This document shows, piece by piece, positions 1-64,000 of a DNA stretch of 64,000 bases. The notes beneath the pieces are model-generated. The model made no database searches. It was not told the DNA's origin and saw nothing but the letters and a program-made list of their open reading frames with translations. The DNA comes from Goekera deserti (lineage in GTDB: Bacteria; Actinomycetota; Actinomycetes; Mycobacteriales; Geodermatophilaceae), in NCBI RefSeq assembly GCF_010685995.1, contig NZ_JAAGWK010000009.1, positions 1-64,000 of the forward strand, in the 5' to 3' direction. The stretch's first letter is position 1. The number at the start of each line of letters is the position of its first letter. The position numbers were made by a program, and so were the translations under genes.

Positions 1-1371
1 CGGGACGGCACGCCGGAAGCCGGTCCGACGCTCACCGTCGTGGACGTCGACCGGGCCCTCGATGCACTCGCCACCACCAGCGGGCCGGGCTCGGTCGCCC
101 GCCGGGAGGCCACGCTGGGCGCCCTGCTGGCCGCGGCGACCGGCGACGAGCGGCGCTTCCTGGTGGCGCTGCTGGGCGGCGAGCTGCGGCAGGGCGCGCT
201 GGAGGGGGTCGTGCTCGACGCGGTGGCCACCGCCGCCGGCGTGCCGGCCGCCGCGGTGCGCCGGGCGTTCATGCTCTCCGGCCGGCTCCCGGACACCGCC
301 GTCACCGCGCTCACCGGCGGCACCGCCGCGCTGGACGCCGTGCGGCTCACCGTCGGGCGCCCGGTGCGGCCGATGCTGGCCAGCCCCGGCTCCTCCCTGG
401 ACGCCGCCCTGGCCGACCTGGGCGCCGACGTGACCGTGGAGGCCAAGCTGGACGGCGCCCGGATCCAGGTCCACCGCGACGGCGACGTGGTGCGCGTCTG
501 GACCCGCACCCTGCGCGAGGTGACCGACGGCGTCCCCGAGCTGGTGGACCGGGTGCGCGCGCTGCCCTGCCGCACCGCCGTGCTGGACGGCGAGACCCTC
601 GCCCTGGACGACGACGGCCGCCCGCGGGCCTTCCAGGACACGATGAGCCGCTTCGGCAGCATGCTCCCCGCCGACCCCGACCCAGCGGCGCGGGCCCTGC
701 TGCTCAGCCCGTTCTTCTTCGACCTGCTGCACCTGGACGGCCGCGACCTCCTCGACGAGCCCCTGGCGGTGCGGCTGGACGCCCTCGCCGGGCTGCTCGC
801 CGGCGCGGAGCAGGCGCCGCTGCGGATGCCCGCCGTCCGCCGCCCGGACCCGGAGGCGGCCGCGGCGGTGCTGGCCGGTGCGCTGGCCGCCGGGCACGAG
901 GGCGTGGTGGTCAAGGCCCTGGACGCCCCGTACGCCGCCGGCCGGCGGGGGAAGGCGTGGCAGAAGGTCAAGCCGGTGCACACCCTGGACCTGGTGGTGC
1001 TCGGCGCGGAGTGGGGCTACGGCCGCCGCTCCGGGAAGCTCTCCAACATCCACCTCGGCGCCCGCGACCCGGCCGGCGGCGCACCGGTCATGGTGGGCAA
1101 GACCTTCAAGGGCATGACCGACGAGCTGCTCGACTGGCAGACCGCCACCTTCCCGGCGCTGGCCCGCGAGGAGCCTGGCTGGGGTGTGCTGCTGCGCCCC
1201 GAGGTCGTGGTCGAGATCGCCCTGGACGGGGCGCAGCGCAGCACCCGCTACCCGGGCGGGGTGGCGCTGCGCTTCGCCCGGGTGCTGCGCTACCGCCCGG
1301 ACAAGGACCCCGCCGACGCCGACACGATCGACGCCGTCCGCGCGCTGCTGGGTGGACCCGCCGGGGAGTGA
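1..1371 (+). CDS. ATP-dependent DNA ligase (LigB-like), 5' end outside window
   Basis: Seals nicks in duplex DNA through a lysyl-AMP intermediate, using ATP. The reading frame is open from base 1, with 456 codons visible; an internal GTG at 40 is not the true start, because the frame upstream of it (LTVVDVDRAL) matches the family. The remaining N-terminal DNA-binding part lies before the window. Visible parts are the helical DNA-binding domain, the nucleotidyltransferase motif EAKLDGAR with the adenylated lysine near visible residue 149, the LDGE motif, and a C-terminal OB-fold with the KPVHTLDLVVLGAEWGYG segment. It resembles mycobacterial LigB, an accessory ligase beside the essential NAD-dependent LigA. 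It converges on the VOC gene. Confidence 0.93.
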   Translation, partial: RDGTPEAGPTLTVVDVDRALDALATTSGPGSVARREATLGALLAAATGDERRFLVALLGGELRQGALEGVVLDAVATAAGVPAAAVRRAFMLSGRLPDTAVTALTGGTAALDAVRLTVGRPVRPMLASPGSSLDAALADLGADVTVEAKLDGARIQVHRDGDVVRVWTRTLREVTDGVPELVDRVRALPCRTAVLDGETLALDDDGRPRAFQDTMSRFGSMLPADPDPAARALLLSPFFFDLLHLDGRDLLDEPLAVRLDALAGLLAGAEQAPLRMPAVRRPDPEAAAAVLAGALAAGHEGVVVKALDAPYAAGRRGKAWQKVKPVHTLDLVVLGAEWGYGRRSGKLSNIHLGARDPAGGAPVMVGKTFKGMTDELLDWQTATFPALAREEPGWGVLLRPEVVVEIALDGAQRSTRYPGGVALRFARVLRYRPDKDPADADTIDAVRALLGGPAGE

Positions 1372-1410
1372 GCCGGGCCCGGGTCGGCCGGGCCGTCGGC
1401 AGGGCCCGGC
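1372..1410. terminator. Possible bidirectional terminator hairpin
   Basis: Arms GCCGGGCCC (1372-1380) and GGGCCCGGC (1402-1410) are perfectly complementary around a 21-base G/C-rich centre. It begins on the ligase stop codon and precedes the convergent VOC stop. There is no U tract, which is usual in high-GC actinomycetes, so the assignment rests on position and pairing. Confidence 0.4.
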
Positions 1411-1414
1411 GGGC

Positions 1415-1798
1415 TCAGCGCACGTCGCGCCGCAGCGGGTGGTCGGCGGGCACCTGCACCAGCACGATCGGGACGCCGTCCGGGTCGGCGGTCCACATCT
1501 CCACCAGCCCCCACGGCTCCCGCACCGGCCCGCGGGTGATCGGCACCCCGGCCGCCCGCAGCCGGTCGTGCTCCGCGGCGACGTCCCGGACCTGGATCCA
1601 CAGCGACAGCCCGACCGGGGGCTCGTCCGCCTGGCCGGACACCTCCAGCAGCCCGTTGCCGAGGAAGAACACCACCCCCGGGTGCTCGGGTGGGCCGAAC
1701 TCCCGGCTCACGGCGAGGCCCAGCGTGTCCGCGTAGAAGGCGCGGCTGCGGGCATGGTCGACGGGGCGCAGGAGCAGCCTGCTGCTGAGGACGTCCAC
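1415..1798 (-). CDS. Glyoxalase/bleomycin-resistance (VOC) family protein
   Basis: Single VOC-fold domain of 127 residues, half of the usual paired beta-alpha-beta-beta-beta metal site, so probably a homodimer. The N-terminal segment SRLLLRPVDHARSRAFYADTLGL and the C-terminal EMWTADPDGVPIVLVQVP are typical of the superfamily. The start is taken as the GTG at 1798, since the longer open frame adds fifteen residues that do not look like VOC sequence. The substrate cannot be read from sequence: members include glyoxalases, antibiotic-binding proteins and isomerases. It stands alone between the convergent ligase and the whiB2 promoter region. Confidence 0.8.
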   Translation of the reverse strand: MDVLSSRLLLRPVDHARSRAFYADTLGLAVSREFGPPEHPGVVFFLGNGLLEVSGQADEPPVGLSLWIQVRDVAAEHDRLRAAGVPITRGPVREPWGLVEMWTADPDGVPIVLVQVPADHPLRRDVR

Positions 1799-2011
1799 GC
1801 CGTCATCCTGCCGGTGCCCGGGGCGTGGCGGGTGGGGTCGCACCGGGACACCGGCCGGATCGAAGTCAACGAACCCCCCGGCGCGTCGTCGTCACAACAT
1901 GACCGCGGCACCGGCGTGTCACCGCCGGATCGCGGAACGCGACACACGCCTGGGACGGGTGGGACAGGAGGGGCGGACGGTGCCCGGACCGGCAGTTGAC
2001 CGGAGGTCGAC

Positions 2012-2023
2012 TACACGCGTGTA
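2012..2023. promoter_or_regulatory. Perfect 12-bp palindrome upstream of whiB2
   Basis: TACACGCGTGTA is a perfect palindrome 83-94 bases before the whiB2 start. Its even symmetry does not fit the odd-length BldD consensus, so if it is an operator it is for another dimeric regulator. Function unknown. Confidence 0.35.
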
Positions 2024-2033
2024 ATTCCCTCGA

Positions 2034-2050
2034 TGTCACACACCGTGACA
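2034..2050. promoter_or_regulatory. BldD-like operator overlapping the putative whiB2 -35
   Basis: TGTCAC-ACACC-GTGACA is an inverted repeat. Read from 2036 to 2048 it matches eight of nine specified positions of the Streptomyces BldD consensus TNACNCWGNGTNA; the mismatch is C for G at 2043. It overlaps a possible -35 (GTGACA). In Streptomyces, whiB is a direct BldD target, and a bldD gene with an intact c-di-GMP motif lies at 53860-54393. The consensus is recalled from the literature; binding here is inferred. Confidence 0.5.
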
Positions 2051-2105
2051 GCCCGGCGACCGTTCGTAGACGGGGCCGAGCCGAGACGCAGGGGGACGAA
2101 TCGAC

Positions 2106-2462
2106 ATGGCCGACGTCACGTGGTTGAGCGACTACCGCACCGCCCACACCGCCCAGTACGACGTGCTGGGCCTGGGTGAGGGCCCGAGCGTGGCCTTCGA
2201 CGCCGGCCTGACCGAGAACCTGTTCGGCGCGCTGGACGCCGAGACGTCGAGCTGGCACGAGAAGGCCCTGTGCGCCGAGACCGACCCCGAGGCGTTCTTC
2301 CCGGAGAAGGGCGGCTCGACCCGCGAGGCCAAGAAGATCTGCACCGGCTGCGAGGTCCGCGCCGAGTGCCTCGAGTTCGCCATCGCCAACGACGAGCGCT
2401 TCGGCATCTGGGGCGGCCTGTCCGAGCGCGAGCGCCGCGCGCTGCGCCGCCGCACCGCCTGA
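2106..2462 (+). CDS. whiB2: WhiB-family iron-sulfur regulator, WhiB2/WhmD type
   Basis: Protein of 118 residues with the four-cysteine [4Fe-4S] arrangement C56, C79, C82, C88, then the GIWGG turn (100-104) and a basic C-terminal tail (SERERRALRRRTA) that contacts DNA. The block DPEAFFPEKGGSTREAKKIC and the tail are those of the WhiB2/WhmD subfamily (Streptomyces WhiB), which acts in septation with sigma factor and WhiA partners. The start ATG follows the ribosome site AGGGGGA by eight bases. The upstream region carries a BldD-like box. The stop lies ten bases from the convergent hypothetical gene. Confidence 0.93.
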   Translation: MADVTWLSDYRTAHTAQYDVLGLGEGPSVAFDAGLTENLFGALDAETSSWHEKALCAETDPEAFFPEKGGSTREAKKICTGCEVRAECLEFAIANDERFGIWGGLSERERRALRRRTA

Positions 2463-2472
2463 CCGCACCTGC

Positions 2473-2745
2473 TCAGCCGCCCGCGGGCACCTGGACCGTG
2501 GTGGTGACCCGCACGACCCCCGGCGCCGGCGGCACGGACCCGAAGCCGAAGGTCACCGGCGGCCGCACCGGCGCCACCGCGCCGAGCGGCTCGCCCTCCC
2601 AGGTGGCGTCGACCCGGACGACCGCGTGCAGGTCCTGGACGCCGTACCACTCCGTGCGCCCGTGGCCCGCCGACCCCCGGGTGCGCAGCCCGGTGAGCAC
2701 CCGGGCCGGGACGTCCAGCAGCCCCACCCCCGCCATGATGGCCAT
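2473..2745 (-). CDS. Hypothetical protein (90 aa), start inside a dispersed repeat
   Basis: Not assigned to a family. Codon use is strongly G/C-ending throughout, as in real genes here, and the C-terminal half reads as a beta-rich segment (DLHAVVRVDATWEG ... VTFGFGSVPPAPGVVRVTTTVQV). No signal peptide or membrane segment is obvious. The first codons (MAIMAG) lie inside the palindromic repeat at 2731-2775, so the original 5' end may have been replaced by the repeat and this may be a remnant. An ATG four codons in is an alternative start. Confidence 0.45.
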   Translation of the reverse strand: MAIMAGVGLLDVPARVLTGLRTRGSAGHGRTEWYGVQDLHAVVRVDATWEGEPLGAVAPVRPPVTFGFGSVPPAPGVVRVTTTVQVPAGG

Positions 2746-2799
2746 TGTGGCGGCGCCACGATGGCCATGATGGCGGCGCGTTCGTGTCGGTACTGGCGG
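2731..2799. repeat. Dispersed palindromic intergenic repeat, copy 1
   Basis: A near-perfect 45-base inverted repeat has arms 2731-2752 and 2754-2775 with two mismatches in 22. Within it GATGGCCAT recurs at 2737 and 2760, 23 bases apart. The right part, 2760-2799 (GATGGCCAT, TGGCGG, then CGTTCGTGTCG and CTGGCG), matches the reverse complement of 36449-36488 at about 33 of 40 positions. It lies between the frameshifted SDR gene and the hypothetical gene at 2473. Confidence 0.7.
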
Positions 2800-2842
2800 C
2801 GGGCGGGATCACGAGGCCGCCCGGCTGCGGCGGACCGGTGGT

Positions 2843-3596
2843 TCAGAGCCCCCCGGCGACACGGAGGACCGCGCCGGTGCAGTAGGACGCCTCCGGGCCG
2901 AGCAGCCAGGTGATGGCCGGGGCGATCTCGCCCGGCTCGCCCGGCCGACCCATCGGCACCCGGCCGGCCACCCGGTCCAGCCGGTCGGGGTCGCCCGCCG
3001 CGGCGTGGATGCCGGTGCGCACCAGGCCCGGCGCGACCGCGTTCACCCGGACGCCGTCGCCGGCCAGCCTCCTTCGCCAGGCCGACGACGAGGGCGTCGA
3101 CACCGGCCTTCGCCGCGGCGTAGTGCACGTACTCGTGCGGTGCGCCGAGCGTGGCGGCGCCGGAGGAGACGGCGACGATCGCCCCGCCCGGCCCGCCGCG
3201 GCTGCGGCTCATCACCTGGGCCGCCCGCCGCGCGCACAGCACCACCCCCAGCAGGTCGACGTCCAGCACCCTGCGGACGACGTCGACCGGGGTGTCGGCC
3301 AGGTCGCCCACGTGCGCGGTGAGCCCGGCGTTGGCCACCAGCCCGGTCACCGGGCCCAGCTCGGTCGCGGCGGCGAACAGCGCGTCGACGTCGTCGGGGT
3401 CGCTGACGTCGGCCCGCACGGCCAGCGCGCGACCACCGGCAGCGACCACCTGTGCGACGACGCCGTCCGCGGCGGCGTGGTCGGTCCGGTAGCCCACCGC
3501 CACGTCGTGGCCGGCACGCGCCAGGTGGACGGCGGTGGCGGCGCCGATCCCCCGGCTCCCGCCGGTGACGACGGTGACCGGGCGGTGTGCGGGCAT
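2843..3596 (-). pseudogene. SDR-family oxidoreductase, frameshifted
   Basis: Classical short-chain dehydrogenase of the FabG type: dinucleotide motif TGGSRGIG near the N-terminus, VANAG, the catalytic SSG and Y-A-A-A-K, then VRVNAVAPG and the C-terminal PEASYCTGAVLRVAGG. Together the pieces make a normal 250-residue protein, but they lie in two frames. One extra G in AAGGAGGCTGG (3064-3074, the doubled G at 3068-3069) shifts the frame between GLAKE and LAGDGVRVNAV. Either the gene is newly inactivated or there is a single-base sequence error. The start is the ATG at 3596. NADPH is the likely cofactor; the substrate is unknown. Confidence 0.85.
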
Positions 3597-3733
3597 GCCT
3601 GCATCCTGGCGGTGCCCGGGGCGCACCAGCCACCCCGGAGGCCGCACCGCACCGGCCACCCCGCCCGCGCCGGCGCCGCATCGGCCACACCGGCGACCCG
3701 CACCGGCCACCCCGGCGGCCCTACGCTGCGTTC

Positions 3734-4276
3734 GTGCGCCCACCCCCGACCCGAGCGCTGGCCACGCTCGCCGCGCTGGCGTGCCTGACCGGCTGCGGTG
3801 ATGCCGCGGCGGAGCCGACGGCGCTGGGCGAGCTGGTGCCGGCCGCCGAGCGACTGGACGCCCCCGACCTGGCCGGCGAGCTGCTCGGCGGCGGCGAGCT
3901 GGACCCGGCGTCGCTGTCCGGGCGGGTCACCGTGCTCACCTTCTGGGGCAGCTGGTGCGCGCCCTGCCGGGTCGAGATGCCGGCGATCGACCGGGTGGCC
4001 GAGGACCTCGCCCCGACCGGGGTCAGCGTGCTGGGCGTCAACGTGCAGGACCCGGAGCGGGCAGCGATGGCGTTCGTGGCCGAGCAGGACATCGGCTTCC
4101 CCTCGGTCGCCGACCCGCGGGGCGAGGTGTCGGTGGCCTTCGCCGCGTTCCCGATCAGCAAGCCGCCGTCGACGGTGCTGATCGACGCCGAGGGCCGGGT
4201 GGCCGCCGTCTACGCGCAGGCGACCACCGAGGAGCAGCTGCGCCGGGCCCTCGGCGACCTGCTCGCCGAGGGCTGA
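3734..4276 (+). CDS. TlpA/ResA-like thioredoxin-fold lipoprotein
   Basis: A 180-residue exported thiol-disulfide protein. The GTG start at 3734 gives a short signal peptide with lipobox LTGC (Cys21), so the mature protein is probably membrane-anchored outside. The redox motif W74-C75-A-P-C78 sits in LTFWGSWCAPCRVEMP, and the cis-proline region is KPPSTVLID. This arrangement is that of ResA/TlpA/CcdX reductases serving extracytoplasmic disulfides, for example in cytochrome c maturation, although no cytochrome gene is nearby. It converges on the PucR regulator. Confidence 0.88.
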   Translation: MRPPPTRALATLAALACLTGCGDAAAEPTALGELVPAAERLDAPDLAGELLGGGELDPASLSGRVTVLTFWGSWCAPCRVEMPAIDRVAEDLAPTGVSVLGVNVQDPERAAMAFVAEQDIGFPSVADPRGEVSVAFAAFPISKPPSTVLIDAEGRVAAVYAQATTEEQLRRALGDLLAEG

Positions 4277-4298
4277 GCCACCGGCCGGCCGGGCCCGC

Positions 4299-6248
4299 TC
4301 AGACCAGCGCGTCCAGCCCGTCGTCCACGGTGACCGGCGGGGCCAGCGCTGCCGGCGGGCGGACCGGCTGGTCCAGCCCGCGCATGCGGGCCGCGTGCAG
4401 TGCCAGCAGCAGGTTCAGCCGCAGCGTCGGGTCGGAGGTGAACGGCCCGAGCAGCCGCTCGAGCTTGCCGATCCGGTAGCGCATCGTGTTGTAGTGGAAG
4501 TGCAGCCGGCGGGCCGACTCGGCCACGTTGAGGTTGGTCTCCAGCAGGACCCGCAGCGTGTCGCGCAGGTCGGCCGAGTCCGGGTCGCTGGCGTCGGCCA
4601 GCGGGCCCAGCACCTCGTCGACGTAGGAGCGCAGCTCGCTGGAGTCCGGGATCAGCGACAGCAGCCGGAACACCCCGAGCTGGTCGAAGTGCGTGACCGC
4701 CTGCCCGCCGTAGATCTCCTGACCGACGACCAGGGCACGCTGCGCCTGCTGGTGGGCGTCGCCCAGCCCGGACAGCGAGGTGGCGGTGCGGCCGATCCCG
4801 GTGCCCAGCACCCGGCCCAGCCGGCGCAGCCGGGCGTTGACCCGGGAGCTCACCGCGGTGACCAGGGCGGTGACCTCGTCGGCGGTGCGGCCGTCCAGCG
4901 GCAGCACGGTGACGATCTCGGTGGCGAGCCCCGCGACCGCGGCGCCGGCGACCTCGCTCTCGACGGCCGACCGCCAGCCGTCGGCCAGCCGGTCGAGCAC
5001 GTCCAGCGCGCGGGTCGGGTCGGCGCTCGCCTCCACCACGGTCTCGGTGGCGGTGACCAGGACGACGACCGGCCCGTCCAGGCGCCAGCCGAAGCTGCGG
5101 GTGTAGGCCAGCGTGCGCTCGGTGTGCCCGACCGCGCCGCCGACCAGCCGGCGGACCAGGTCGCCCTGGAAGCGCAACTCGACCGAGTGCACGGCCTGGT
5201 GCCGGATCTCCGAGAGCGCGGCGATGACGGCGGCGCGCTCCAGCACGGTGCCGGCGCCGACCAGCATCGGCCCGGTGCGGTGCACCGCGACCAGCCAGCC
5301 GTGCCGCTGGTCACCGGCCATCACCGGCGCCACGGCGTACTCCCCCACCCCGCCGGGCAGCTCGTGGTGCCCGGGCACCAGCAGGATGCCGTCGGCCGGG
5401 GACAGGTCGGCCTGGGCGAGCACCGCAGCCGGGGTGACCACGCTCTGGTCGGCGCGCACCTCCGACAGCCGGCGGGAGGGCCCCATGTCGGCGTAGGCGT
5501 CGTCCGCGGCGGCGTCCAGCAGCCACAGCCAGTCGCGGATCTCGGTGACGTCGGCCTCCGGGCCGGCGCTGGCCATGATCTCCCGGTCCGGGCCCAGCCC
5601 GAGCACGGCGGCGCCGTCCAGGAAGTTGGCCGCCCGGCCGACGACCTCGGCCAGCCCGCCGCCGGTGAGGGCCACGTCCATGAAGTCGTCGTGCATGCGG
5701 GAGGACAGCGACAGCGCCCGGGTCTGCTTGGCGACGATGCCGCCCAGCACCCCGGCCACCACCTCGTCGAGCCGGGCCGAGGGGGCCAGTGCGAGCACCG
5801 GGAAGTCACGGCGGTCGGCCTCGTCCAGCAGGGCCTGGGGCACGACGGAGGTCGTCGGGCTCTCCCGGTAGGCCAGCGCCGCGGAGCCGCTGCGGTCCAG
5901 CCGCTCGACCAGCGCCGCGCACTGGGCGGCGTCGGCCGGGGGCAGCCGCGCACCGAGCACGACCAGCACGTCCGGGCCCGCACCGGCGAGCGGGTCCGAC
6001 GGGTCGTCCAGCACGACCGACCGCACCACGCGCAGGGCACCGTCGTCACCGGCGGCCAGGTGGCTGCCGGCCAGCGCATCCAGGCGCATGACCTCGGTCA
6101 GGGTCAGGCCCATGCTCGTCTGGGCTGCCGTCCGGTCGGCCGGCGGCAGCTGGGACAGCACCGGCAGCGACCTGGGTCCGGCGGTCCGGAACGCACCCAA
6201 CCGGTCGCCCTCTGCTGCCACTGTCATTCGTTCGACACGCTCAGTCAC
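4299..6248 (-). CDS. PucR-family transcriptional regulator
   Basis: A 649-residue regulator with an N-terminal PucR/purine-catabolism domain (from MGLTLTEVMRLDAL), a central GAF-like/GGDEF-like region and the C-terminal PucR helix-turn-helix (LRVLLETNLNVAESARRLHFHYNTMRYRIGKLERLLG). The GTG at 6248 is preferred because AGGGGGA lies five bases upstream; the frame is open further but without family similarity. The family controls use of purines and other nitrogen-rich or aromatic compounds. It is divergent from the DUF2877 gene (267-base gap), which is the most likely target. Confidence 0.88.
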   Translation of the reverse strand: MTERVERMTVAAEGDRLGAFRTAGPRSLPVLSQLPPADRTAAQTSMGLTLTEVMRLDALAGSHLAAGDDGALRVVRSVVLDDPSDPLAGAGPDVLVVLGARLPPADAAQCAALVERLDRSGSAALAYRESPTTSVVPQALLDEADRRDFPVLALAPSARLDEVVAGVLGGIVAKQTRALSLSSRMHDDFMDVALTGGGLAEVVGRAANFLDGAAVLGLGPDREIMASAGPEADVTEIRDWLWLLDAAADDAYADMGPSRRLSEVRADQSVVTPAAVLAQADLSPADGILLVPGHHELPGGVGEYAVAPVMAGDQRHGWLVAVHRTGPMLVGAGTVLERAAVIAALSEIRHQAVHSVELRFQGDLVRRLVGGAVGHTERTLAYTRSFGWRLDGPVVVLVTATETVVEASADPTRALDVLDRLADGWRSAVESEVAGAAVAGLATEIVTVLPLDGRTADEVTALVTAVSSRVNARLRRLGRVLGTGIGRTATSLSGLGDAHQQAQRALVVGQEIYGGQAVTHFDQLGVFRLLSLIPDSSELRSYVDEVLGPLADASDPDSADLRDTLRVLLETNLNVAESARRLHFHYNTMRYRIGKLERLLGPFTSDPTLRLNLLLALHAARMRGLDQPVRPPAALAPPVTVDDGLDALV

Positions 6249-6515
6249 GACTGTCCCCCTACGCCGAGCTTCGGCGACCGGAACATACCTGATCCTGTCA
6301 GAGATGCCCGGGCCACGGCGTCCATGATTGTGCACTTCCGCCATACGCGGCAGCACGACGCGCCGCCTAGGTTCGGGTCGGCCCGTTCATCGCACGCCCG
6401 GATGGTAGGCGGTCGCCGTCGCACGGTGGGAACACTCCCACCGCCCACCCGGTGTGGGCCGACAGCGGCCTCGGAGCCCCAGCCCGGCGGCTCGTGAACC
6501 CCAGGAGGCGCCCGC

Positions 6516-7508
6516 ATGCCCACCATCGACGACCGCACTGCCCCGGCGACCGGTGCCGTCCGCGGACGGGCGGCACGTGCAGGTGTACCAACGATCCCGC
6601 TGCCGCGCGACTCGGCGCGCGCCACCGTCGCCACCTCGGCCCGCAGCCGCGCCGGCGCGACGGTCCCGGCAGCCGCCAGCACCGGGGTCGCCGACCTGCT
6701 GCGCGGCCCGGTCCGCCCGGCGCGCGTGCTGCTGTCCGTGCCCGCCGCGGTCTACCTCGAGGTGCGCACCGACCGCGGCCCCGACGTCGTCGGCGTGCTC
6801 ACCAGTGACGCCGCCCGGCTGCCGCTGGCCTGCGTGCTCTCCCGCCCGTCCAACGGCCGCGCCCTGGTGTCGGTGCCCAGCGGCTCCCCCGCCCAGGTCG
6901 GTGCCGGCCGGATCGTCGTGGGCGACCTGGTGGTCAGCGCCGCCGCGTGGTGGGACCCGCGGCCCCGGCTGCCCAGCGCCCGCCCGGCCCTGCTGCCGGA
7001 GGGCGTGCGGGAGCTGCGCGGGGCGCTGTACGGCGACCCGGTCATGCCCAGCTCCTTCGCCCTGGCCGGCCTGCCCGCCGGCCCCAGCGGCCCGCTGGCG
7101 GCGCTGCGCGGCGCCGTCCGCCGGGCCGACCTGGACGCCGCCCTGCGCACCGCGATCCGGCTGGTCGGGCTGGGCCCCGGGCTCACCCCGGCCGGGGACG
7201 ACGTGCTCGCCGGCATCGTGGCCGGCCTGGTGCTGCTCGGGCACCCGGACGCCGAGCGGTTCGGTGCCGGGGTGCACGCGCTGGCCACCGGGCGCACCAC
7301 CGAGCTGTCCCGCTCGCTGCTCCGCCACGCGTCCGCCGGACGGGTCAGCGGCGAGTTCGCCGCAGTCGTGCGCGCGCTGGTCGGTGACGGTGCGCTGGCA
7401 CCGGCCCTGCGCACGCTGCTGGCCACCGGGTCGACCAGCGGCCGGGCCCTGGCGCTCGGCCTGGCCACCGCGATCGACTTCTCCGAGCGCGGCGCCCGCG
7501 CCCGCTGA
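6516..7508 (+). CDS. DUF2877 domain protein (AllH-like)
   Basis: A 330-residue protein with the family signature GLGPGLTPAGDD around residues 217-228 followed by a hydrophobic helix. DUF2877 proteins include AllH of the oxamate carbamoyltransferase complex of allantoin degradation, where AllF and AllG are also needed. Neither partner is present here, so the reaction is unknown. The ATG follows CCAGGAGG by seven bases. Its divergent position next to a PucR regulator fits a role in nitrogen-compound breakdown. It ends at a strong terminator. Confidence 0.78.
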   Translation: MPTIDDRTAPATGAVRGRAARAGVPTIPLPRDSARATVATSARSRAGATVPAAASTGVADLLRGPVRPARVLLSVPAAVYLEVRTDRGPDVVGVLTSDAARLPLACVLSRPSNGRALVSVPSGSPAQVGAGRIVVGDLVVSAAAWWDPRPRLPSARPALLPEGVRELRGALYGDPVMPSSFALAGLPAGPSGPLAALRGAVRRADLDAALRTAIRLVGLGPGLTPAGDDVLAGIVAGLVLLGHPDAERFGAGVHALATGRTTELSRSLLRHASAGRVSGEFAAVVRALVGDGALAPALRTLLATGSTSGRALALGLATAIDFSERGARAR

Positions 7509-7515
7509 GAGCCAC

Positions 7516-7547
7516 CGGTCCCGGCCCCCGCACGGGGGCCGGGACCG
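7516..7547. terminator. Bidirectional terminator, 14-bp perfect stem
   Basis: CGGTCCCGGCCCCC (7516-7529) pairs perfectly with 7534-7547 around the loop GCAC. It lies between the convergent DUF2877 and FAH-family genes. Confidence 0.8.
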
Positions 7548-7555
7548 ATCGCGGG

Positions 7556-8515
7556 TCAGCCCCGGGTGCGGGCGCGCGGGCGGGGGCGCGCCGGGGCCAC
7601 CGGCGGCAGGTCCAGCCCGGCCACGACCCGGTTGCGCAGCGTGCCGATCCCCTCCACGGTCATCTCGACCACGTCACCCACCGCCAGCGGCGGCGGGGCG
7701 TCGGCACCCCGGCGCCCCCACAGCTCGGCCAGGCAGCCGCCGTTGCCGCAGGTGCCCGAGCCGAGCACGTCCCCGGCGCGCACCCAGGTGCCCCGGGAGG
7801 CGTAGCTGACCAGGTGCTCGAACGGCCAGCCCATGTTGGACAGCAGGTCCTGGCCGATCTCGGTGCCGTTGACCGACACCCGCATGTCCAGGGCGAGGAA
7901 CCCGTCCTCGTCCCGGAACGGCTCCAGCTCGTCGGCGGTGACCAGCCAGGGCCCGAGGGTGGACGCCGAGTCCTTGCCCTTGGCCGGCCCGAGACCCACC
8001 TTCATCTCCCGGCGCTGCAGGTCGCGGGCGGACCAGTCGTTGAGCACCGTGTAGCCGAAGACGTGGTCGCGGGCCTGCTCGGGGCTGAGCGAGGCGCCGT
8101 CCCGGCCGATGACCACCGCGACCTCGCACTCGAAGTCGAACAGCTCGCAGCCCGGGGGCACGGCGACGTCGTCGTGCGCGCCGATCAGGGCGTAGGGGTT
8201 GGTGAAGTAGAACGTGGGCGCCTCGTACCACTCCGGCGCGATCGCCCCCGCCTCCCCCATCCCGGCGCGCACGCCCTCGACGTGCTCCTCGAAGGCGACG
8301 AAGTCACGCACGGACGGCGCCTGCAGCGGCGGCAGCAGCCGCACCTCGTCCAGGGCGACAGCCGCCCCCTCCAGGGCCTCCTCCCCCGCCGCGAGCGCAG
8401 CGGGCAGCCCCGCCCGCACCAGGTCGAGGACGGTGGTGGTGAGCGCGTGCACGCCGTCCTCGCTCACCACGCCCGCCGTCGTGGTGCCGTCGTGCAGGTA
8501 CGTCGCGAATCGCAT
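7556..8515 (-). CDS. Fumarylacetoacetate hydrolase (FAH) family protein
   Basis: A 319-residue FAH-fold hydrolase. The metal-site region is FDFECEVAVVIG, followed by the conserved GYTVLNDWSARDLQRREM and the C-terminal GDVLGSGTCGNGG. Such enzymes cleave C-C bonds of acyl-pyruvates or oxalo compounds, or isomerise and decarboxylate them, late in aromatic-ring degradation. It is the last gene of the leftward ring-cleavage block and starts with the ATG at 8515, thirty bases after the dioxygenase stop. The preceding monooxygenase, dioxygenase and amidohydrolase suggest that it acts on the ring-opened product. The exact substrate is not readable from sequence. Confidence 0.85.
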   Translation of the reverse strand: MRFATYLHDGTTTAGVVSEDGVHALTTTVLDLVRAGLPAALAAGEEALEGAAVALDEVRLLPPLQAPSVRDFVAFEEHVEGVRAGMGEAGAIAPEWYEAPTFYFTNPYALIGAHDDVAVPPGCELFDFECEVAVVIGRDGASLSPEQARDHVFGYTVLNDWSARDLQRREMKVGLGPAKGKDSASTLGPWLVTADELEPFRDEDGFLALDMRVSVNGTEIGQDLLSNMGWPFEHLVSYASRGTWVRAGDVLGSGTCGNGGCLAELWGRRGADAPPPLAVGDVVEMTVEGIGTLRNRVVAGLDLPPVAPARPRPRARTRG

Positions 8516-8545
8516 GGCGGTGATCCGATCAGACCGGTGCGGCCG

Positions 8546-9484
8546 TCAGACCGGCGGGGCCACGAAGAGCCCCTTGTCCACGTCGTTGAACGACTTCCGG
8601 GCCACGAACTCGTCCATCGCGTTCGCGGTGCCCCACTGGTCGGTGACCTCGGGGTCGGAGAAGTCGTGCAGGCCGGGGTGCCAGGTGTCCTCGTCGAGCA
8701 CGTCGAGCTCGGTCGTGTACTCGATGGTGTTGCCGTGCGGGTCGAGGAAGTAGCTGAAGGTGTTGTTGCCGGCCTTGTGCCGGCCCGGGCCCCAGATCTT
8801 CTCCACCCCGGCGCGCAGCATCCGGCCCGTCCCGCGCATGTACTCGTCCACGCCGCGCAGCTCGAAGGAGGCGTGGTGCAGGGACGGGTGCGGGCCGCGG
8901 GCGATGGCCATGCTGTGGTGCCAGCTGTTGACCCGCATGAAGTACATCATCTCGCCCATGCGCGGGTGCATGAGCGTGTCGGACAGCGCGAACGCCAGGT
9001 GCTTCTCGTAGAAGGCCCGGGTGCCCTCGGGGTCGGCGGAGTTGACCACGACGTGCGACAGCCGCACCGGGATCGACTCGCCCACCTCGATCTTGCGGTG
9101 CGTGCGGGTGGCGACGTCGGAGGAGATCTCGACGGTGCGGCCCTCGTTGTCGAAGAACCGGAACCCGTAGCCGCCGCCCGGGGTCTGCAGGTCGCCGGGC
9201 TCCCCGACGAGCTGCACGCCGTCGGCGGCGAGCCGGCCGGCCAGGGTGTCGACGTCGGCGGCGGTGGCGGCACCGAAGGCGATCAGGTCGATCCGCTTGT
9301 CGGTCGCCTCGCGCAACCGCACCACGTACTGCTCCGGGCTGCCCTCGGCGGCCAGGAACGAGACGCCGGTGTCGCTGTGCTCGGCGGTGAGGCCCCAGGT
9401 GCCGGTGTAGAAGTCCAGCTGCTTGGCGTAGTCCGGCACGGCGAGGTCGACGTGCCGCAGGTGGGTGATCAGGCGCTGGGTCAT
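8546..9484 (-). CDS. Extradiol-type (VOC) ring-cleavage dioxygenase
   Basis: A 312-residue protein with two VOC modules, as in catechol 2,3-dioxygenases. Probable iron ligands are H144 (RLSHVVVN), H204 (LHHASFEL) and E255 (GNTIEYTTE), and the family fingerprint runs through DPHGNTIEY. It would open a catecholic ring next to the two hydroxyls with O2. The ATG overlaps the stop of the amidohydrolase (ATGA), so the two are translationally coupled. The C-terminal tail (DEFVARKSFNDVDKGLF) is longer than in BphC types. The ring substrate is unknown; salicylate-, gentisate- or pyridine-derived diols are all possible. Confidence 0.86.
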   Translation of the reverse strand: MTQRLITHLRHVDLAVPDYAKQLDFYTGTWGLTAEHSDTGVSFLAAEGSPEQYVVRLREATDKRIDLIAFGAATAADVDTLAGRLAADGVQLVGEPGDLQTPGGGYGFRFFDNEGRTVEISSDVATRTHRKIEVGESIPVRLSHVVVNSADPEGTRAFYEKHLAFALSDTLMHPRMGEMMYFMRVNSWHHSMAIARGPHPSLHHASFELRGVDEYMRGTGRMLRAGVEKIWGPGRHKAGNNTFSYFLDPHGNTIEYTTELDVLDEDTWHPGLHDFSDPEVTDQWGTANAMDEFVARKSFNDVDKGLFVAPPV

Positions 9485-10539
9485 CGGGGGGTTCCCTCCA
9501 GGGTCGGGGCGGGCGTGGTGTGGGTGGGCACGAGACCCAGCTCGGCGGCGGTGCCGCCGGAGATCGCGTGCTCGGCGTCGGCGCCCAGGCCGGCGGCCTG
9601 CAGCCGCTGCACCGGGTCGGGGACGCCCATGTCGAACGGGAAGTCCGAGCCGAGCAGCACCCGGTCGGCGCCGACGGCCTCGACCAGGGCGCGCAGCGCC
9701 TCGGGGGTGTGCACCAGCGAGTCGAACCACAGCCGGCGCAGGTAGGAGCTGGGCAGCTCCGCGCAGTCCCGGGCCTCCGGCCGCACCGTCCAGGCGTGGT
9801 CGGAGCGGCCGAGGAAGGTGGGCAGGTAGCCGCCGCCGTGCGCGGCGACCAGGCGCAGGCCCGGGTGCCGGTCCAGCACGCCGGCGAACACCAGGTGCGA
9901 CAGCGCGACCGCGTTCTCCACCGGCTGGCCGACGGTGTTGGACAGGTACCAGCGGTCCAGCCGCTCGTCCAGCGTGCAGCCGAACGGGTGCAGGAACACC
10001 ACGGCCCCGAGCTCCGCGGCCCGGGCCCAGAACGGCTCCAGCCGCTCGTCGGACAGCTCCACGGTGCGGTCACCGGCGGCGCCGCCACCCGGGGCGTGCG
10101 AACTGATCTCCACCCCGGCCAGGCCGCAGCCCAGGACGGCGTCCTCCAGCAGCTCGACACAGAGGTCGGGGTGCTGCAGCGGCACCAGGCCCAGACCCAC
10201 GAACCGCTCGGGCTCCTCGGCCACCAGCGCGGCGATCGAGCGGTTGGCCGTGGTGCAGACCACGCGGGCCAGGTCCGGCTCGGCCCAGTAGTGGTAGTGC
10301 GACGGCGAGGGCGACACGACCTGGACGTCGACGCCCTGGGCGTCCATCGCGGCCAGCCGGGCGTCCACCTGGGTCAGCAGCGGGATCCGCTCGCCGACCA
10401 TCCGGCCGGACACCGCCAGCGACGCGCCACCGTTGCGCCGGGCGTCCAGCGCCTTCGCCGCGTCCAGCCCCGGCTGCCCGGCGACGACGGCCTCGACGTC
10501 ACCGATGATCGCGTGCGCGTGCACGTCCACGACGGTCAT
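9481..10539 (-). CDS. Amidohydrolase-2 family (ACMSD-like) protein
   Basis: A 352-residue TIM-barrel metal enzyme. The N-terminal metal pair is in VDVHAHAI, further ligands lie in VVFLHPF and AAHGGG, and the catalytic aspartate is in LLGSDFPFDMG. The superfamily holds decarboxylases (ACMSD, gamma-resorcylate) and hydratases of ring-fission products, so decarboxylation or hydration of a muconate-type intermediate is the best guess. The ATG at 10539 overlaps the stop of the flavin monooxygenase, and its own stop overlaps the dioxygenase start. Confidence 0.84.
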   Translation of the reverse strand: MTVVDVHAHAIIGDVEAVVAGQPGLDAAKALDARRNGGASLAVSGRMVGERIPLLTQVDARLAAMDAQGVDVQVVSPSPSHYHYWAEPDLARVVCTTANRSIAALVAEEPERFVGLGLVPLQHPDLCVELLEDAVLGCGLAGVEISSHAPGGGAAGDRTVELSDERLEPFWARAAELGAVVFLHPFGCTLDERLDRWYLSNTVGQPVENAVALSHLVFAGVLDRHPGLRLVAAHGGGYLPTFLGRSDHAWTVRPEARDCAELPSSYLRRLWFDSLVHTPEALRALVEAVGADRVLLGSDFPFDMGVPDPVQRLQAAGLGADAEHAISGGTAAELGLVPTHTTPAPTLEGTPR

Positions 10540-11666
10540 GCCGGCACGCTGACCATGGCCGAGATGCGGCCCATGAGCCCCGGCACGTCGCCGCGCTCGT
10601 GGTCCAGCAGCCACTGCCCCAGCTGCACCGAGGCCTCCACGACGGCGGTGGCCCGGTCGGCCCGGCGGGCGGTGAACGCGGCCCACAGCCCGTCGTCCAG
10701 GGTGTCGGCGGCGAGCAGCAGCTCGGCCAGCACGGCCGCGTCCTCCAGTGCCTGCGCGGCACCCTGGGCCAGGGTGGGCGGGCAGCAGTGCGCGGCGTCG
10801 CCGATCAGCACCACCCGGCCGCGGTGCCAGTCGCCCTGCAGCACGTGGCTCTCGAACCAGGTGTAGTTGACCTTGGACGGGTCGTCCATGAGCGCGCGGA
10901 TGTCGTCCCACGGCCCGTGGTAGTGCTCGGCCAGCCCGCGCATGGTCTCCAGCTGCTGCTCGGGGGTCAGCGTGCTGCGGTCCTGCGCGTCCTCGACGAG
11001 GTAGGCGTACAGCGAGTCCTCGCCGGTGGGGCAGTAGCCGGCGATGTAGGCCGGGCCGCCGTAGACCAGCTCGGTGCGGAACACGCTGTCCGGGCGGCCG
11101 GTGAACACCCGCCAGATGCCCATGCCGGTGGACCGGGTCTCCAGCTCCACGCCGAGCATCCGGCGGGTCCAGGAGCGGATGCCGTCCGCGCCGACCACCA
11201 GGTCGTAGCGGCCGGTGCCGCCGTCGGCGAACGCGACGTCGACGCCGTCGGCGTCCTGGGTGAGCTCGGTGTAGGTGGTGCCCATGCGCACCTTGACGCC
11301 GACCTCCACCGCCCGGTCGAGCAGGATCCGGGCCATCGCGGCGCGCGGCATGCCCATGCCGGCGGGCAGGTCGGGACCACCGGTGCGGGCATCGGGCATC
11401 TCCACGATCAACGTCCCGGCCGGGTCCGGCGCGCGCAGCGCGATGGAGTCGAAGGGGTACCCGGACGCCTGCACCTGGTCCCAGACGCCGAGCTGGCGCA
11501 GCACGCGCAGCGCGTTGCCCTGCAGGCTGATGCCCGAGCCGATGCCGGCGACGTCCGGCTTCACCTCGACCAGGTCGACGGCGACGCCGGCCTCGGCCAG
11601 CAGGATGGCGGTGGCGGCGCCGGCGGCACCGCCGCCGACGACGAGCACGGAGTTCACAGCGGTCAT
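10536..11666 (-). CDS. FAD-dependent aromatic-ring monooxygenase
   Basis: A 376-residue class A flavoprotein hydroxylase. It shows the Rossmann motif VVGGGAAG (8-15), the NAD(P)H/FAD-linking DG motif VVGADGIRS, and the FAD ribityl GD motif LIGDAAHCCPPTLAQGAAQALEDA. This is the arrangement of salicylate and 6-hydroxynicotinate hydroxylases, which add OH to an activated ring and often decarboxylate it. It probably starts the pathway by producing the diol cleaved by the adjacent dioxygenase. The ATG is at 11666, 83 bases after the stop of the second FAH gene. Confidence 0.87.
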   Translation of the reverse strand: MTAVNSVLVVGGGAAGAATAILLAEAGVAVDLVEVKPDVAGIGSGISLQGNALRVLRQLGVWDQVQASGYPFDSIALRAPDPAGTLIVEMPDARTGGPDLPAGMGMPRAAMARILLDRAVEVGVKVRMGTTYTELTQDADGVDVAFADGGTGRYDLVVGADGIRSWTRRMLGVELETRSTGMGIWRVFTGRPDSVFRTELVYGGPAYIAGYCPTGEDSLYAYLVEDAQDRSTLTPEQQLETMRGLAEHYHGPWDDIRALMDDPSKVNYTWFESHVLQGDWHRGRVVLIGDAAHCCPPTLAQGAAQALEDAAVLAELLLAADTLDDGLWAAFTARRADRATAVVEASVQLGQWLLDHERGDVPGLMGRISAMVSVPA

Positions 11667-11749
11667 GACGGGCTCCTACGAGGTGGGGTTCGGGTCGAGC
11701 GCGGCGCCTCCGGCACCGGGCGCGGACGGCGAGGGCGGAGCGGCCGGGC

Positions 11750-12721
11750 TCACGACTGCTCGGCGCGGTACGTCTGGCGCTGGGTGCCGAGACCGGTGAT
11801 CGAGCCCTCGAGCACGTCGCCGTCGCGCAGGAAGATGCCCCGGGGCGCACCGTTGCCCGCCGGGCTGCCGGTCAGGACCAGGTCCCCGGGCAGCAGGGTG
11901 GTGGTCTGCGAGACGGCCGACACCAGCGCCGCGACGTCGAAGAGCATGTCCTTGGTCGACTCGTCCTGCTGGACCACGCCGTTGTGCGTCAGGGTGATCC
12001 GCAGGTCCTGCGGGTCACCGACGAACGAGGCCGGGACCAGCCAGGGCCCGGTGGGCAGGAAGCCGGGGGCGTTCTTGCCGCGGAACCAGTCGGTGCCGAT
12101 CTCCTTCATGTCCCGCCGGAAGATGCGGTCGCGCGAGCTCAGGTCGTTGACGATCGTGTAGCCGGCCACGTGCGACAGGGCCTGCTCGCGGCCGACCCGG
12201 AAGGCGGGGGCACCGATGACGGCGGCCAGCTCCAGCTCCCAGTCGTGCTTCTGCGACCACGACGGCAGGACGACGTCGTCGAAGGGGCCACCGACGGCGC
12301 TCGGCAGGCCGAGGAACACGTAGGGGTCACCGGTGGCGGCCCGCTCGTCCATCTCCGCGGCGGTCTGGGCGCGCACCTCCTCCACCGTGCGGCCCTCGGC
12401 GATCTCGACGTGCGCCATCGCCAGGTCGATCACGTGGGTGCGGTAGTTCGCACCGGACTGGAACACCTGGCGCGGCTCGACCGGCGCGAGCACGGTGTAG
12501 CCGGACAGCGGCGCGGCGGCCTGCGGGGCGAGCCCGGCGAGCAACGGCAGCACGCGGTCCCACTCGGCCAGCAGCTGCTGCACGGTGACCGGGGCGGGGA
12601 CGCCGAGGGTCTGGGCGACGTCGTCGAGCTCGAGGACGAGCTCCCCGGCGACCAGCGCGGTGCGCGCACGGCCGTCCGCGGCGAGTCGGGCGAGCACGAA
12701 GGAGGTGGTTCCGGGGAGCAC
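11750..12721 (-). CDS. Second FAH-family hydrolase/isomerase
   Basis: A 323-residue FAH-fold protein, first gene of the leftward catabolic block. The metal-site region is KHDWELELAAVIG, followed by GYTIVNDLSSRDRIFRRDM and the C-terminal GDLVLTGSPAGNGAPRG. It differs clearly from the FAH protein at 7556, so the two probably act at different steps (for example isomerase/decarboxylase versus hydrolase). The GTG start at 12721 follows GGAAGGA by five bases. The divergent LysR gene begins 109 bases upstream. Confidence 0.86.
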   Translation of the reverse strand: MLPGTTSFVLARLAADGRARTALVAGELVLELDDVAQTLGVPAPVTVQQLLAEWDRVLPLLAGLAPQAAAPLSGYTVLAPVEPRQVFQSGANYRTHVIDLAMAHVEIAEGRTVEEVRAQTAAEMDERAATGDPYVFLGLPSAVGGPFDDVVLPSWSQKHDWELELAAVIGAPAFRVGREQALSHVAGYTIVNDLSSRDRIFRRDMKEIGTDWFRGKNAPGFLPTGPWLVPASFVGDPQDLRITLTHNGVVQQDESTKDMLFDVAALVSAVSQTTTLLPGDLVLTGSPAGNGAPRGIFLRDGDVLEGSITGLGTQRQTYRAEQS

Positions 12722-12792
12722 GGCGGTCCTTCCATCAGAGTGACGGGAACCACGTTCGTCCGGGCGCGGCCATCAGGGAAGGCCCGATCGCT

Positions 12793-12808
12793 GATGACGT
12801 CGATCATC
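12793..12808. promoter_or_regulatory. Inverted repeat in the LysR divergent promoter region
   Basis: GATGA-N6-TCATC lies 23 bases before the LysR start and 72 bases before the FAH start. LysR regulators usually bind interrupted dyads in such divergent gaps, so this is the best operator candidate. Binding is inferred from position and symmetry only. Confidence 0.45.
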
Positions 12809-12830
12809 GCCACCGATACGCTCGGTCGTC

Positions 12831-13760
12831 GTGAAGCTGTCCAACCTGGACCTCAACCTGCTGGTCTCCCTGGACGCGCTGCTGCAGCAGCGCGGGGTCA
12901 CCCGGGCGGCACACCAACTGGGCCTGAGCCAGCCCGCACTGTCGGCGTCGCTGGCCCGGCTGCGCCGGCACTTCGGCGACGACCTGCTGGCCCGCTCGGG
13001 CAACGACTACCAGCTGACCCCGCTCGCGGTGCAGCTCAAGCCGCAGGTGACGCTGGCCCTGCGCGGGGTGGAGCGGGTGTTCACCGCCCAGCCGGACTTC
13101 GTCCCGGCCGACTCCACCCGCGAGTTCAGCCTGGTGATCAGCGACTACGCCGTCCGGGTCCTCGGCGACACCCTGGCCGGCCTGCTGGCCGAGGCCGCCC
13201 CGATGGCGCGGCTGCGCTTCGGTGCGAACACCCCGGAGATGGTCGACCGTGCCGCCCAGACGCTGCTGGCCACCGACGGCATGGTGATGCCGCACGGTTT
13301 CGTCACCGACCTGCCGCACGTGGACCTCTACCGCGACGAGTGGGTCTGCGTGGTGTCGGCCGACAACACCGACGTCGGCGAGGAGCTGACCCTCGAGGCC
13401 CTCACCACCATGCCCTGGGTGGCCAGCTACCAGGGTCCGACGTCGGCGACCCCGGCCGCGCGGCAGCTGCGGCACATGGGCATCGAGCCCCGCGTGCAGG
13501 TGATCACCGAGAGCTTCCTGACCGTCCCGGCGCTGGTGGCCGGCACCGGGCGGATCGCCCTCATGCAGCAGCGGCTGGTGCAGGTGCTGCCGCTCAGCGC
13601 GGGGGTGCGGGCGCTGCCCTGCCCGTTCGACGTCGGCCCGCTGGTGGAGGCGCTGTGGTGGCTGCCGGTGTACGACCGCGACCCGGAGCACCTGTTCTTC
13701 CGAGAGCTGGTGGTGCAGGCGGCGCGGCTGGCGACGCTCCCCGCGCAACCCAGCAGCTGA
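12831..13760 (+). CDS. LysR-family regulator (NodD-like)
   Basis: A 309-residue LysR protein. The N-terminal winged helix-turn-helix (MKLSNLDLNLLVSLDALLQQRGVTRAAHQLGLSQPALSASLARLR) is typical of the NodD/NahR/LinR branch, which commonly responds to aromatic inducers. The rest is the two-lobed inducer domain. GTG start at 12831. It is divergent from the five-gene ring-cleavage block and upstream of an MFS carrier, so it probably controls both when the substrate or a pathway intermediate is present. Confidence 0.9.
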   Translation: MKLSNLDLNLLVSLDALLQQRGVTRAAHQLGLSQPALSASLARLRRHFGDDLLARSGNDYQLTPLAVQLKPQVTLALRGVERVFTAQPDFVPADSTREFSLVISDYAVRVLGDTLAGLLAEAAPMARLRFGANTPEMVDRAAQTLLATDGMVMPHGFVTDLPHVDLYRDEWVCVVSADNTDVGEELTLEALTTMPWVASYQGPTSATPAARQLRHMGIEPRVQVITESFLTVPALVAGTGRIALMQQRLVQVLPLSAGVRALPCPFDVGPLVEALWWLPVYDRDPEHLFFRELVVQAARLATLPAQPSS

Positions 13761-13968
13761 CCTCCTCTCCCGGGCGGCCCGGCGGGCCCGGCGTCCGTCC
13801 GCAGGTGGGCGGGCCGCATCCGGCCAGCATGCACATCCACCGCAGTGATGACCACCCCGGCAACGTCTATTGGTCAGGGTGACTGTGGCATCGGACACTC
13901 AGCGACGTCCGTCACGTCCGGCGGACGTCCAGCGGCCCGCACAGTGGCGGGTTCCCCGAGGAGGCCCC

Positions 13969-15189
13969 TTGTCCGAGCTGACCGCCAGCGGGACGGCGAC
14001 ACCGAGTCCCACGCCCGCGTCCGCGCCGACCGAGCGCACCCCGGGCCGCGCCCAGGTCGTGCTGCTGCTCGCCCTGAGCTGCCTGTCGGTGCTCGGCGCG
14101 GTCCTCATCGCCCCGGTGCAGCCGGCCATCACCGACGCCTTCGCCGGCAACCCGGACGTGGAACTCCTGGTGCCGGTGTCGCTCACCGTCCCGGCGCTGA
14201 TGATCGGCCTCATCGCCCCGGTCGCCGGCCGGTTCGTGGACAAGTTCGGCCGGGTGCGGCTGCTGACCGGCGCGCTGGTCGCCTACTCCGTGTTCGGCAC
14301 GGCGCCGCTGTACCTCGGCTCGCTGGAGGCGATCGTCGCCAGCCGGGCGCTGGTCGGCATCGCCGAGGCCGTGATCATGACCTGCGTGACGACGCTGATC
14401 GCCGACTACTGGAGCGGCACGCGGCGCAACCGGTACCTGGGCCTGCAGACGGTGATCACCGGCGTCTCGGCCATCTTCTTCATCGGCCTGGGCGGTGCGC
14501 TGGGCGAGAGCAGCTGGCGCGCCCCGTTCGTGCTGTACGCCGTGGGCATCGTGGCCGCCGTCCTGGTGCCGCTGCTGCTCTGGCAGCCCGCGCCCCGCCC
14601 GGCCGGCCCCCTGGTGCCGGTCGACCTGCGCCGCCTCGCGGCCCCGCTGGCGGTCAGCTTCGTCGGCGGCGCGGTGTTCTTCACCCCGATCGTGGAGCTG
14701 TCCTTCAAGCTGGAGGACGTCGGTGTCACCTCGACCGGTGTGATCGGTGCGATCAGCGCCGCGGCAGCGATCGCCACCGCGGTCGGTGCGGCGACGTTCG
14801 CCCGGGTCGCCGCCCGTGGACCGGCCGTCCTGCTGCCCGCCGCCCTGGGCACGGCCGGCGTCGGCATCGCCGTCATGGGCGTGGGCGGCAGCATCGCCGT
14901 CGTCGCGCTCGGTGGGGTCATCGCCTCGGCCGGCACCGGCCTGCTGCTGCCCACCCTGCTCACCTGGGCGGTCTCCTCGCTGCCCTACGAGCAGCGCGGC
15001 CGGGGCACCGGCTTCTGGACCGGCTCACTGTTCATCGGGCAGTTCCTCTGCCCGGTCTTCATCCTGGCCGTCTCCGGGCTGCTCGGTGGGCTGTCCGGGG
15101 CGCTGGTCGTCATGGCCGTGATCTCCCTGGCCCTGGCCGCGGCCGTGCTGGTCCTGCGCCCGGCCACCCCGGAGGCGCTGGTCGACTGA
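13969..15189 (+). CDS. MFS transporter of the catabolic block
   Basis: A 406-residue major facilitator with about twelve membrane helices. The helix 2-3 loop carries the family motif in AGRFVDKFGRVRLL. The frame is open from 13870, but TTG at 13969 follows GAGGAGG by five bases and removes a basic, non-hydrophobic leader, so it is preferred. It lies downstream of the LysR gene in the same orientation and probably brings in the aromatic substrate. Efflux of a toxic intermediate cannot be excluded. Confidence 0.85.
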   Translation: MSELTASGTATPSPTPASAPTERTPGRAQVVLLLALSCLSVLGAVLIAPVQPAITDAFAGNPDVELLVPVSLTVPALMIGLIAPVAGRFVDKFGRVRLLTGALVAYSVFGTAPLYLGSLEAIVASRALVGIAEAVIMTCVTTLIADYWSGTRRNRYLGLQTVITGVSAIFFIGLGGALGESSWRAPFVLYAVGIVAAVLVPLLLWQPAPRPAGPLVPVDLRRLAAPLAVSFVGGAVFFTPIVELSFKLEDVGVTSTGVIGAISAAAAIATAVGAATFARVAARGPAVLLPAALGTAGVGIAVMGVGGSIAVVALGGVIASAGTGLLLPTLLTWAVSSLPYEQRGRGTGFWTGSLFIGQFLCPVFILAVSGLLGGLSGALVVMAVISLALAAAVLVLRPATPEALVD

Positions 15190-15200
15190 CCCGGCCCGGT

Positions 15201-15244
15201 ACGACGACGGCCGCGCCCCCGGCAGGGGGCGCGGCCGTCGTCGT
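15201..15244. terminator. Strong bidirectional terminator, 20-bp perfect stem
   Basis: Bases 15201-15220 (ACGACGACGG then CCGCGCCCCC) pair perfectly with 15225-15244 around the loop GGCA. It separates the convergent MFS and hisG genes and marks the boundary between accessory catabolic genes and the his/rib core block. Confidence 0.9.
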
Positions 15245-15258
15245 GTGCGGTGCGGCGC

Positions 15259-16125
15259 TCAGATGCGGCAGGCGTGGATGCCGGTGACCAGGATGGCGCG
15301 GGCCCCGAGCTCCCAGAGCTCGTCCATCAGCCGGTTGGTGTCGTGCTGCAGCACCATCGCCCGCACCGCCGACCAGCCCGGGGTCTGCAGCGGGCTCACC
15401 GTGGGGCCCTCCAGGCCGGGGGTGAGCGCGGTGGCCCGGGGCAGCAGGTCGTTGGGGCAGTCGTAGTCCAGCAGCACGTACTGCCGGGCGACCAGCACGC
15501 CGCGCAGCCGGCGGCGCAGCTGGGCCACGGCCGGGACCTCCTCGGCGCCGGCCCGGCGGACCAGGATGGCCTCGCTGGACAGCACGGGCGCGCCGATCAC
15601 GTGCAGCCCGGCCTGGCGCAGGGTCGTCCCGGTCTCCACGACGTCGCAGACCGCGTCGGCGACGCCCAGCCGGCAGGCGGTCTCCACCGCGCCGTCGAGC
15701 TTGACCACGTCGGCCTTGATGCCGGAGTCGGCGAGGAAGCGTTCCAGCACGACCGGGTAGGCGGTGGCGATCCGCTTGCCGGCCAGCTGGTCGACGCTCT
15801 CGATGCCGCTGTCCTCGGGGCTGGCGAAGCGGAACGAGGAGCGGCCGAAGCCCAGCGGCATGACCTCGGTGGCCAGCGGGCCCTCACCGTGCGCGGGCGA
15901 GGTCTCCAGCAGCATGTCGCGGCCGGTGATGCCGACGTCCAGCGTGCCGGCGGCGACGTAGACGGCGATGTCCCGCGGGCGCAGGTAGAAGAACTCGGTG
16001 TCGTTCTCCGGGTCGTAGACCGCGAGGTCCTTGGTGCTGCGCCGCTGCCGGTACCCGCTCTCGGACAGCATCTCCGCGGCCGGCTCGCTCAGGACGCCCT
16101 TGTTCGGCACGGCGACGCGCAACAC
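15259..16125 (-). CDS. hisG: ATP phosphoribosyltransferase
   Basis: First step of histidine synthesis: ATP + PRPP to phosphoribosyl-ATP, in the cytoplasm. At 288 residues it is the long HisG form with a C-terminal ACT-like regulatory domain (from about residue 215) that senses histidine; no HisZ is needed. Typical segments are MLRVAVPNKGVLSEPA, VGITGRDML and the PRPP loop region DAVCDVVETGTTLR. The GTG start at 16125 follows GAGGAG by seven bases. It lies 87 bases after hisE, separated by a hairpin repeat, and catalyses the step before HisE. Confidence 0.96.
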   Translation of the reverse strand: MLRVAVPNKGVLSEPAAEMLSESGYRQRRSTKDLAVYDPENDTEFFYLRPRDIAVYVAAGTLDVGITGRDMLLETSPAHGEGPLATEVMPLGFGRSSFRFASPEDSGIESVDQLAGKRIATAYPVVLERFLADSGIKADVVKLDGAVETACRLGVADAVCDVVETGTTLRQAGLHVIGAPVLSSEAILVRRAGAEEVPAVAQLRRRLRGVLVARQYVLLDYDCPNDLLPRATALTPGLEGPTVSPLQTPGWSAVRAMVLQHDTNRLMDELWELGARAILVTGIHACRI

Positions 16126-16151
16126 TGTGGAACTCCTCGGCTCACGGGTTC

Positions 16152-16212
16152 GGCCCTCCTGCAGGGTCCCGCCGCGTGCGGAGCGCGTGGTGGGGGGCAG
16201 GAGGGTCCTTCT

Positions 16213-16215
<3 letters not shown>
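16152..16215 (-). repeat. Stop-codon-linked hairpin repeat, copy A (hisE/hisG)
   Basis: Outer arms CCCTCCTGC (16154-16162) and GCAGGAGGG (16197-16205) pair perfectly; an inner stem flanks the loop TGCGGAG. On the coding strand the element starts TGAAGAAGGACCC, and this TGA is the hisE stop. The copy after metK has the same design with different but still complementary arm bases. It may act as a terminator or an mRNA-end structure. Confidence 0.65.
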
Positions 16216-18422
<2,207 letters not shown>

Positions 18423-18426
<4 letters not shown>

Positions 18427-19061
18427 GCGCGTGCTCCGATCAGACGCTCGACGTACTTGGCGATGACGTCCACCTCCAGGTTCACGGGGTCACCCGGAAC
18501 ACGGGTGCCCAGCGTGGTCTCGCGCAGCGTGGTGGGGATGAGGCTGACCTCGAACCAGGGCTCCGGGTCGGTGGCGGGGGTGAGCGCGCTCACCGTGAGG
18601 GAGACGCCGTCGACGGTGATCGAGCCCTTCTCCACCAGGTAGCGGGAGAGCTGCGGCGGCAACGAGACCCTCACGACCTCCCAGTGCTCGCCGGGGGTCC
18701 GGGCGAGCACGGTGCCGACGCCGTCGACGTGGCCCTGCACCAGGTGCCCGCCGAGCCGGGTCTGCACGGTGACCGCGCGCTCCAGGTTGACCGGGTCGCC
18801 GTCGGAGAGCGCGCCCAGGCTGCTGCGGCGCAGCGTCTCGCCCATGACGTCGGTGCTCCACACGCCCCCGGGGCCGCCGTCGGGCTCGACGGCGGTGACG
18901 GTCAGACAGACGCCGTTGACCGAGATCGAGTCGCCGAGCGACACGCCCTCCAGGGTCTGGCGGGCGCGGATGCGCAGCCGGGCGGCGCGGTCGGCCTCGG
19001 TGGCGCCGAGGTCCTCGCGCAGTTCGAGGGTGCCGACCTCTTCGACGATGCCGGTGAACAC
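18423..19061 (-). CDS. ribE: Riboflavin synthase alpha subunit
   Basis: Dismutates two lumazines to riboflavin and the ribityl-aminouracil. A 212-residue protein with two homologous barrel repeats: [10 protein letters not shown] / [11 protein letters not shown] in the first and [11 protein letters not shown] / [11 protein letters not shown] in the second. The GTG start at 19061 follows AGGAAGGGGA; the ribD stop lies directly in front. The stop overlaps the ribBA start. Confidence 0.96.
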
Positions 19062-19062
19062 G

Positions 19063-20178
19063 TCAGTCCCCTTCCTGGGGGTCGCGGGGCCCATCAGTGT
19101 GCCTGCCGGGCCGCAGCCGGAACCGGGTGTCCGGTCCGAGCCGGTCGACGGCGACCACCTGCCACTGCAGCGCGCCGGACATCGTGCTGATTCCCAGCTC
19201 ACCCACCAGGGGGAGGCCGGCGCCCAGCAGCTGGGGGGCGAGGTGCAGCTCAGCCTCGTCGACGAGCCGGGCCCGCAGGAACGCCGCGGCCAGGGTCGGC
19301 CCGCCCTCCAGCATCACCCGGCGGACGTCGAGGGCGAACAGCTCGGCGAGCAGCTCCGCCGGGTCGGCCGCCCGGCTGACGTGGGTGGGGGCGGTGCCGT
19401 CCAGCACCCGGGCGGTGGCCGGCAGCCGGCCGCGGCGGTCCAGCACCACCCGCAGCGGCTGGCGCGCGGCCGGGACTCCGTCGGTGTCCCGGACGGTCAG
19501 CTGCGGGTCGTCGGTCAGCGCGGTGCCCGAGCCGACCAGGACGGCGTCGCAGCCGGCCCGCAGCCGGTGCACCTCGGCGCGGGCGACCGGGCCGGTGACC
19601 CAGCGGCTGGTGCCGTCGGCCGCGGCCACCCGGCCGTCCAGGGTGGCGGCGACCTTCCACAGCACGAACGGGCGGTGCTCGCGGACTCCGGTCAGCCAGC
19701 CGGCCAGCGCCCCGTGCTCGGCCTCCTGCTGCTCCACGCCGAGCACCACGTCGACCCCGGCGGCGCGCAGCCGCTCCGCTCCCCCGACGGCCAGCGCCGT
19801 GGGCTCGGGGACGGCGACCACCACCCGGGCGACGCCGGCGGCCAGCAGCGCGTCGGCGCACGGGCCGGTGCGCCCGGTGTGCGCGCAGGGCTCCAGGGTG
19901 ACCACCGCGGTCCCGCCCCGGGCCCGCTCGCCGGCCTGGGCCAGGGCGCGCACCTCGGCGTGCGGGCCGCCGGGCGGGGCGGTGCCGGCCTCGCCCACGA
20001 CCCGGCCGCCGGCGTCCAGCACGACCGCGCCGACCGCCGGGTTGGGGCTGGTGCTGCCCAGCACCTGCTCCCCCATCAGCCGCGCCCGGGCCATGGCGGC
20101 CCGCTCGGCCGCGGACACCACCGGGCCGGGGTCGGCGGCGACGGGTCGCACGGGGCCGGCGGCGCCGCCGTCGGTCAT
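19063..20178 (-). CDS. ribD: Bifunctional riboflavin deaminase/reductase
   Basis: Deaminates the pyrimidine product of RibA, then reduces its ribose. A 371-residue protein. The N-terminal cytidine-deaminase-like domain has zinc ligands in GGPHAEV and [16 protein letters not shown]; the C-terminal reductase domain carries [12 protein letters not shown], the [16 protein letters not shown] block and [12 protein letters not shown]. The ATG at 20178 overlaps the rpe stop (ATGA). No FMN riboswitch was recognised upstream. Confidence 0.96.
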
Positions 20179-20855
20179 GCCGGCCGGCGGCCGGTGGCCG
20201 TGCGGGCCCGGGCGCGCAGCGCCGCGATCGCCGCGGCCGGGTCCGCGGCGCCGTACACGGCCGAGCCCGCGACGAACACGTCGGCGCCGGCGTCCGCGGC
20301 CTGCTCGATGGTGTCGGCGTTGATGCCGCCGTCGACCTCGAGGAAGAGCGCGAGGTGGCCGCTGTCGACCAGCCGCCGCGCCTCGCGCACCTTGGGCAGC
20401 ACCTTGGCCATGAACGCCTGACCGCCGAAACCCGGCTCCACGGTCATCACCAGCAGCGTGTCGAAGTCGGGCAGGACGTCGAGGTACGCCTCCAGCGGGG
20501 TGCCCGGCTTCAGCGCCAGGCCGGCGAGGGCACCCGCGGCCCGGATGTCGCGGGCCACCGCGGGGGGGTCGGTGCAGGCCTCGGCGTGCACGGTGACGTT
20601 GCGCGCGCCCAGCTCGGCGTACCCGGGCGCCCAGCGCTCGGGGTCCTCGATCATGAGGTGGCAGTCCAGCGGCACCGGGCTCACCCGGGCGATCGCCTCC
20701 ACCACCGGCCGGCCGAGGGTCAGGTTCGGCACGAAGTGGGCGTCCATGACGTCCACGTGCAGCCAGTCGGCGTCGGCGATGCGGGCGGTCTCGTCGGCGA
20801 GCCGGGCGAAGTCCGCCGACAGCAGGCTGGGCGCGATCATCGGTTCCCGGGTCAC
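20175..20855 (-). CDS. rpe: Ribulose-phosphate 3-epimerase
   Basis: Interconverts ribulose 5-phosphate and xylulose 5-phosphate; ribulose 5-phosphate is also the RibB substrate, which may explain its position at the head of the rib genes. A 226-residue TIM barrel with [41 protein letters not shown] and EVDGGI, which include the metal-binding H/D residues. The GTG at 20855 is preferred; a longer frame begins at 20912 and an ATG five codons in is also possible. Confidence 0.95.
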
Positions 20856-20908
20856 CGGGTGATCGTAGGTGCCCGGTCGGGCACCCCACCGCCGGCCGGC
20901 ACCCGGTG

Positions 20909-21550
20909 TCACCCCCGGTCCGGGGGTGCCGTGGCCGAGCGGGCGAGGGCCGAGCGGATGAACTCCTCGGCGTGCCGGTGGGCGTACTCCGCGCTGAGCA
21001 CCTCCCGGGCGATGTAGCGCCGGTAGTACGGCGGTCCGGCCAGGATGTCGAAGGCGACGTCGAGGTCCATGTCGGCCCGGAACTCCCCGCTCTCCACCCC
21101 CTCCTGCAGCGCCTGCTTGAGCAGGTGCCGGCGGCGGGCGAACCAGCCGTGCACGATCGCGCCGACGGCGGGGTTCCGGTCGGCCTCGACGATGATGCTG
21201 GGCAGCGCCGCGCCGACCGGGGTGGTGGTCAGCAGGTCCACCAGGCTCCGCGTGACCAGCCGGATCGTCTCGGTGGGCGAGCCGGCGACCGGCTGGGGCG
21301 CGGCCTCGGCCATCAGCCGGGTCACGGTGCCGGCGACCAGGTCGCCCTTGGACGGCCAGCGCCGGTAGATGGTGGCCACGCCCACCCCGGCCCGCTCGAC
21401 GACGTCGCGCATCGTGAAGCCGTCGATCCCGCGCTCGGCGAGCAGCTGCAGGGTGGCCCGGTGGATGGTCTCGCCCGCCTCCTCGCTCATCGGCCGGCCG
21501 CGCGGGCGGCGGGCGGCGGTGGGGGCGCTCGGGCGTGGACTCGTGGGCAC
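20909..21550 (-). CDS. TetR-family regulator divergent from the RutA operon
   Basis: A 213-residue regulator. The N-terminal TetR helix-turn-helix reads [43 protein letters not shown]; the C-terminal ligand domain is of the TetR_C type with [24 protein letters not shown]. Start GTG at 21550. It is divergent from the ABC/RutA operon across a 237-base gap and probably represses it. In E. coli the rut operon is controlled by RutR, also of the TetR fold, but the ligand here cannot be inferred. Confidence 0.9.
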
Positions 21551-21787
21551 GACCGCAGCCTGGCAGCCGCCGCGCTTTACGAGAACGGGCGATGGCGAAA
21601 AGTTACGAGCCGGACACCGTGCAGGTCAGAGCGGCAATGGGCGCGACACATCTGCTCCCTACGTTCGGCGCTCGGTGAGGACATCACCCGCACGGCCCGC
21701 AGCGCCGCGGACACGGCCCCCCGCCCGGCCCCACATCCGACCCGGCGTCCGGCACCCGCCGGCCCGCGGCCTCCCTGGAGCGACCCC
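21551..21787. promoter_or_regulatory. Divergent control region of tetR and the RutA operon
   Basis: No reading frame of interest. TTACGAG occurs as a direct repeat at 21577-21583 and 21603-21609, 26 bases apart, in a locally A/T-rich stretch, the best candidate for operator or promoter elements. The right half is C/G-rich leader. No clear TetR-type palindrome was found. Confidence 0.35.
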
Positions 21788-22963
21788 ATGAGACAACCCC
21801 TGCGTCCCGCTGGCACTGCCGGAGCCGTGGTCTGCGCCGCCCTCGTGCTCACCTCGTGCTCGAGCGGGTCCAGCGGCAGCGGGTCCGGCGGATCGGCAGC
21901 GGGTGGGTCGTCCGCCGACGGCGTCCGGTACGCGCAGGAACAGATCGACAGGTACTCCCAGGTACCTGCCTTCGAGCTGGAGGCCGAGCCGTTCGACATC
22001 ACCGCTGTGGCCGGGTCGACGATCTTCAACATCCCGTCCAGCAGCCAGGTGCCCTACGTCGTCGAGGTCGACGCCGAGGGGGCGGAACTGGCCGAGCGGT
22101 TCGGCGCGACCTGGATCGAGTACGACAACCAGGGCTCGCCCACCCAGTGGGCCGCCGGTGTCGAGCAGGCCGTCAACCAGGACGTCGACCTCATCATCCT
22201 CAGCCAGGGCGTCAACCCCAGCCTGCTGATCCCCTCGCTGACCCAGGCGGAGGACGCCGGCATCCCGGTGCTGGTCAGCCACGCCTACCAGAACGACAGC
22301 GAGCTGCCCGACGACGTCGCCGACCTGGTCACCTCCACCGTCGACGCCCCGTTCGACGAGTCGGGCCGACTGTCGGCCGACTACGCGATCGCCGACACCG
22401 AGGGCCAGGCCGACGCGCTGGTGATCACCAGCTCGGAGGTGCCGCCGTCCGACGGCATCGTCGCCGCCATCGAGGACGAGTTCGCCACCCACTGCCCCGA
22501 CTGCTCGGTCGACGTCGTCAACGTCCCGCTCACCGACTGGGCGACGAAGATCGCCGGCGAGGTGCAGTCGGCGCTGCAGAGCAACCCGGCCATCAACTAC
22601 ATCATCCCGATCTACGACTCGATGTCGATCTACGCGCAGGCCGGCATCACCGCCGCCGGCGGCACCGGCCGGGTGTCCATCGCGACGTTCAACGGCACGC
22701 TCTCGATCCTGAAGATGATCCAGGACGGCACCTCGGTGGTGATGGACTCCGGGGAGAACACCACCTGGCTGGCCTGGGCGACCTTCGACGCGGGCGCCCG
22801 GCTGATCACCGGCGCCACCCCGGCGCCGCGGAACGCGAAGACCCCGCTGCGGGTGTTCACCGCCGACAACGTCGACGAGGCCGGCACCCCACCGCAGTCG
22901 GGCATGGGCTTCGGCGACGCGTTCCGCACCGGTTACGAGACGCTCTGGGGCGTCACCTCGTGA
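21788..22963 (+). CDS. ABC importer substrate-binding lipoprotein (ribose type)
   Basis: A 391-residue extracellular solute-binding protein. The signal peptide ends in lipobox LTSC, followed by a Ser/Gly-rich linker (SSGSSGSGSGGSAAGGSS). The mature part is a type I periplasmic-binding fold of the ribose/autoinducer class (VDLIILSQGVNPSLLIPSLTQAEDAGIPVLV, ADALVITSSEV). The class binds sugars, but relatives bind nucleosides and other small polar ligands; in this operon a pyrimidine or ureido compound is plausible. The stop overlaps the GTG of the ATPase gene (GTGA). Confidence 0.9.
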   Translation: MRQPLRPAGTAGAVVCAALVLTSCSSGSSGSGSGGSAAGGSSADGVRYAQEQIDRYSQVPAFELEAEPFDITAVAGSTIFNIPSSSQVPYVVEVDAEGAELAERFGATWIEYDNQGSPTQWAAGVEQAVNQDVDLIILSQGVNPSLLIPSLTQAEDAGIPVLVSHAYQNDSELPDDVADLVTSTVDAPFDESGRLSADYAIADTEGQADALVITSSEVPPSDGIVAAIEDEFATHCPDCSVDVVNVPLTDWATKIAGEVQSALQSNPAINYIIPIYDSMSIYAQAGITAAGGTGRVSIATFNGTLSILKMIQDGTSVVMDSGENTTWLAWATFDAGARLITGATPAPRNAKTPLRVFTADNVDEAGTPPQSGMGFGDAFRTGYETLWGVTS

Positions 22964-24591
22964 CGACCCTGCAGACCACCCGTCCACCCGTGGCGCCGGC
23001 GACTGCGACGTCGACACCCCTGCTGCAGCTGCGGGGGCTGTCGAAGACGTTCGGGACGACGAAGGCACTCGACGGCGTGGACCTGACCGTCGCCCCCGGC
23101 GAGGTGCACGCGCTGCTCGGGGAGAACGGGTCGGGCAAGTCGACCCTGATCAAGGTGCTCAACGGCTTCCACGCCCCCGACCCGGGGGCCGAGCTGACCA
23201 TCGGGGGCCGGTCGGTGCCGCTGCCGGTGCCTCCGGGCCGCTTCCGGGAGCACGGCCTGGCCTTCGTGCACCAGGACCTGGCGCTGGTGCCGGAGCTGTC
23301 GGTGCTGGAGAACCTGCGGGTCGCCCACATCGCCGGCTCCCGCCGGCCGTGGATCAACTGGGGTGCCGAGCGGCGCCGCGCCCGGACGGCGTTCGGCCGC
23401 CTCGGGCTGGACGTCGACATCGACCAGCCGGTGCAGCGCCTGGGCGCGACCGAGCGGGCACTGCTGGCGATCGTCCGGGCCGCGGAGGAGATCCGGGACG
23501 CCCGCGAGCGGGCCACCGCCGAGCACTGCCTGCTGGTGCTCGACGAGCCGACGGTGTTCCTGCCCGAGGAGGGCACCGCACTGCTGTTCCGGCTCGTGCG
23601 CGACCTCGTCGCCGACGGCCGCACCAGCGTCCTGTTCGTGTCCCACGACCTGGACGAGGTGCTGGCGCACACCGACCGGGTCACCGTGCTGAGCGACGGC
23701 CGACTGCGCGGCACCGCCGACACCGCCGCGGTCACCGTGCCGCAGTTGATCGAGATGATCGTCGGTCGCCCGGTGCAGAGCCCGGTCCCGACCGAGCACG
23801 CCGGACACACCCCCGAGCGCCCGGTGCACGCCGGCGTCACCGACCTGCACGGTGGGGTGCTGGCCGGGCTGTCGTTCACCGTGGGCGCCGGCGAGGTCGT
23901 CGGCCTCACCGGGCTGGCCGGCTCCGGCTACGAGGACGTGCTGCCGGCGCTCTACGGCGCGCGACCCGGCGCATCGGGCACGCTGCGGCTGCCCGACGCG
24001 GCACTCGACCTGGCCACCAGCACCCCGGCCGCCGCGCTGGCCCACGGCGTCGTCTTCGTGCCGGCCGACCGGGCGCGGGACGGCGCGGCGGGCGAGCTGA
24101 CCGTGCTGGAGAACATGACCCTGCCGGTGCTCGCGGAGTTCCGGGGCCGGGCCGGGCTGGACCGCCGACGCCTGCTCGCCCGCGGCCGGCAGCTCACCGA
24201 GACCCACGACGTGCGCCCCCGCGACCCGCGCGCGGTGTACGGCTCGCTGTCCGGCGGCAATGCGCAGAAGGCGCTGCTGGCCAAGTGGCTGCAGACCGGG
24301 CCGCGGCTGGTGCTGCTGCACGAACCCACCCAGGGCGTGGACATCGGCGCCCGCACGCACATCCACGACCAGCTCGCCTCCGCCGCCCGCGGCGGTGCCG
24401 CGATCGTCGTCGCCAGCTCGGACTACGAGCAGCTGGCCACGCTGTGCGACCGGGTGCTCGTGCTGGCCCGGGGCCGGGTCGTGGAGCAGCTGGCCGGCCC
24501 GGCGCTGACCCGGGAACGGATCGCCGACCGGGTGCTGGGCAGCGTGACCCTGCACGAGGCGACCGGGAGCTCGCCGGAGGTGACCGCATGA
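22960..24591 (+). CDS. ABC importer ATPase, two tandem domains (RbsA/MglA type)
   Basis: A 543-residue cytoplasmic ATPase with two ABC modules. The first has Walker A GENGSGKST and Walker B LLVLDEPT, but its signature is degenerate (QRLGATERALLAI). The second has a degenerate Walker A (GLAGSGYED) but a good signature LSGGNAQKALLAKWL. Unequal halves are normal in this class, where one composite site hydrolyses ATP. The GTG start overlaps the upstream stop and the end overlaps the permease ATG. Confidence 0.92.
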   Translation: MTTLQTTRPPVAPATATSTPLLQLRGLSKTFGTTKALDGVDLTVAPGEVHALLGENGSGKSTLIKVLNGFHAPDPGAELTIGGRSVPLPVPPGRFREHGLAFVHQDLALVPELSVLENLRVAHIAGSRRPWINWGAERRRARTAFGRLGLDVDIDQPVQRLGATERALLAIVRAAEEIRDARERATAEHCLLVLDEPTVFLPEEGTALLFRLVRDLVADGRTSVLFVSHDLDEVLAHTDRVTVLSDGRLRGTADTAAVTVPQLIEMIVGRPVQSPVPTEHAGHTPERPVHAGVTDLHGGVLAGLSFTVGAGEVVGLTGLAGSGYEDVLPALYGARPGASGTLRLPDAALDLATSTPAAALAHGVVFVPADRARDGAAGELTVLENMTLPVLAEFRGRAGLDRRRLLARGRQLTETHDVRPRDPRAVYGSLSGGNAQKALLAKWLQTGPRLVLLHEPTQGVDIGARTHIHDQLASAARGGAAIVVASSDYEQLATLCDRVLVLARGRVVEQLAGPALTRERIADRVLGSVTLHEATGSSPEVTA

Positions 24592-25688
24592 CCACCACCG
24601 CGGGCAACGACACCGCGAGCGACGGCACCGCAGGCAACGACACCGCAGGCAACGACACCACGAGCAGCGTCACCACGAGCGAGGGCACCAGGACCGTCGC
24701 GCCGGTCGGGCCCGCAGCGCCGGGCCGCCGGTGGCACCGCCCGTCGGCCTACGTGGAGCGCTACGCGCTGGTGGCGGTCTGGCTGGTCGTGGTGGTGGCG
24801 TTCGGCCTCGCCCGGCCGGAGACCTACGCCACCACCGGCAACCTGCAGAACATCCTGGGCTCCCAGGCGGTGCTGCTGATCCTGGCGCTGGGCCTGCTGA
24901 TCCCGCTGACCACCGGCGGGTTCGACCTGTCGGTCACCTCGACGCTGTCGTTGTCGGCCATGCTGGTCGCCGTCCTGAACGTGCAGCACGGCTGGTCGCT
25001 GCCGGCGTGCATCGCCGCTGCGGTGGCGGCCTCGGTCGTCGTCGGGCTGGTCAACGGTGCCTGCGTCGTGCTGCTCGGCATCGACTCGTTCATCGTCACC
25101 CTCGGCACCTCGACGTTCGTCCTCGGACTGGTGCAGTGGCTGAGCGACTCCACGGCGGTGACCGGGGTCGACCCTGCGCTCACCGAGTGGACGGTGGTGA
25201 ACCGGCTGTTCGGGGTGTCGCTGTCGTTCTACTACGGGCTGCTGGCCGCCGTCGCGACGTGGTTCCTGCTCACCCGGATGCCACTGGGCCGGCGGCTGCT
25301 GTTCGTCGGCCGCGGGGCGAGCGTCGCCCGGCTGTCCGGGCTCGCGGTCGACCGGATCCGCTGGGGCTCCTTCGTGACCTCCGCGGTGGTCGCCGGGCTC
25401 GCCGGGGTGGTCTACGCCGGCAGCCTGGGCGGTGCCGACCCCAGCTCCGGCTCCTCGTTCCTGCTGCCCGCCTTCGCCGCCGCCTACCTCGGCGCCACCG
25501 CGATCACCCCCGGCCGGTTCAACGCCGTCGGCACCTTCGTCGCCGTGTACTTCCTGGTCTCCGGCGTGGTCGGCCTGCAGATGCTCGGCGTGGACAACTT
25601 CGTGCAGCAGCTGTTCTACGGCGGCGCGCTGGTCGTCGCGGTCGCGCTCTCCCAGCTGGTGCGCCGACGCACCAGCGGCGCCGGCTGA
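24588..25688 (+). CDS. ABC importer permease (ribose type)
   Basis: A 366-residue inner-membrane protein with eight to ten helices of the RbsC/AraH family; the characteristic block [26 protein letters not shown] lies around residues 100-125. A 50-residue polar N-terminal extension is built on a 15-base tandem repeat (GNDTA units). The ATG overlaps the ATPase stop (ATGA). The rutA-like gene follows after 40 bases with its own ribosome site, so the importer and the enzymes are probably one transcript. Confidence 0.92.
24603..24662 (+). repeat. 15-bp in-frame repeat in the permease N-terminus
   Basis: GGCAACGACACCGC occurs at 24603, 24633 and 24648, in 15-base register, encoding GNDTA units in the cytoplasmic tail. 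Confidence 0.7.
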
Positions 25689-25728
25689 CCCCCCTCCCCC
25701 ACCACCGCACAGAGAAGAGGAGCACGAC

Positions 25729-26808
25729 ATGGACATGGGCGTCTTCATCCCGATCGGCAACAACGGCTGGCTGATCTCCTCGGCAGCCCCGCAGTACATG
25801 CCGAGCTTCGAGCTGAACAAGCAGGTCGTGACCCTGGCCGAGGAGCACGGCCTCGACTTCGCGCTGTCGATGATCAAACTGCGCGGGTTCGGCGGGGAGA
25901 CCGGGTTCTGGGACCACAACCTGGAGTCGTTCACGCTCATGTCGGCGCTGGCCGCGGTGACCAGCAAGATCATGCTGTACGCCTCGACGGCGGTGCTCAC
26001 GCTCCCGCCGGCGATGGTGGCCCGGATGGCGACCACCATCGACTCGGTGGCGCCGGGCCGCTTCGGCATCAACATCGTGTCGGGCTGGCAGTCCGCGGAG
26101 TACGAGCAGATGGGGCTGTGGCCGGGCAACGACTACTTCGGCCACCGCTACGACTACTCCGGCGAGTACGTGCAGGTGATGAAGGAGTTGTGGGCCAAGG
26201 GCCGCAGCGACTTCGCCGGCGAGTTCTTCACCATGACCGACTGCCGGATGAGCCCGCCACCGGCCGCGGGCTCGGTGCCGATCGTGGCCGCCGGGCAGAG
26301 CGAGCGCGGCATGCGGTTCTCCGCCGAGCACGCCGACTACCAGTTCACGATGGGCGCCGGGGTCAACACCCCCACCGCCTACGCGCCGCAGAACGAGAAG
26401 CTGCTCGCCGCCACCGCCCGCACGGGCCGGGACGTCGGGGCCTACGTGCTGTTCATGGTGATCGCCGCCGACACCGACGAGGAGGCGATGGCGAGGTGGA
26501 CGGCCTACAACGAGCACGCCGACATGGGCGCACTCGCCTGGATGGCCGACCAGGCCTCGATGGACACCTCCGCCGGGGACGGCTCGACCGCCAAGCACAT
26601 CACGCTGCCCGAGGGGGCGGTCAACTTCAACATGGGCACCCTGGTCGGCTCCTACGCGTCGGTGGCCCGGATGCTGGACGAGGCCGCGGCGGTGCCCGGC
26701 ACGAAGGGCATCATGCTGACCTTCGACGACTTCCTGGTCGGGCTGGAGGACTTCGGCACGAGGATCCAGCCGCTGATGGCCTGCCGGGCCGACCGGGTCG
26801 CCGTCTGA
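25729..26808 (+). CDS. rutA: RutA-type pyrimidine monooxygenase
   Basis: A 359-residue luciferase-like flavin monooxygenase, close in length and sequence to E. coli RutA (363). Diagnostic blocks are [78 protein letters not shown] and LTFDDFL. RutA opens uracil or thymine between N3 and C4 with O2 and reduced FMN, giving ureidoacrylate. The usual flavin reductase RutF is absent from this operon. The ATG follows GAAGAGGAG by six bases. Assignment to the family is strong; the ring substrate here could differ. Confidence 0.92.
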
Positions 26809-26811
26809 GGC

Positions 26812-28275
26812 GTGCCCGACCTGACGACGTCGGCACCCGCCACGCCCCCGTGGCGGGTGCTGGCGGCGACCAGCATCGGCGTCGTGCTGACGTTCCTGAA
26901 CACCAGCAGCCTGGACGTCGCCCTGCCCTCGGTGGTCCGCCACTTCGACGCCGGCCCCACCGCGGCGGCGTGGGTGCTGCTGTCCTACATGCTCGCGGTC
27001 ACCGTGCTGGTACTCGCCCTGGGCCGGCTGTCGGACCTGCTCGGCAGGCGGCGGGTCTACCTGACCGGGCTCGCCGTGGTCACCGTGGCCAGCCTGGGCT
27101 GCGCGCTGTCCCCCGACGTCGGCGTGCTGATCGGGATGCGGGTGGGGCAGGCCATCGGTGCGGCCGCGGTCATCACCAGCACCTCGGCGATCCTGGCCGA
27201 CGCCTTCCCGGCCGAGCAGCTGCCGGTGGCCCTGGGGCTCAACGCGACGGTGGCCGCCACCGGTGCGCTGATCGGCCCGGTGGCCGGCGGGCTGCTGGTG
27301 TCCCTCGGCGGGTGGTCGGCGGTCTTCTGGCCGGTCGTGCCGCTGGGCCTGCTGGCGCTGGGCGCGTCGGCGCTGACCGTGCCGCCCTCGCCGCCGCGCC
27401 GGGCCGGCGAGCGGTTCGACCTCCTCGGCGCCGCGCTGTCCCTGCTGGGGCTGGGCGGGCTGGTGGTCGCGGTCTCCAGCGGCGGGTCGCTGGGGTGGAC
27501 CGATCCGCTGGTGCTCACCGCGGCCGGGGCCGCCGTCGTCGCACTGCCGCTGTTCGTCGTCGTCCAGGCGCGGGGCCGGCACCCGCTGCTGGACCTGGGG
27601 CTGCTCACCGACCGGGCCCGCGGGATGGCCTACCTGGCGGGCTTCCTGCTGTCGGTGGCCCAGTTCGCCGTCGTCCTGCTGGTGTCGCTGTTCCTGCAGG
27701 CCCAGGACGGGTTGTCGGCGGTGGACGCCGGGCTGTGCGTGCTGCCGGTGGCCGTCGGCACGGTGCTCACCGCACCGCTGGCCGGCCGGCTGGCCCGCCG
27801 GTTCCCCGCCCGCGCGCTGAGCACGGTGGGGCTGCTGCTGGTGGCGGCCGGGCTGCTGGTGCTGGCCGTGGTGCTGCGGCCCTCGGCCGGGGTGCTGCTG
27901 ACGGTGCCGCTGACGATGATCGGCGCGGGCACGGGGCTGTTCATGACGCCCAACACCAGCGCCATCCTGGCGAGCGTCCCGGCCGGCCGGCGCGGCGCGG
28001 CGAACGGGGTGCGGTCGATGCTGCAGAACGCGGGCTTCGTGCTCAGCACCGCCCTGACGCTGGCCGTCGTCACGGCCGGGCTGGAGCCGGCTGCGCGCGA
28101 GGCCGTGTACAGCGGGATGCTCTCCGAGCTGCCCGGGGCAGCCGGCGACGCGTTCGTCACCGGCAGCCGAGCCGCCCTGCTGGTGCTGGGGGTGCTCTGC
28201 CTCGGAGCGGTCGCCGCGTCGCTGAGCCGCGGCGCGCCGCAGCCCACCCCGCGCCCCGTGGAGGTACCCGCGTGA
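26812..28275 (+). CDS. MFS transporter (DHA2-like, 14 helices)
   Basis: A 487-residue major facilitator of the 14-helix drug:H+ antiporter group, with the loop motif GRLSDLLGRRRVYL and helix segments throughout. It sits between rutA and the cysteine hydrolase, three bases after the rutA stop, and its own stop overlaps the next GTG (GTGA), so it is firmly part of the operon. It is not related to RutG (a xanthine/uracil permease). It may export a toxic product such as an aminoacrylate or malonate-semialdehyde derivative, or be a second importer. Confidence 0.88.
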   Translation: MPDLTTSAPATPPWRVLAATSIGVVLTFLNTSSLDVALPSVVRHFDAGPTAAAWVLLSYMLAVTVLVLALGRLSDLLGRRRVYLTGLAVVTVASLGCALSPDVGVLIGMRVGQAIGAAAVITSTSAILADAFPAEQLPVALGLNATVAATGALIGPVAGGLLVSLGGWSAVFWPVVPLGLLALGASALTVPPSPPRRAGERFDLLGAALSLLGLGGLVVAVSSGGSLGWTDPLVLTAAGAAVVALPLFVVVQARGRHPLLDLGLLTDRARGMAYLAGFLLSVAQFAVVLLVSLFLQAQDGLSAVDAGLCVLPVAVGTVLTAPLAGRLARRFPARALSTVGLLLVAAGLLVLAVVLRPSAGVLLTVPLTMIGAGTGLFMTPNTSAILASVPAGRRGAANGVRSMLQNAGFVLSTALTLAVVTAGLEPAAREAVYSGMLSELPGAAGDAFVTGSRAALLVLGVLCLGAVAASLSRGAPQPTPRPVEVPA

Positions 28276-28937
28276 CCGAGCCCCGCCCCACCGAGCTGGA
28301 CGACGACTACGCCGTCGCCGGCTACCACACCGCCCTGCCCCTGGGCAGCCGTCCGGCGCTGGTGATGGTCGACCCGGTGCGCGCCTACGTCGACCCGGCC
28401 TCCGCGCTGTACGCCGGCGTGGAGGACGCCGTCGGCGGCATGGTCGAGCTGCTGGCGGTGGCCCGCGCGGCCGGCGTCCCGGTGGTGTTCACCCAGGTCG
28501 TCTACCGGGCCGACGGGGCCGACGGCGGGGTGTTCTGGCGCAAGGTCCCCGCGCTGGCCGCGAACTTCACCGAGGGCAACCCGATGGGCGCGTTCATCCC
28601 CGGCGTCGAGCCGCAGCCGGGCGAGACCGTGCTGGTCAAGAAGTACCCGAGCGCGTTCTTCGGCACGCCGCTGGCCCCGATGCTGACCGCGCTCGGCGTG
28701 GACACCGTGGTCATCGGCGGGCTGTCCACCAGCGGCTGCGTGCGCGCCACCGCCACCGACGCCATGTCCCACGGCTTCCTCCCGCTGGTGGTGGAGGACG
28801 CGGTCGGCGACCGGCACGAGGCGCCGCACCGGGCCAACCTGTTCGACCTCGCCGCCAAGGTCGGCGAGGTGCGACCGCTGGCCGCGGTCCGCGAGTGGCT
28901 GCAGACCCTGACCCCACCGGGAGGAGACCGATCATGA
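28272..28937 (+). CDS. Isochorismatase-fold cysteine hydrolase (N-carbamoylsarcosine amidase type)
   Basis: A 221-residue hydrolase with the family triad D34 (MVDPVRAY), K124 (VLVKKYPSAFFG) and C156 (STSGCVRATATDAM). The stretch from STSGCVRATATDAM to PHRANLFDLAAKVGEV resembles N-carbamoylsarcosine and maleamate amidohydrolases more than E. coli RutB, which belongs to the same fold. In the RutA setting it would remove the carbamoyl group of the ring-opened ureido product. The GTG start overlaps the MFS stop; the stop overlaps the nitrilase ATG. Confidence 0.87.
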   Translation: MTEPRPTELDDDYAVAGYHTALPLGSRPALVMVDPVRAYVDPASALYAGVEDAVGGMVELLAVARAAGVPVVFTQVVYRADGADGGVFWRKVPALAANFTEGNPMGAFIPGVEPQPGETVLVKKYPSAFFGTPLAPMLTALGVDTVVIGGLSTSGCVRATATDAMSHGFLPLVVEDAVGDRHEAPHRANLFDLAAKVGEVRPLAAVREWLQTLTPPGGDRS

Positions 28938-29818
28938 CCCTGCAGGTGGCAGTGGTGCAGTCCGGCGGGCAGGGCAGCGACCCGGCGGCCGGCCTCGAGC
29001 AGCTGTGCGCGCTGGTCGAGCAGGCCGCCACCCCGGGCACCGACCTGGTGGTGCTGCCCGAGCTCTGCTCCTCGCCCTACTTCTGCACCACCCGGGACGC
29101 CGCGCGGCACTCCCGGGCCGAGCCGCTGAGCGGGCCGACGACGACGGCGTTCGCCGCGCTCGCCGCCCGGCTCGGGGTCGCGGTGATGTTCGGGGTGTAC
29201 GAGCGGGCGGCCGACGGGTCGCTCTACAACAGCGCGGTGCTCCTCGACCGCACCGGTGCCCTGGTCCGGCCCACGGCACTGGACGGCACCGAGGCACCGG
29301 CGTACCGCAAGATGTCGATCCCCTCGGTGTGCACCCCGGACCTGGACACCGACGAGAAGTTCTACTTCAAGCCCGGTCCCGAGCCGGTGGCGTTCACCCT
29401 GGACGGCGTCCGGCTGGGCTGCGTCATCTGCTACGACCGCAGCTTCCCGGAGTACTGGCTGGCCGCCCGGGCGCTCGGGGCGCAGGTGGTGGTGGCGCTG
29501 GTCAGCTCCTTCGGCTGGCGGGACGGCCTGTTCGTCGACGAGCTGGTGGTGCGCGCCTTCGAGACCCAGGTGTTCGTCGTGGCCGCCAACCGCGGTGGAC
29601 CGGAGACCTTCGAGGGCGCGACGACGTCGTTCTTCGGGCGCAGCTGCGTCATCGACCCCACCGGCGTGCTGCTCGCCGAGGCTCCGGCGCACGAGTCCCC
29701 GGTGACGCTGCACGCCACCCTGGACCTCGCCGCGGTGGACGCCGCCCGCTCCCGGCTGCCGCTGGCCCGGGACCGCCGCGCCGACGTGCTGGCCCTGCTC
29801 GCCCGGGCCGCGCGCTGA
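28934..29818 (+). CDS. Nitrilase-superfamily carbon-nitrogen hydrolase
   Basis: A 294-residue protein with the Glu-Lys-Cys triad E43 (VVLPELCSS), K126 (YRKMSIP) and C166 (LGCVICYDRSFPE). Overall it resembles N-carbamoylputrescine amidase and beta-ureidopropionase, which hydrolyse N-carbamoyl amines to amine, CO2 and ammonia. With the cysteine hydrolase before it and the amidase after it, three different amide/carbamoyl hydrolases follow RutA, which suggests stepwise removal of nitrogen from the substrate. The ATG overlaps the preceding stop (ATGA). Confidence 0.9.
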   Translation: MTLQVAVVQSGGQGSDPAAGLEQLCALVEQAATPGTDLVVLPELCSSPYFCTTRDAARHSRAEPLSGPTTTAFAALAARLGVAVMFGVYERAADGSLYNSAVLLDRTGALVRPTALDGTEAPAYRKMSIPSVCTPDLDTDEKFYFKPGPEPVAFTLDGVRLGCVICYDRSFPEYWLAARALGAQVVVALVSSFGWRDGLFVDELVVRAFETQVFVVAANRGGPETFEGATTSFFGRSCVIDPTGVLLAEAPAHESPVTLHATLDLAAVDAARSRLPLARDRRADVLALLARAAR

Positions 29819-29832
29819 CCCCCGGGGGCGCG

Positions 29833-31632
29833 GTGACGGCGGGCGAGCCGGCCGCGGTGACGACGGGCGCGGTGGGCGAGCCGGCTGCGGTGACGACGGG
29901 CGCGGTGGAGGAGCCGGCCGGGGTGGCCTGGGGTCCGGCGCTCGGCGGCGAGCGGATGGCTGCCGCGCGCGGCTGGGCCGGCGAGGGGCTGCGGCGCTCC
30001 CGGGAGCGCCCGCTGCCGCTGCCCACGCCCGCCGACGGGTCGGAGCCCGCGCACTTCGCCGCGCTGCTGGCCCGGCCGGTGGCGCCCGAGCCGGCCGGAC
30101 CCGCGGTGCGTCACCCCGCCGCATCCCGGTCCGTCGCCGAGTCGTCCCGCGCCGAGCTGCCCGGTACCCAGTTGGCTGCTGCCCCGTTGGCTGCTGCCCA
30201 GTTGGCTGCTGCCCAGTTGGCTGCTGCCCAGCTGCCCGTGGCCGGGCAGCTGCACCTCGCCGGCGTGACCGGGCTGCTGGCCGGCTTCGCGGCCGGCGCC
30301 TTCACCCCGACCGACGTCGTGGACGAGCTGACCGCCCGCATCGCCGAGCGGGGGGCGAGGACCGGGGCGGTGCTGCGGGTGCTCGCCGGTGCCGCGGACG
30401 CCGCCGCGGAGAGCTCCGCCCGCTGGCGCGCGGGCAACGCCCGGCCGCTGGAGGGCGTGCCGTTCGGGGTCAAGGACGTGCTGGACGTGGCCGGCGCGGT
30501 GGTCACCAGCGGCAGCCGGGTCACCGGCGACCGGATCGCCGCCACCGACGCCACCGCGGTCGCCCGCTGGCGGGCGGCCGGCGCCGTCCCGCTGGCGATG
30601 CTGGCCACCAGCGAGTTCGCCTGCGGGGCGCCGCAGAACGGCCGCTACGGCGCGGTGCGCAACCCGTGGGACCAGCGTCGCTGGACCGGCGGCTCCTCCA
30701 CCGGTTCGGGCGCCGCGCTGGCCGACCGGCTGGTGCCGCTGGCGCTGGGTACCGACACCGCCGGCTCGATCCGGCTGCCCTCGGCCTGGTGCGGCACGAC
30801 CGGCCTGAAGCCGACCTACGGCCGGGTGCCGCGGACCGGCGTCGCGACGCTGTCCTGGACGCTGGACCACGTGGGCCCGATGGCCCGCACCGCCGAGGAC
30901 CTGGCACTGGTCCTGCCGTTGCTCTCCGGCCCGGACGGCGTCGACCCCAGCGCGCTGACGGGCTACGACCAGCCCGGGCCGCTGTCACCGGACCTCACCG
31001 GCCTGCGGGTCGGTGTGCCCGGCAGCTGGTTCACCGACTGCGTGGACAGCCAGGTGCTGTTGGCCTTCGAGGCGGCGCTGACCGTGCTGGTCGACGCGGG
31101 CGCGCAGCTGGTGCCGGTGGCCGAGGGCGACCTGCAGCCGGTGTTCGACGAGGCGTGGACGATCCTCTACGCCGAGCTGGCCTCCGGTCACGAGGGCGGC
31201 CCGCAGCGCGCGGGGCTGTACGACGACGGCCTGCTCGACCGGCTCTCCCGCGGGGTGGTGATCGGCGCGACCGACTACCTGCGGGCGCTCCGGCGGCGCG
31301 CATCGGTGACCGCGGAGCTGGCCGCGCGGCTCTTCGGCGGTGCCGACGTGCTGCTCACCCCGGGCCCCGGTGCGCGGGCACCGCTGCTGGCGGACCTGCT
31401 GCTGGACGTCGACGGCGAGCAGCTGCCCATGCTGTCGGTGCACTCGCGCAACACGGTGCCCTTCGACCTGACCGGCATGCCGGCGCTGATGCTGCCTGCC
31501 GGCACCGACGACCACGGCATGCCGATGGCCGTGCAGGTGGTGGCCCCGCACCACCGCGACGAGCTGTGCCTGCGGGTCGGGCTGGCCCTCCAGGCGCGCA
31601 CGGCGCACCACCGGGCCGTCCCGCCCGGCTGA
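29833..31632 (+). CDS. Amidase-signature hydrolase with repeat-rich N-terminus
   Basis: A 599-residue amidase-signature enzyme. The catalytic core starts near residue 140 (LHLAGVTGLLAGF); the Ser-Ser-Lys triad is K214 (GVKDVLD), the cis-serine in TGGSSTGSG (286-293) and nucleophile S312 (GTDTAGSIRLPS). Residues 1-138 are unusual: two 11-residue repeats, a segment PLPLPTPADGSEPAHFAALL, then four LAAAQ-type repeats. GTG at 29833, fourteen bases after the nitrilase stop, is the first plausible start; a start nearer the core cannot be excluded. It would release ammonia from an amide in the pathway. Confidence 0.85.
   Translation: MTAGEPAAVTTGAVGEPAAVTTGAVEEPAGVAWGPALGGERMAAARGWAGEGLRRSRERPLPLPTPADGSEPAHFAALLARPVAPEPAGPAVRHPAASRSVAESSRAELPGTQLAAAPLAAAQLAAAQLAAAQLPVAGQLHLAGVTGLLAGFAAGAFTPTDVVDELTARIAERGARTGAVLRVLAGAADAAAESSARWRAGNARPLEGVPFGVKDVLDVAGAVVTSGSRVTGDRIAATDATAVARWRAAGAVPLAMLATSEFACGAPQNGRYGAVRNPWDQRRWTGGSSTGSGAALADRLVPLALGTDTAGSIRLPSAWCGTTGLKPTYGRVPRTGVATLSWTLDHVGPMARTAEDLALVLPLLSGPDGVDPSALTGYDQPGPLSPDLTGLRVGVPGSWFTDCVDSQVLLAFEAALTVLVDAGAQLVPVAEGDLQPVFDEAWTILYAELASGHEGGPQRAGLYDDGLLDRLSRGVVIGATDYLRALRRRASVTAELAARLFGGADVLLTPGPGARAPLLADLLLDVDGEQLPMLSVHSRNTVPFDLTGMPALMLPAGTDDHGMPMAVQVVAPHHRDELCLRVGLALQARTAHHRAVPPG
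29842..29907 (+). repeat. 33-bp in-frame tandem duplication (amidase N-terminus)
   Basis: Two adjacent 33-base copies, 29842-29874 and 29875-29907, differ at one base and encode GEPAAVTTGAV twice. Confidence 0.8.
30171..30230 (+). repeat. 15-bp tandem repeat, four copies (amidase N-terminus)
   Basis: GTTGGCTGCTGCCC(C/A) is repeated four times without gaps and encodes LAAAP/LAAAQ units in the amidase N-terminal extension. Use of TTG for leucine is unlike the flanking codons, which suggests recent expansion. Confidence 0.85.
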
Positions 31633-31737
31633 GCCCGGCTCACCCCACCCCGGCCGCGTGCCACACGTTCGGGTGACGACCCCGGCCAGGACACCCGGCG
31701 ACCTGCCCCGCGCCTGCCGGGCACCTACCCTCCGGCC

Positions 31738-31971
31738 GTGACCAGTTCCAGACCGGGTCGGGCCCGCGGCGCGGCGCGGCGGCTCACCGATCCCGTCGTC
31801 CGGGAGCTGCTGGTGGTGCTGCTGGCGACGGCGGCCGCGCTGTGGGCAGTGGACGTCCTGCTCGGCGGCGGTGTCCCGGGATGGCTCCCGGTCGTGCTGC
31901 TCGCCGCTGCGCTCGGTGTGCTCGGCGTCCCGGCGTGGACCCGGGGCACCCGGCCGGCGGGGGTCCGGTGA
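31738..31971 (+). CDS. Small membrane protein (77 aa)
   Basis: Not recognised as a family. Two predicted membrane segments, LLVVLLATAAALWAVDVLL and WLPVVLLAAALGVLGVPAW, follow a basic N-terminus. GTG start at 31738. The stop overlaps the GTG of the next gene (GTGA), so it is coupled to the following membrane protein and the GPP34-like protein; the three probably act together at the membrane. Confidence 0.65.
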   Translation: MTSSRPGRARGAARRLTDPVVRELLVVLLATAAALWAVDVLLGGGVPGWLPVVLLAAALGVLGVPAWTRGTRPAGVR

Positions 31972-32633
31972 GGCCGACCGGGCAGGACGTCGACTGGGAC
32001 GCCGTGGTGCGGCGGTCCCGGCGGCGCGGCTGGTACGCCGGGGCGTGGCTGGTGCTCGCCGCCTGGTCGTTGGTGCGGCTGCACGCCGACCTGTTCGCCG
32101 ACCCCGGCACGCGCTGGCTCTTCGTCGGCGTCACGGCCCTGGTGACCGCGCTGGTGGGCGGGACCGTCGCGCTGAGCCGTCGTCGCACCGGGCGGGTCGA
32201 CCGGCGGACCGCCGCCATCGCGCAGTACGCCGTCCAGCACCACGTCGACCCGGGCGAGCCCGCGCGGGAGGCCGCCGACCGACAGGCCCGGATGGCGGCA
32301 GCGCTCCGCTGGTACGCGCCGTTCTACGTGCTGCTGCTGGTCCAGCCGCTGCTGCGCCTGGGCGACGAGGTGGCGGTCGAGCCCTCCTCGGTGCTGGCGG
32401 CGCTCGTGTTCGCCTCCGGCTTCGTCTGCATCAGCGCGTGGACCTTCCTGCACGGCACCGCCGCAGTCCGATGGACGGCCGATCCGCCCGGTCCGCCCCG
32501 TCCCGCCCCGCCGGCGACCGCGTGGGAACTGCGGACGACCGGTCGTCGGGCCCGGACGTGGCGCGCAACGGCCCTGGTCTGCCTGGTCGTCGGCTCCGTG
32601 CTGGTCGTCGCCTCCCGGGCGCTCGGATCATGA
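31968..32633 (+). CDS. Hypothetical membrane protein (221 aa)
   Basis: No family recognised. About four membrane helices in two pairs: AGAWLVLAAWSLVRL and WLFVGVTALVTALVGGTVAL, then APFYVLLLVQPLLRL and VLAALVFASGFVCISAWTFL, and a last one near the C-terminus (ATALVCLVVGSVLVVASRA). A soluble basic loop with AIAQYAVQHHVDPGEPAREAADRQARMAAAL separates the pairs. GTG start overlaps the stop before it, and its stop overlaps the next ATG. Confidence 0.7.
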   Translation: MRPTGQDVDWDAVVRRSRRRGWYAGAWLVLAAWSLVRLHADLFADPGTRWLFVGVTALVTALVGGTVALSRRRTGRVDRRTAAIAQYAVQHHVDPGEPAREAADRQARMAAALRWYAPFYVLLLVQPLLRLGDEVAVEPSSVLAALVFASGFVCISAWTFLHGTAAVRWTADPPGPPRPAPPATAWELRTTGRRARTWRATALVCLVVGSVLVVASRALGS

Positions 32634-33310
32634 ACCCGACCGCTCCCGCGCCGGCCCCCGGCGTCGCCGACCGGCTCGCCGCGCTGTGCCTCACCTGGCG
32701 CGGGCGGCTGCCGGCCACGCTGGCGCCCTCGGACACCGTCCGGGCGGGGCTGCTGGTCGACCTGGCGCTGGCCGGGCGGCTCACGTCCACCGAGACGAGC
32801 ATCGAGCTGGACAGCACGCCCACCGGGTCGCCGGCGGCCGACGCGCTGCTGGCCGCGATGGACGCCGACCCGGACCGCCCGCTCGACGACTGGCTCGACG
32901 AGCGGGCGATCGGTCTGGAGCAGGTGGTGGCCGCCCTGCTGGAGTCCGGGCAGTGGCGGGTGACCCGCAGCGGCCCGTTGCGCCGGCGCAGCCTGGCGCC
33001 GGCCGACCCGCCGCCCGGCTGGGACGGGCGGGACGGCGGCGACTGGACGGTGCACCTGCGCGAGCCGGCCGAGCTGTCACCCGCGGACGCCGCGGTGGCC
33101 GCGCTCGCCGTCACCGGCGGCCTGCTCGGGCCGGCCCGAGAGACCGGCCACGCCGACGAGCCGGCCGCGGTCCCGGCGGCGGTGCTGGACCGCACCGGCG
33201 CCGCCCGGTGGCTGTGCGCCGCGGCGGTCGAGCACCTGGCGTGGTCCCGGCAGCGGGACCGGCTGCAGTCAGCGCACCTGTACGTCAGCGACACCGTCGG
33301 ACCCGGCTGA
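32630..33310 (+). CDS. GPP34-family (GOLPH3-like) protein
   Basis: A 226-residue helical protein resembling the GPP34 family: AGLLVDLALAGRLTSTETSIELDSTPTG and the later DDWLDERAIGLEQVVAALLESGQWRV match its repeated pattern. In eukaryotes GOLPH3 binds PI4P and Golgi enzymes; bacterial members are common in actinomycetes and have no settled role. Third gene of a coupled set with two small membrane proteins, which fits a peripheral membrane protein. The ATG overlaps the preceding stop. Confidence 0.78.
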   Translation: MNPTAPAPAPGVADRLAALCLTWRGRLPATLAPSDTVRAGLLVDLALAGRLTSTETSIELDSTPTGSPAADALLAAMDADPDRPLDDWLDERAIGLEQVVAALLESGQWRVTRSGPLRRRSLAPADPPPGWDGRDGGDWTVHLREPAELSPADAAVAALAVTGGLLGPARETGHADEPAAVPAAVLDRTGAARWLCAAAVEHLAWSRQRDRLQSAHLYVSDTVGPG

Positions 33311-33462
33311 GGGCGCGGCGACCGGATCGGGCGGCTCGTCGCTGCCGGCGAACCAGGCTCCCACTGTACCGACACCGGGCCGTCCGCTCACACCCTCCCC
33401 AGCTCGGGAGCGAGCGGCGGCCTCAGGCGCGGCGGGCCGGAGTCCCCGGCAGGCCTGGGGCC

Positions 33463-34899
33463 TCAGCGGGTCCGGCGGAGCAGTGCGACGAACATCGCGT
33501 CGGTGCCGTGCCGGTGCGGCCACAGCTGGCCGTGCTCGCCGCGGGCCATGTCCGGCACCTCGGGGAACAGCGGCGCCACCGGCACCACCTCGACGTCGTC
33601 GCGGGCGGCGACCGGGGCCACCACGCCCACCGTCTCCGCCTCGTGCGGCGAGCAGGTCACGTAGGCGACCACTCCACCCGGGCGGACCGCGGCCAGCGCG
33701 GCGTCCAGCAGGGCCCGCTGCAGCGCGACGAGCTCGGCGACGTCGTCGGCGGTGCGCCGCCAGCGCACCTCGGGACGGCGGCGCAGTGCGCCCAGCCCGG
33801 TGCAGGGCGCATCGAGCAGCACCCGGTCGAACCCGCCGGCCGGCCACGGCGGCGCGGTGCCGTCGGCGACCAGCACCTCGACGTCGTCCTGGCCCTCCAG
33901 CGCGGCGCGCACCAGCTCGACGCGGTGCTCGGCCCGGTCTGCGGCGGTCAGCCGGACGCCGGCCGGGCGCACCGCGGCCAGCAGTGCCGCCTTGCCACCG
34001 GGACCGGCGCACATGTCCAGCCACGCCACGTCGGGCCCCTCCAGCGGGGCGCGGGTCAGCGCGAGGGCGGCCAGCTGGCTGCCCTCGTCCTGCACGCCGG
34101 CGGTGTGCGCCTGCACCGAGGGCAGCCGGCCGGGGTCACCGGAGCCCAGCCGCACCGCGTACGGCGACCACGGCCCGGGCACGCCGTCGGACTCGGCCAC
34201 CAGCTCCTCCCGCGGCACCTGCCGGGCGACCAGGTGCACCTCCGGGGCGACGTCGTCAGCCAGCAGCGCCGCCTCCAGCTCGTCACCCTCGGTGCCCAGT
34301 GCCTCCCGCCACGCCTCCACGACCCAGCGCGGGTGGTCGGTGGACAGCACCAGCCGCTGCACCTCGTCGGCCGGCGCCAGCGTGGCAAGCCAGCTCTCCC
34401 GGTCACCGCCGGCGGCCACCTTGCGCAGCACCGCGTTGACCAGCCCGGACGCGCCGGTGCCGACGATCGCGCGGGTGAGCGCCACGGTGGTGTCGACGGC
34501 GGCGTGGGCGGGCACCCGCAGGTCGAGCAGCTGGTGGGCTCCCAGGCGCAGCAGGTCGAGCACCCGGGGGTCCAGCTCGGCCAGCGGGCGGCTCACCAGC
34601 CCGGTGAGGACGGCGTCCAGCGTGCCGGTCGCGCGCAGCGTGCCGTAGGCCAGCTGGGTGGCGAAGGCGGCGTCCCGCGGCTCGAGCTGGCGCTCGCGCA
34701 GCAGCTGGGGCAGCAGCAGGTTGGCGTAGGCGGCGCGGCTGGTCACGCCGTCCAGCACGTCGTAGGCGGTGAGCCGGGCGCCGTCGAGCACCGGGCGCAC
34801 CCGGCGGCTCTCCGGCCGGGCCTGCTTGGTGCGGGGGCCGGCGGGGCGACCCGTCGGCCCACCCCCGGCGCGGCGGCCCCGCGCTGACGGTCCGCTCAC
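33463..34899 (-). CDS. rsmB: 16S rRNA m5C967 methyltransferase
   Basis: Methylates C967 of 16S rRNA with SAM. A 478-residue protein: basic leader (1-40), NusB-like RNA-binding domain (about 40-170), then the Rossmann methyltransferase with SAM motif [15 protein letters not shown] and the two catalytic cysteines in [20 protein letters not shown] and [11 protein letters not shown]. The GTG start overlaps the fmt stop (GTGA). The fmt-rsmB pairing is widely conserved and links it to translation. Confidence 0.95.
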
Positions 34900-35828
34900 G
34901 CGCCGAGCACCTCCCCTGCGGTCGGCCGGGCGCCGCGCGCCCAGTCCGGTGCCGGCTGCAGCCGCTTGCCGGCGGGCTGCACCTGGCCCAGCCGCACGGC
35001 ACCGGAGCCGGTGCCGACCAGGACGCCGTCCGGGCGGACCGACAGCTCACCGGGCGCCAGCCCCGGGTCGTCGCCGGTGACCGGTGTCAGCGGTCCCAGC
35101 CGGAGCCGGTCGCCGCGCCACAGCGTCCACGCGCCCGGCGCCGGGGTCAGCCCGCGCACCCGGCGGTCGACCACGGTCGCCGGCAGCGCCCAGTCGACCT
35201 GCGCGTCGGCGGTCTCGATCCGCGGCGCCAGGCTGATCCCGTCGGTGGGCTGCGGCTCGGCGACCAGCGTGCCCGCCTCGATGCCGTCCAGGGTGGCCAC
35301 CAGCAGGCCCGCGCCGCTCAGCGCCAGCCGGCCCAGCAGGTCACCGGCGGTGTCGGCCGGGCCGATGGGCTCGGTGACCACGCCGTAGACCGGCCCGGTG
35401 TCCAGCCCGGCCTCCAGCCGGAAGGTGGCGGCACCGGTGAGCTGGTCGCCGGCCATGATCGCGTGCTGCACGGGTGCCGCGCCCCGCCAGGCGGGCAGCA
35501 GCGAGAAGTGCAGGTTCACCCAGCCGTGCCGGGGCAGCTCCAGCGCGGCCGGTGGCACCAGCGCGCCGTAGGCCACCACCGGGGCGCAGTCGACGGCGAG
35601 GTCGGTGAGCTGCTCCAGGAACGCGGGCTCACGCGGCGACCGCGGCTGGAGCACCGGGACGCCGGCGGCGTCGGCGCGCTCGGCGATCGGGGACCGCACC
35701 GACCGGCGGCCCCGCCCGGCCCGGGCATCGGGCCGGGTCAGCACGGCCACCACGTCGTGCCGCGAGCCGAGCAGCGCGTCCAGCGACGGGACGGCGGCCT
35801 CGGGCGTGCCGGCGAAGAGGAGCCTCAG
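34896..35828 (-). CDS. fmt: Methionyl-tRNA formyltransferase, apparent CTG start
   Basis: Formylates initiator Met-tRNA with 10-formyl-THF. A 310-residue protein with [18 protein letters not shown] at the N-terminus, the catalytic [20 protein letters not shown], and [10 protein letters not shown] in the C-terminal domain. Family proteins start MRLxFAGTP; the equivalent codon here is CTG at 35828, overlapping the def stop (CTGA) and preceded by AAGGTGA seven bases upstream. The nearest in-frame GTG lies about two dozen codons upstream inside def and would add an unrelated leader. A CTG start is therefore the best reading. Confidence 0.93.
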
Positions 35829-36376
35829 TGCGGGCTCACCTTCACGACGGGGGCGGGCGCACCGGAGGGCAACCAGGCCTGCTGGCCCTGCCACTCCGCG
35901 CCGCCGAGTACGTCCAGCGCCGCGGCCCGGGCCTCGGCGTCCAGCCGGTCGACGAACAGCACGCCGTCCAGGTGGTCGGTCTCGTGCTGGATGGCGCGGG
36001 CGAGCTTGTGCGAGCCCTCGACCCGGATCGGCTCGCCGTGCTGGTCCCACCCGGTGGCGGCGACGTACAGGTGCCGGCGGCAGTCGAAGCGGAAGCCCGG
36101 GATGGAGAGGCAGCCCTCGGCGTCCTCCTCGGTCTCCTCCCCGACGGGGGTGACGTCGGGGTTGACGATGTGGCCGACCTCGCCGTCGACGAACCAGGTG
36201 AACACCCGCAGGCCCACGCCGATCTGCGGGGCGGCCAGCCCGGCCCCGCCGGCGGCGTGCATGGTCTCGGTCAGGTCGGTGACCAGCCGGCGCAGCTCGG
36301 CGTCGAAGTCGACGACGGGCGCGGCGGGGGTGCGCAGCACCGGGTCGCCCATGATCCGGATCGGGGTGACGCTCAC
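35825..36376 (-). CDS. def: Peptide deformylase
   Basis: Removes the N-formyl group from new proteins. A 183-residue metalloenzyme with all three motifs: [11 protein letters not shown], the cysteine motif EGCLSIPG, and QHETDHLDG. The start is taken as GTG 36376 ([15 protein letters not shown]); the open frame runs back into the dispersed repeat at 36449 without family similarity. The stop overlaps the CTG of fmt, so the two opposing enzymes of the formylation cycle are coupled. Confidence 0.95.
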
Positions 36377-36448
36377 CCACCCAGGGTAGGCGGCCCGCCC
36401 GAGGGCCTCGCCGGCACCGGCTCCGCCGGCCCGGCAGACGCCCCGAGC

Positions 36449-36495
36449 GCGCCAGGATCGACACGAACGGCCCGCCAAGATGGCCATCTCGGCGG
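36449..36495. repeat. Dispersed palindromic intergenic repeat, copy 2
   Basis: Between priA and def. Bases 36472-36495 form a 24-base palindrome centred on GATGGCCATC with one mismatched pair, and 36449-36470 carry the reverse complement of CGTTCGTGTCG-AT-CCTGGCGC. As reverse complement it aligns with 2760-2799 at about 33 of 40 bases. Opposite orientation to copy 1. Confidence 0.7.
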
Positions 36496-36506
36496 ACCCC
36501 GCCCGG

Positions 36507-38498
36507 CTACATCTCGTGCGGGTCCAGCTGCACCCGCACGTGCTCGGCGACCTTGCGGGCGCTGCGCACGCCCTGCACCTCGGCCAGGGCCCGGGCCAGG
36601 GCCACGCCCTCGGCGCGGGGCACCCGCACCAGGTACCGCTCCCGGTGCACCGGGTCCGGGCCGTCGGCGGGCCGGCGCGGCTCGGGCACCGGCCCGAGCA
36701 GGTCGGCCGAGGCCGGCAGCCGGGCCGCCTCCAGGAAGTCCGCCAGCGCCGCGGGGGTGGCGGTCAGCGAGGCGATCCGGGTGACCGGCGGGAAGCCGAG
36801 CTCCCGGCGGTCCTCCAGCTCGCGGGCGGCGACGGTCGCCGGGTCCCAGCGCACCAGCGCCTGCACCACGGGGTGCCCGGCGTCGGCGGCCACGACCACC
36901 TGCCCACCGGCGGACGCCGGCCGGACCAGCGCCGCCGCGTTCACCCAGCGGCGCATCGTCTCCTCCGCGGCGCGCAGGTCGGCCCGGCCGAGCAGCGCCC
37001 AGGAGTCCAGCAGCAGCGCCGCGCCGTACCCGCCCTCGGCGACCGGCTCGGCGCCCGGGGTGGCGACCACCAGCGCCGGCCCGGGCGGCACGGTCGCCAG
37101 CACGCCGGAGGCCCGCCCGGACACCGAGACCGCGGCGCCGGGGAACGCCCGGCCCAGCTCCTCGGCGGTGCGGGAGGCACCGACCACCGAGGCGCGCAGC
37201 CTGGTGGCGTGGCAGTGCGGGCAGTCGAAGGCGGCCGCCGGGCGGGCGCACCAGCGGCAGGCCGCGACCCGCTGCCCGCCGGGGCCCGCGGGGGCCGCGA
37301 TGCCCAGCGGTCCGGCGCAGTGCCGGCAGCGGGCCGGGGCGCGGCACCGCTCGCAGGACAGCCCGGGCGCGTAGCCGGACCGGGGCACCTGCACCAGCAC
37401 CGGGGCGCCGGCGGCGAGGGCCTCGCGGGCCACCCGGTAGGCCAGGCTGGGCAGCCGGGCGGTGCGCGCCGCGGGGTCCCGGGCCAGCTCGGAGTCCTCC
37501 CCCAGCGCCTGCACCCGCGGGGCGACCGCGCGCAGCACGACCCGCTCGGCCACCAGCTCGTGCGCCCACCCGCTCTCGATGAGCAGCGCGGCCTCGGCGG
37601 TGCGCGCGGTGGCGGCCACGACGGCCGCGCACCCGGCCAGGTGTGCGCGGTGCACCAGCACGTCGCGGGCGTGCGGGTAGGGCGCGCGCGGTTCGGCGTG
37701 CAGGTCGTCGCCGTCGTCCCAGATGGCCACCAGGCCCAGGTCGGCGACCGGTGCGAACGACGCGGCGCGGGTGCCCAGGACCACCTGGGCGCTGCCGCGG
37801 GCGGCGTCCAGGAAGCGCCGGTAGCGGGTGTCGGGGGCGGCGTCGGCCCGCAGCACCACGTACGACCCGGCGGGCAGCCGCGCCTTGGCCGCGGCCTCCA
37901 GCCGGTCCAGGTCCCGCCCGTCGGGGACGACGACCAGCGCACCGCGGCCGCCGGACAGTGCGGCCTGGCACAGCTCGGCCAGCCGGGCGGGCCAGTCCTC
38001 CCCGGGCAGCGCGGTCCACACGGCGCGGGCCGGCAGTCCCCCGGCGACGGCGCCCAGCAGCGCGGGGCCGGTGGGGTACCGGGCGAAGCCGGCCGGGTCG
38101 GGTGCCGCGGGCGCGGCGGGCCGCGGCGGGGCCTCGCGCTTCTCCGCGGCCGCCCGCCGCGGCGGCAGCGCGAGCCGCAGCACGTCGGTCATCGCCCCGG
38201 CGTACCGGTCGGCGACCGAGCGGGCCAGCCGGGCCACCTCGGGGGTGAGCACCGGCTCGCCGGACACCAGCTTGGCCAGTGGCGCCAGCTTCCCGGTGTG
38301 CGTGGTCGAGTCGGCCAGCTCCAGCACGACGCCGTCGACCAGCTGCCCGGAGAACCGGACCCGCACCCGGCACCCGGCCCGGACGTCCTCGGCCATCGCG
38401 TCGGGGACGGCGTAGTCGAAGGGCCGGTCCAGGTGTGCCAGGGGCACGTCCACGACGACCCGCGCCACCCTCACGCCGGCAGTCTCCCCGCTCAGCAC
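36507..38498 (-). CDS. priA: PriA-like primosomal protein, helicase motifs degenerate
   Basis: A 663-residue PriA of the actinobacterial type. The N-terminal 3'-DNA-binding domain starts VARVVVDVPLAHLDRPFDYAVP. The zinc region has paired cysteines in CERCRAPARCRHC, CRWC and CPHC. The Walker A lysine is absent (ALLGAVAGGLPARAV at the expected place) and the DEAH box is replaced by WDDGDD, so ATP-driven unwinding is unlikely. This loss is known across actinobacterial PriA proteins, which probably keep a structural role in replication restart. It sits between metK and def, as in other actinomycetes. Confidence 0.9.
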   Translation of the reverse strand: MLSGETAGVRVARVVVDVPLAHLDRPFDYAVPDAMAEDVRAGCRVRVRFSGQLVDGVVLELADSTTHTGKLAPLAKLVSGEPVLTPEVARLARSVADRYAGAMTDVLRLALPPRRAAAEKREAPPRPAAPAAPDPAGFARYPTGPALLGAVAGGLPARAVWTALPGEDWPARLAELCQAALSGGRGALVVVPDGRDLDRLEAAAKARLPAGSYVVLRADAAPDTRYRRFLDAARGSAQVVLGTRAASFAPVADLGLVAIWDDGDDLHAEPRAPYPHARDVLVHRAHLAGCAAVVAATARTAEAALLIESGWAHELVAERVVLRAVAPRVQALGEDSELARDPAARTARLPSLAYRVAREALAAGAPVLVQVPRSGYAPGLSCERCRAPARCRHCAGPLGIAAPAGPGGQRVAACRWCARPAAAFDCPHCHATRLRASVVGASRTAEELGRAFPGAAVSVSGRASGVLATVPPGPALVVATPGAEPVAEGGYGAALLLDSWALLGRADLRAAEETMRRWVNAAALVRPASAGGQVVVAADAGHPVVQALVRWDPATVAARELEDRRELGFPPVTRIASLTATPAALADFLEAARLPASADLLGPVPEPRRPADGPDPVHRERYLVRVPRAEGVALARALAEVQGVRSARKVAEHVRVQLDPHEM

Positions 38499-38539
38499 CC
38501 GCCCCGACCGCCGTCCACAACCCGTACCTGCTGGAACGG

Positions 38540-38601
38540 CCCCCGCGCAGGGTCCCGGCCCGCGCGGAGCGTGGTCCGGGGGGCGCGGGGGTCCTTCTTC
38601 A
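38540..38601 (-). repeat. Stop-codon-linked hairpin repeat, copy B (metK/priA)
   Basis: Arms CCCCCGCGC (38540-38548) and GCGCGGGGG (38583-38591) pair perfectly; the core CAGGGTCCCG...GCGGAGCG and the end GGGTCCTTCTTCAGA are shared with copy A at 16152. On the coding strand it begins TGAAGAAGGACCC, and this TGA is the metK stop codon. The arms differ from copy A at matching positions on both sides. Confidence 0.65.
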
Positions 38602-39801
38602 GACGGCGGACTTCAGGGCGTCCACCCGGTCCAGGCGCTCCCAGGGCAGCTCGATGTCGGTGCGGCCGAAGTGGCCGTAGGCCGCGGTCGGGGCGTAGAT
38701 CGGCCGGAGCAGGTCCAGGTCGCGGACGATGGCACCGGGGCGCAGGTCGAACACCGAGCTGATCGCCTTCTCCAGCACCTCCTCGGGCACCGCGGCGGTG
38801 CCGAAGGTCTCCACGAACAGGCCGACCGGGTGGGCGGCGCCGATCGCGTAGGCGACCTGCACCTCGCAGCGCCGGGCCAGGCCCGCGGCGACGACGTTCT
38901 TGGCCACCCAGCGCATCGCGTAGGCACCGGAGCGGTCGACCTTCGAGGGGTCCTTGCCGGAGAACGCGCCGCCACCGTGCCGGGCCATGCCGCCGTAGGT
39001 GTCCACGATGATCTTGCGACCGGTCAGGCCGGCGTCGCCCATCGGGCCGCCGATGACGAACTTGCCGGTGGGGTTGACCAGCAGCCGGTAGCCGGTGGTG
39101 GGCAGGCCGAGGGCCTCCAGCTCGGGCTGGACGACGAACTCCTGCACGTCCGGGGCGAGCAGCGTGTCGATGGAGATGTCCTCGGCGTGCTGGGAGGACA
39201 CGACCACGGTGTCCACGGCGACCGGGCGGTCGTCCTCGTAGACCACGGTGACCTGGGTCTTGCCGTCGGGACGCAGGTAGGGCACGGAGCCGTCCTTGCG
39301 CACCGCGGACAGCCGCTTGGCCAGCCGGTGGGCCAGCGCGATCGGCAGCGGCATCAGCTCGGGGGTCTCGTCGCTGGCGTAGCCGAACATCAGGCCCTGG
39401 TCGCCGGCGCCCTGGCGTTCGATGATGTCCTCGGCCGCCGCGGCGCGGTCCTCGGCGGTGCGCGCCTCGTAGGCGGTGTCGACGCCCTGGGCGATGTCCG
39501 GCGACTGGGCGCCGAGGGAGACGCTCACCCCGCAGGAGGCGCCGTCGAAGCCCTTGCGGGAGGAGTCGTAGCCGATGCCGAGCACGGTCCTGCGCACGAT
39601 GTCGGCGATGTCCACGTAGCCGGCGGTGGTGACCTCACCGGCGATGTGCACCTGCCCGGTGGTGATCATCGTCTCGACGGCGACCCGGCTGCGGGGGTCC
39701 TGGGCCAGCATGGCGTCCAGGATCGAGTCGCTGATCTGGTCGGCGATCTTGTCCGGGTGGCCCTCGGTCACCGACTCGGACGTGAACAGACGGCGTGGCA
39801 C
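38599..39801 (-). CDS. metK: S-adenosylmethionine synthetase
   Basis: Makes SAM from methionine and ATP; supplies methyl groups to RsmB and many other enzymes. A 400-residue protein with [22 protein letters not shown], the ATP-binding hexapeptide GAGDQG in [16 protein letters not shown], and the phosphate loop [19 protein letters not shown]. The GTG at 39801 is chosen: it matches the family N-terminus and has GGGAG seven to eight bases upstream. No SAM riboswitch was recognised in the leader. Confidence 0.97.
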
Positions 39802-39945
39802 TCGGGTCTCCCTGGGGTCGTGGTGCTGGTGTCGTGGTGCACGTGCGGTGTCCTGCGGGCCCGGACGGGACACGGGTCCGGGGCAGACGTTACCGGCGCG
39901 CCACCTGGTGCCGTCCCGCGGTGCGACCGCCGGGCGCCCGGTGCC

Positions 39946-41196
39946 TCAGGAGGGCGCGGCGAGCCGGGGCACGACGGCGTCCCAGATGCCGGCGGCGACG
40001 GCGTCCTTGCGGCCGGGGGGCAGCGCGGCCTCCCCGCCCTCGGCGTCGAGCACGGTGACGCTGGTGTCGCCCCGGCCGAACACCTGCCCGCCGGACACGT
40101 CGTTGACCACGAGCACGTCCACGCCCTTGCGGGCGAGCTTGGCGCGCGCGTGGGTGAGCACGTCGCCCTCGGCGTCGCCGGTCTCGGCGGCGAAGCCGAC
40201 CAGCACCTGGCCGGTGTGCACCGGGTCGGCCTGCTCCCGGCCGGCTCGACGGACGGCGACGATCTCGGCGAGCACGTCGGTGGTGCGCTCCAGCCCGATG
40301 GACCCCGGCTCGCCGGCGCTGCCCTTCTTGAGCTTCGCCGCGGCGACGTCGGCCGGGCGGAAGTCGGCCACCGCGGCCGCCATGACCACGACGTCGGCGG
40401 TGGCTGCCTCGGTGAGCACCGCGGTGCGCAGCTCCTCGGCGGTGCCCACGTGCAGCGTGCGCACGCCGAAGGGCACCGGGTCCTCCACGTTGGCGGCGAC
40501 CAGGGTGACGTCCGCGCCGCGGGCGGCGGCGACCCGGGCCAGCGCCCAGCCCTGCCGGCCGGAGGACCGGTTGCCCAGGAAGCGCACCGGGTCGACCGGT
40601 TCCCGGGTGCCGCCGGCGCTGATCAGCACGCGCCGGCCGGCCAGGTCGGGCGCCAGCGCCCGCGCCCCGCGCTCCAGGACGACGGCGGCCAGCGCGGCGA
40701 CGTCGGCGGGCTCGGGCAGCCGGCCGGGCCCGGAGTCCGGACCGGTCAGCCGGCCGACCGCGGGCGGCAGGACGACGGCGCCGTGCCGGCGCAGGGTGGC
40801 CACGTTGTCCTGGGTGGCCGGGTGCAACCACATCTCGGTGTGCATCGCCGGCACGAACACCACGGGTGCGTGCGCGGTGAGCAGCGTGGCGGTGAGCAGG
40901 TCGTCGGCGCGGCCGGTGGCGGCCCGGGACAGCAGGTCGGCGGTGGCCGGGGCGACGAGCACCAGGTCGGCCATCTGGCCGATCCGGACGTGGGCGACCT
41001 CGGGGACGTCGTCCCAGACGTCGGTGGTGACCGGGTTGCCGCTGAGCGCCTCGAAGGTGGCGGCGCCGACGAAGCGCAGCGCCGCGGCGGTGGGCACGAC
41101 GCGCACGTCGTGCCCGGACTCGGTCAGCGCCCGTAGCAGCAGCGCGGCCTTGTAGGCGGCCACTCCCCCACCCACACCCAGCACGATCCGGCTCAT
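39946..41196 (-). CDS. coaBC: Phosphopantothenoylcysteine decarboxylase/synthetase
   Basis: Bifunctional coenzyme A enzyme of 416 residues. The N-terminal CoaC flavoprotein domain (MSRIVLGVGGGVAAYKAA, PAMHTEMW) decarboxylates phosphopantothenoylcysteine; the C-terminal CoaB domain (GGTREPVDPVRFLGNRSSG, AAVADFRP, KLKK) makes it using CTP. The ATG at 41196 follows GGAGGA; an open frame six codons longer is less likely. It follows rpoZ in the conserved gmk-rpoZ-coaBC-metK order. Confidence 0.96.
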   Translation of the reverse strand: MSRIVLGVGGGVAAYKAALLLRALTESGHDVRVVPTAAALRFVGAATFEALSGNPVTTDVWDDVPEVAHVRIGQMADLVLVAPATADLLSRAATGRADDLLTATLLTAHAPVVFVPAMHTEMWLHPATQDNVATLRRHGAVVLPPAVGRLTGPDSGPGRLPEPADVAALAAVVLERGARALAPDLAGRRVLISAGGTREPVDPVRFLGNRSSGRQGWALARVAAARGADVTLVAANVEDPVPFGVRTLHVGTAEELRTAVLTEAATADVVVMAAAVADFRPADVAAAKLKKGSAGEPGSIGLERTTDVLAEIVAVRRAGREQADPVHTGQVLVGFAAETGDAEGDVLTHARAKLARKGVDVLVVNDVSGGQVFGRGDTSVTVLDAEGGEAALPPGRKDAVAAGIWDAVVPRLAAPS

Positions 41197-41221
41197 CGGC
41201 CCATCCTCCCGCACACACGAC

Positions 41222-41250
41222 GACGCCCCCGGCCGAGGGCCAGGGGCGTC
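41222..41250. terminator. Terminator hairpin between rpoZ and coaBC
   Basis: GACGCCCC-C-GGCC pairs with GGCC-A-GGGGCGTC around GAG: twelve pairs with one C/A mismatch. It would separate rpoZ from coaBC. Confidence 0.7.
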
Positions 41251-41286
41251 ATCGCGGAACGGGCTGGAACGACCCCCTCACAGGGA

Positions 41287-41332
41287 CCCGGCACGTGCGG
41301 AGCGCGTGCCGGGGAGCGAGAAGAAGGACCCC
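41287..41332. repeat. Hairpin repeat, copy C (rpoZ/coaBC gap)
   Basis: CCCGGCACG (41287-41295) pairs with CGTGCCGGG (41305-41313) around TGCGGAGCG, the same loop as copies A and B, followed by GAAGAAGGACCCC at 41320-41332. Here the element is in the opposite orientation and does not supply a stop codon; the outer arms are weaker. Confidence 0.55.
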
Positions 41333-41379
41333 GTCCTCCCCACCCTTCGCAAGCTCAGGGCGGGACCGGGGACGGAGCC

Positions 41380-41643
41380 TCAGTTCTCGCCGGCGGTGTG
41401 GGTGAGCAGGCCCTCGTTGATCTCGCGGAGCGCGATGGAGAGCGGCTTCTCCTGCGGGGCGGTGTCGACCAGCGGGCCGACGTACTCCAGCAGGCCCTCG
41501 GAGAGCTGGCTGTAGTAGGCGTTGATCTGGCGCGCGCGCTTGGCGGCGTAGATCACCAGGCCGTACTTGCTGCTGGTGCGCTCGAGCAGCTCGTCGATCG
41601 GCGGGTTGGTGATGCCCTCGGGGGCAGGTGCGACTCCGGACAC
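41380..41643 (-). CDS. rpoZ: RNA polymerase omega subunit
   Basis: Small subunit that helps beta-prime fold and assemble. An 87-residue protein; the conserved block is [32 protein letters not shown] near the N-terminus and [12 protein letters not shown] near the end. The GTG at 41643 gives the usual length; the frame is open further upstream. It lies 67 bases after gmk, the usual actinobacterial neighbour. Confidence 0.94.
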
Positions 41644-41710
41644 GGGCGGGCGTGCTCCTTCTTCGATCGGGGGAGCGAGCGGGCGGGCCACGGGGCGGCC
41701 TGCCGGTCTC

Positions 41711-42307
41711 TCACTCGGGTGCGCTGTCCTCCGGACGGAGGTCGGGAGGAGGCGCAGTCAGCAAGCCTACCAACTCCTCGGCCGCGCGGGCGACGTCGTC
41801 GTTGACGACGACGGCGTCGAACTCGCCGGCGGCGTCCAACTCGGCCTGGGCGATGGCCAGCCGGCGGTTCTGCACCTCCGGGGGCTCGGAGCCGCGGCCG
41901 GCCAGCCGGCTGACCAGCTCGGCCCAGGACGGCGGGGCCAGGAACACCAGCTGGGCCTCCGGTGCGCGGCCGCGCACCTGGCGGGCGCCCTGCAGCTCGA
42001 TCTCCAGCAGCGCGGGGGCACCGGCGGCGAGTTGCTCGCGGACCGGCGCGACCGGGGTGCCGTAGCGGTTGCCGGCGAACTCGGCCCACTCCAGCAGCTC
42101 GCCGTTGGCGACCATCCAGTCGAAGTGCTCGTCCTCGACGAAGTGGTAGTGCTCACCGTCGACCTCACCCGGACGGGGGCGCCGGGTGGTCATCGACACC
42201 GACACCCAGACCTCCGGGTGCCGGCGCCGGACCTCGGCGACGACGGTCCCCTTGCCCACCCCCGAGGGCCCGGACAGCACCGTGAGACGGGCAGTCGGTC
42301 GCGCCAC
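41711..42307 (-). CDS. gmk: Guanylate kinase
   Basis: Phosphorylates GMP to GDP with ATP. A 198-residue protein with P-loop [11 protein letters not shown], the GMP-binding block [20 protein letters not shown], and the lid sequence [16 protein letters not shown]. The GTG start at 42307 follows GGAGGA by nine bases. It lies 58 bases downstream of mihF. Confidence 0.96.
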
Positions 42308-42365
42308 TCGGGGTCGTCCTCCGTATCGCTGGGCCGTCGGGGTGGGCCGGGTCAGGTCGGGTGGG

Positions 42366-42722
42366 TCAGGAGAGACCGTTGGCAGCCAGGTCGTCGACGG
42401 CCACCGGCTCGCTGGCGAACTCCGCCTCCAGCGCCTTGCGCTGGTTGGCGCCCAGACCACGCACGCGGCGGGTCGGGGAGATCTCCAGTCGCTCCATGAT
42501 CTTCGCAGCGCGGGCCTTGCCCACGCCCGGGAGGGACTCGAGGACGGCGGAGACCCGCATCTTGCCGATGATCTCGTCGGACTCACCCTGGTGCAGGACG
42601 TCTCCGACGGTGGTGCCCTTCGACTTGAGCTTCTCACGGAGCTCCGCACGGACCTTACGGGCCGCGGCGGCCTTCTCCAGTGCTGCTGCACGCTGTTCGG
42701 GGGTCAGCTCGGGGAGGGGCAT
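42366..42722 (-). CDS. mihF: Actinobacterial integration host factor (mIHF)
   Basis: Nucleoid protein that binds and bends DNA; essential in mycobacteria and unrelated to E. coli IHF. A 118-residue protein, with a long basic helix ([25 protein letters not shown]) followed by the DNA-binding helix-two-turn-helix core [21 protein letters not shown]. The ATG at 42722 is used; a 17-codon upstream extension of the frame lacks family similarity. First gene of the mihF-gmk-rpoZ-coaBC-metK run. Confidence 0.94.
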
Positions 42723-43082
42723 GGTGTGTCCGATCTCTCTGCGTCGGGGTGGAACGGGTCCGACGTTGGGCATCTGTCTGTGGGGGGTGGTCCTGCGATG
42801 GGTGGTGCACCCGGGTACCGGACCTGGCGATGAACCTAGTCACCCGTCCGGGGCACGGCACGCCGTACCCGGTGCCGGACGGGCGTCCCGTGTGTGCTCG
42901 ATGCCCACGGAGACGGCCGCGAACCCCGTGACACGCCGTGATCTGCCCTGCTCAACCGGTGGGTGGACGGGGAACGCCGGCCGAGCTCCTCGCAGGGGGC
43001 GATCAGGACCGCTCGTTACCGGATGGCTGCGTCCCGGTGACGGGCCGCCGACCGCGCCGCCCGGCTCGGCACCCGCGCTCGC
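42723..43082. other. Gene-free region between pyrF and mihF (360 bp)
   Basis: No reading frame has coding character. It must hold the mihF promoter on the minus strand; TAGGTT near 42833-42838 (read leftward) is a possible -10. No hairpin of terminator quality was seen directly after pyrF. Confidence 0.5.
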
Positions 43083-44102
43083 TCACCCGGTGAGGTCCGC
43101 CGTCCACCGGTCGGCCGCCGCGCGCAGCGCCGCGGTGCCGGGCCCGGCACCGAGCACGTCCCGGGACACGGTGGGGACGACGGCGCGGGCCCGACCGAAC
43201 AGCCGGTGCAGGTCGGCGACGGAGCCGCCCTGGGCGCCCAGACCGGGGGCGAGGACCGGCCCGCGCAGCCCGTCCAGGTCGACGTCCAGGCTGTGCAACG
43301 TCGCGCCGACGACGACGCCGAACGACCCGACGCTGCCGTCCCAGCCGCTGCCGGCGGCCATGAACTGCTCGATCGTCGTCGGGGGGTCCGTCACGAGCCA
43401 GGCCGGGGTGTTCCAGCCGCGCACGGTGTCCACGACGGCCTGGGCGACGGTCCGCTCCCCGGCGGCGGCGTCCGGGGGCGGGGCGGTGTCCGGAGGCAGG
43501 GCGGCGTCCAGGGGCAGGGCGGCCTCCGGGGACAGGGTGGGGACCCGGGCGTGCTGGAAGGTGCCGGCGTCGGGGTTGGAGGTGCGGGCGAGCACGAACA
43601 GCCCCCCGCCGGAGCGCACCGCGGCGGCCCGGGCCGGTTCCAGGGAGCCCGGGCCGAGGAACGGGCTGACGGTGAGCGCGTCGACCTGCATCGGGTGCCG
43701 GGCCAGCAGGTACTCGGCGTAGGCGTCCATGGTGGAGCCGATGTCGCCGCGCTTGGCGTCCAGCAGCACCAGCGCGCCGGCCGCGCGCATGGCGGGCACC
43801 GCCTTCTCCAGGACGGCGACACCGCGGGCGCCGTGCCGCTCGTAGAAGGCCATCTGCGGCTTGAGGACGGCGACGTGCCCGGCGAGGGCGTCGAGGCAGG
43901 TGTCGGTGAACCGGCGCAGGCCCTCGACGTCGTCGGGCAGCCCCCAGGACTGCAGCAGGGAGCGGTGCGGGTCGAGCCCGACGCACAGCGGCCCGCGGGC
44001 GGCGACGGCCGAGGCGAGCCGGGCACCGAACGGCGGGACCGGCGGCGGGTCAACCGGTCCGGGCGGCGGGACGGCCGGGCCGGGGGGCGGGCCGGCGGTC
44101 AC
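43083..44102 (-). CDS. pyrF: Orotidine 5'-phosphate decarboxylase with repeat insertion
   Basis: Last step of UMP synthesis. The type 2 decarboxylase found in actinobacteria: PLCVGLDPHRSLLQSWGL, active-site DAKRGDIGSTMDAYAEYLL, and APGLGAQGG for phosphate binding. At 339 residues it is longer than usual because of a Pro/Ala-rich leader (residues 1-26) and an insertion after TFQHARVP made of four six-residue repeats. The GTG start overlaps the pyrD stop (GTGA). Last gene of the pyr operon. Confidence 0.94.
   Translation of the reverse strand: MTAGPPPGPAVPPPGPVDPPPVPPFGARLASAVAARGPLCVGLDPHRSLLQSWGLPDDVEGLRRFTDTCLDALAGHVAVLKPQMAFYERHGARGVAVLEKAVPAMRAAGALVLLDAKRGDIGSTMDAYAEYLLARHPMQVDALTVSPFLGPGSLEPARAAAVRSGGGLFVLARTSNPDAGTFQHARVPTLSPEAALPLDAALPPDTAPPPDAAAGERTVAQAVVDTVRGWNTPAWLVTDPPTTIEQFMAAGSGWDGSVGSFGVVVGATLHSLDVDLDGLRGPVLAPGLGAQGGSVADLHRLFGRARAVVPTVSRDVLGAGPGTAALRAAADRWTADLTG
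43466..43537 (-). repeat. 18-bp in-frame tandem repeat in pyrF, four copies
   Basis: Four adjacent 18-base units with the pattern CGGCGTCCGGGGGCGGGG, diverged at a few positions, encode SPEAALPLDAALPPDTAPP-type hexapeptides in a probable surface loop. Confidence 0.75.
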
Positions 44103-45085
44103 CGGCTGTGCCGTCCGGCCGGCGGGTCGGCCCGGCGGTGCGCGTAGCCGACCGCGTCGGACAGCCGGCCGAAGCCGCGCTCGCCCAGGGCCGCGGCCAG
44201 TTCCTCGGCGATCCGGACCGGCGCCGAGGGGTCGTTGAACACCGCGGTGCCCACCGACACCGCGCCGGCACCGGCGAGCACGAACTGCAGCGCGTCCAGC
44301 CCGGTGCGGATCCCGCCCATGCCGAGGATCGGCACGTTGGGCAGCGCCTGGTGCACCTGCCACACGCAGCGCAGCGCCACCGGGCGGATCGCCGGGCCGC
44401 TGAGCCCGCCGGTGACCCCGCCCAGCACCGGGCGCATGGTGTCCGGGTCGATGGCCAGCCCGAGCAGGGTGTTGATCATCGACAGGCCGTTGGCGCCGGC
44501 GTCGGCACAGGCCCGGGCGACCGAGACGATGTCGGTGACGTCGGGGGTGAGCTTGGCGTAGACCGGGTGCGCCGGGTCGGCTGCGGCCCGCACGGCGGCG
44601 ACCACCTCGGCCGAGGCGTCGGGGTTGCAGGCGAACACCTCGCCGCGGCTCTCCACGTTGGGGCAGGAGATGTTGACCTCCAGCCCGAGCACCCCGGGGA
44701 CGCCGCGCAGCCGGCTCGCCAGCTCGGCGAAGTCCTCGGTGCGCGACCCGGCGATCGACACCAGGGCGCGTGCCCCGCGGGCGGCCAGCCAGGGCAGCTC
44801 CTCGGCCAGCAGGCCGTCGATGCCGGGGCCCTGCAGGCCGATGGAGTTCAGCATCCCGCTGGGCGTCTCCGCCATCCGCGGCGTCGGCCGGCCGGAACGG
44901 GCACGCAGCTGCACCGACTTGGTCACCACCGCACCGATGGCGGTGAGGTCGAAGAACGGGTCGAGTTCCTGCCCGAACGCCGAGCACCCGGACGCGGTGA
45001 GCACCGGGCTGACCAGGGGCACACCACCGAGGGAGGCCTGCATGTCCACGCTGGGCACCTCCAGGGTCCCGGGGTCGGCGCTCAC
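44099..45085 (-). CDS. pyrD: Dihydroorotate dehydrogenase, class 1B catalytic subunit
   Basis: Oxidises dihydroorotate to orotate with FMN. A 328-residue cytosolic barrel of class 1B: SPVLTASGCSAFG, the substrate/catalytic NISCPNVESRGEVFA with the active cysteine, and GMGGIRTG for FMN phosphate. Class 1B enzymes pass electrons to PyrK and NAD+, and pyrK is the preceding gene. Mycobacteria and Streptomyces mostly use the membrane class 2 enzyme instead. The GTG overlaps the pyrK stop. Confidence 0.94.
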   Translation of the reverse strand: MSADPGTLEVPSVDMQASLGGVPLVSPVLTASGCSAFGQELDPFFDLTAIGAVVTKSVQLRARSGRPTPRMAETPSGMLNSIGLQGPGIDGLLAEELPWLAARGARALVSIAGSRTEDFAELASRLRGVPGVLGLEVNISCPNVESRGEVFACNPDASAEVVAAVRAAADPAHPVYAKLTPDVTDIVSVARACADAGANGLSMINTLLGLAIDPDTMRPVLGGVTGGLSGPAIRPVALRCVWQVHQALPNVPILGMGGIRTGLDALQFVLAGAGAVSVGTAVFNDPSAPVRIAEELAAALGERGFGRLSDAVGYAHRRADPPAGRHSR

Positions 45086-46142
45086 GGCGTCTCCCCCGGC
45101 CCGGCCGGGCTGGTGACGACAGGGCCGGCCACGGCACCGGCGGGGGCGGCGGCTGCGGGCGCCAGGCCCATCGCGTCCGCGCCGACGACGTCGGGCGGCA
45201 GCGTGCCGATGTCCTCGAAGCGCACCCGGTCGCCGCCGAACACCGGGCCCTCGGTGCACGCCCGGGAGAAGCGGGTGCGGCCGTCGGCGCCCACCACGGG
45301 CAGCACGCAGGTCATGCAGACCCCGATGCCGCAGGCCATCGACTCCTCGACGGCGACGTAGCAGGGCAGCCCGCGGGCGCCGGCGAGCTCGCTGACCGCC
45401 CGCAGCATGCCCATCGGGCCGCAGGCGTAGACCACCCCGGCGCCGGTGACCAGCTCGGCGACGGCCACGGTGACCCGGCCGGCCCGGCCGGCGCTGCCGT
45501 CGTCGGTGAGCACGGCCAGCGGGGCGGCCAGCCGGCCCAGCTCGTCGGTCGAGCAGAGCCGGGAGGCGGTGGCGGCCCCCACGACGGCGGCCACCTCGTG
45601 GCCGGCACCGCGCAGCCGGGCGGCCAGCCCGACCAGGGCGGCGGCGCCGTAGCCGCCGCCGACCAGCAGCGCGGGGGCGCCGGCGGGCGCGCCGGGGAAC
45701 GGCCGGCCCAGCGGGCCGACCACGTCGACCTCGTCACCGCGCCGCAGCTCGGTCAGCCAGGTCGAGCCCGGGCCGGCGGCGGAGACGACCACGGTGATCG
45801 CGGGCCCGCGCACCCCGCTGATCGCGATGGACCGGCGCAGCAGCATCGCCGACGTGCGGCCGCCGACCGCGAAGGACACGAACTGGCCCGGCTCGCACCG
45901 CTCGGCGATGTCCGGGGCGTGCAGGGTGAGCTCCACGTAGGCGCTGACCGGCCGGGTGGCCAGCACCTCGGCCAGGCCCTGCACCGGTGGCCGGGCGGCC
46001 GGCGGCACCGGGGCGGTGACCAGCCGGCGACCCGCGGCGCCGGGACCGGTGTGCCCGACCCCCGACGGCCCGCCCCCCGACGGCCCGCCCCCCGACGGCC
46101 CTGCCCCCGACGGCCCTGCCCCCGACAGCCCGGCGCCGGAGG

Positions 46143-46146
<4 letters not shown>
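45082..46146 (-). CDS. pyrK: Dihydroorotate dehydrogenase electron-transfer subunit
   Basis: Partner of PyrD: FAD plus a [2Fe-2S] cluster carry electrons to NAD+. A 354-residue protein with a ferredoxin-reductase FAD domain ([10 protein letters not shown]), an NAD domain ([26 protein letters not shown]) and cluster cysteines in [16 protein letters not shown] and RACTEGPVF. The first 50 residues are a PSGxG repeat tail absent from typical PyrK (about 260 residues). The GTG start overlaps the carB stop (GTGA); a start after the repeats is possible. Confidence 0.93.
46061..46135 (-). repeat. 15-bp in-frame tandem repeat in the pyrK 5' end
   Basis: Five adjacent units based on CCCGACGGCCCGCCC encode a PSG(A/G/V)G pentapeptide repeat at the PyrK N-terminus. 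Confidence 0.85.
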
Positions 46147-50758
<4,612 letters not shown>

Positions 50759-50769
50759 TTCTGGGCCTC

Positions 50770-52100
50770 TCACTTCTGGGCAACCCCGTGCAGCACCGTC
50801 GCGGTGCCGCGCAGGAACGTGTGGACGACGCGGCCGGGCAGCTCCCGGCCCGCGTAGGGGCTGTTGCGGCTGCGGCTGGCCAGCGCGGCCGGGTCGACGA
50901 CGGCGCGGGTCCCCGGGTCGACCAGGACCAGGTTGGCCGGCTCGCCGGGTGCGATCGGGCGGCCGTGCGCGGCGTCGCCCAGGCCGTCCAGCCGGCCGAT
51001 GGCGGCCGGTCGCACCGACATCCGGTCCGCCACCCCGCGCCAGTCGAGCAGGCCGGTGGCCACCATCGTCTCGACGACCACCGACAGCGCCTGCTGCAGG
51101 CCGAGCATGCCGGGGCGGGCCGCGGCCCACTCCGACTCCTTGTCCTCCACGGCGTGCGGGGCGTGGTCGGTGGCGACCGCGTCGATGGTGCCGTCGGCCA
51201 GCCCGGCCCGCAGGGCCGCGACGTCACGGTGCGTGCGCAGCGGCGGGTTGACCTTGAACACCGGGTCGTAGGCGCCGGTGCGGACCCCGCCGTCGACCTC
51301 GCCCTCGACGCAGGCGTCGGTGAGCAGCAGGTGGTGCGGGGTGACCTCGGCGGTGACCCGCACACCGCGGGACTTGGCCCAGCGCAGCAGCTCCACCGAG
51401 CCGGCCGTGGAGACGTGGCAGACGTGCAGCCGCGCACCGACGTGCTCGGCGAGCAGCACGTCCCGGGCGATGATCGCCTCCTCGGCGACCGCCGGCCAGC
51501 CGGTCAGGCCCAGCCGCGCGGAGCGTTCGCCCTCGTGCATCTGGGCGCCCACGGTCAGCCGCGGCTCCTCCGCGTGCTGGGCGACGACCCCGTCGAAGGC
51601 CTTCACGTACTCCAGTGCCCGGCGCATCAGCGACGGGTCGGCGACGCAGTGCCCGTCGTCGGAGAACACCCGCACCCGGGCCGCCGAGTCGGCCATCGCA
51701 CCGAGCTCGGCGAGCTGGGTGCCGGACAGCCCCACGGTCACCGCCCCCACCGGGACGACGTCGACCAGGCCCGCCTGCTGGCCCAGCCGCCACACCTGCT
51801 CCACCACGCCGGCGGTGTCGGCGACCGGGTCGGTGTTGGCCATCGCGTGCACCGCGGTGAACCCGCCGAGCGCGGCGGCCCGGCTGCCGGTCTCCACCGT
51901 CTCGGCGTCCTCCCGGCCCGGCTCGCGCAGGTGGGTGTGCAGGTCGACCAGCCCGGGCAGCAGCACCAGCCCGGAGGCGTCGAGCCGCTCGGCGCCGGGC
52001 ACGGACAGCGACGCCCCGACCGTGGTGATCCGGCCGTCCTTCAGCACGACGTCCACCGGGTCCTCGCCGTACGGCCGGGCCCCGGTGATCAGCACACTCG

Positions 52101-52104
<4 letters not shown>
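50770..52104 (-). CDS. pyrC: Dihydroorotase
   Basis: Cyclises carbamoyl aspartate to dihydroorotate. A 444-residue class I amidohydrolase: metal motif [17 protein letters not shown], later ligands in VVAQHAEE and [11 protein letters not shown], catalytic aspartate in AVATDHAPH. The ATG overlaps the pyrB stop (ATGA) and has GGAGGAG upstream. Confidence 0.97.
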
Positions 52105-53701
<1,597 letters not shown>

Positions 53702-53785
53702 CAGGTGATCCGCGGGGGAGGCTACTGCACACCTGCCGCCACCCCGCCGGGCGTCCGTACCCCCTAAGGGGTGGCCGCCTGTTGG

Positions 53786-53798
53786 TGACACTTCGTCT
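53786..53798. promoter_or_regulatory. Candidate BldD autoregulatory box
   Basis: TGACACTTCGTCT, 62-74 bases before bldD, matches seven of nine specified positions of the BldD consensus. BldD represses its own gene in Streptomyces. Weaker than the whiB2 site. Confidence 0.4.
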
Positions 53799-53859
53799 CA
53801 CGTACTCTCCGTTACCAGGAACTCCCGTCCCTCCTGACAGTGAGTGAGCACGCACACCG

Positions 53860-54393
53860 ATGAGCACCGACTACTCCAGGGCGCTGGGCGCCCGCCTCCG
53901 GGCCATCCGCAACCAGCAGGGCCTGTCCCTGCAGGGCGTGGAGGACAAGTCGCACGGCCGCTGGAAGGCCGTCGTCGTCGGCTCGTACGAGCGGGGAGAC
54001 CGCGCGGTCACGGTGCAGCGGCTGTCCGAGCTGGCCGTGTTCTACGGGGTCCCGGTGGCCGAGCTGCTGCCCGACCCCCGCCCCAGCTCGGCGGTGACCA
54101 AGAACACCAAGATCGTGCTCAACCTGGAGTCGCTGGGCTCGCTGCCCGCCGACGAGGCCGGCCCGCTGGCCCGCTACGCCTCGACCATCCAGGCCCAGCG
54201 GCACGACTACAACGGCAAGGTGCTGTCGATCCGCGCCGAGGACCTGAAGTCGCTGGCGATCATCTACGACATGAGCCCCGACGAGCTCACCACCCGGCTG
54301 ATCGAGTGGGGCGTGCTCTCCCCCGGCGCCGACGTCGCCTCCTACTTCGACGACGAGGACGACGCCCGCGACCGCCGCCGAGGGCCGCGCTAG
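53860..54393 (+). CDS. bldD: Developmental master regulator BldD
   Basis: DNA-binding repressor whose dimerisation is set by cyclic di-GMP. A 177-residue protein with an N-terminal Cro/CI helix-turn-helix ([37 protein letters not shown]) and a C-terminal domain from about residue 80. The c-di-GMP signature RxD-X8-RxxD is intact: R114-H-D116, eight residues, R125-A-E-D128, the same numbering as Streptomyces BldD. The only rightward gene in the last 30 kb; divergent from pyrR and convergent with nusB. Confidence 0.95.
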
Positions 54394-54414
54394 CAGTCCG
54401 GGAGTCCGGGGAGC

Positions 54415-54482
54415 GGGGCCCGGAGGGTCCCCGACCCGGATATCCGAGCACGAGCCCGATCGAGTGGGGCCCGGAGGGTCCC
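54415..54482. repeat. 17-bp direct repeat between bldD and nusB
   Basis: GGGGCCCGGAGGGTCCC occurs exactly at 54415-54431 and 54466-54482. Each copy can form a small GGGxCC hairpin, so the pair may terminate the two convergent genes. The strings GGGTCC and GGCCC are also frequent in the dispersed hairpin repeats. Confidence 0.55.
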
Positions 54483-54488
54483 GCGGGC

Positions 54489-54896
54489 TCAGCTCGTCGG
54501 GATCTCCGCGCGGACGATGGCGCCCAGCACGCCGTTGACGTAGGCCGGGGAGTCGTCGGTGGAGAGCAGCTTGGCGAGCTCCACCGCCTCGTCGATGACG
54601 ACGGCGTCGGGCACGTCGTCCACCCAGAGCAGCTCGTAGACCGCCATACGCAGGATCGCGCGGTCGACGTCGGGCAGCCGGTCGATGGACCAGCCGCTGG
54701 CGTGGGTGTCGATCAGCTCGTCGATCCGGGCGGACTGGGCGTGCACGCCCTCCACCAGCCGGACGGCGTGGTCGGGCACCGGCGGCGTGGTGTCGGAGAC
54801 CCGCTCGCGCAGCAGCTCCAGCGGGTCCCCACCGCGCAGGTCGGCCTCGTAGAGCACGTCGACGGCGCGCTTGCGCGCCTTGGAGCGAGCGGCCAC
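54489..54896 (-). CDS. nusB: Transcription antitermination factor NusB
   Basis: With NusE (S10) binds boxA RNA to keep RNA polymerase going through rRNA operons. A 135-residue all-helical protein: SKARKRAVDVLYEADLRGGDP, DRAILRMAVYELLWVDDVPDAVVIDEAVELAKLLSTDDSPAYVNGVLGAI. The GTG start at 54896 lies four bases after the efp stop. Confidence 0.96.
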   Translation of the reverse strand: MAARSKARKRAVDVLYEADLRGGDPLELLRERVSDTTPPVPDHAVRLVEGVHAQSARIDELIDTHASGWSIDRLPDVDRAILRMAVYELLWVDDVPDAVVIDEAVELAKLLSTDDSPAYVNGVLGAIVRAEIPTS

Positions 54897-54900
54897 GAGG

Positions 54901-55461
54901 TCAGCTGACCCGGCCGAGGTACCGGCCGTCGCGGGTGTCGACCTTGAGCTTCTCCCCGGTGGTGACGAACAGCGGCACCTGGATCTCCGCGCCGGTCTCC
55001 AGCGTGGCCGGCTTCGTGCCGCCGGTGGAGCGGTCGCCCTGCAGGCCCGGGTCGGTGTGCTGCACCACCAGCTCCATGGTGACCGGCAGCTCGACGTAGA
55101 GCGGGGTGCTCTCGTGCACCGCCACGGTGACCTCGGTGTTCTCCAGCAGGTAGTCCGCCCCGCTGCCGAGGGTGGCCGCGGACACCGGGATCTGGTCGAA
55201 GGTGTCGCCGTCCATGAAGACGTAGTCGGCGCCGTCCTTGTACAGGTAGGTCATGGTCCGCTTGTCCACGTTCGCCGTCTCGATCTTGAGCCCGGCGTTG
55301 AAGGTCTTGTCCACGACCTTCCCGGACAGCACGTTCTTCAGCGTGGTGCGCACGAAGGCACCGCCCTTGCCGGGCTTCACGTGCTGGAAGTCGGTGACGG
55401 TCCACAGCTGACCGTCCAGGTTGAGGACGATGCCGTTCTTGAGGTCGTTGGTGGTAGCCAT
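54901..55461 (-). CDS. efp: Translation elongation factor P
   Basis: Relieves ribosome stalling at proline stretches. A 186-residue three-domain protein. The tip loop reads [10 protein letters not shown] with Lys32; no EpmA or YmfI-type modification gene is in the window. The C-terminal [25 protein letters not shown] is typical. Starts directly after the pepQ stop (TAG then ATG). Confidence 0.97.
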
Positions 55462-56568
55462 CTAGAGAACCAGCAGATCCTTGCTCGTGAGGGTCAACAA
55501 CTCGGGCGCGCCATCGGTGACGACGAGGGTGTCCTCGATCCGGACACCGCCGTGGCCGGCCAGGTACACCCCCGGCTCCACGGTGACGGCCATGCCGGCG
55601 GCCAGCTTACCGGCGCCGAGCGCCGAGATGCCGGGCGCCTCGTGGATCTCCAGGCCCACCCCGTGCCCCAGGCCGTGCAGGAAGTGCTCGCCGTGACCGG
55701 CGTCGACGATGACGTCGCGGGCCGCGGCGTCCACAGCGGTGACCTCGGCGCCCACCGCCAGCGCCGCCCGCCCGGCCGCCTGGGACTCGGCCACCAGCGT
55801 GTACACCTCGCGCTGCCAGTCCGCGGCATGGCCCAGCACCACGGTGCGGGTCATGTCGGAGTGGTAGCCGTCGACGGTCGCGCCGAAGTCGAGCTTGAGG
55901 AGGTCGCCGTGCCGCAGCACCGTCGCGTCGGGCCGGTGGTGCGGGATCGCCGAGTTCGCGCCGGTGGCCACGATCGTCTCGAACGACGGCGCCTGGGCGC
56001 CGAGCACCAGCATGCGGTGGTCCAGCTCCCGGCCCACGTCGAGCTCGGTGCGGCCCGGGCGCAGCGCACCCTCCGCGGCGAGCTCGGCCAGTGCCTGGTC
56101 GGCGACCGCGCACGCCTGCCGCAGCGCCGCCACCTCCGCCTCGTCCTTGACCGCGCGCAGCGCCTCCACCGCCCGGCGCACCGACTCCAGCCGCGGGGCG
56201 GCCGCGGCGCCGGAGGCCTCGGCGAGCACGCCCTCCAGCTGGTGCAGCCCGTCGACGGTGAGGTGGTGGGACTCGTAGCCGAGCACCGAGGCGCCACCGC
56301 GCACGGCGGCCCGGGCCAGCGCCGGCACCGTGCTGCGATCGATGACCGCCTCGACGTCGGGCACCTGCACGGCGGCCTGCGTGGTGTACCGGCCGTCGGT
56401 GCCGAGCAGGTCCGCGCCGCCGGTGCGCACCAGCAGGGCACCGTTGGAGCCGGTGAACCCGGTCAGGTAGCGCACGTTGAGCAGGTTCGTCACCAGGACG
56501 GCGTCCAGCCCGGCCGCCGCCGCGGTGGCCCGCAGCCGCTCCCGGCGTCCGGCGTGGTCCATGGTCAC
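55462..56568 (-). CDS. pepQ: Xaa-Pro aminopeptidase/dipeptidase (M24)
   Basis: Cytoplasmic metallopeptidase cutting before or after proline. A 368-residue protein with an N-terminal creatinase-like domain ([22 protein letters not shown]) and a pita-bread catalytic domain with five metal ligands: two Asp in [17 protein letters not shown], His in [11 protein letters not shown], Glu in VEPGVY and Glu in VRIEDT. The GTG start overlaps the aroQ stop (GTGA). The aroQ-pepQ-efp-nusB order is conserved. Confidence 0.94.
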
Positions 56569-56999
56569 GGGCGGACCTCCGCGGCGATCCAGCGCAGCGC
56601 GAGCTCGTAGCCGCGCACCCCGAGCCCGGCGATCACCCCGGTGGCGACCGGGGAGACGTAGGAGTGGGCGCGGAAGGGCTCGCGGGCGTGCACGTTGCTG
56701 ATGTGCACCTCGACCACCGGGGCCGTGGCGGCGGCCAGCGCGTCGCGCAGCACCACCGAGGTGTGCGTCCAGCCACCGGGGTTGACCACCACCGGGTCAC
56801 CGGCGTCGGTGGCGGCGTGCACCCAGCCGAGCAGCTCGGCCTCCGAGTCGGTCTGGCGCACCTGAACGGGCACGCCCAGCTCGATCGCCACCGCCTCGAT
56901 CATCTCGACCAGCTCGGCGTGCGTGGTGCTGCCGTAGACGGCCGGCTCGCGGGTGCCGAGCCGGCCGAGGTTGGCGCCGTTGAGCACCTGGATGGTCAC
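56565..56999 (-). CDS. aroQ: 3-dehydroquinate dehydratase, type II
   Basis: Third shikimate step. A 144-residue dodecameric type II enzyme: [17 protein letters not shown] with the lid arginine and catalytic Tyr, [18 protein letters not shown], and [16 protein letters not shown] with the catalytic His. GTG start overlaps the aroB stop (GTGA). Confidence 0.96.
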
Positions 57000-58069
57000 G
57001 CGTGTGCTCCCGCCGGGGACGAGACCGCGTCCCAGGCCTGGGCGAGCCAGGCCGGGTCGGGGTCGGTGAGGATGCCCGGGCGGCCGAGTCCGTCCAGGAC
57101 GACGAACCGCAGCGCGGCACCGCGGGCCTTCTTGTCGATGCGCATGACCGCCAGCAGGGCGTCCCAGTCGCCGCGGTACGTCGTCGGCAGGCCCATGGCG
57201 GCGATCAGCTCGCGGTGCCGGTCGGCGCCCGCGCGGTCCAGCCGGCCGGCAGCGGCACCCAGCTCGGCGGCGAACACCATGCCCACCGCGACCGCCTCGC
57301 CGTGCCGCCAGCCGAAGTCCTCCACCCGTTCCACGGCGTGGCCCAGGGTGTGCCCGTAGTTGAGGAACTCGCGCCGGCCGGTGTCGTAGAGGTCCTCGCC
57401 CACGGCATCGGCCTTGACCTGCACGGCGCGGGTGATCAGCTCGGCGGTGTCGCGGCGCCCGGTCGGGTCGGCCGCCAGCAGCTCCAGCACCTGCTGGTCG
57501 GCGATGAACCCGCACTTGACCACCTCGGCCAGCCCGGAGCGGAACTCCGGCTCGGACAGCCCGGCCAGCGCGTCGGTGTCGGCCAGCACCGCCGCGGGCG
57601 GGTGGAAGGCACCGACCAGGTTCTTGCCGGCCGCGGTGTTGATCCCGGTCTTGCCGCCCACCGCGGCGTCGACCATGCCCAGCAGGCTGGTCGGCACCTG
57701 GACCACGCGCACGCCGCGCAGCCAGGTGGCGGCCAGGAAGCCGGCCAGGTCGGTGACCGCTCCCCCACCCAGCCCGACGACGGCGTCGGAGCGGGTCAAC
57801 CCGCGGCGGCCCAGCTCCTCCCACCCGGCGACGGCGACGGCGGCGTCCTTGGCGGCCTCGCCGTCCGGCACGACCAGCGGGTGCGCGTCGACCCCGACCT
57901 CGCGCAGGCGGGCGAGCGCGGCAGCGGCGGCGTCGGCCAGCGGCGGGCTGTGTACCACCACCGCCCGCGCGGTGCCGGCCAGCACGGAGCCCAGCTCGGC
58001 CTGCACGCCGGGGCCGATCACCACCTCGTACGGCGCAGCCCCGGCGACGGTGACCCGGTGGGCGTTCAC
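56996..58069 (-). CDS. aroB: 3-dehydroquinate synthase
   Basis: Second shikimate step; converts DAHP to 3-dehydroquinate with NAD+ and a divalent metal. A 357-residue protein with [42 protein letters not shown] and the metal histidines in [16 protein letters not shown] start overlaps the aroK stop (GTGA). Confidence 0.97.
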
Positions 58070-58665
58070 CGCCGGCCCCGGTCCAGCTGGCCGTGCGGTG
58101 CCGGGTGCGCAGCGACGGCGGCGAGCACCTCGGCCACCACGTGGTCGACCGGGCGGTCGCCGGTGGGCACGGTGCGGGTGGCCACCTCGCGGTACAGCGG
58201 TGCGCGCTGCGCCAGCATGTGACGCAGCATCGCCCGCGGGTTGACCGCCAGCAGCGGCCGGTCCCGGTTGAGGCCCACCCGGGAGGCGGCCGAGGCGAGG
58301 TCGACGTCCAGCCAGACGACGGTGCCCCCGGCGCGGCCGTACGCGACCAGCAGCGCCCGGGTCGCGGCGCTGGTCACCGCGCCGCCGCCGAGGGCCAGCA
58401 CGCCGTCGTGCTCGGCCAGCGCCGTGGCCACCGCCCGCTCCTCCAGGGCGCGGAAGTGCGGTTCGCCGGCGTTGACGAACAGGTCGCTGATCGTCGTCCC
58501 GGTCGCGGTCTCGACGTCGTGGTCGGTGTCCCGGAAGCCGACCTGGAGCCGGCGGGCGACCGCGCGGCCGACGGTGGTCTTGCCGGACGCGGGCGGGCCG
58601 ACGACGACCAGCAGCGGCCCGGACCGGCCCGGGCCGTCGGGGTCGGCGGGCAGGTCGGTGCTCAC
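58066..58665 (-). CDS. aroK: Shikimate kinase
   Basis: Phosphorylates shikimate at the 3-OH. A 199-residue P-loop kinase: [14 protein letters not shown], the Asp-containing FRDTDHDVE for shikimate, LALGGGAVT and the lid [11 protein letters not shown] start overlaps the aroC stop (GTGA). Confidence 0.96.
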
Positions 58666-59855
58666 CGGTAGCTGAGCGAGTCGAGGTAGCCGGCGACGTT
58701 GCGCCGGGTCTCGGCCACGGAGTCGCCACCGAACTTCTCCAGCGCCGCGTCGGCCAGCACCAGGGCCACCATCGCCTCCATGACGACGCTGCCGCGGGGC
58801 ACGGCGCAGGCGTCGCTGCGCTGGTTGATGGCCACCGCTGCCTCGCCGGTGGCGGTGTCGATGGTGGCCAGCGCGCGGGGCACGGTGGAGATCGGCTTCA
58901 TCGCCGCCCGCACGCGCAGCACCTCGCCGTTGGTCATGCCGCCTTCGATGCCGCCGGCCCGGTCGGTGGAGCGCTGCACGGTGCGCTGCCCGTCCACGGT
59001 GCCGGCCACGGTGATCTCGTCGTGGGCGACCGAGCCGCGCCGCCGGGCGGTCTCCAGGCCGTCGCCGACCTCGACGGCCTTGACCGACTGCACGCCCATC
59101 AGCGCCGCGGCGAGCCGGGAGTCCAGCCGCCGGTCCCAGTGCACGTGGCTGCCGAGGCCCGGCGGCAGGCCGTGCACCACGACCTCCACGACCCCGCCGA
59201 GGGTGTCCCCGGTCTTGCGGGCGTCGTCGATCTCGGCGGTCATCAGCCCGCTGGTGTCCGGGTCGGCGCAGCGCACCGGGTCCTCGTCGATGCGGGCGCC
59301 GTCGTCCGGGCCGGGGAGCACGCCGTCGGGCACCCGGACCGGGCCGATCGCCACGACGTGGCTGACCACCCGGACGTCGAGGGCCTGGCGCAGGAAGGCA
59401 CTCGCGAAGACGCCGAGCGCGACCCGGGCGGCGGTCTCCCGGGCGCTGGCCCGCTCGAGCACCGGGCGGGCGTCGTCGAAGCCGTACTTCTGCATGCCGG
59501 CCAGGTCGGCGTGGCCCGGGCGCGGCCGGGTGAGCGGGGCGTTGCGGGCCTGCCCGGAGAGCACCTCGGCGTCCACCGGGTCCGCGGCCATCACGGTGGA
59601 CCACTTGGGCCACTCGGTGTTGCCCACCTGGACCGCGATCGGCCCGCCCTGGGTGCGGCCGTGCCGCACACCGCCGGTGAGGGTGACCTCGTCGGTCTCG
59701 AAGCTCATCCGGGCGCCGCGGCCGTGGCCCAGCCGGCGTCGGGCGAGCTGGGCGTCGACGTCGGACGTCTGCACCTGCACCCCGGCCGGCAGGCCCTCCA
59801 GCACCGCGGTCAGCTGTTGACCGTGCGACTCCCCTGCGGTCAACCAGCGCAACAT
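58662..59855 (-). CDS. aroC: Chorismate synthase
   Basis: Last common step to aromatic amino acids; needs reduced FMN. A 397-residue protein with [27 protein letters not shown] and [12 protein letters not shown] plus the C-terminal [25 protein letters not shown]. The ATG at 59855 fits the family start; the frame runs on another fourteen codons upstream. Its leader contains the four-fold 23-bp palindrome array (59952-60043), a candidate control element. Confidence 0.97.
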
Positions 59856-59951
59856 GCCGGGCATTCTGCCAGCCCCACCGCAGCCACTGCCCCGCACGGC
59901 CCCCTGCGCTCCCGGTGCGCAGAGCGCCGAGCCCCCGGCACCGGAGCTGCC

Positions 59952-60043
59952 GCGCTCCCGGTACAGACGGTGCCGCGCTTTCTGTACAGAAAGCGCGGCA
60001 CTTTCTGTACAGAAAGTGCGACGCTCTCGGTACAGGAGGTGCG
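59952..60043. repeat. Four tandem 23-bp palindromic units upstream of aroC
   Basis: GTAC centres fall at 59961, 59984, 60007 and 60030, exactly 23 bases apart. The two central units (59975-59996 and 59998-60019) are perfect 22-base palindromes sharing CTTTCTGTACAGAAAG with arms GCG/CGC and GCA/TGC; the outer two are degenerate (GCTCCCGGTACAG, GCTCTCGGTACAGGAG). It lies between the leftward peptidase (stop 60057) and aroC (start 59855). The TTTCTGTACAGAAA core is far richer in A/T than its surroundings. Confidence 0.9.
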
Positions 60044-60056
60044 GCGCGGCGTCGGG

Positions 60057-60788
60057 TCAGGGTGGACCGGCGGCGGCGAGGGCGAGGGCGGCGCCGATCA
60101 GCAGGGGTGGGCCGAACGGGACGGCCGTGCGCCAGCCGGCCCGCCGGGTGGCCAGCAGCCCGAGGGAGAGCAGGGCGCCGACCAGCAGTCCGAGGAACAC
60201 CCCGGCCAGCAGCACGTCCCAGCCACGCCAGCCCAGCACCGGGCCCAGCAGCCCGAGCAGCTTCGCGTCGCCCAGGCCGAGCCCCCGCGGGACCGCCAGC
60301 CACAGTGCCGCCGCACCGCCGGCGGCCACCGCACCGGCCAGCACCGCGCGCAGCACCGCCGGCCACTGCCCGGTCACCGCGCCGTCCAGCAGCAGCGCCC
60401 CGAGGACGACGAGGACGGCGGGGCCGGTCACCCGGTCGGGCAGCCGGTGCACCAGCAGGTCCACCCCGCCCAGCAGAACCGCGGCCGCCGCCGCCGCGAC
60501 CACACCCACGGTCATCGGCCGGACGCCGGTCACCGCCACCGAACCGGCCATCGCCGCGGCGGCGAGCAGGCAGGTGGCCACCACGCGGCCGCGGGACGGG
60601 ACGACGCCGGTGCCGCGCACCGTCGGGTCGGCGAGCGGGGGGTCGGTGACCGGAGCGTGACCGGCGCCCGGCGCACTGCCGGCCACCGGGGCGCGGTAGG
60701 TGTCGGCGAGCCGGAGCGTGAGGCCGGCGAGGGGGTGGCCGAGGGCGAGCCCGGCGACCGCCGCGGCGGCGGCCAGGACGGCGTGCAC
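60057..60788 (-). CDS. Prepilin-type signal peptidase (A24)
   Basis: Polytopic membrane aspartyl protease that processes type IV pilin-like leaders. A 243-residue protein with about seven helices; the catalytic aspartates are in LLGGVDLLVHRLPD and GLGLGDAKLLGLLG. The N-terminal methyltransferase-like cysteine domain of PilD is missing, as in other short actinobacterial forms. GTG start at 60788, ten bases after the aroE stop. No pilin genes are nearby; its place inside the aro block recurs in actinomycetes. Confidence 0.86.
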   Translation of the reverse strand: MHAVLAAAAAVAGLALGHPLAGLTLRLADTYRAPVAGSAPGAGHAPVTDPPLADPTVRGTGVVPSRGRVVATCLLAAAAMAGSVAVTGVRPMTVGVVAAAAAAVLLGGVDLLVHRLPDRVTGPAVLVVLGALLLDGAVTGQWPAVLRAVLAGAVAAGGAAALWLAVPRGLGLGDAKLLGLLGPVLGWRGWDVLLAGVFLGLLVGALLSLGLLATRRAGWRTAVPFGPPLLIGAALALAAAGPP

Positions 60789-60798
60789 GGGCGCGGGC

Positions 60799-61587
60799 TC
60801 AGCGCGCGTCGAGCGCCGCGCGCATGGCGGCGATCGGCGCCGGGTGCCCGGTCATCAGTTCCACCTGGGCGGTGGCCTGCCAGAACAGCACGTCCAGGCC
60901 GCTGATCGCGACGCCGCCGGCCTCGTCGACCTGCCGGGCCAGCGGTGTCGGCCAGCCGGCGTACAGCACGTCCAGCACGATCTGCCCGTGCCGCCAGGGC
61001 AGCGCCGCCACGGTCTCCTGCCCGCCGGCCGGCACCGTGCTCACCACGACGGGAGCCGCGGTGCCCTCGGCGAGGTACCCGGCGCGAGCCGGCACGCCGA
61101 GGGTCTCCAGCACGTGCAGCACGCCGGCCGCGCGGGCCGGGTCGCGCACCAGCACGTCGACCCCGGTGGCACCCAGCGACGCCAGTGCCACGGCGGCCGC
61201 GGCCGCGGTGCCACCGGCACCCAGCACCGCCGCCTGCCCGACCTCCTCCACCCCGGCGACCTGCAGGGCGGTGCCGATGCCGAGCACGTCGGTGTTCTCC
61301 GCGCGCCAGCCCGAATCAGTGCGCACCAGGGTGTTGGCGGCGTGCAGCAGCCGGGGCAGCGGCTCGACCTGGTCGGCGACGTCCACGGCGGCCTGCTTGC
61401 AGGGCATGGTCACCGAGAAGCCACGCCACTCCGGGCCGAGGCCGGCCAGCAGCACCGGCAGGTCGTCGGCACCGATGTCCAGCGCGTCGTACTGCCAGTC
61501 GTCGAGCCCGAGCGCCGCGTAGGCGGCCCGGTGCAGCAGCGGGGACAGCGAGTGCGACACCGGCCGGCCGAGCACGGCGGCCCTCAT
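60799..61587 (-). CDS. aroE: Shikimate dehydrogenase
   Basis: Reduces 3-dehydroshikimate with NADPH. A 262-residue protein: substrate motif LGRPVSHSLSPLLHRAAY, catalytic Lys in FSVTMPCKQAA, Asp in AENTDVLG, and dinucleotide loop VLGAGGTAAAAAVAL. The ATG overlaps the mltG stop (ATGA); this assigns the start despite a longer open frame. Confidence 0.95.
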   Translation of the reverse strand: MRAAVLGRPVSHSLSPLLHRAAYAALGLDDWQYDALDIGADDLPVLLAGLGPEWRGFSVTMPCKQAAVDVADQVEPLPRLLHAANTLVRTDSGWRAENTDVLGIGTALQVAGVEEVGQAAVLGAGGTAAAAAVALASLGATGVDVLVRDPARAAGVLHVLETLGVPARAGYLAEGTAAPVVVSTVPAGGQETVAALPWRHGQIVLDVLYAGWPTPLARQVDEAGGVAISGLDVLFWQATAQVELMTGHPAPIAAMRAALDAR

Positions 61588-63533
61588 CCGCCGGGGTTGT
61601 CCCGCAGCCACTGCTGGAACAGCAGCACGTTGGCCGCGTGCTCCTCCGCGGTGTCGGCGAACCGGGTCTCGCCGGTGTCGGGGTTGACGACGACGAAGAA
61701 CAGCCACGAGCCCGGCGTCGGGTTCAGCGTGGCGCGCAGCGCGTCCTCACCGGGGCTGTCGATCGCACCGGGAGGCAGGCCGGGGTTGGCGTAGGTGTTG
61801 TACGGAGAGGGGTTCAGCCGGTCCTGCGGCGTGGTGGTGAGCCCGCTCTTGCCGTTGGCGTAGTTCACCGTGGTGTCGAACTGCAGGGGCATGCCCTGCT
61901 GCAGCCGGTTGTCGATCACCCGGGCCACCTTGCCCATGTCCTCCGCGGAGCCGGCCTCGGCCTGGGCCAGGCTGGCCTTGGTGACCACGGTGAGCCGCTG
62001 GTCGACCGGGACCTGGAGCTCGTCCAGCGCCTGCACGGCGCGGGTCACCATGTCACCGAGCATCGCGGCCGGCTGCTCGTCGAGGTCGAAGGTGTACGTG
62101 GCCGGGAAGAGGAAGCCCTCCAGCAGCCCGTTGGCGTAGGGCGGCAGCCCCAGCGCGGCGGGGTCGGCGGCCGCGGCGGTGAACTGCTCGACCGGGATCT
62201 GCGTCGCCTCGCTCAGCGTCTGGAACGTCTGGGCGACGGTGAGGCCCTCGCGCACGGTGACCCCGAAGGACAGCTTGGATTCCGGCTGCAGCAGCCGGTC
62301 CAGCGCCGCCTGCCCGCTCATCTGCAGCTGCATGCTGTAGACGCCGGGCTGGATGCCGGTCGCCGCCGGGTCGGCCGCGGCGGCGTCGGTGAACGGCGGG
62401 ACGGACGCGATCACGTCGGCGGCGACCAGCGTGCGGCCGATCTGCCGGAGGTTGTCCCCCGGGTTGATCCGCACCTTCACCTCACCGGACCCGGCGCCGG
62501 CGTAGTCCTCGGCCACCGGGTTGATCTGGGCGATGAGCGCGCGGCCGCCGTAGAAGACACCGGCCACCAGGCCGGCCAGCACGACCAGCGACAGCAGCAC
62601 CGCGATCGGCCGGCGCTTGCGCCGGCCACCCCCGCCGCCGCCACCACGACCGCCCCGGCCACCGCCCCCGCCGCCCCCGCCGGCGCCGACGACCTCCAGG
62701 CCACCGGTCTCGTCCAGGTCGTGCAGGGAGTAGCCGTCGGTCTCGTCGGGGTGGTGGTCGTCGTGCTGGTCGTCGTGCGCGTCGTCGTCGCGGGAGTGCC
62801 GGTACTCGAGCTGGCGGGTGGGCACCTGGCGACCCGCCGCCGGGGTACCGGCGCGCAGCGGACCGGGCGCGGGCTCGTCGTCGAGCCAGGCCGCGGTGTC
62901 CTGCTCGTGGTCGTCCGGCGCGCCGGAGGGGTCCCGGCGGCCACGATCGCCCTCCCACCTGCCGGCGTCGACGAGCGCGACGGCCGGGGCGGGGGCGTGG
63001 GTCGTGACGGGGACATGGGTCGTGACGGGGGCATGGGGTGCGGCAGGAGCAGGGGGTGCGGCGGTGTCGCGGGGCGCGGCGGACCGGCCCGCGTCCGGTG
63101 GCAGCACCCGGCGCTGCTCGAGGGTCGGGGCCACCGGTGGCAGCACGACGGTCTCCGAGCCCGGGTCGACGTCCCCGCCGTCGGCGGCCAGGGGGCCGGC
63201 CGCGGACGGGCCGGCGGACGGGCGACCGGCCGGGGCGGGACCGGCGGCGCGAGGGTGACCCGCGCTCAGGGGGTGGCCCTCGCCGGTGCCGGCGGCGGGG
63301 CGCTGGGAGCGCCGCTGGGCCAGCGTGCGCGCCATGCTCGCCTTGGGCAGGCCACCGGGCATCCGCCGCTGGCGGCCGGTGGTGCGCAGCCCCGCGGTGC
63401 CGGTCGCCCGGTCCTCTGCGGCACCGTCGCCGGGCTGCACGCCGGAGGGCAGCCAGCTGAACGGACCGGTCGAGCTGCCGGTCTCCTCCGGTTCGGGCGA
63501 GGAGTGGCGACCGCCGCCCCGTCCGGCGCTCAC
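61584..63533 (-). CDS. mltG: Endolytic murein transglycosylase MltG with long N-terminal region
   Basis: Cuts nascent peptidoglycan and ends glycan strands. A 649-residue protein. Residues 1-310 are cytoplasmic, low-complexity and charged, with a Gly-rich stretch before a basic RRKRR; one membrane helix follows (PIAVLLSLVVLAGLVAGVFYGG); then the YceG domain with a LysM-like part, LEGFLFPATYTF and the catalytic glutamate in KASLAQAEAGSAEDM. Most homologues are about 340 residues. The GTG overlaps the ruvX stop (GTGA). Confidence 0.93.
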   Translation of the reverse strand: MSAGRGGGRHSSPEPEETGSSTGPFSWLPSGVQPGDGAAEDRATGTAGLRTTGRQRRMPGGLPKASMARTLAQRRSQRPAAGTGEGHPLSAGHPRAAGPAPAGRPSAGPSAAGPLAADGGDVDPGSETVVLPPVAPTLEQRRVLPPDAGRSAAPRDTAAPPAPAAPHAPVTTHVPVTTHAPAPAVALVDAGRWEGDRGRRDPSGAPDDHEQDTAAWLDDEPAPGPLRAGTPAAGRQVPTRQLEYRHSRDDDAHDDQHDDHHPDETDGYSLHDLDETGGLEVVGAGGGGGGGGRGGRGGGGGGGRRKRRPIAVLLSLVVLAGLVAGVFYGGRALIAQINPVAEDYAGAGSGEVKVRINPGDNLRQIGRTLVAADVIASVPPFTDAAAADPAATGIQPGVYSMQLQMSGQAALDRLLQPESKLSFGVTVREGLTVAQTFQTLSEATQIPVEQFTAAAADPAALGLPPYANGLLEGFLFPATYTFDLDEQPAAMLGDMVTRAVQALDELQVPVDQRLTVVTKASLAQAEAGSAEDMGKVARVIDNRLQQGMPLQFDTTVNYANGKSGLTTTPQDRLNPSPYNTYANPGLPPGAIDSPGEDALRATLNPTPGSWLFFVVVNPDTGETRFADTAEEHAANVLLFQQWLRDNPGG

Positions 63534-63985
63534 GATCGGCGCCGCCCGGCGTCCAGGTGCGATTGGAGGATCACCACGGCCGCCGCCTGGTCGATCACCG
63601 CCCGCTGGTCGCGGCTGCGGATGCCGCCGGCACGCAGGTGACTTGCTGCGGTCACGGTGGAGAGCCTTTCGTCGATGAGAACGACCGGCACGCCGTCCAG
63701 CCGGCCTGCCAGTGCGCGAGCGTATGTCGCAGCGTCCTGCGCCGACGCCCCCGACGCACCCGAGAGGTGCCGCGGGTCCCCCACGACCACCTCCAGCACC
63801 TCGTGTTCCGTCACGAGCCCGGCGAGCCGGTCCAGGTCGGCGCCGTTCCTGGCCCGCTGCAGGGTGACCAGGGGGCTGGCCAGCATGCCGGTAGCGTCCG
63901 ACATCGCGACGCCGACCCGCACCGTGCCCACGTCGACCCCCAGCCGGCGGCCGGGCACCCACGCGGCGCCCGCGCCGGCCTGCAC
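63530..63985 (-). CDS. ruvX: RuvX/YqgF Holliday-junction resolvase-like nuclease
   Basis: RNase H-fold protein implicated in pre-16S rRNA 5' end maturation. A 151-residue protein: RLGVDVGTVRVGVAMSD with the first Asp, VVVGDPRHLSG, LIDERLSTVTA and a late aspartate in RAVIDQAAAVVILQ. GTG start at 63985. A stop triplet at 63998-63996 just upstream on the same strand is probably the end of the next gene, by conserved order alaS, of which nothing else is visible. Confidence 0.93.
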   Translation of the reverse strand: MQAGAGAAWVPGRRLGVDVGTVRVGVAMSDATGMLASPLVTLQRARNGADLDRLAGLVTEHEVLEVVVGDPRHLSGASGASAQDAATYARALAGRLDGVPVVLIDERLSTVTAASHLRAGGIRSRDQRAVIDQAAAVVILQSHLDAGRRRS

Positions 63986-64000
63986 CGGCGCGGGCTCAGG

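Follow-up and report, generated by a model that had tools for sequence, protein, structure and literature searches.

A candidate pathway for importing a cyclic ureide and opening its ring: an eight-gene RutA2 operon of Goekera deserti

Eight genes surround a RutA-family monooxygenase

The window is the whole stretch of DNA analysed, 64 kb of the Goekera deserti contig NZ_JAAGWK010000009.1. Eight genes run in one direction on its plus strand from 21788 to 31632, in the order given here, beside a divergent regulator gene:

20909..21550, minus strand: TetR-family regulator, divergent (Pfam TetR_N + TetR_C_11)
21788..22963, plus strand: lipoprotein-type substrate-binding protein of a ribose-type importer (Pfam Peripla_BP_4; lipobox by eye)
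22960..24591, plus strand: ABC importer ATPase with two fused ABC domains (top NCBIfam matches to sugar-importer models, far under cut-off)
24588..25688, plus strand: ABC importer permease (Pfam BPD_transp_2)
25729..26808, plus strand: RutA-family FMN-dependent monooxygenase, placed in the RutA2 clade (TIGR03612; phylogeny)
26812..28275, plus strand: DHA2-type MFS transporter (TIGR00711, 227.7 bits, cut-off 230.2)
28272..28937, plus strand: isochorismatase-fold cysteine amidohydrolase of the N-carbamoylsarcosine/maleamate kind (Pfam; structure matches; Asp34, Lys123, Cys156)
28934..29818, plus strand: nitrilase-superfamily C-N hydrolase (Pfam CN_hydrolase)
29833..31632, plus strand: amidase-signature hydrolase, nearest curated model AtzE (Pfam Amidase; TIGR02715)

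The gaps at the seven junctions are -4, -4, 40, 3, -4, -4 and 14 bases, the last of which assumes that the amidase starts at GTG 29833. This recount confirmed the initial annotation, in which six of the seven junctions overlapped or lay within 14 bases and the TetR gene was divergent. The amidase start is uncertain, as likeness to other amidases begins only at about 30262. Tandem repeats were found at 29837-29925 and 30167-30231. The initial annotation had left unnamed the DHA2-type MFS gene, which stands after RutA and before the cysteine hydrolase. The operon is located between rsmB and rpe. In six relatives the operon was absent from this site, and no TetR homologue was found between the two genes.

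The gene set is conserved, but its regulator is not

In a related family, 11 of the 18 genomes that carry RutA contain the full set of eight genes, in another order. Among the other seven, three loci were cut by a contig end and four held fewer genes. The recurrence of all eight genes together rules out a chance gene run, and the expectation that relatives keep the set together was borne out. In the 11 full-set relatives, identity to the window proteins was 54-59% for the ATPase, 62-70% for the permease (one cut by a contig end), 44-49% for the MFS transporter and 49-55% for the nitrilase. In Rhizobiaceae, RutA2 is accompanied by a related importer, by amidases and a member of the same cysteine-hydrolase family, and in many cases by a lyase.

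The core varies more widely. Among 95 RutA2 loci flanked on each side by 5 kb or more, the cysteine hydrolase was present at 58, the binding protein at 43 and the nitrilase at 19; an isocitrate-lyase-family (ICL) gene was present at 23, PrpD at 10 and a RutE-like reductase at 5. These frequencies describe a sample of best matches plus fetched relatives, not all RutA genes, and RutA2 is over-represented in it because 80 loci were the best matches to the window RutA. For this count 22 of 136 RutA rows were set aside: nine taken as canonical, eight divergent second copies and five others (L047, L110, L118, L120 and L167). One row, L070_11096, was wrongly set aside as canonical (rutB lies within 8 kb). 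Of the 114 RutA2 rows, 19, including L052, were omitted because one flank was shorter than 5 kb.

The link between the gene set and the TetR gene did not hold, since no TetR homologue was found in any locus searched. A LacI gene takes its place at 10 of the 11 full-set clusters, and a GntR gene at the Rhizobiaceae RutA2 loci. In the window, the TetR protein is probably the repressor of the operon; the RutR model was not among its four NCBIfam matches.

The monooxygenase is a RutA of a separate clade

The window RutA reached 614.2 bits against the curated RutA model TIGR03612 (cut-off 498.3), so it was rightly taken as a genuine RutA homologue. A phylogeny was built from 66 rows, with L110, L118 and a single long L082 branch excluded. 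The eight RutA proteins encoded beside rutB/C/D formed one clade (support 100/99), and the window RutA was placed outside it. On this phylogeny, the window RutA is a member of a separate clade, here called RutA2. It did not group with the RutA2 proteins that stand in the same gene set.

The O2-pocket residues of RutA were compared by alignment. Asn134 is kept as Asn115 in the window RutA, and Thr105 is replaced by Ser86. Position 105 was Ser in 96 of 97 RutA2 rows versus Thr in all eight canonical rows, after eight second copies and four rows (L047, L110, L118 and L120) had been set aside; the eight canonical rows common to this alignment and the tree are the correct canonical set. PMC8234197 gives Asn134 with Thr or Ser at 105 as the dioxygen-binding motif of RutA oxygen-pocket enzymes, and Asn115 and Ser86 of the window RutA match it.

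Most Rut partners have no counterpart in the operon

E. coli Rut proteins were compared with the window by tblastn (E 1e-8). The sole match was that of rutB to the cysteine hydrolase (28%), and rutC, rutD, rutE and rutG had no match anywhere in the window, to which the search for these four was confined. The initial annotation was thus correct that the other rut genes are missing from the operon. The cysteine hydrolase scored 49 bits against the RutB model TIGR03614, whose cut-off is 377.95. In the whole genome, no RutB match was found at E 1e-60, and the best RutF match reached 52.6 bits against a cut-off of 254.75. These results led us to reject the idea of a truncated Rut operon whose RutB or RutF is encoded elsewhere.

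The best RutF match is the Flavin_Reduct half of an FMN_red + Flavin_Reduct pair on another contig of this genome (C10). Flavin reductases adjoin the operon in seven of the eight relatives whose downstream side was fetched, and the C10 homologues of that pair are 72% and 55% identical. The C10 Flavin_Reduct protein is a likely functional substitute for RutF.

The window operon resembles E. coli rutABCDEFG in its RutA equivalog, its divergent TetR-family regulator, its probable dependence on a flavin reductase and its isochorismatase-fold hydrolase, which would act after ring opening. In contrast, it has no RutB-G orthologues, an ABC importer where E. coli has RutG, two extra C-N hydrolases and a RutA of a separate clade.

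Three C-N hydrolases and two transporters accompany RutA2

The cysteine hydrolase scored 158 and 145 bits against solved N-carbamoylsarcosine and maleamate amidohydrolase structures versus 45 bits against RutB, which upheld its assignment to this kind. One of these structures, 3ot4, is presumably a maleamate amidohydrolase by activity. Asp34, Lys123 and Cys156 were invariant in nine alignment rows. The enzyme thus keeps the Asp-Lys-Cys residues of N-carbamoylsarcosine amidohydrolase and NicF, its nearest solved structures. Unlike them, it stands beside RutA2 in an operon without hydantoin, creatinine or nicotinate genes, and its activity is putative.

The next enzyme had been called a nitrilase-family carbamoyl hydrolase. 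The fold assignment stood, but the carbamoyl specificity is putative (126.9 bits against the AguB model TIGR03381, cut-off 410.25). The amidase is nearest to AtzE of the cyanuric acid route among curated models; it differs in scoring 271 bits against TIGR02715 (cut-off 425.75) and in lying in an operon without an AtzD-type gene. At E 1e-60 the window amidase had matches in two of 72,556 plasmid records, and RutA2 was present in each.

A ribose-type ABC importer had been proposed to precede RutA. Our results supported the importer type but not the ribose ligand. The ATPase scored 290.8 bits against the RbsA model (cut-off 745). In the alignment with RbsB, its ribose-contact residues Asp89, Arg90, Asn190 and Asp215 correspond to His, Ala, Tyr and Asn in the binding protein. 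A ribose importer was rejected on these two results. The structure model of the binding protein (pLDDT 85) matched its best solved folds with Z of about 30. All 50 rows of the fold comparison were sugar-binding folds at 12-21% identity; no ureide-binding protein was among them, so the comparison neither excludes nor supports a ureide ligand.

The binding-protein subfamily occurred in seven of 72,556 plasmid records. Four of these carry a RutA gene on the same record, and in three the binding-protein gene lies beside allantoinase-type/ureide genes. The link to allantoin consists of three records from two genera. The ureide-linked importers of Shinella and Salipiger plasmids have binding proteins 35-37% identical to that of the window. 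The Shinella permease is 53% identical to the window permease and 61-64% identical to those of three Rhizobiaceae RutA2 loci. These plasmid importers differ in their linked genes, which are those of the allantoinase PuuE together with either ureidoglycolate lyase or a carbamoylase-type amidase. The two annotated records show no RutA annotation within 9 kb; the ureide ligand of these importers is likewise only putative. From gene context and alignment, the window importer looks like a member of a ureide importer family rather than a ribose importer.

A pathway for a cyclic ureide is proposed

We propose, with a probability of about 0.6, that the products of the operon import a cyclic ureide and open its ring, and that this ring is probably something other than uracil or thymine alone. 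All substrates named here, the ring included, are putative and are read from sequence comparison. The ABC importer would bring the cyclic ureide into the cell. RutA2, with reduced FMN and O2, would break a ring N-C(=O) bond in the manner of RutA, which opens uracil at N3-C4. The reduced flavin would probably come from the reductase pair on C10. The cysteine hydrolase may then stand in for RutB and remove a terminal carbamoyl or amide group, and the amidase and the nitrilase may take off the remaining C-N groups, in an order that is conjectural. The MFS protein could export or import a pathway compound, and TetR would repress the operon.

The doubt about uracil and thymine arises because a standard pyrimidine route, or even two, is already present in many RutA2 hosts. 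Among 46 RutA2-bearing genomes, canonical RutB was found in 14 and a hydantoinase/dihydropyrimidinase, by a model not specific for pyrimidines, in 29; uracil alone is therefore an unlikely target there. RutB or hydantoinase was present in 30 of the 33 genomes reached through loci. At three loci (L052, L058 and L070) a canonical rut set lies nearby, with its RutA start 5.5-7.3 kb from RutA2.

These counts weigh against an ordinary uracil/thymine pathway, in which RutA2 would open uracil, the cysteine hydrolase and ABC importer would replace RutB and RutG, and later steps would be spontaneous or left to unlinked enzymes. Two of the C-N hydrolases would also be superfluous for uracil. We consider this reading unlikely, though several results favour it. 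The window RutA passes the equivalog cut-off, and a RutE-like reductase accompanies a few RutA2 loci. According to PMC8113886, E. coli can do without RutC and RutD, so their absence is compatible with uracil. The window genome has neither a RutB match at E 1e-60 nor a hydantoinase over cut-off. In the 16 actinobacterial RutA2 holders searched (13 genomes, the window genome included, plus L068, L080 and L084), RutB was found in none and 12 had no hydantoinase over cut-off; the operon there could thus be a plain uracil route.

A carboxylated or carbon-substituted ring of orotate- or imide-like type might instead yield a maleamate- or malate-like acid, to be finished by dicarboxylate enzymes. The likeness of the cysteine hydrolase to maleamate amidohydrolase points this way, as do relatives in which RutA2 lies beside MmgE/PrpD and ICL-family genes or an arylmalonate-decarboxylase-family gene. 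However, the window operon contains none of them, so PrpD/ICL-type genes were rejected as members of this system. The genome does hold an ICL-family gene, but on another contig (C60:11340), and ICL and PrpD occur at only a minority of the RutA2 loci counted above. RutA2 subclades may also differ in the ring they use. This reading is improbable. Least credible, and very improbable, is an operon for detoxification or antibiotic handling, in which a DHA2 exporter and the hydrolases would clear a toxic nucleobase analogue. The MFS protein does come close to the DHA2 exporter model, but an operon with its own ABC importer and three hydrolases is more in keeping with nutrition, and the Rhizobiaceae MFS protein is of another type (L023).

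RutA2 may define a wider pathway

The initial annotation had proposed a variant ring-opening route. A cyclic ureide substrate fits our results, but a one-off variant does not: RutA2 is a widespread paralogous clade, often with the canonical pathway in the same genome. It is an even call whether RutA2 marks an undescribed pathway, widespread in Alphaproteobacteria and Actinobacteria, in which the ring of a cyclic ureide distinct from uracil and thymine is opened. Such a pathway would have a dedicated importer and dedicated C-N hydrolases; in several actinobacteria it would also have flavin reductases of its own and RibBA, an additional enzyme of riboflavin synthesis. No paper on the gene set or on a RutA paralogue pathway was found among titles and abstract starts in open-licence PMC.

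Flavin-N5-peroxide chemistry has RutA as a model enzyme, and uracil and thymine are the substrates for which it is described (PMC7662398). If RutA2 has its own pathway, this sister clade would be a natural test of which rings that chemistry opens, and the pathway would be a new way for soil, plant-associated and marine bacteria to recover the nitrogen of ureides. Public records label RutA2 genes 'pyrimidine utilization protein A'. This automatic label, which the window RutA2 earns by its score, may misstate the substrate in many genomes. As a minor observation, the ICL-family gene on contig C60 adjoins a gene that is GntR-like by eye.

An operon built on a RutA paralogue

The operon comprises eight genes on the plus strand, from 21788 to 31632, in a window whose G+C is about 71-80% (2 kb steps). 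Its junction gaps are -4, -4, 40, 3, -4, -4 and 14 bases, and Pfam domains were assigned in operon order:

upstream, divergent from the operon: TetR regulator gene
21788-25688, +: importer, with binding protein (Peripla_BP_4), ATPase (ABC_tran, two stretches) and permease (BPD_transp_2)
25729-26808, +: RutA-type monooxygenase (Bac_luciferase)
next, +: MFS transporter (MFS_1)
28272-28937, +: cysteine hydrolase (Isochorismatase)
next, +: nitrilase (CN_hydrolase)
last, +, operon end 31632: amidase (Amidase)

These results bore out the co-directed operon diverging from TetR described in the initial annotation, and its gene content was as described except that the MFS gene had gone unnamed. Tandem repeats of 15 and 33 bp units were observed at 24596-24690, 29837-29925 and 30167-30231; the sequence they encode is of low complexity and forms N-terminal stretches of the permease and of the amidase, in the latter ahead of the part that shows homology.

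The monooxygenase scored 614 bits against the RutA equivalog model (cut-off 498) and matched the solved E. coli RutA across residues 1-355. None of the other operon proteins reached a Rut-model cut-off, in line with the view that only RutA has an obvious Rut counterpart. The cysteine hydrolase scored highest against N-carbamoylsarcosine amidohydrolase (158 bits), followed by structure 3ot4, a maleamate amidohydrolase (145 bits), versus 45 bits for RutB, in keeping with the proposed replacement of RutB by an enzyme of this type. Its Asp34, Lys123 and Cys156 were invariant in nine aligned rows, RutB among them. Neither the nitrilase nor the amidase reached the cut-off of any of the NCBIfam models listed.

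RutB and RutF were not found in the window genome, nor RutC, RutD, RutE and RutG in the window. The claimed absence of RutC to RutG was thus upheld within this scope, but a flavin reductase pair lies on another contig, C10. Because these Rut proteins were not found, the operon is not a member of the Rut pathway, yet it works likewise. In conclusion, this is a real and conserved ring-opening operon built on a clade of RutA paralogues, and what is known of the families, together with gene context, speaks for its general ring-opening mechanism.

The RutA2 clade and its neighbourhoods

RutA relatives were sampled from one genome per species (best 80 of 582), plasmids and related genomes. In a quick tree of 117 rows, the eight RutA whose genes neighbour rutB, rutC or rutD clustered together (SH-aLRT 99). 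In a careful tree of 66 rows, these canonical RutA formed a clade with 100/99 support and the other 58 rows, including the window (RutA2), lay on the opposite side. The placement of the window RutA among RutA2 rows was poorly resolved in the 66-row tree, where no starred set of at most half of the rows contained it; its nearest rows by path were Rhizobiaceae loci (76% identity).

Seven alignment positions split canonical RutA from RutA2 almost completely. At the position of E. coli RutA Thr105, Thr was found in 8/8 canonical rows versus Ser in 96/97 RutA2 rows, and Asn134 and Trp139 were invariant across both. PMC10005588 describes Thr105 as lining the oxygen pocket of E. coli RutA.

Among the 95 RutA2 loci of this sample that have flanks of 5 kb or more, left and right, the neighbours included an amidase in 71, the cysteine hydrolase in 58, the binding protein in 43 and a nitrilase in 19, and no rutB, rutC or rutD lay within 8 kb of RutA2 in any of them. 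In two of these loci (L058 and L070) a canonical rut set lies just past this limit, its RutA start 7.3 kb from RutA2; in L052, outside the 95, the distance is 5.5 kb. The RutA beside rutBCD in L070 (17266-18320) matched as two separate pieces (61% and 48%), suggestive of a break or a frameshift, and two RutA2-like copies lie close to it. Eight loci (L029, L042, L065, L066, L067, L075, L077 and L082) carry two RutA-family genes each: a RutA2 and a copy that has diverged further (53-63% identity to the window). The window genome itself encodes a second RutA-like monooxygenase (contig C45, 9141-10199; 374 bits, below cut-off; 43% identity), with no partner genes of the RutA2 system found in the surrounding 20 kb.

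In Rhizobiaceae, RutA2 typically stands with a GntR regulator, the cysteine hydrolase and one or two amidases, and often with an isocitrate-lyase-family gene. On the divergent side lie an MFS gene, an AtzE-like amidase, an importer whose genes are about 37%, 44% and 52% identical to those of the window, and a RutF-like reductase, which in L023 scored 251 bits against a cut-off of 254.75. Locus L012 has no importer. Arylmalonate-decarboxylase-family genes were seen beside or near RutA2 in L120 (7219-7962) and L157 (about 17460).

Recurrence of the gene set in Actinobacteria

In f8, a related family within the window's order, RutA exceeded the cut-off in 18 of 401 genomes. Eleven of the 18 carry all eight genes in a single cluster (L150, L151, L152, L156, L158-L163 and L168, counting L151, whose permease runs off its contig), and their proteins share 44-70% identity with those of the window. 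The order is RutA, nitrilase, amidase, MFS, cysteine hydrolase, binding protein, ATPase and permease, and a LacI gene precedes RutA in all but L168. Conservation of the set was therefore seen, but not with TetR. Without joint function, it is difficult to account for the same eight genes in another order under another regulator. Of the remaining seven, three are truncated where their contigs stop (L154, L155 and L164) and four have fewer genes: L153 lacks the amidase and importer, L115 and L166 have RutA and the cysteine hydrolase, and L167 has RutA and an amidase. The f8 contig of L155 (genome G892) is identical over its final 10 kb to the Gordonia namibiensis contig L087, which makes it probable that the window's order is actinobacterial. 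RutA, nitrilase, amidase and cysteine hydrolase also occur under LacI in Nocardia (L068, with an MFS gene) and Amycolatopsis (L084).

The distribution of RutA is patchy: it exceeded the cut-off in 10/112 genomes from the family to which the window belongs (its own genome counted), 12/397 of its order and 1/396 drawn from its phylum, the one being the window genome. The nine other holders in the family (L101-L109) have another layout, with cysteine hydrolase (37-41% identity to the window's), MmgE/PrpD, RutA and an isocitrate-lyase-family gene, plus a WrbA-type flavoprotein gene in eight; these families were named on L101 and assigned to the others by homology.

Other pyrimidine routes in RutA2 hosts

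If RutA2 were just a uracil enzyme, its hosts should seldom hold another route. Among 46 RutA2-bearing genomes, RutB exceeded the cut-off in 14 (17 at E 1e-60) and D-hydantoinase/dihydropyrimidinase in 29, and 30 of the 33 genomes reached via loci have at least one of them. All 14 RutB fall in the 30 Alphaproteobacteria among those 33, 28 of which have at least one route. No RutB was found in the 16 RutA2-bearing actinobacteria (13 genomes plus the hosts of L068, L080 and L084), only four of which have a hydantoinase, and neither was found in the window genome. The redundancy argument against a uracil-only role therefore carries much weight in Alphaproteobacteria and little in the case of the window.

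Importer ligand and flavin supply

The predicted model of the binding protein (pLDDT 85) folds like sugar-binding proteins (best Z about 30; 12-21% identity, 50 rows). In an alignment to E. coli RbsB, several ribose contacts are exchanged: Asp89, Arg90, Asn190 and Asp215 correspond to His165, Ala, Tyr276 and Asn302. Its subfamily was found in 7 of 72,556 plasmid records (E 1e-10). Four of these (Rhizobium rhododendri, Palleronia and two Thioclava) also carry RutA, 69-76% identical to the window's; three of the four are RutA2 in the 117-row tree (CP155823 is outside it). In the Thioclava record examined, the importer lies more than 100 kb from RutA and adjoins MFS and flavin reductase genes. 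The other three are one Salipiger, whose importer adjoins allantoinase PuuE and ureidoglycolate lyase, and two Shinella, where its neighbours are PuuE, RidA and a carbamoylase-type amidase. With the permeases of three Rhizobiaceae RutA2 loci, that of Shinella shares 61-64% identity, and with the window's 53%. These results suggested that the importer ligand is a ureide. The window amidase found two plasmid records at E 1e-60, both RutA2 holders. The cysteine hydrolase, unlike the amidase, is no marker of such holders: it found 242 records, and the three neighbourhoods viewed contained CoA-transferase, racemase or monooxygenase genes and no RutA.

Eight of the 11 full-set relatives were examined past the permease. 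FMN_red, Flavin_Reduct and RibBA genes (families named on G931) follow in six (G931, G974, G858, G958, G982 and G1122); G1028 has both reductases without RibBA, and G897 none of the three. All six genomes encode one or more additional ribB over cut-off outside the cluster, which makes the cluster copy an extra one. A single ribB is present in the window genome, within a riboflavin gene cluster 2.5 kb from TetR, and the genome's two reductases (72% and 55%) lie on C10, preceded by an amidase whose N-terminus is signal-like. The reductase pair would serve RutA2. Extra RibBA or DHBP-synthase genes also adjoin RutA2 clusters in two phyla (L170, 1919-3139; L119, 1548-2123; L066, about 2974). A parallel is the presence of rib genes in lux operons, which are luciferase-like as well.

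Origin of the operon

The order rsmB, rpe, ribD, ribBA was kept in 6/6 relatives examined, and none of them has TetR, binding-protein, RutA or amidase genes at the rsmB-rpe site. The rsmB-rpe gap is 12.5 kb in the window versus 0.2-4.5 kb in these relatives. The operon was therefore probably inserted between rsmB and rpe, and it was probably acquired laterally. The window RutA is up to 76% identical to Rhizobiaceae RutA2 (L009-L040) versus 67-69% to the 11 full-set f8 clusters, whereas its importer genes are nearer to the f8 set, which hints at a mosaic history.
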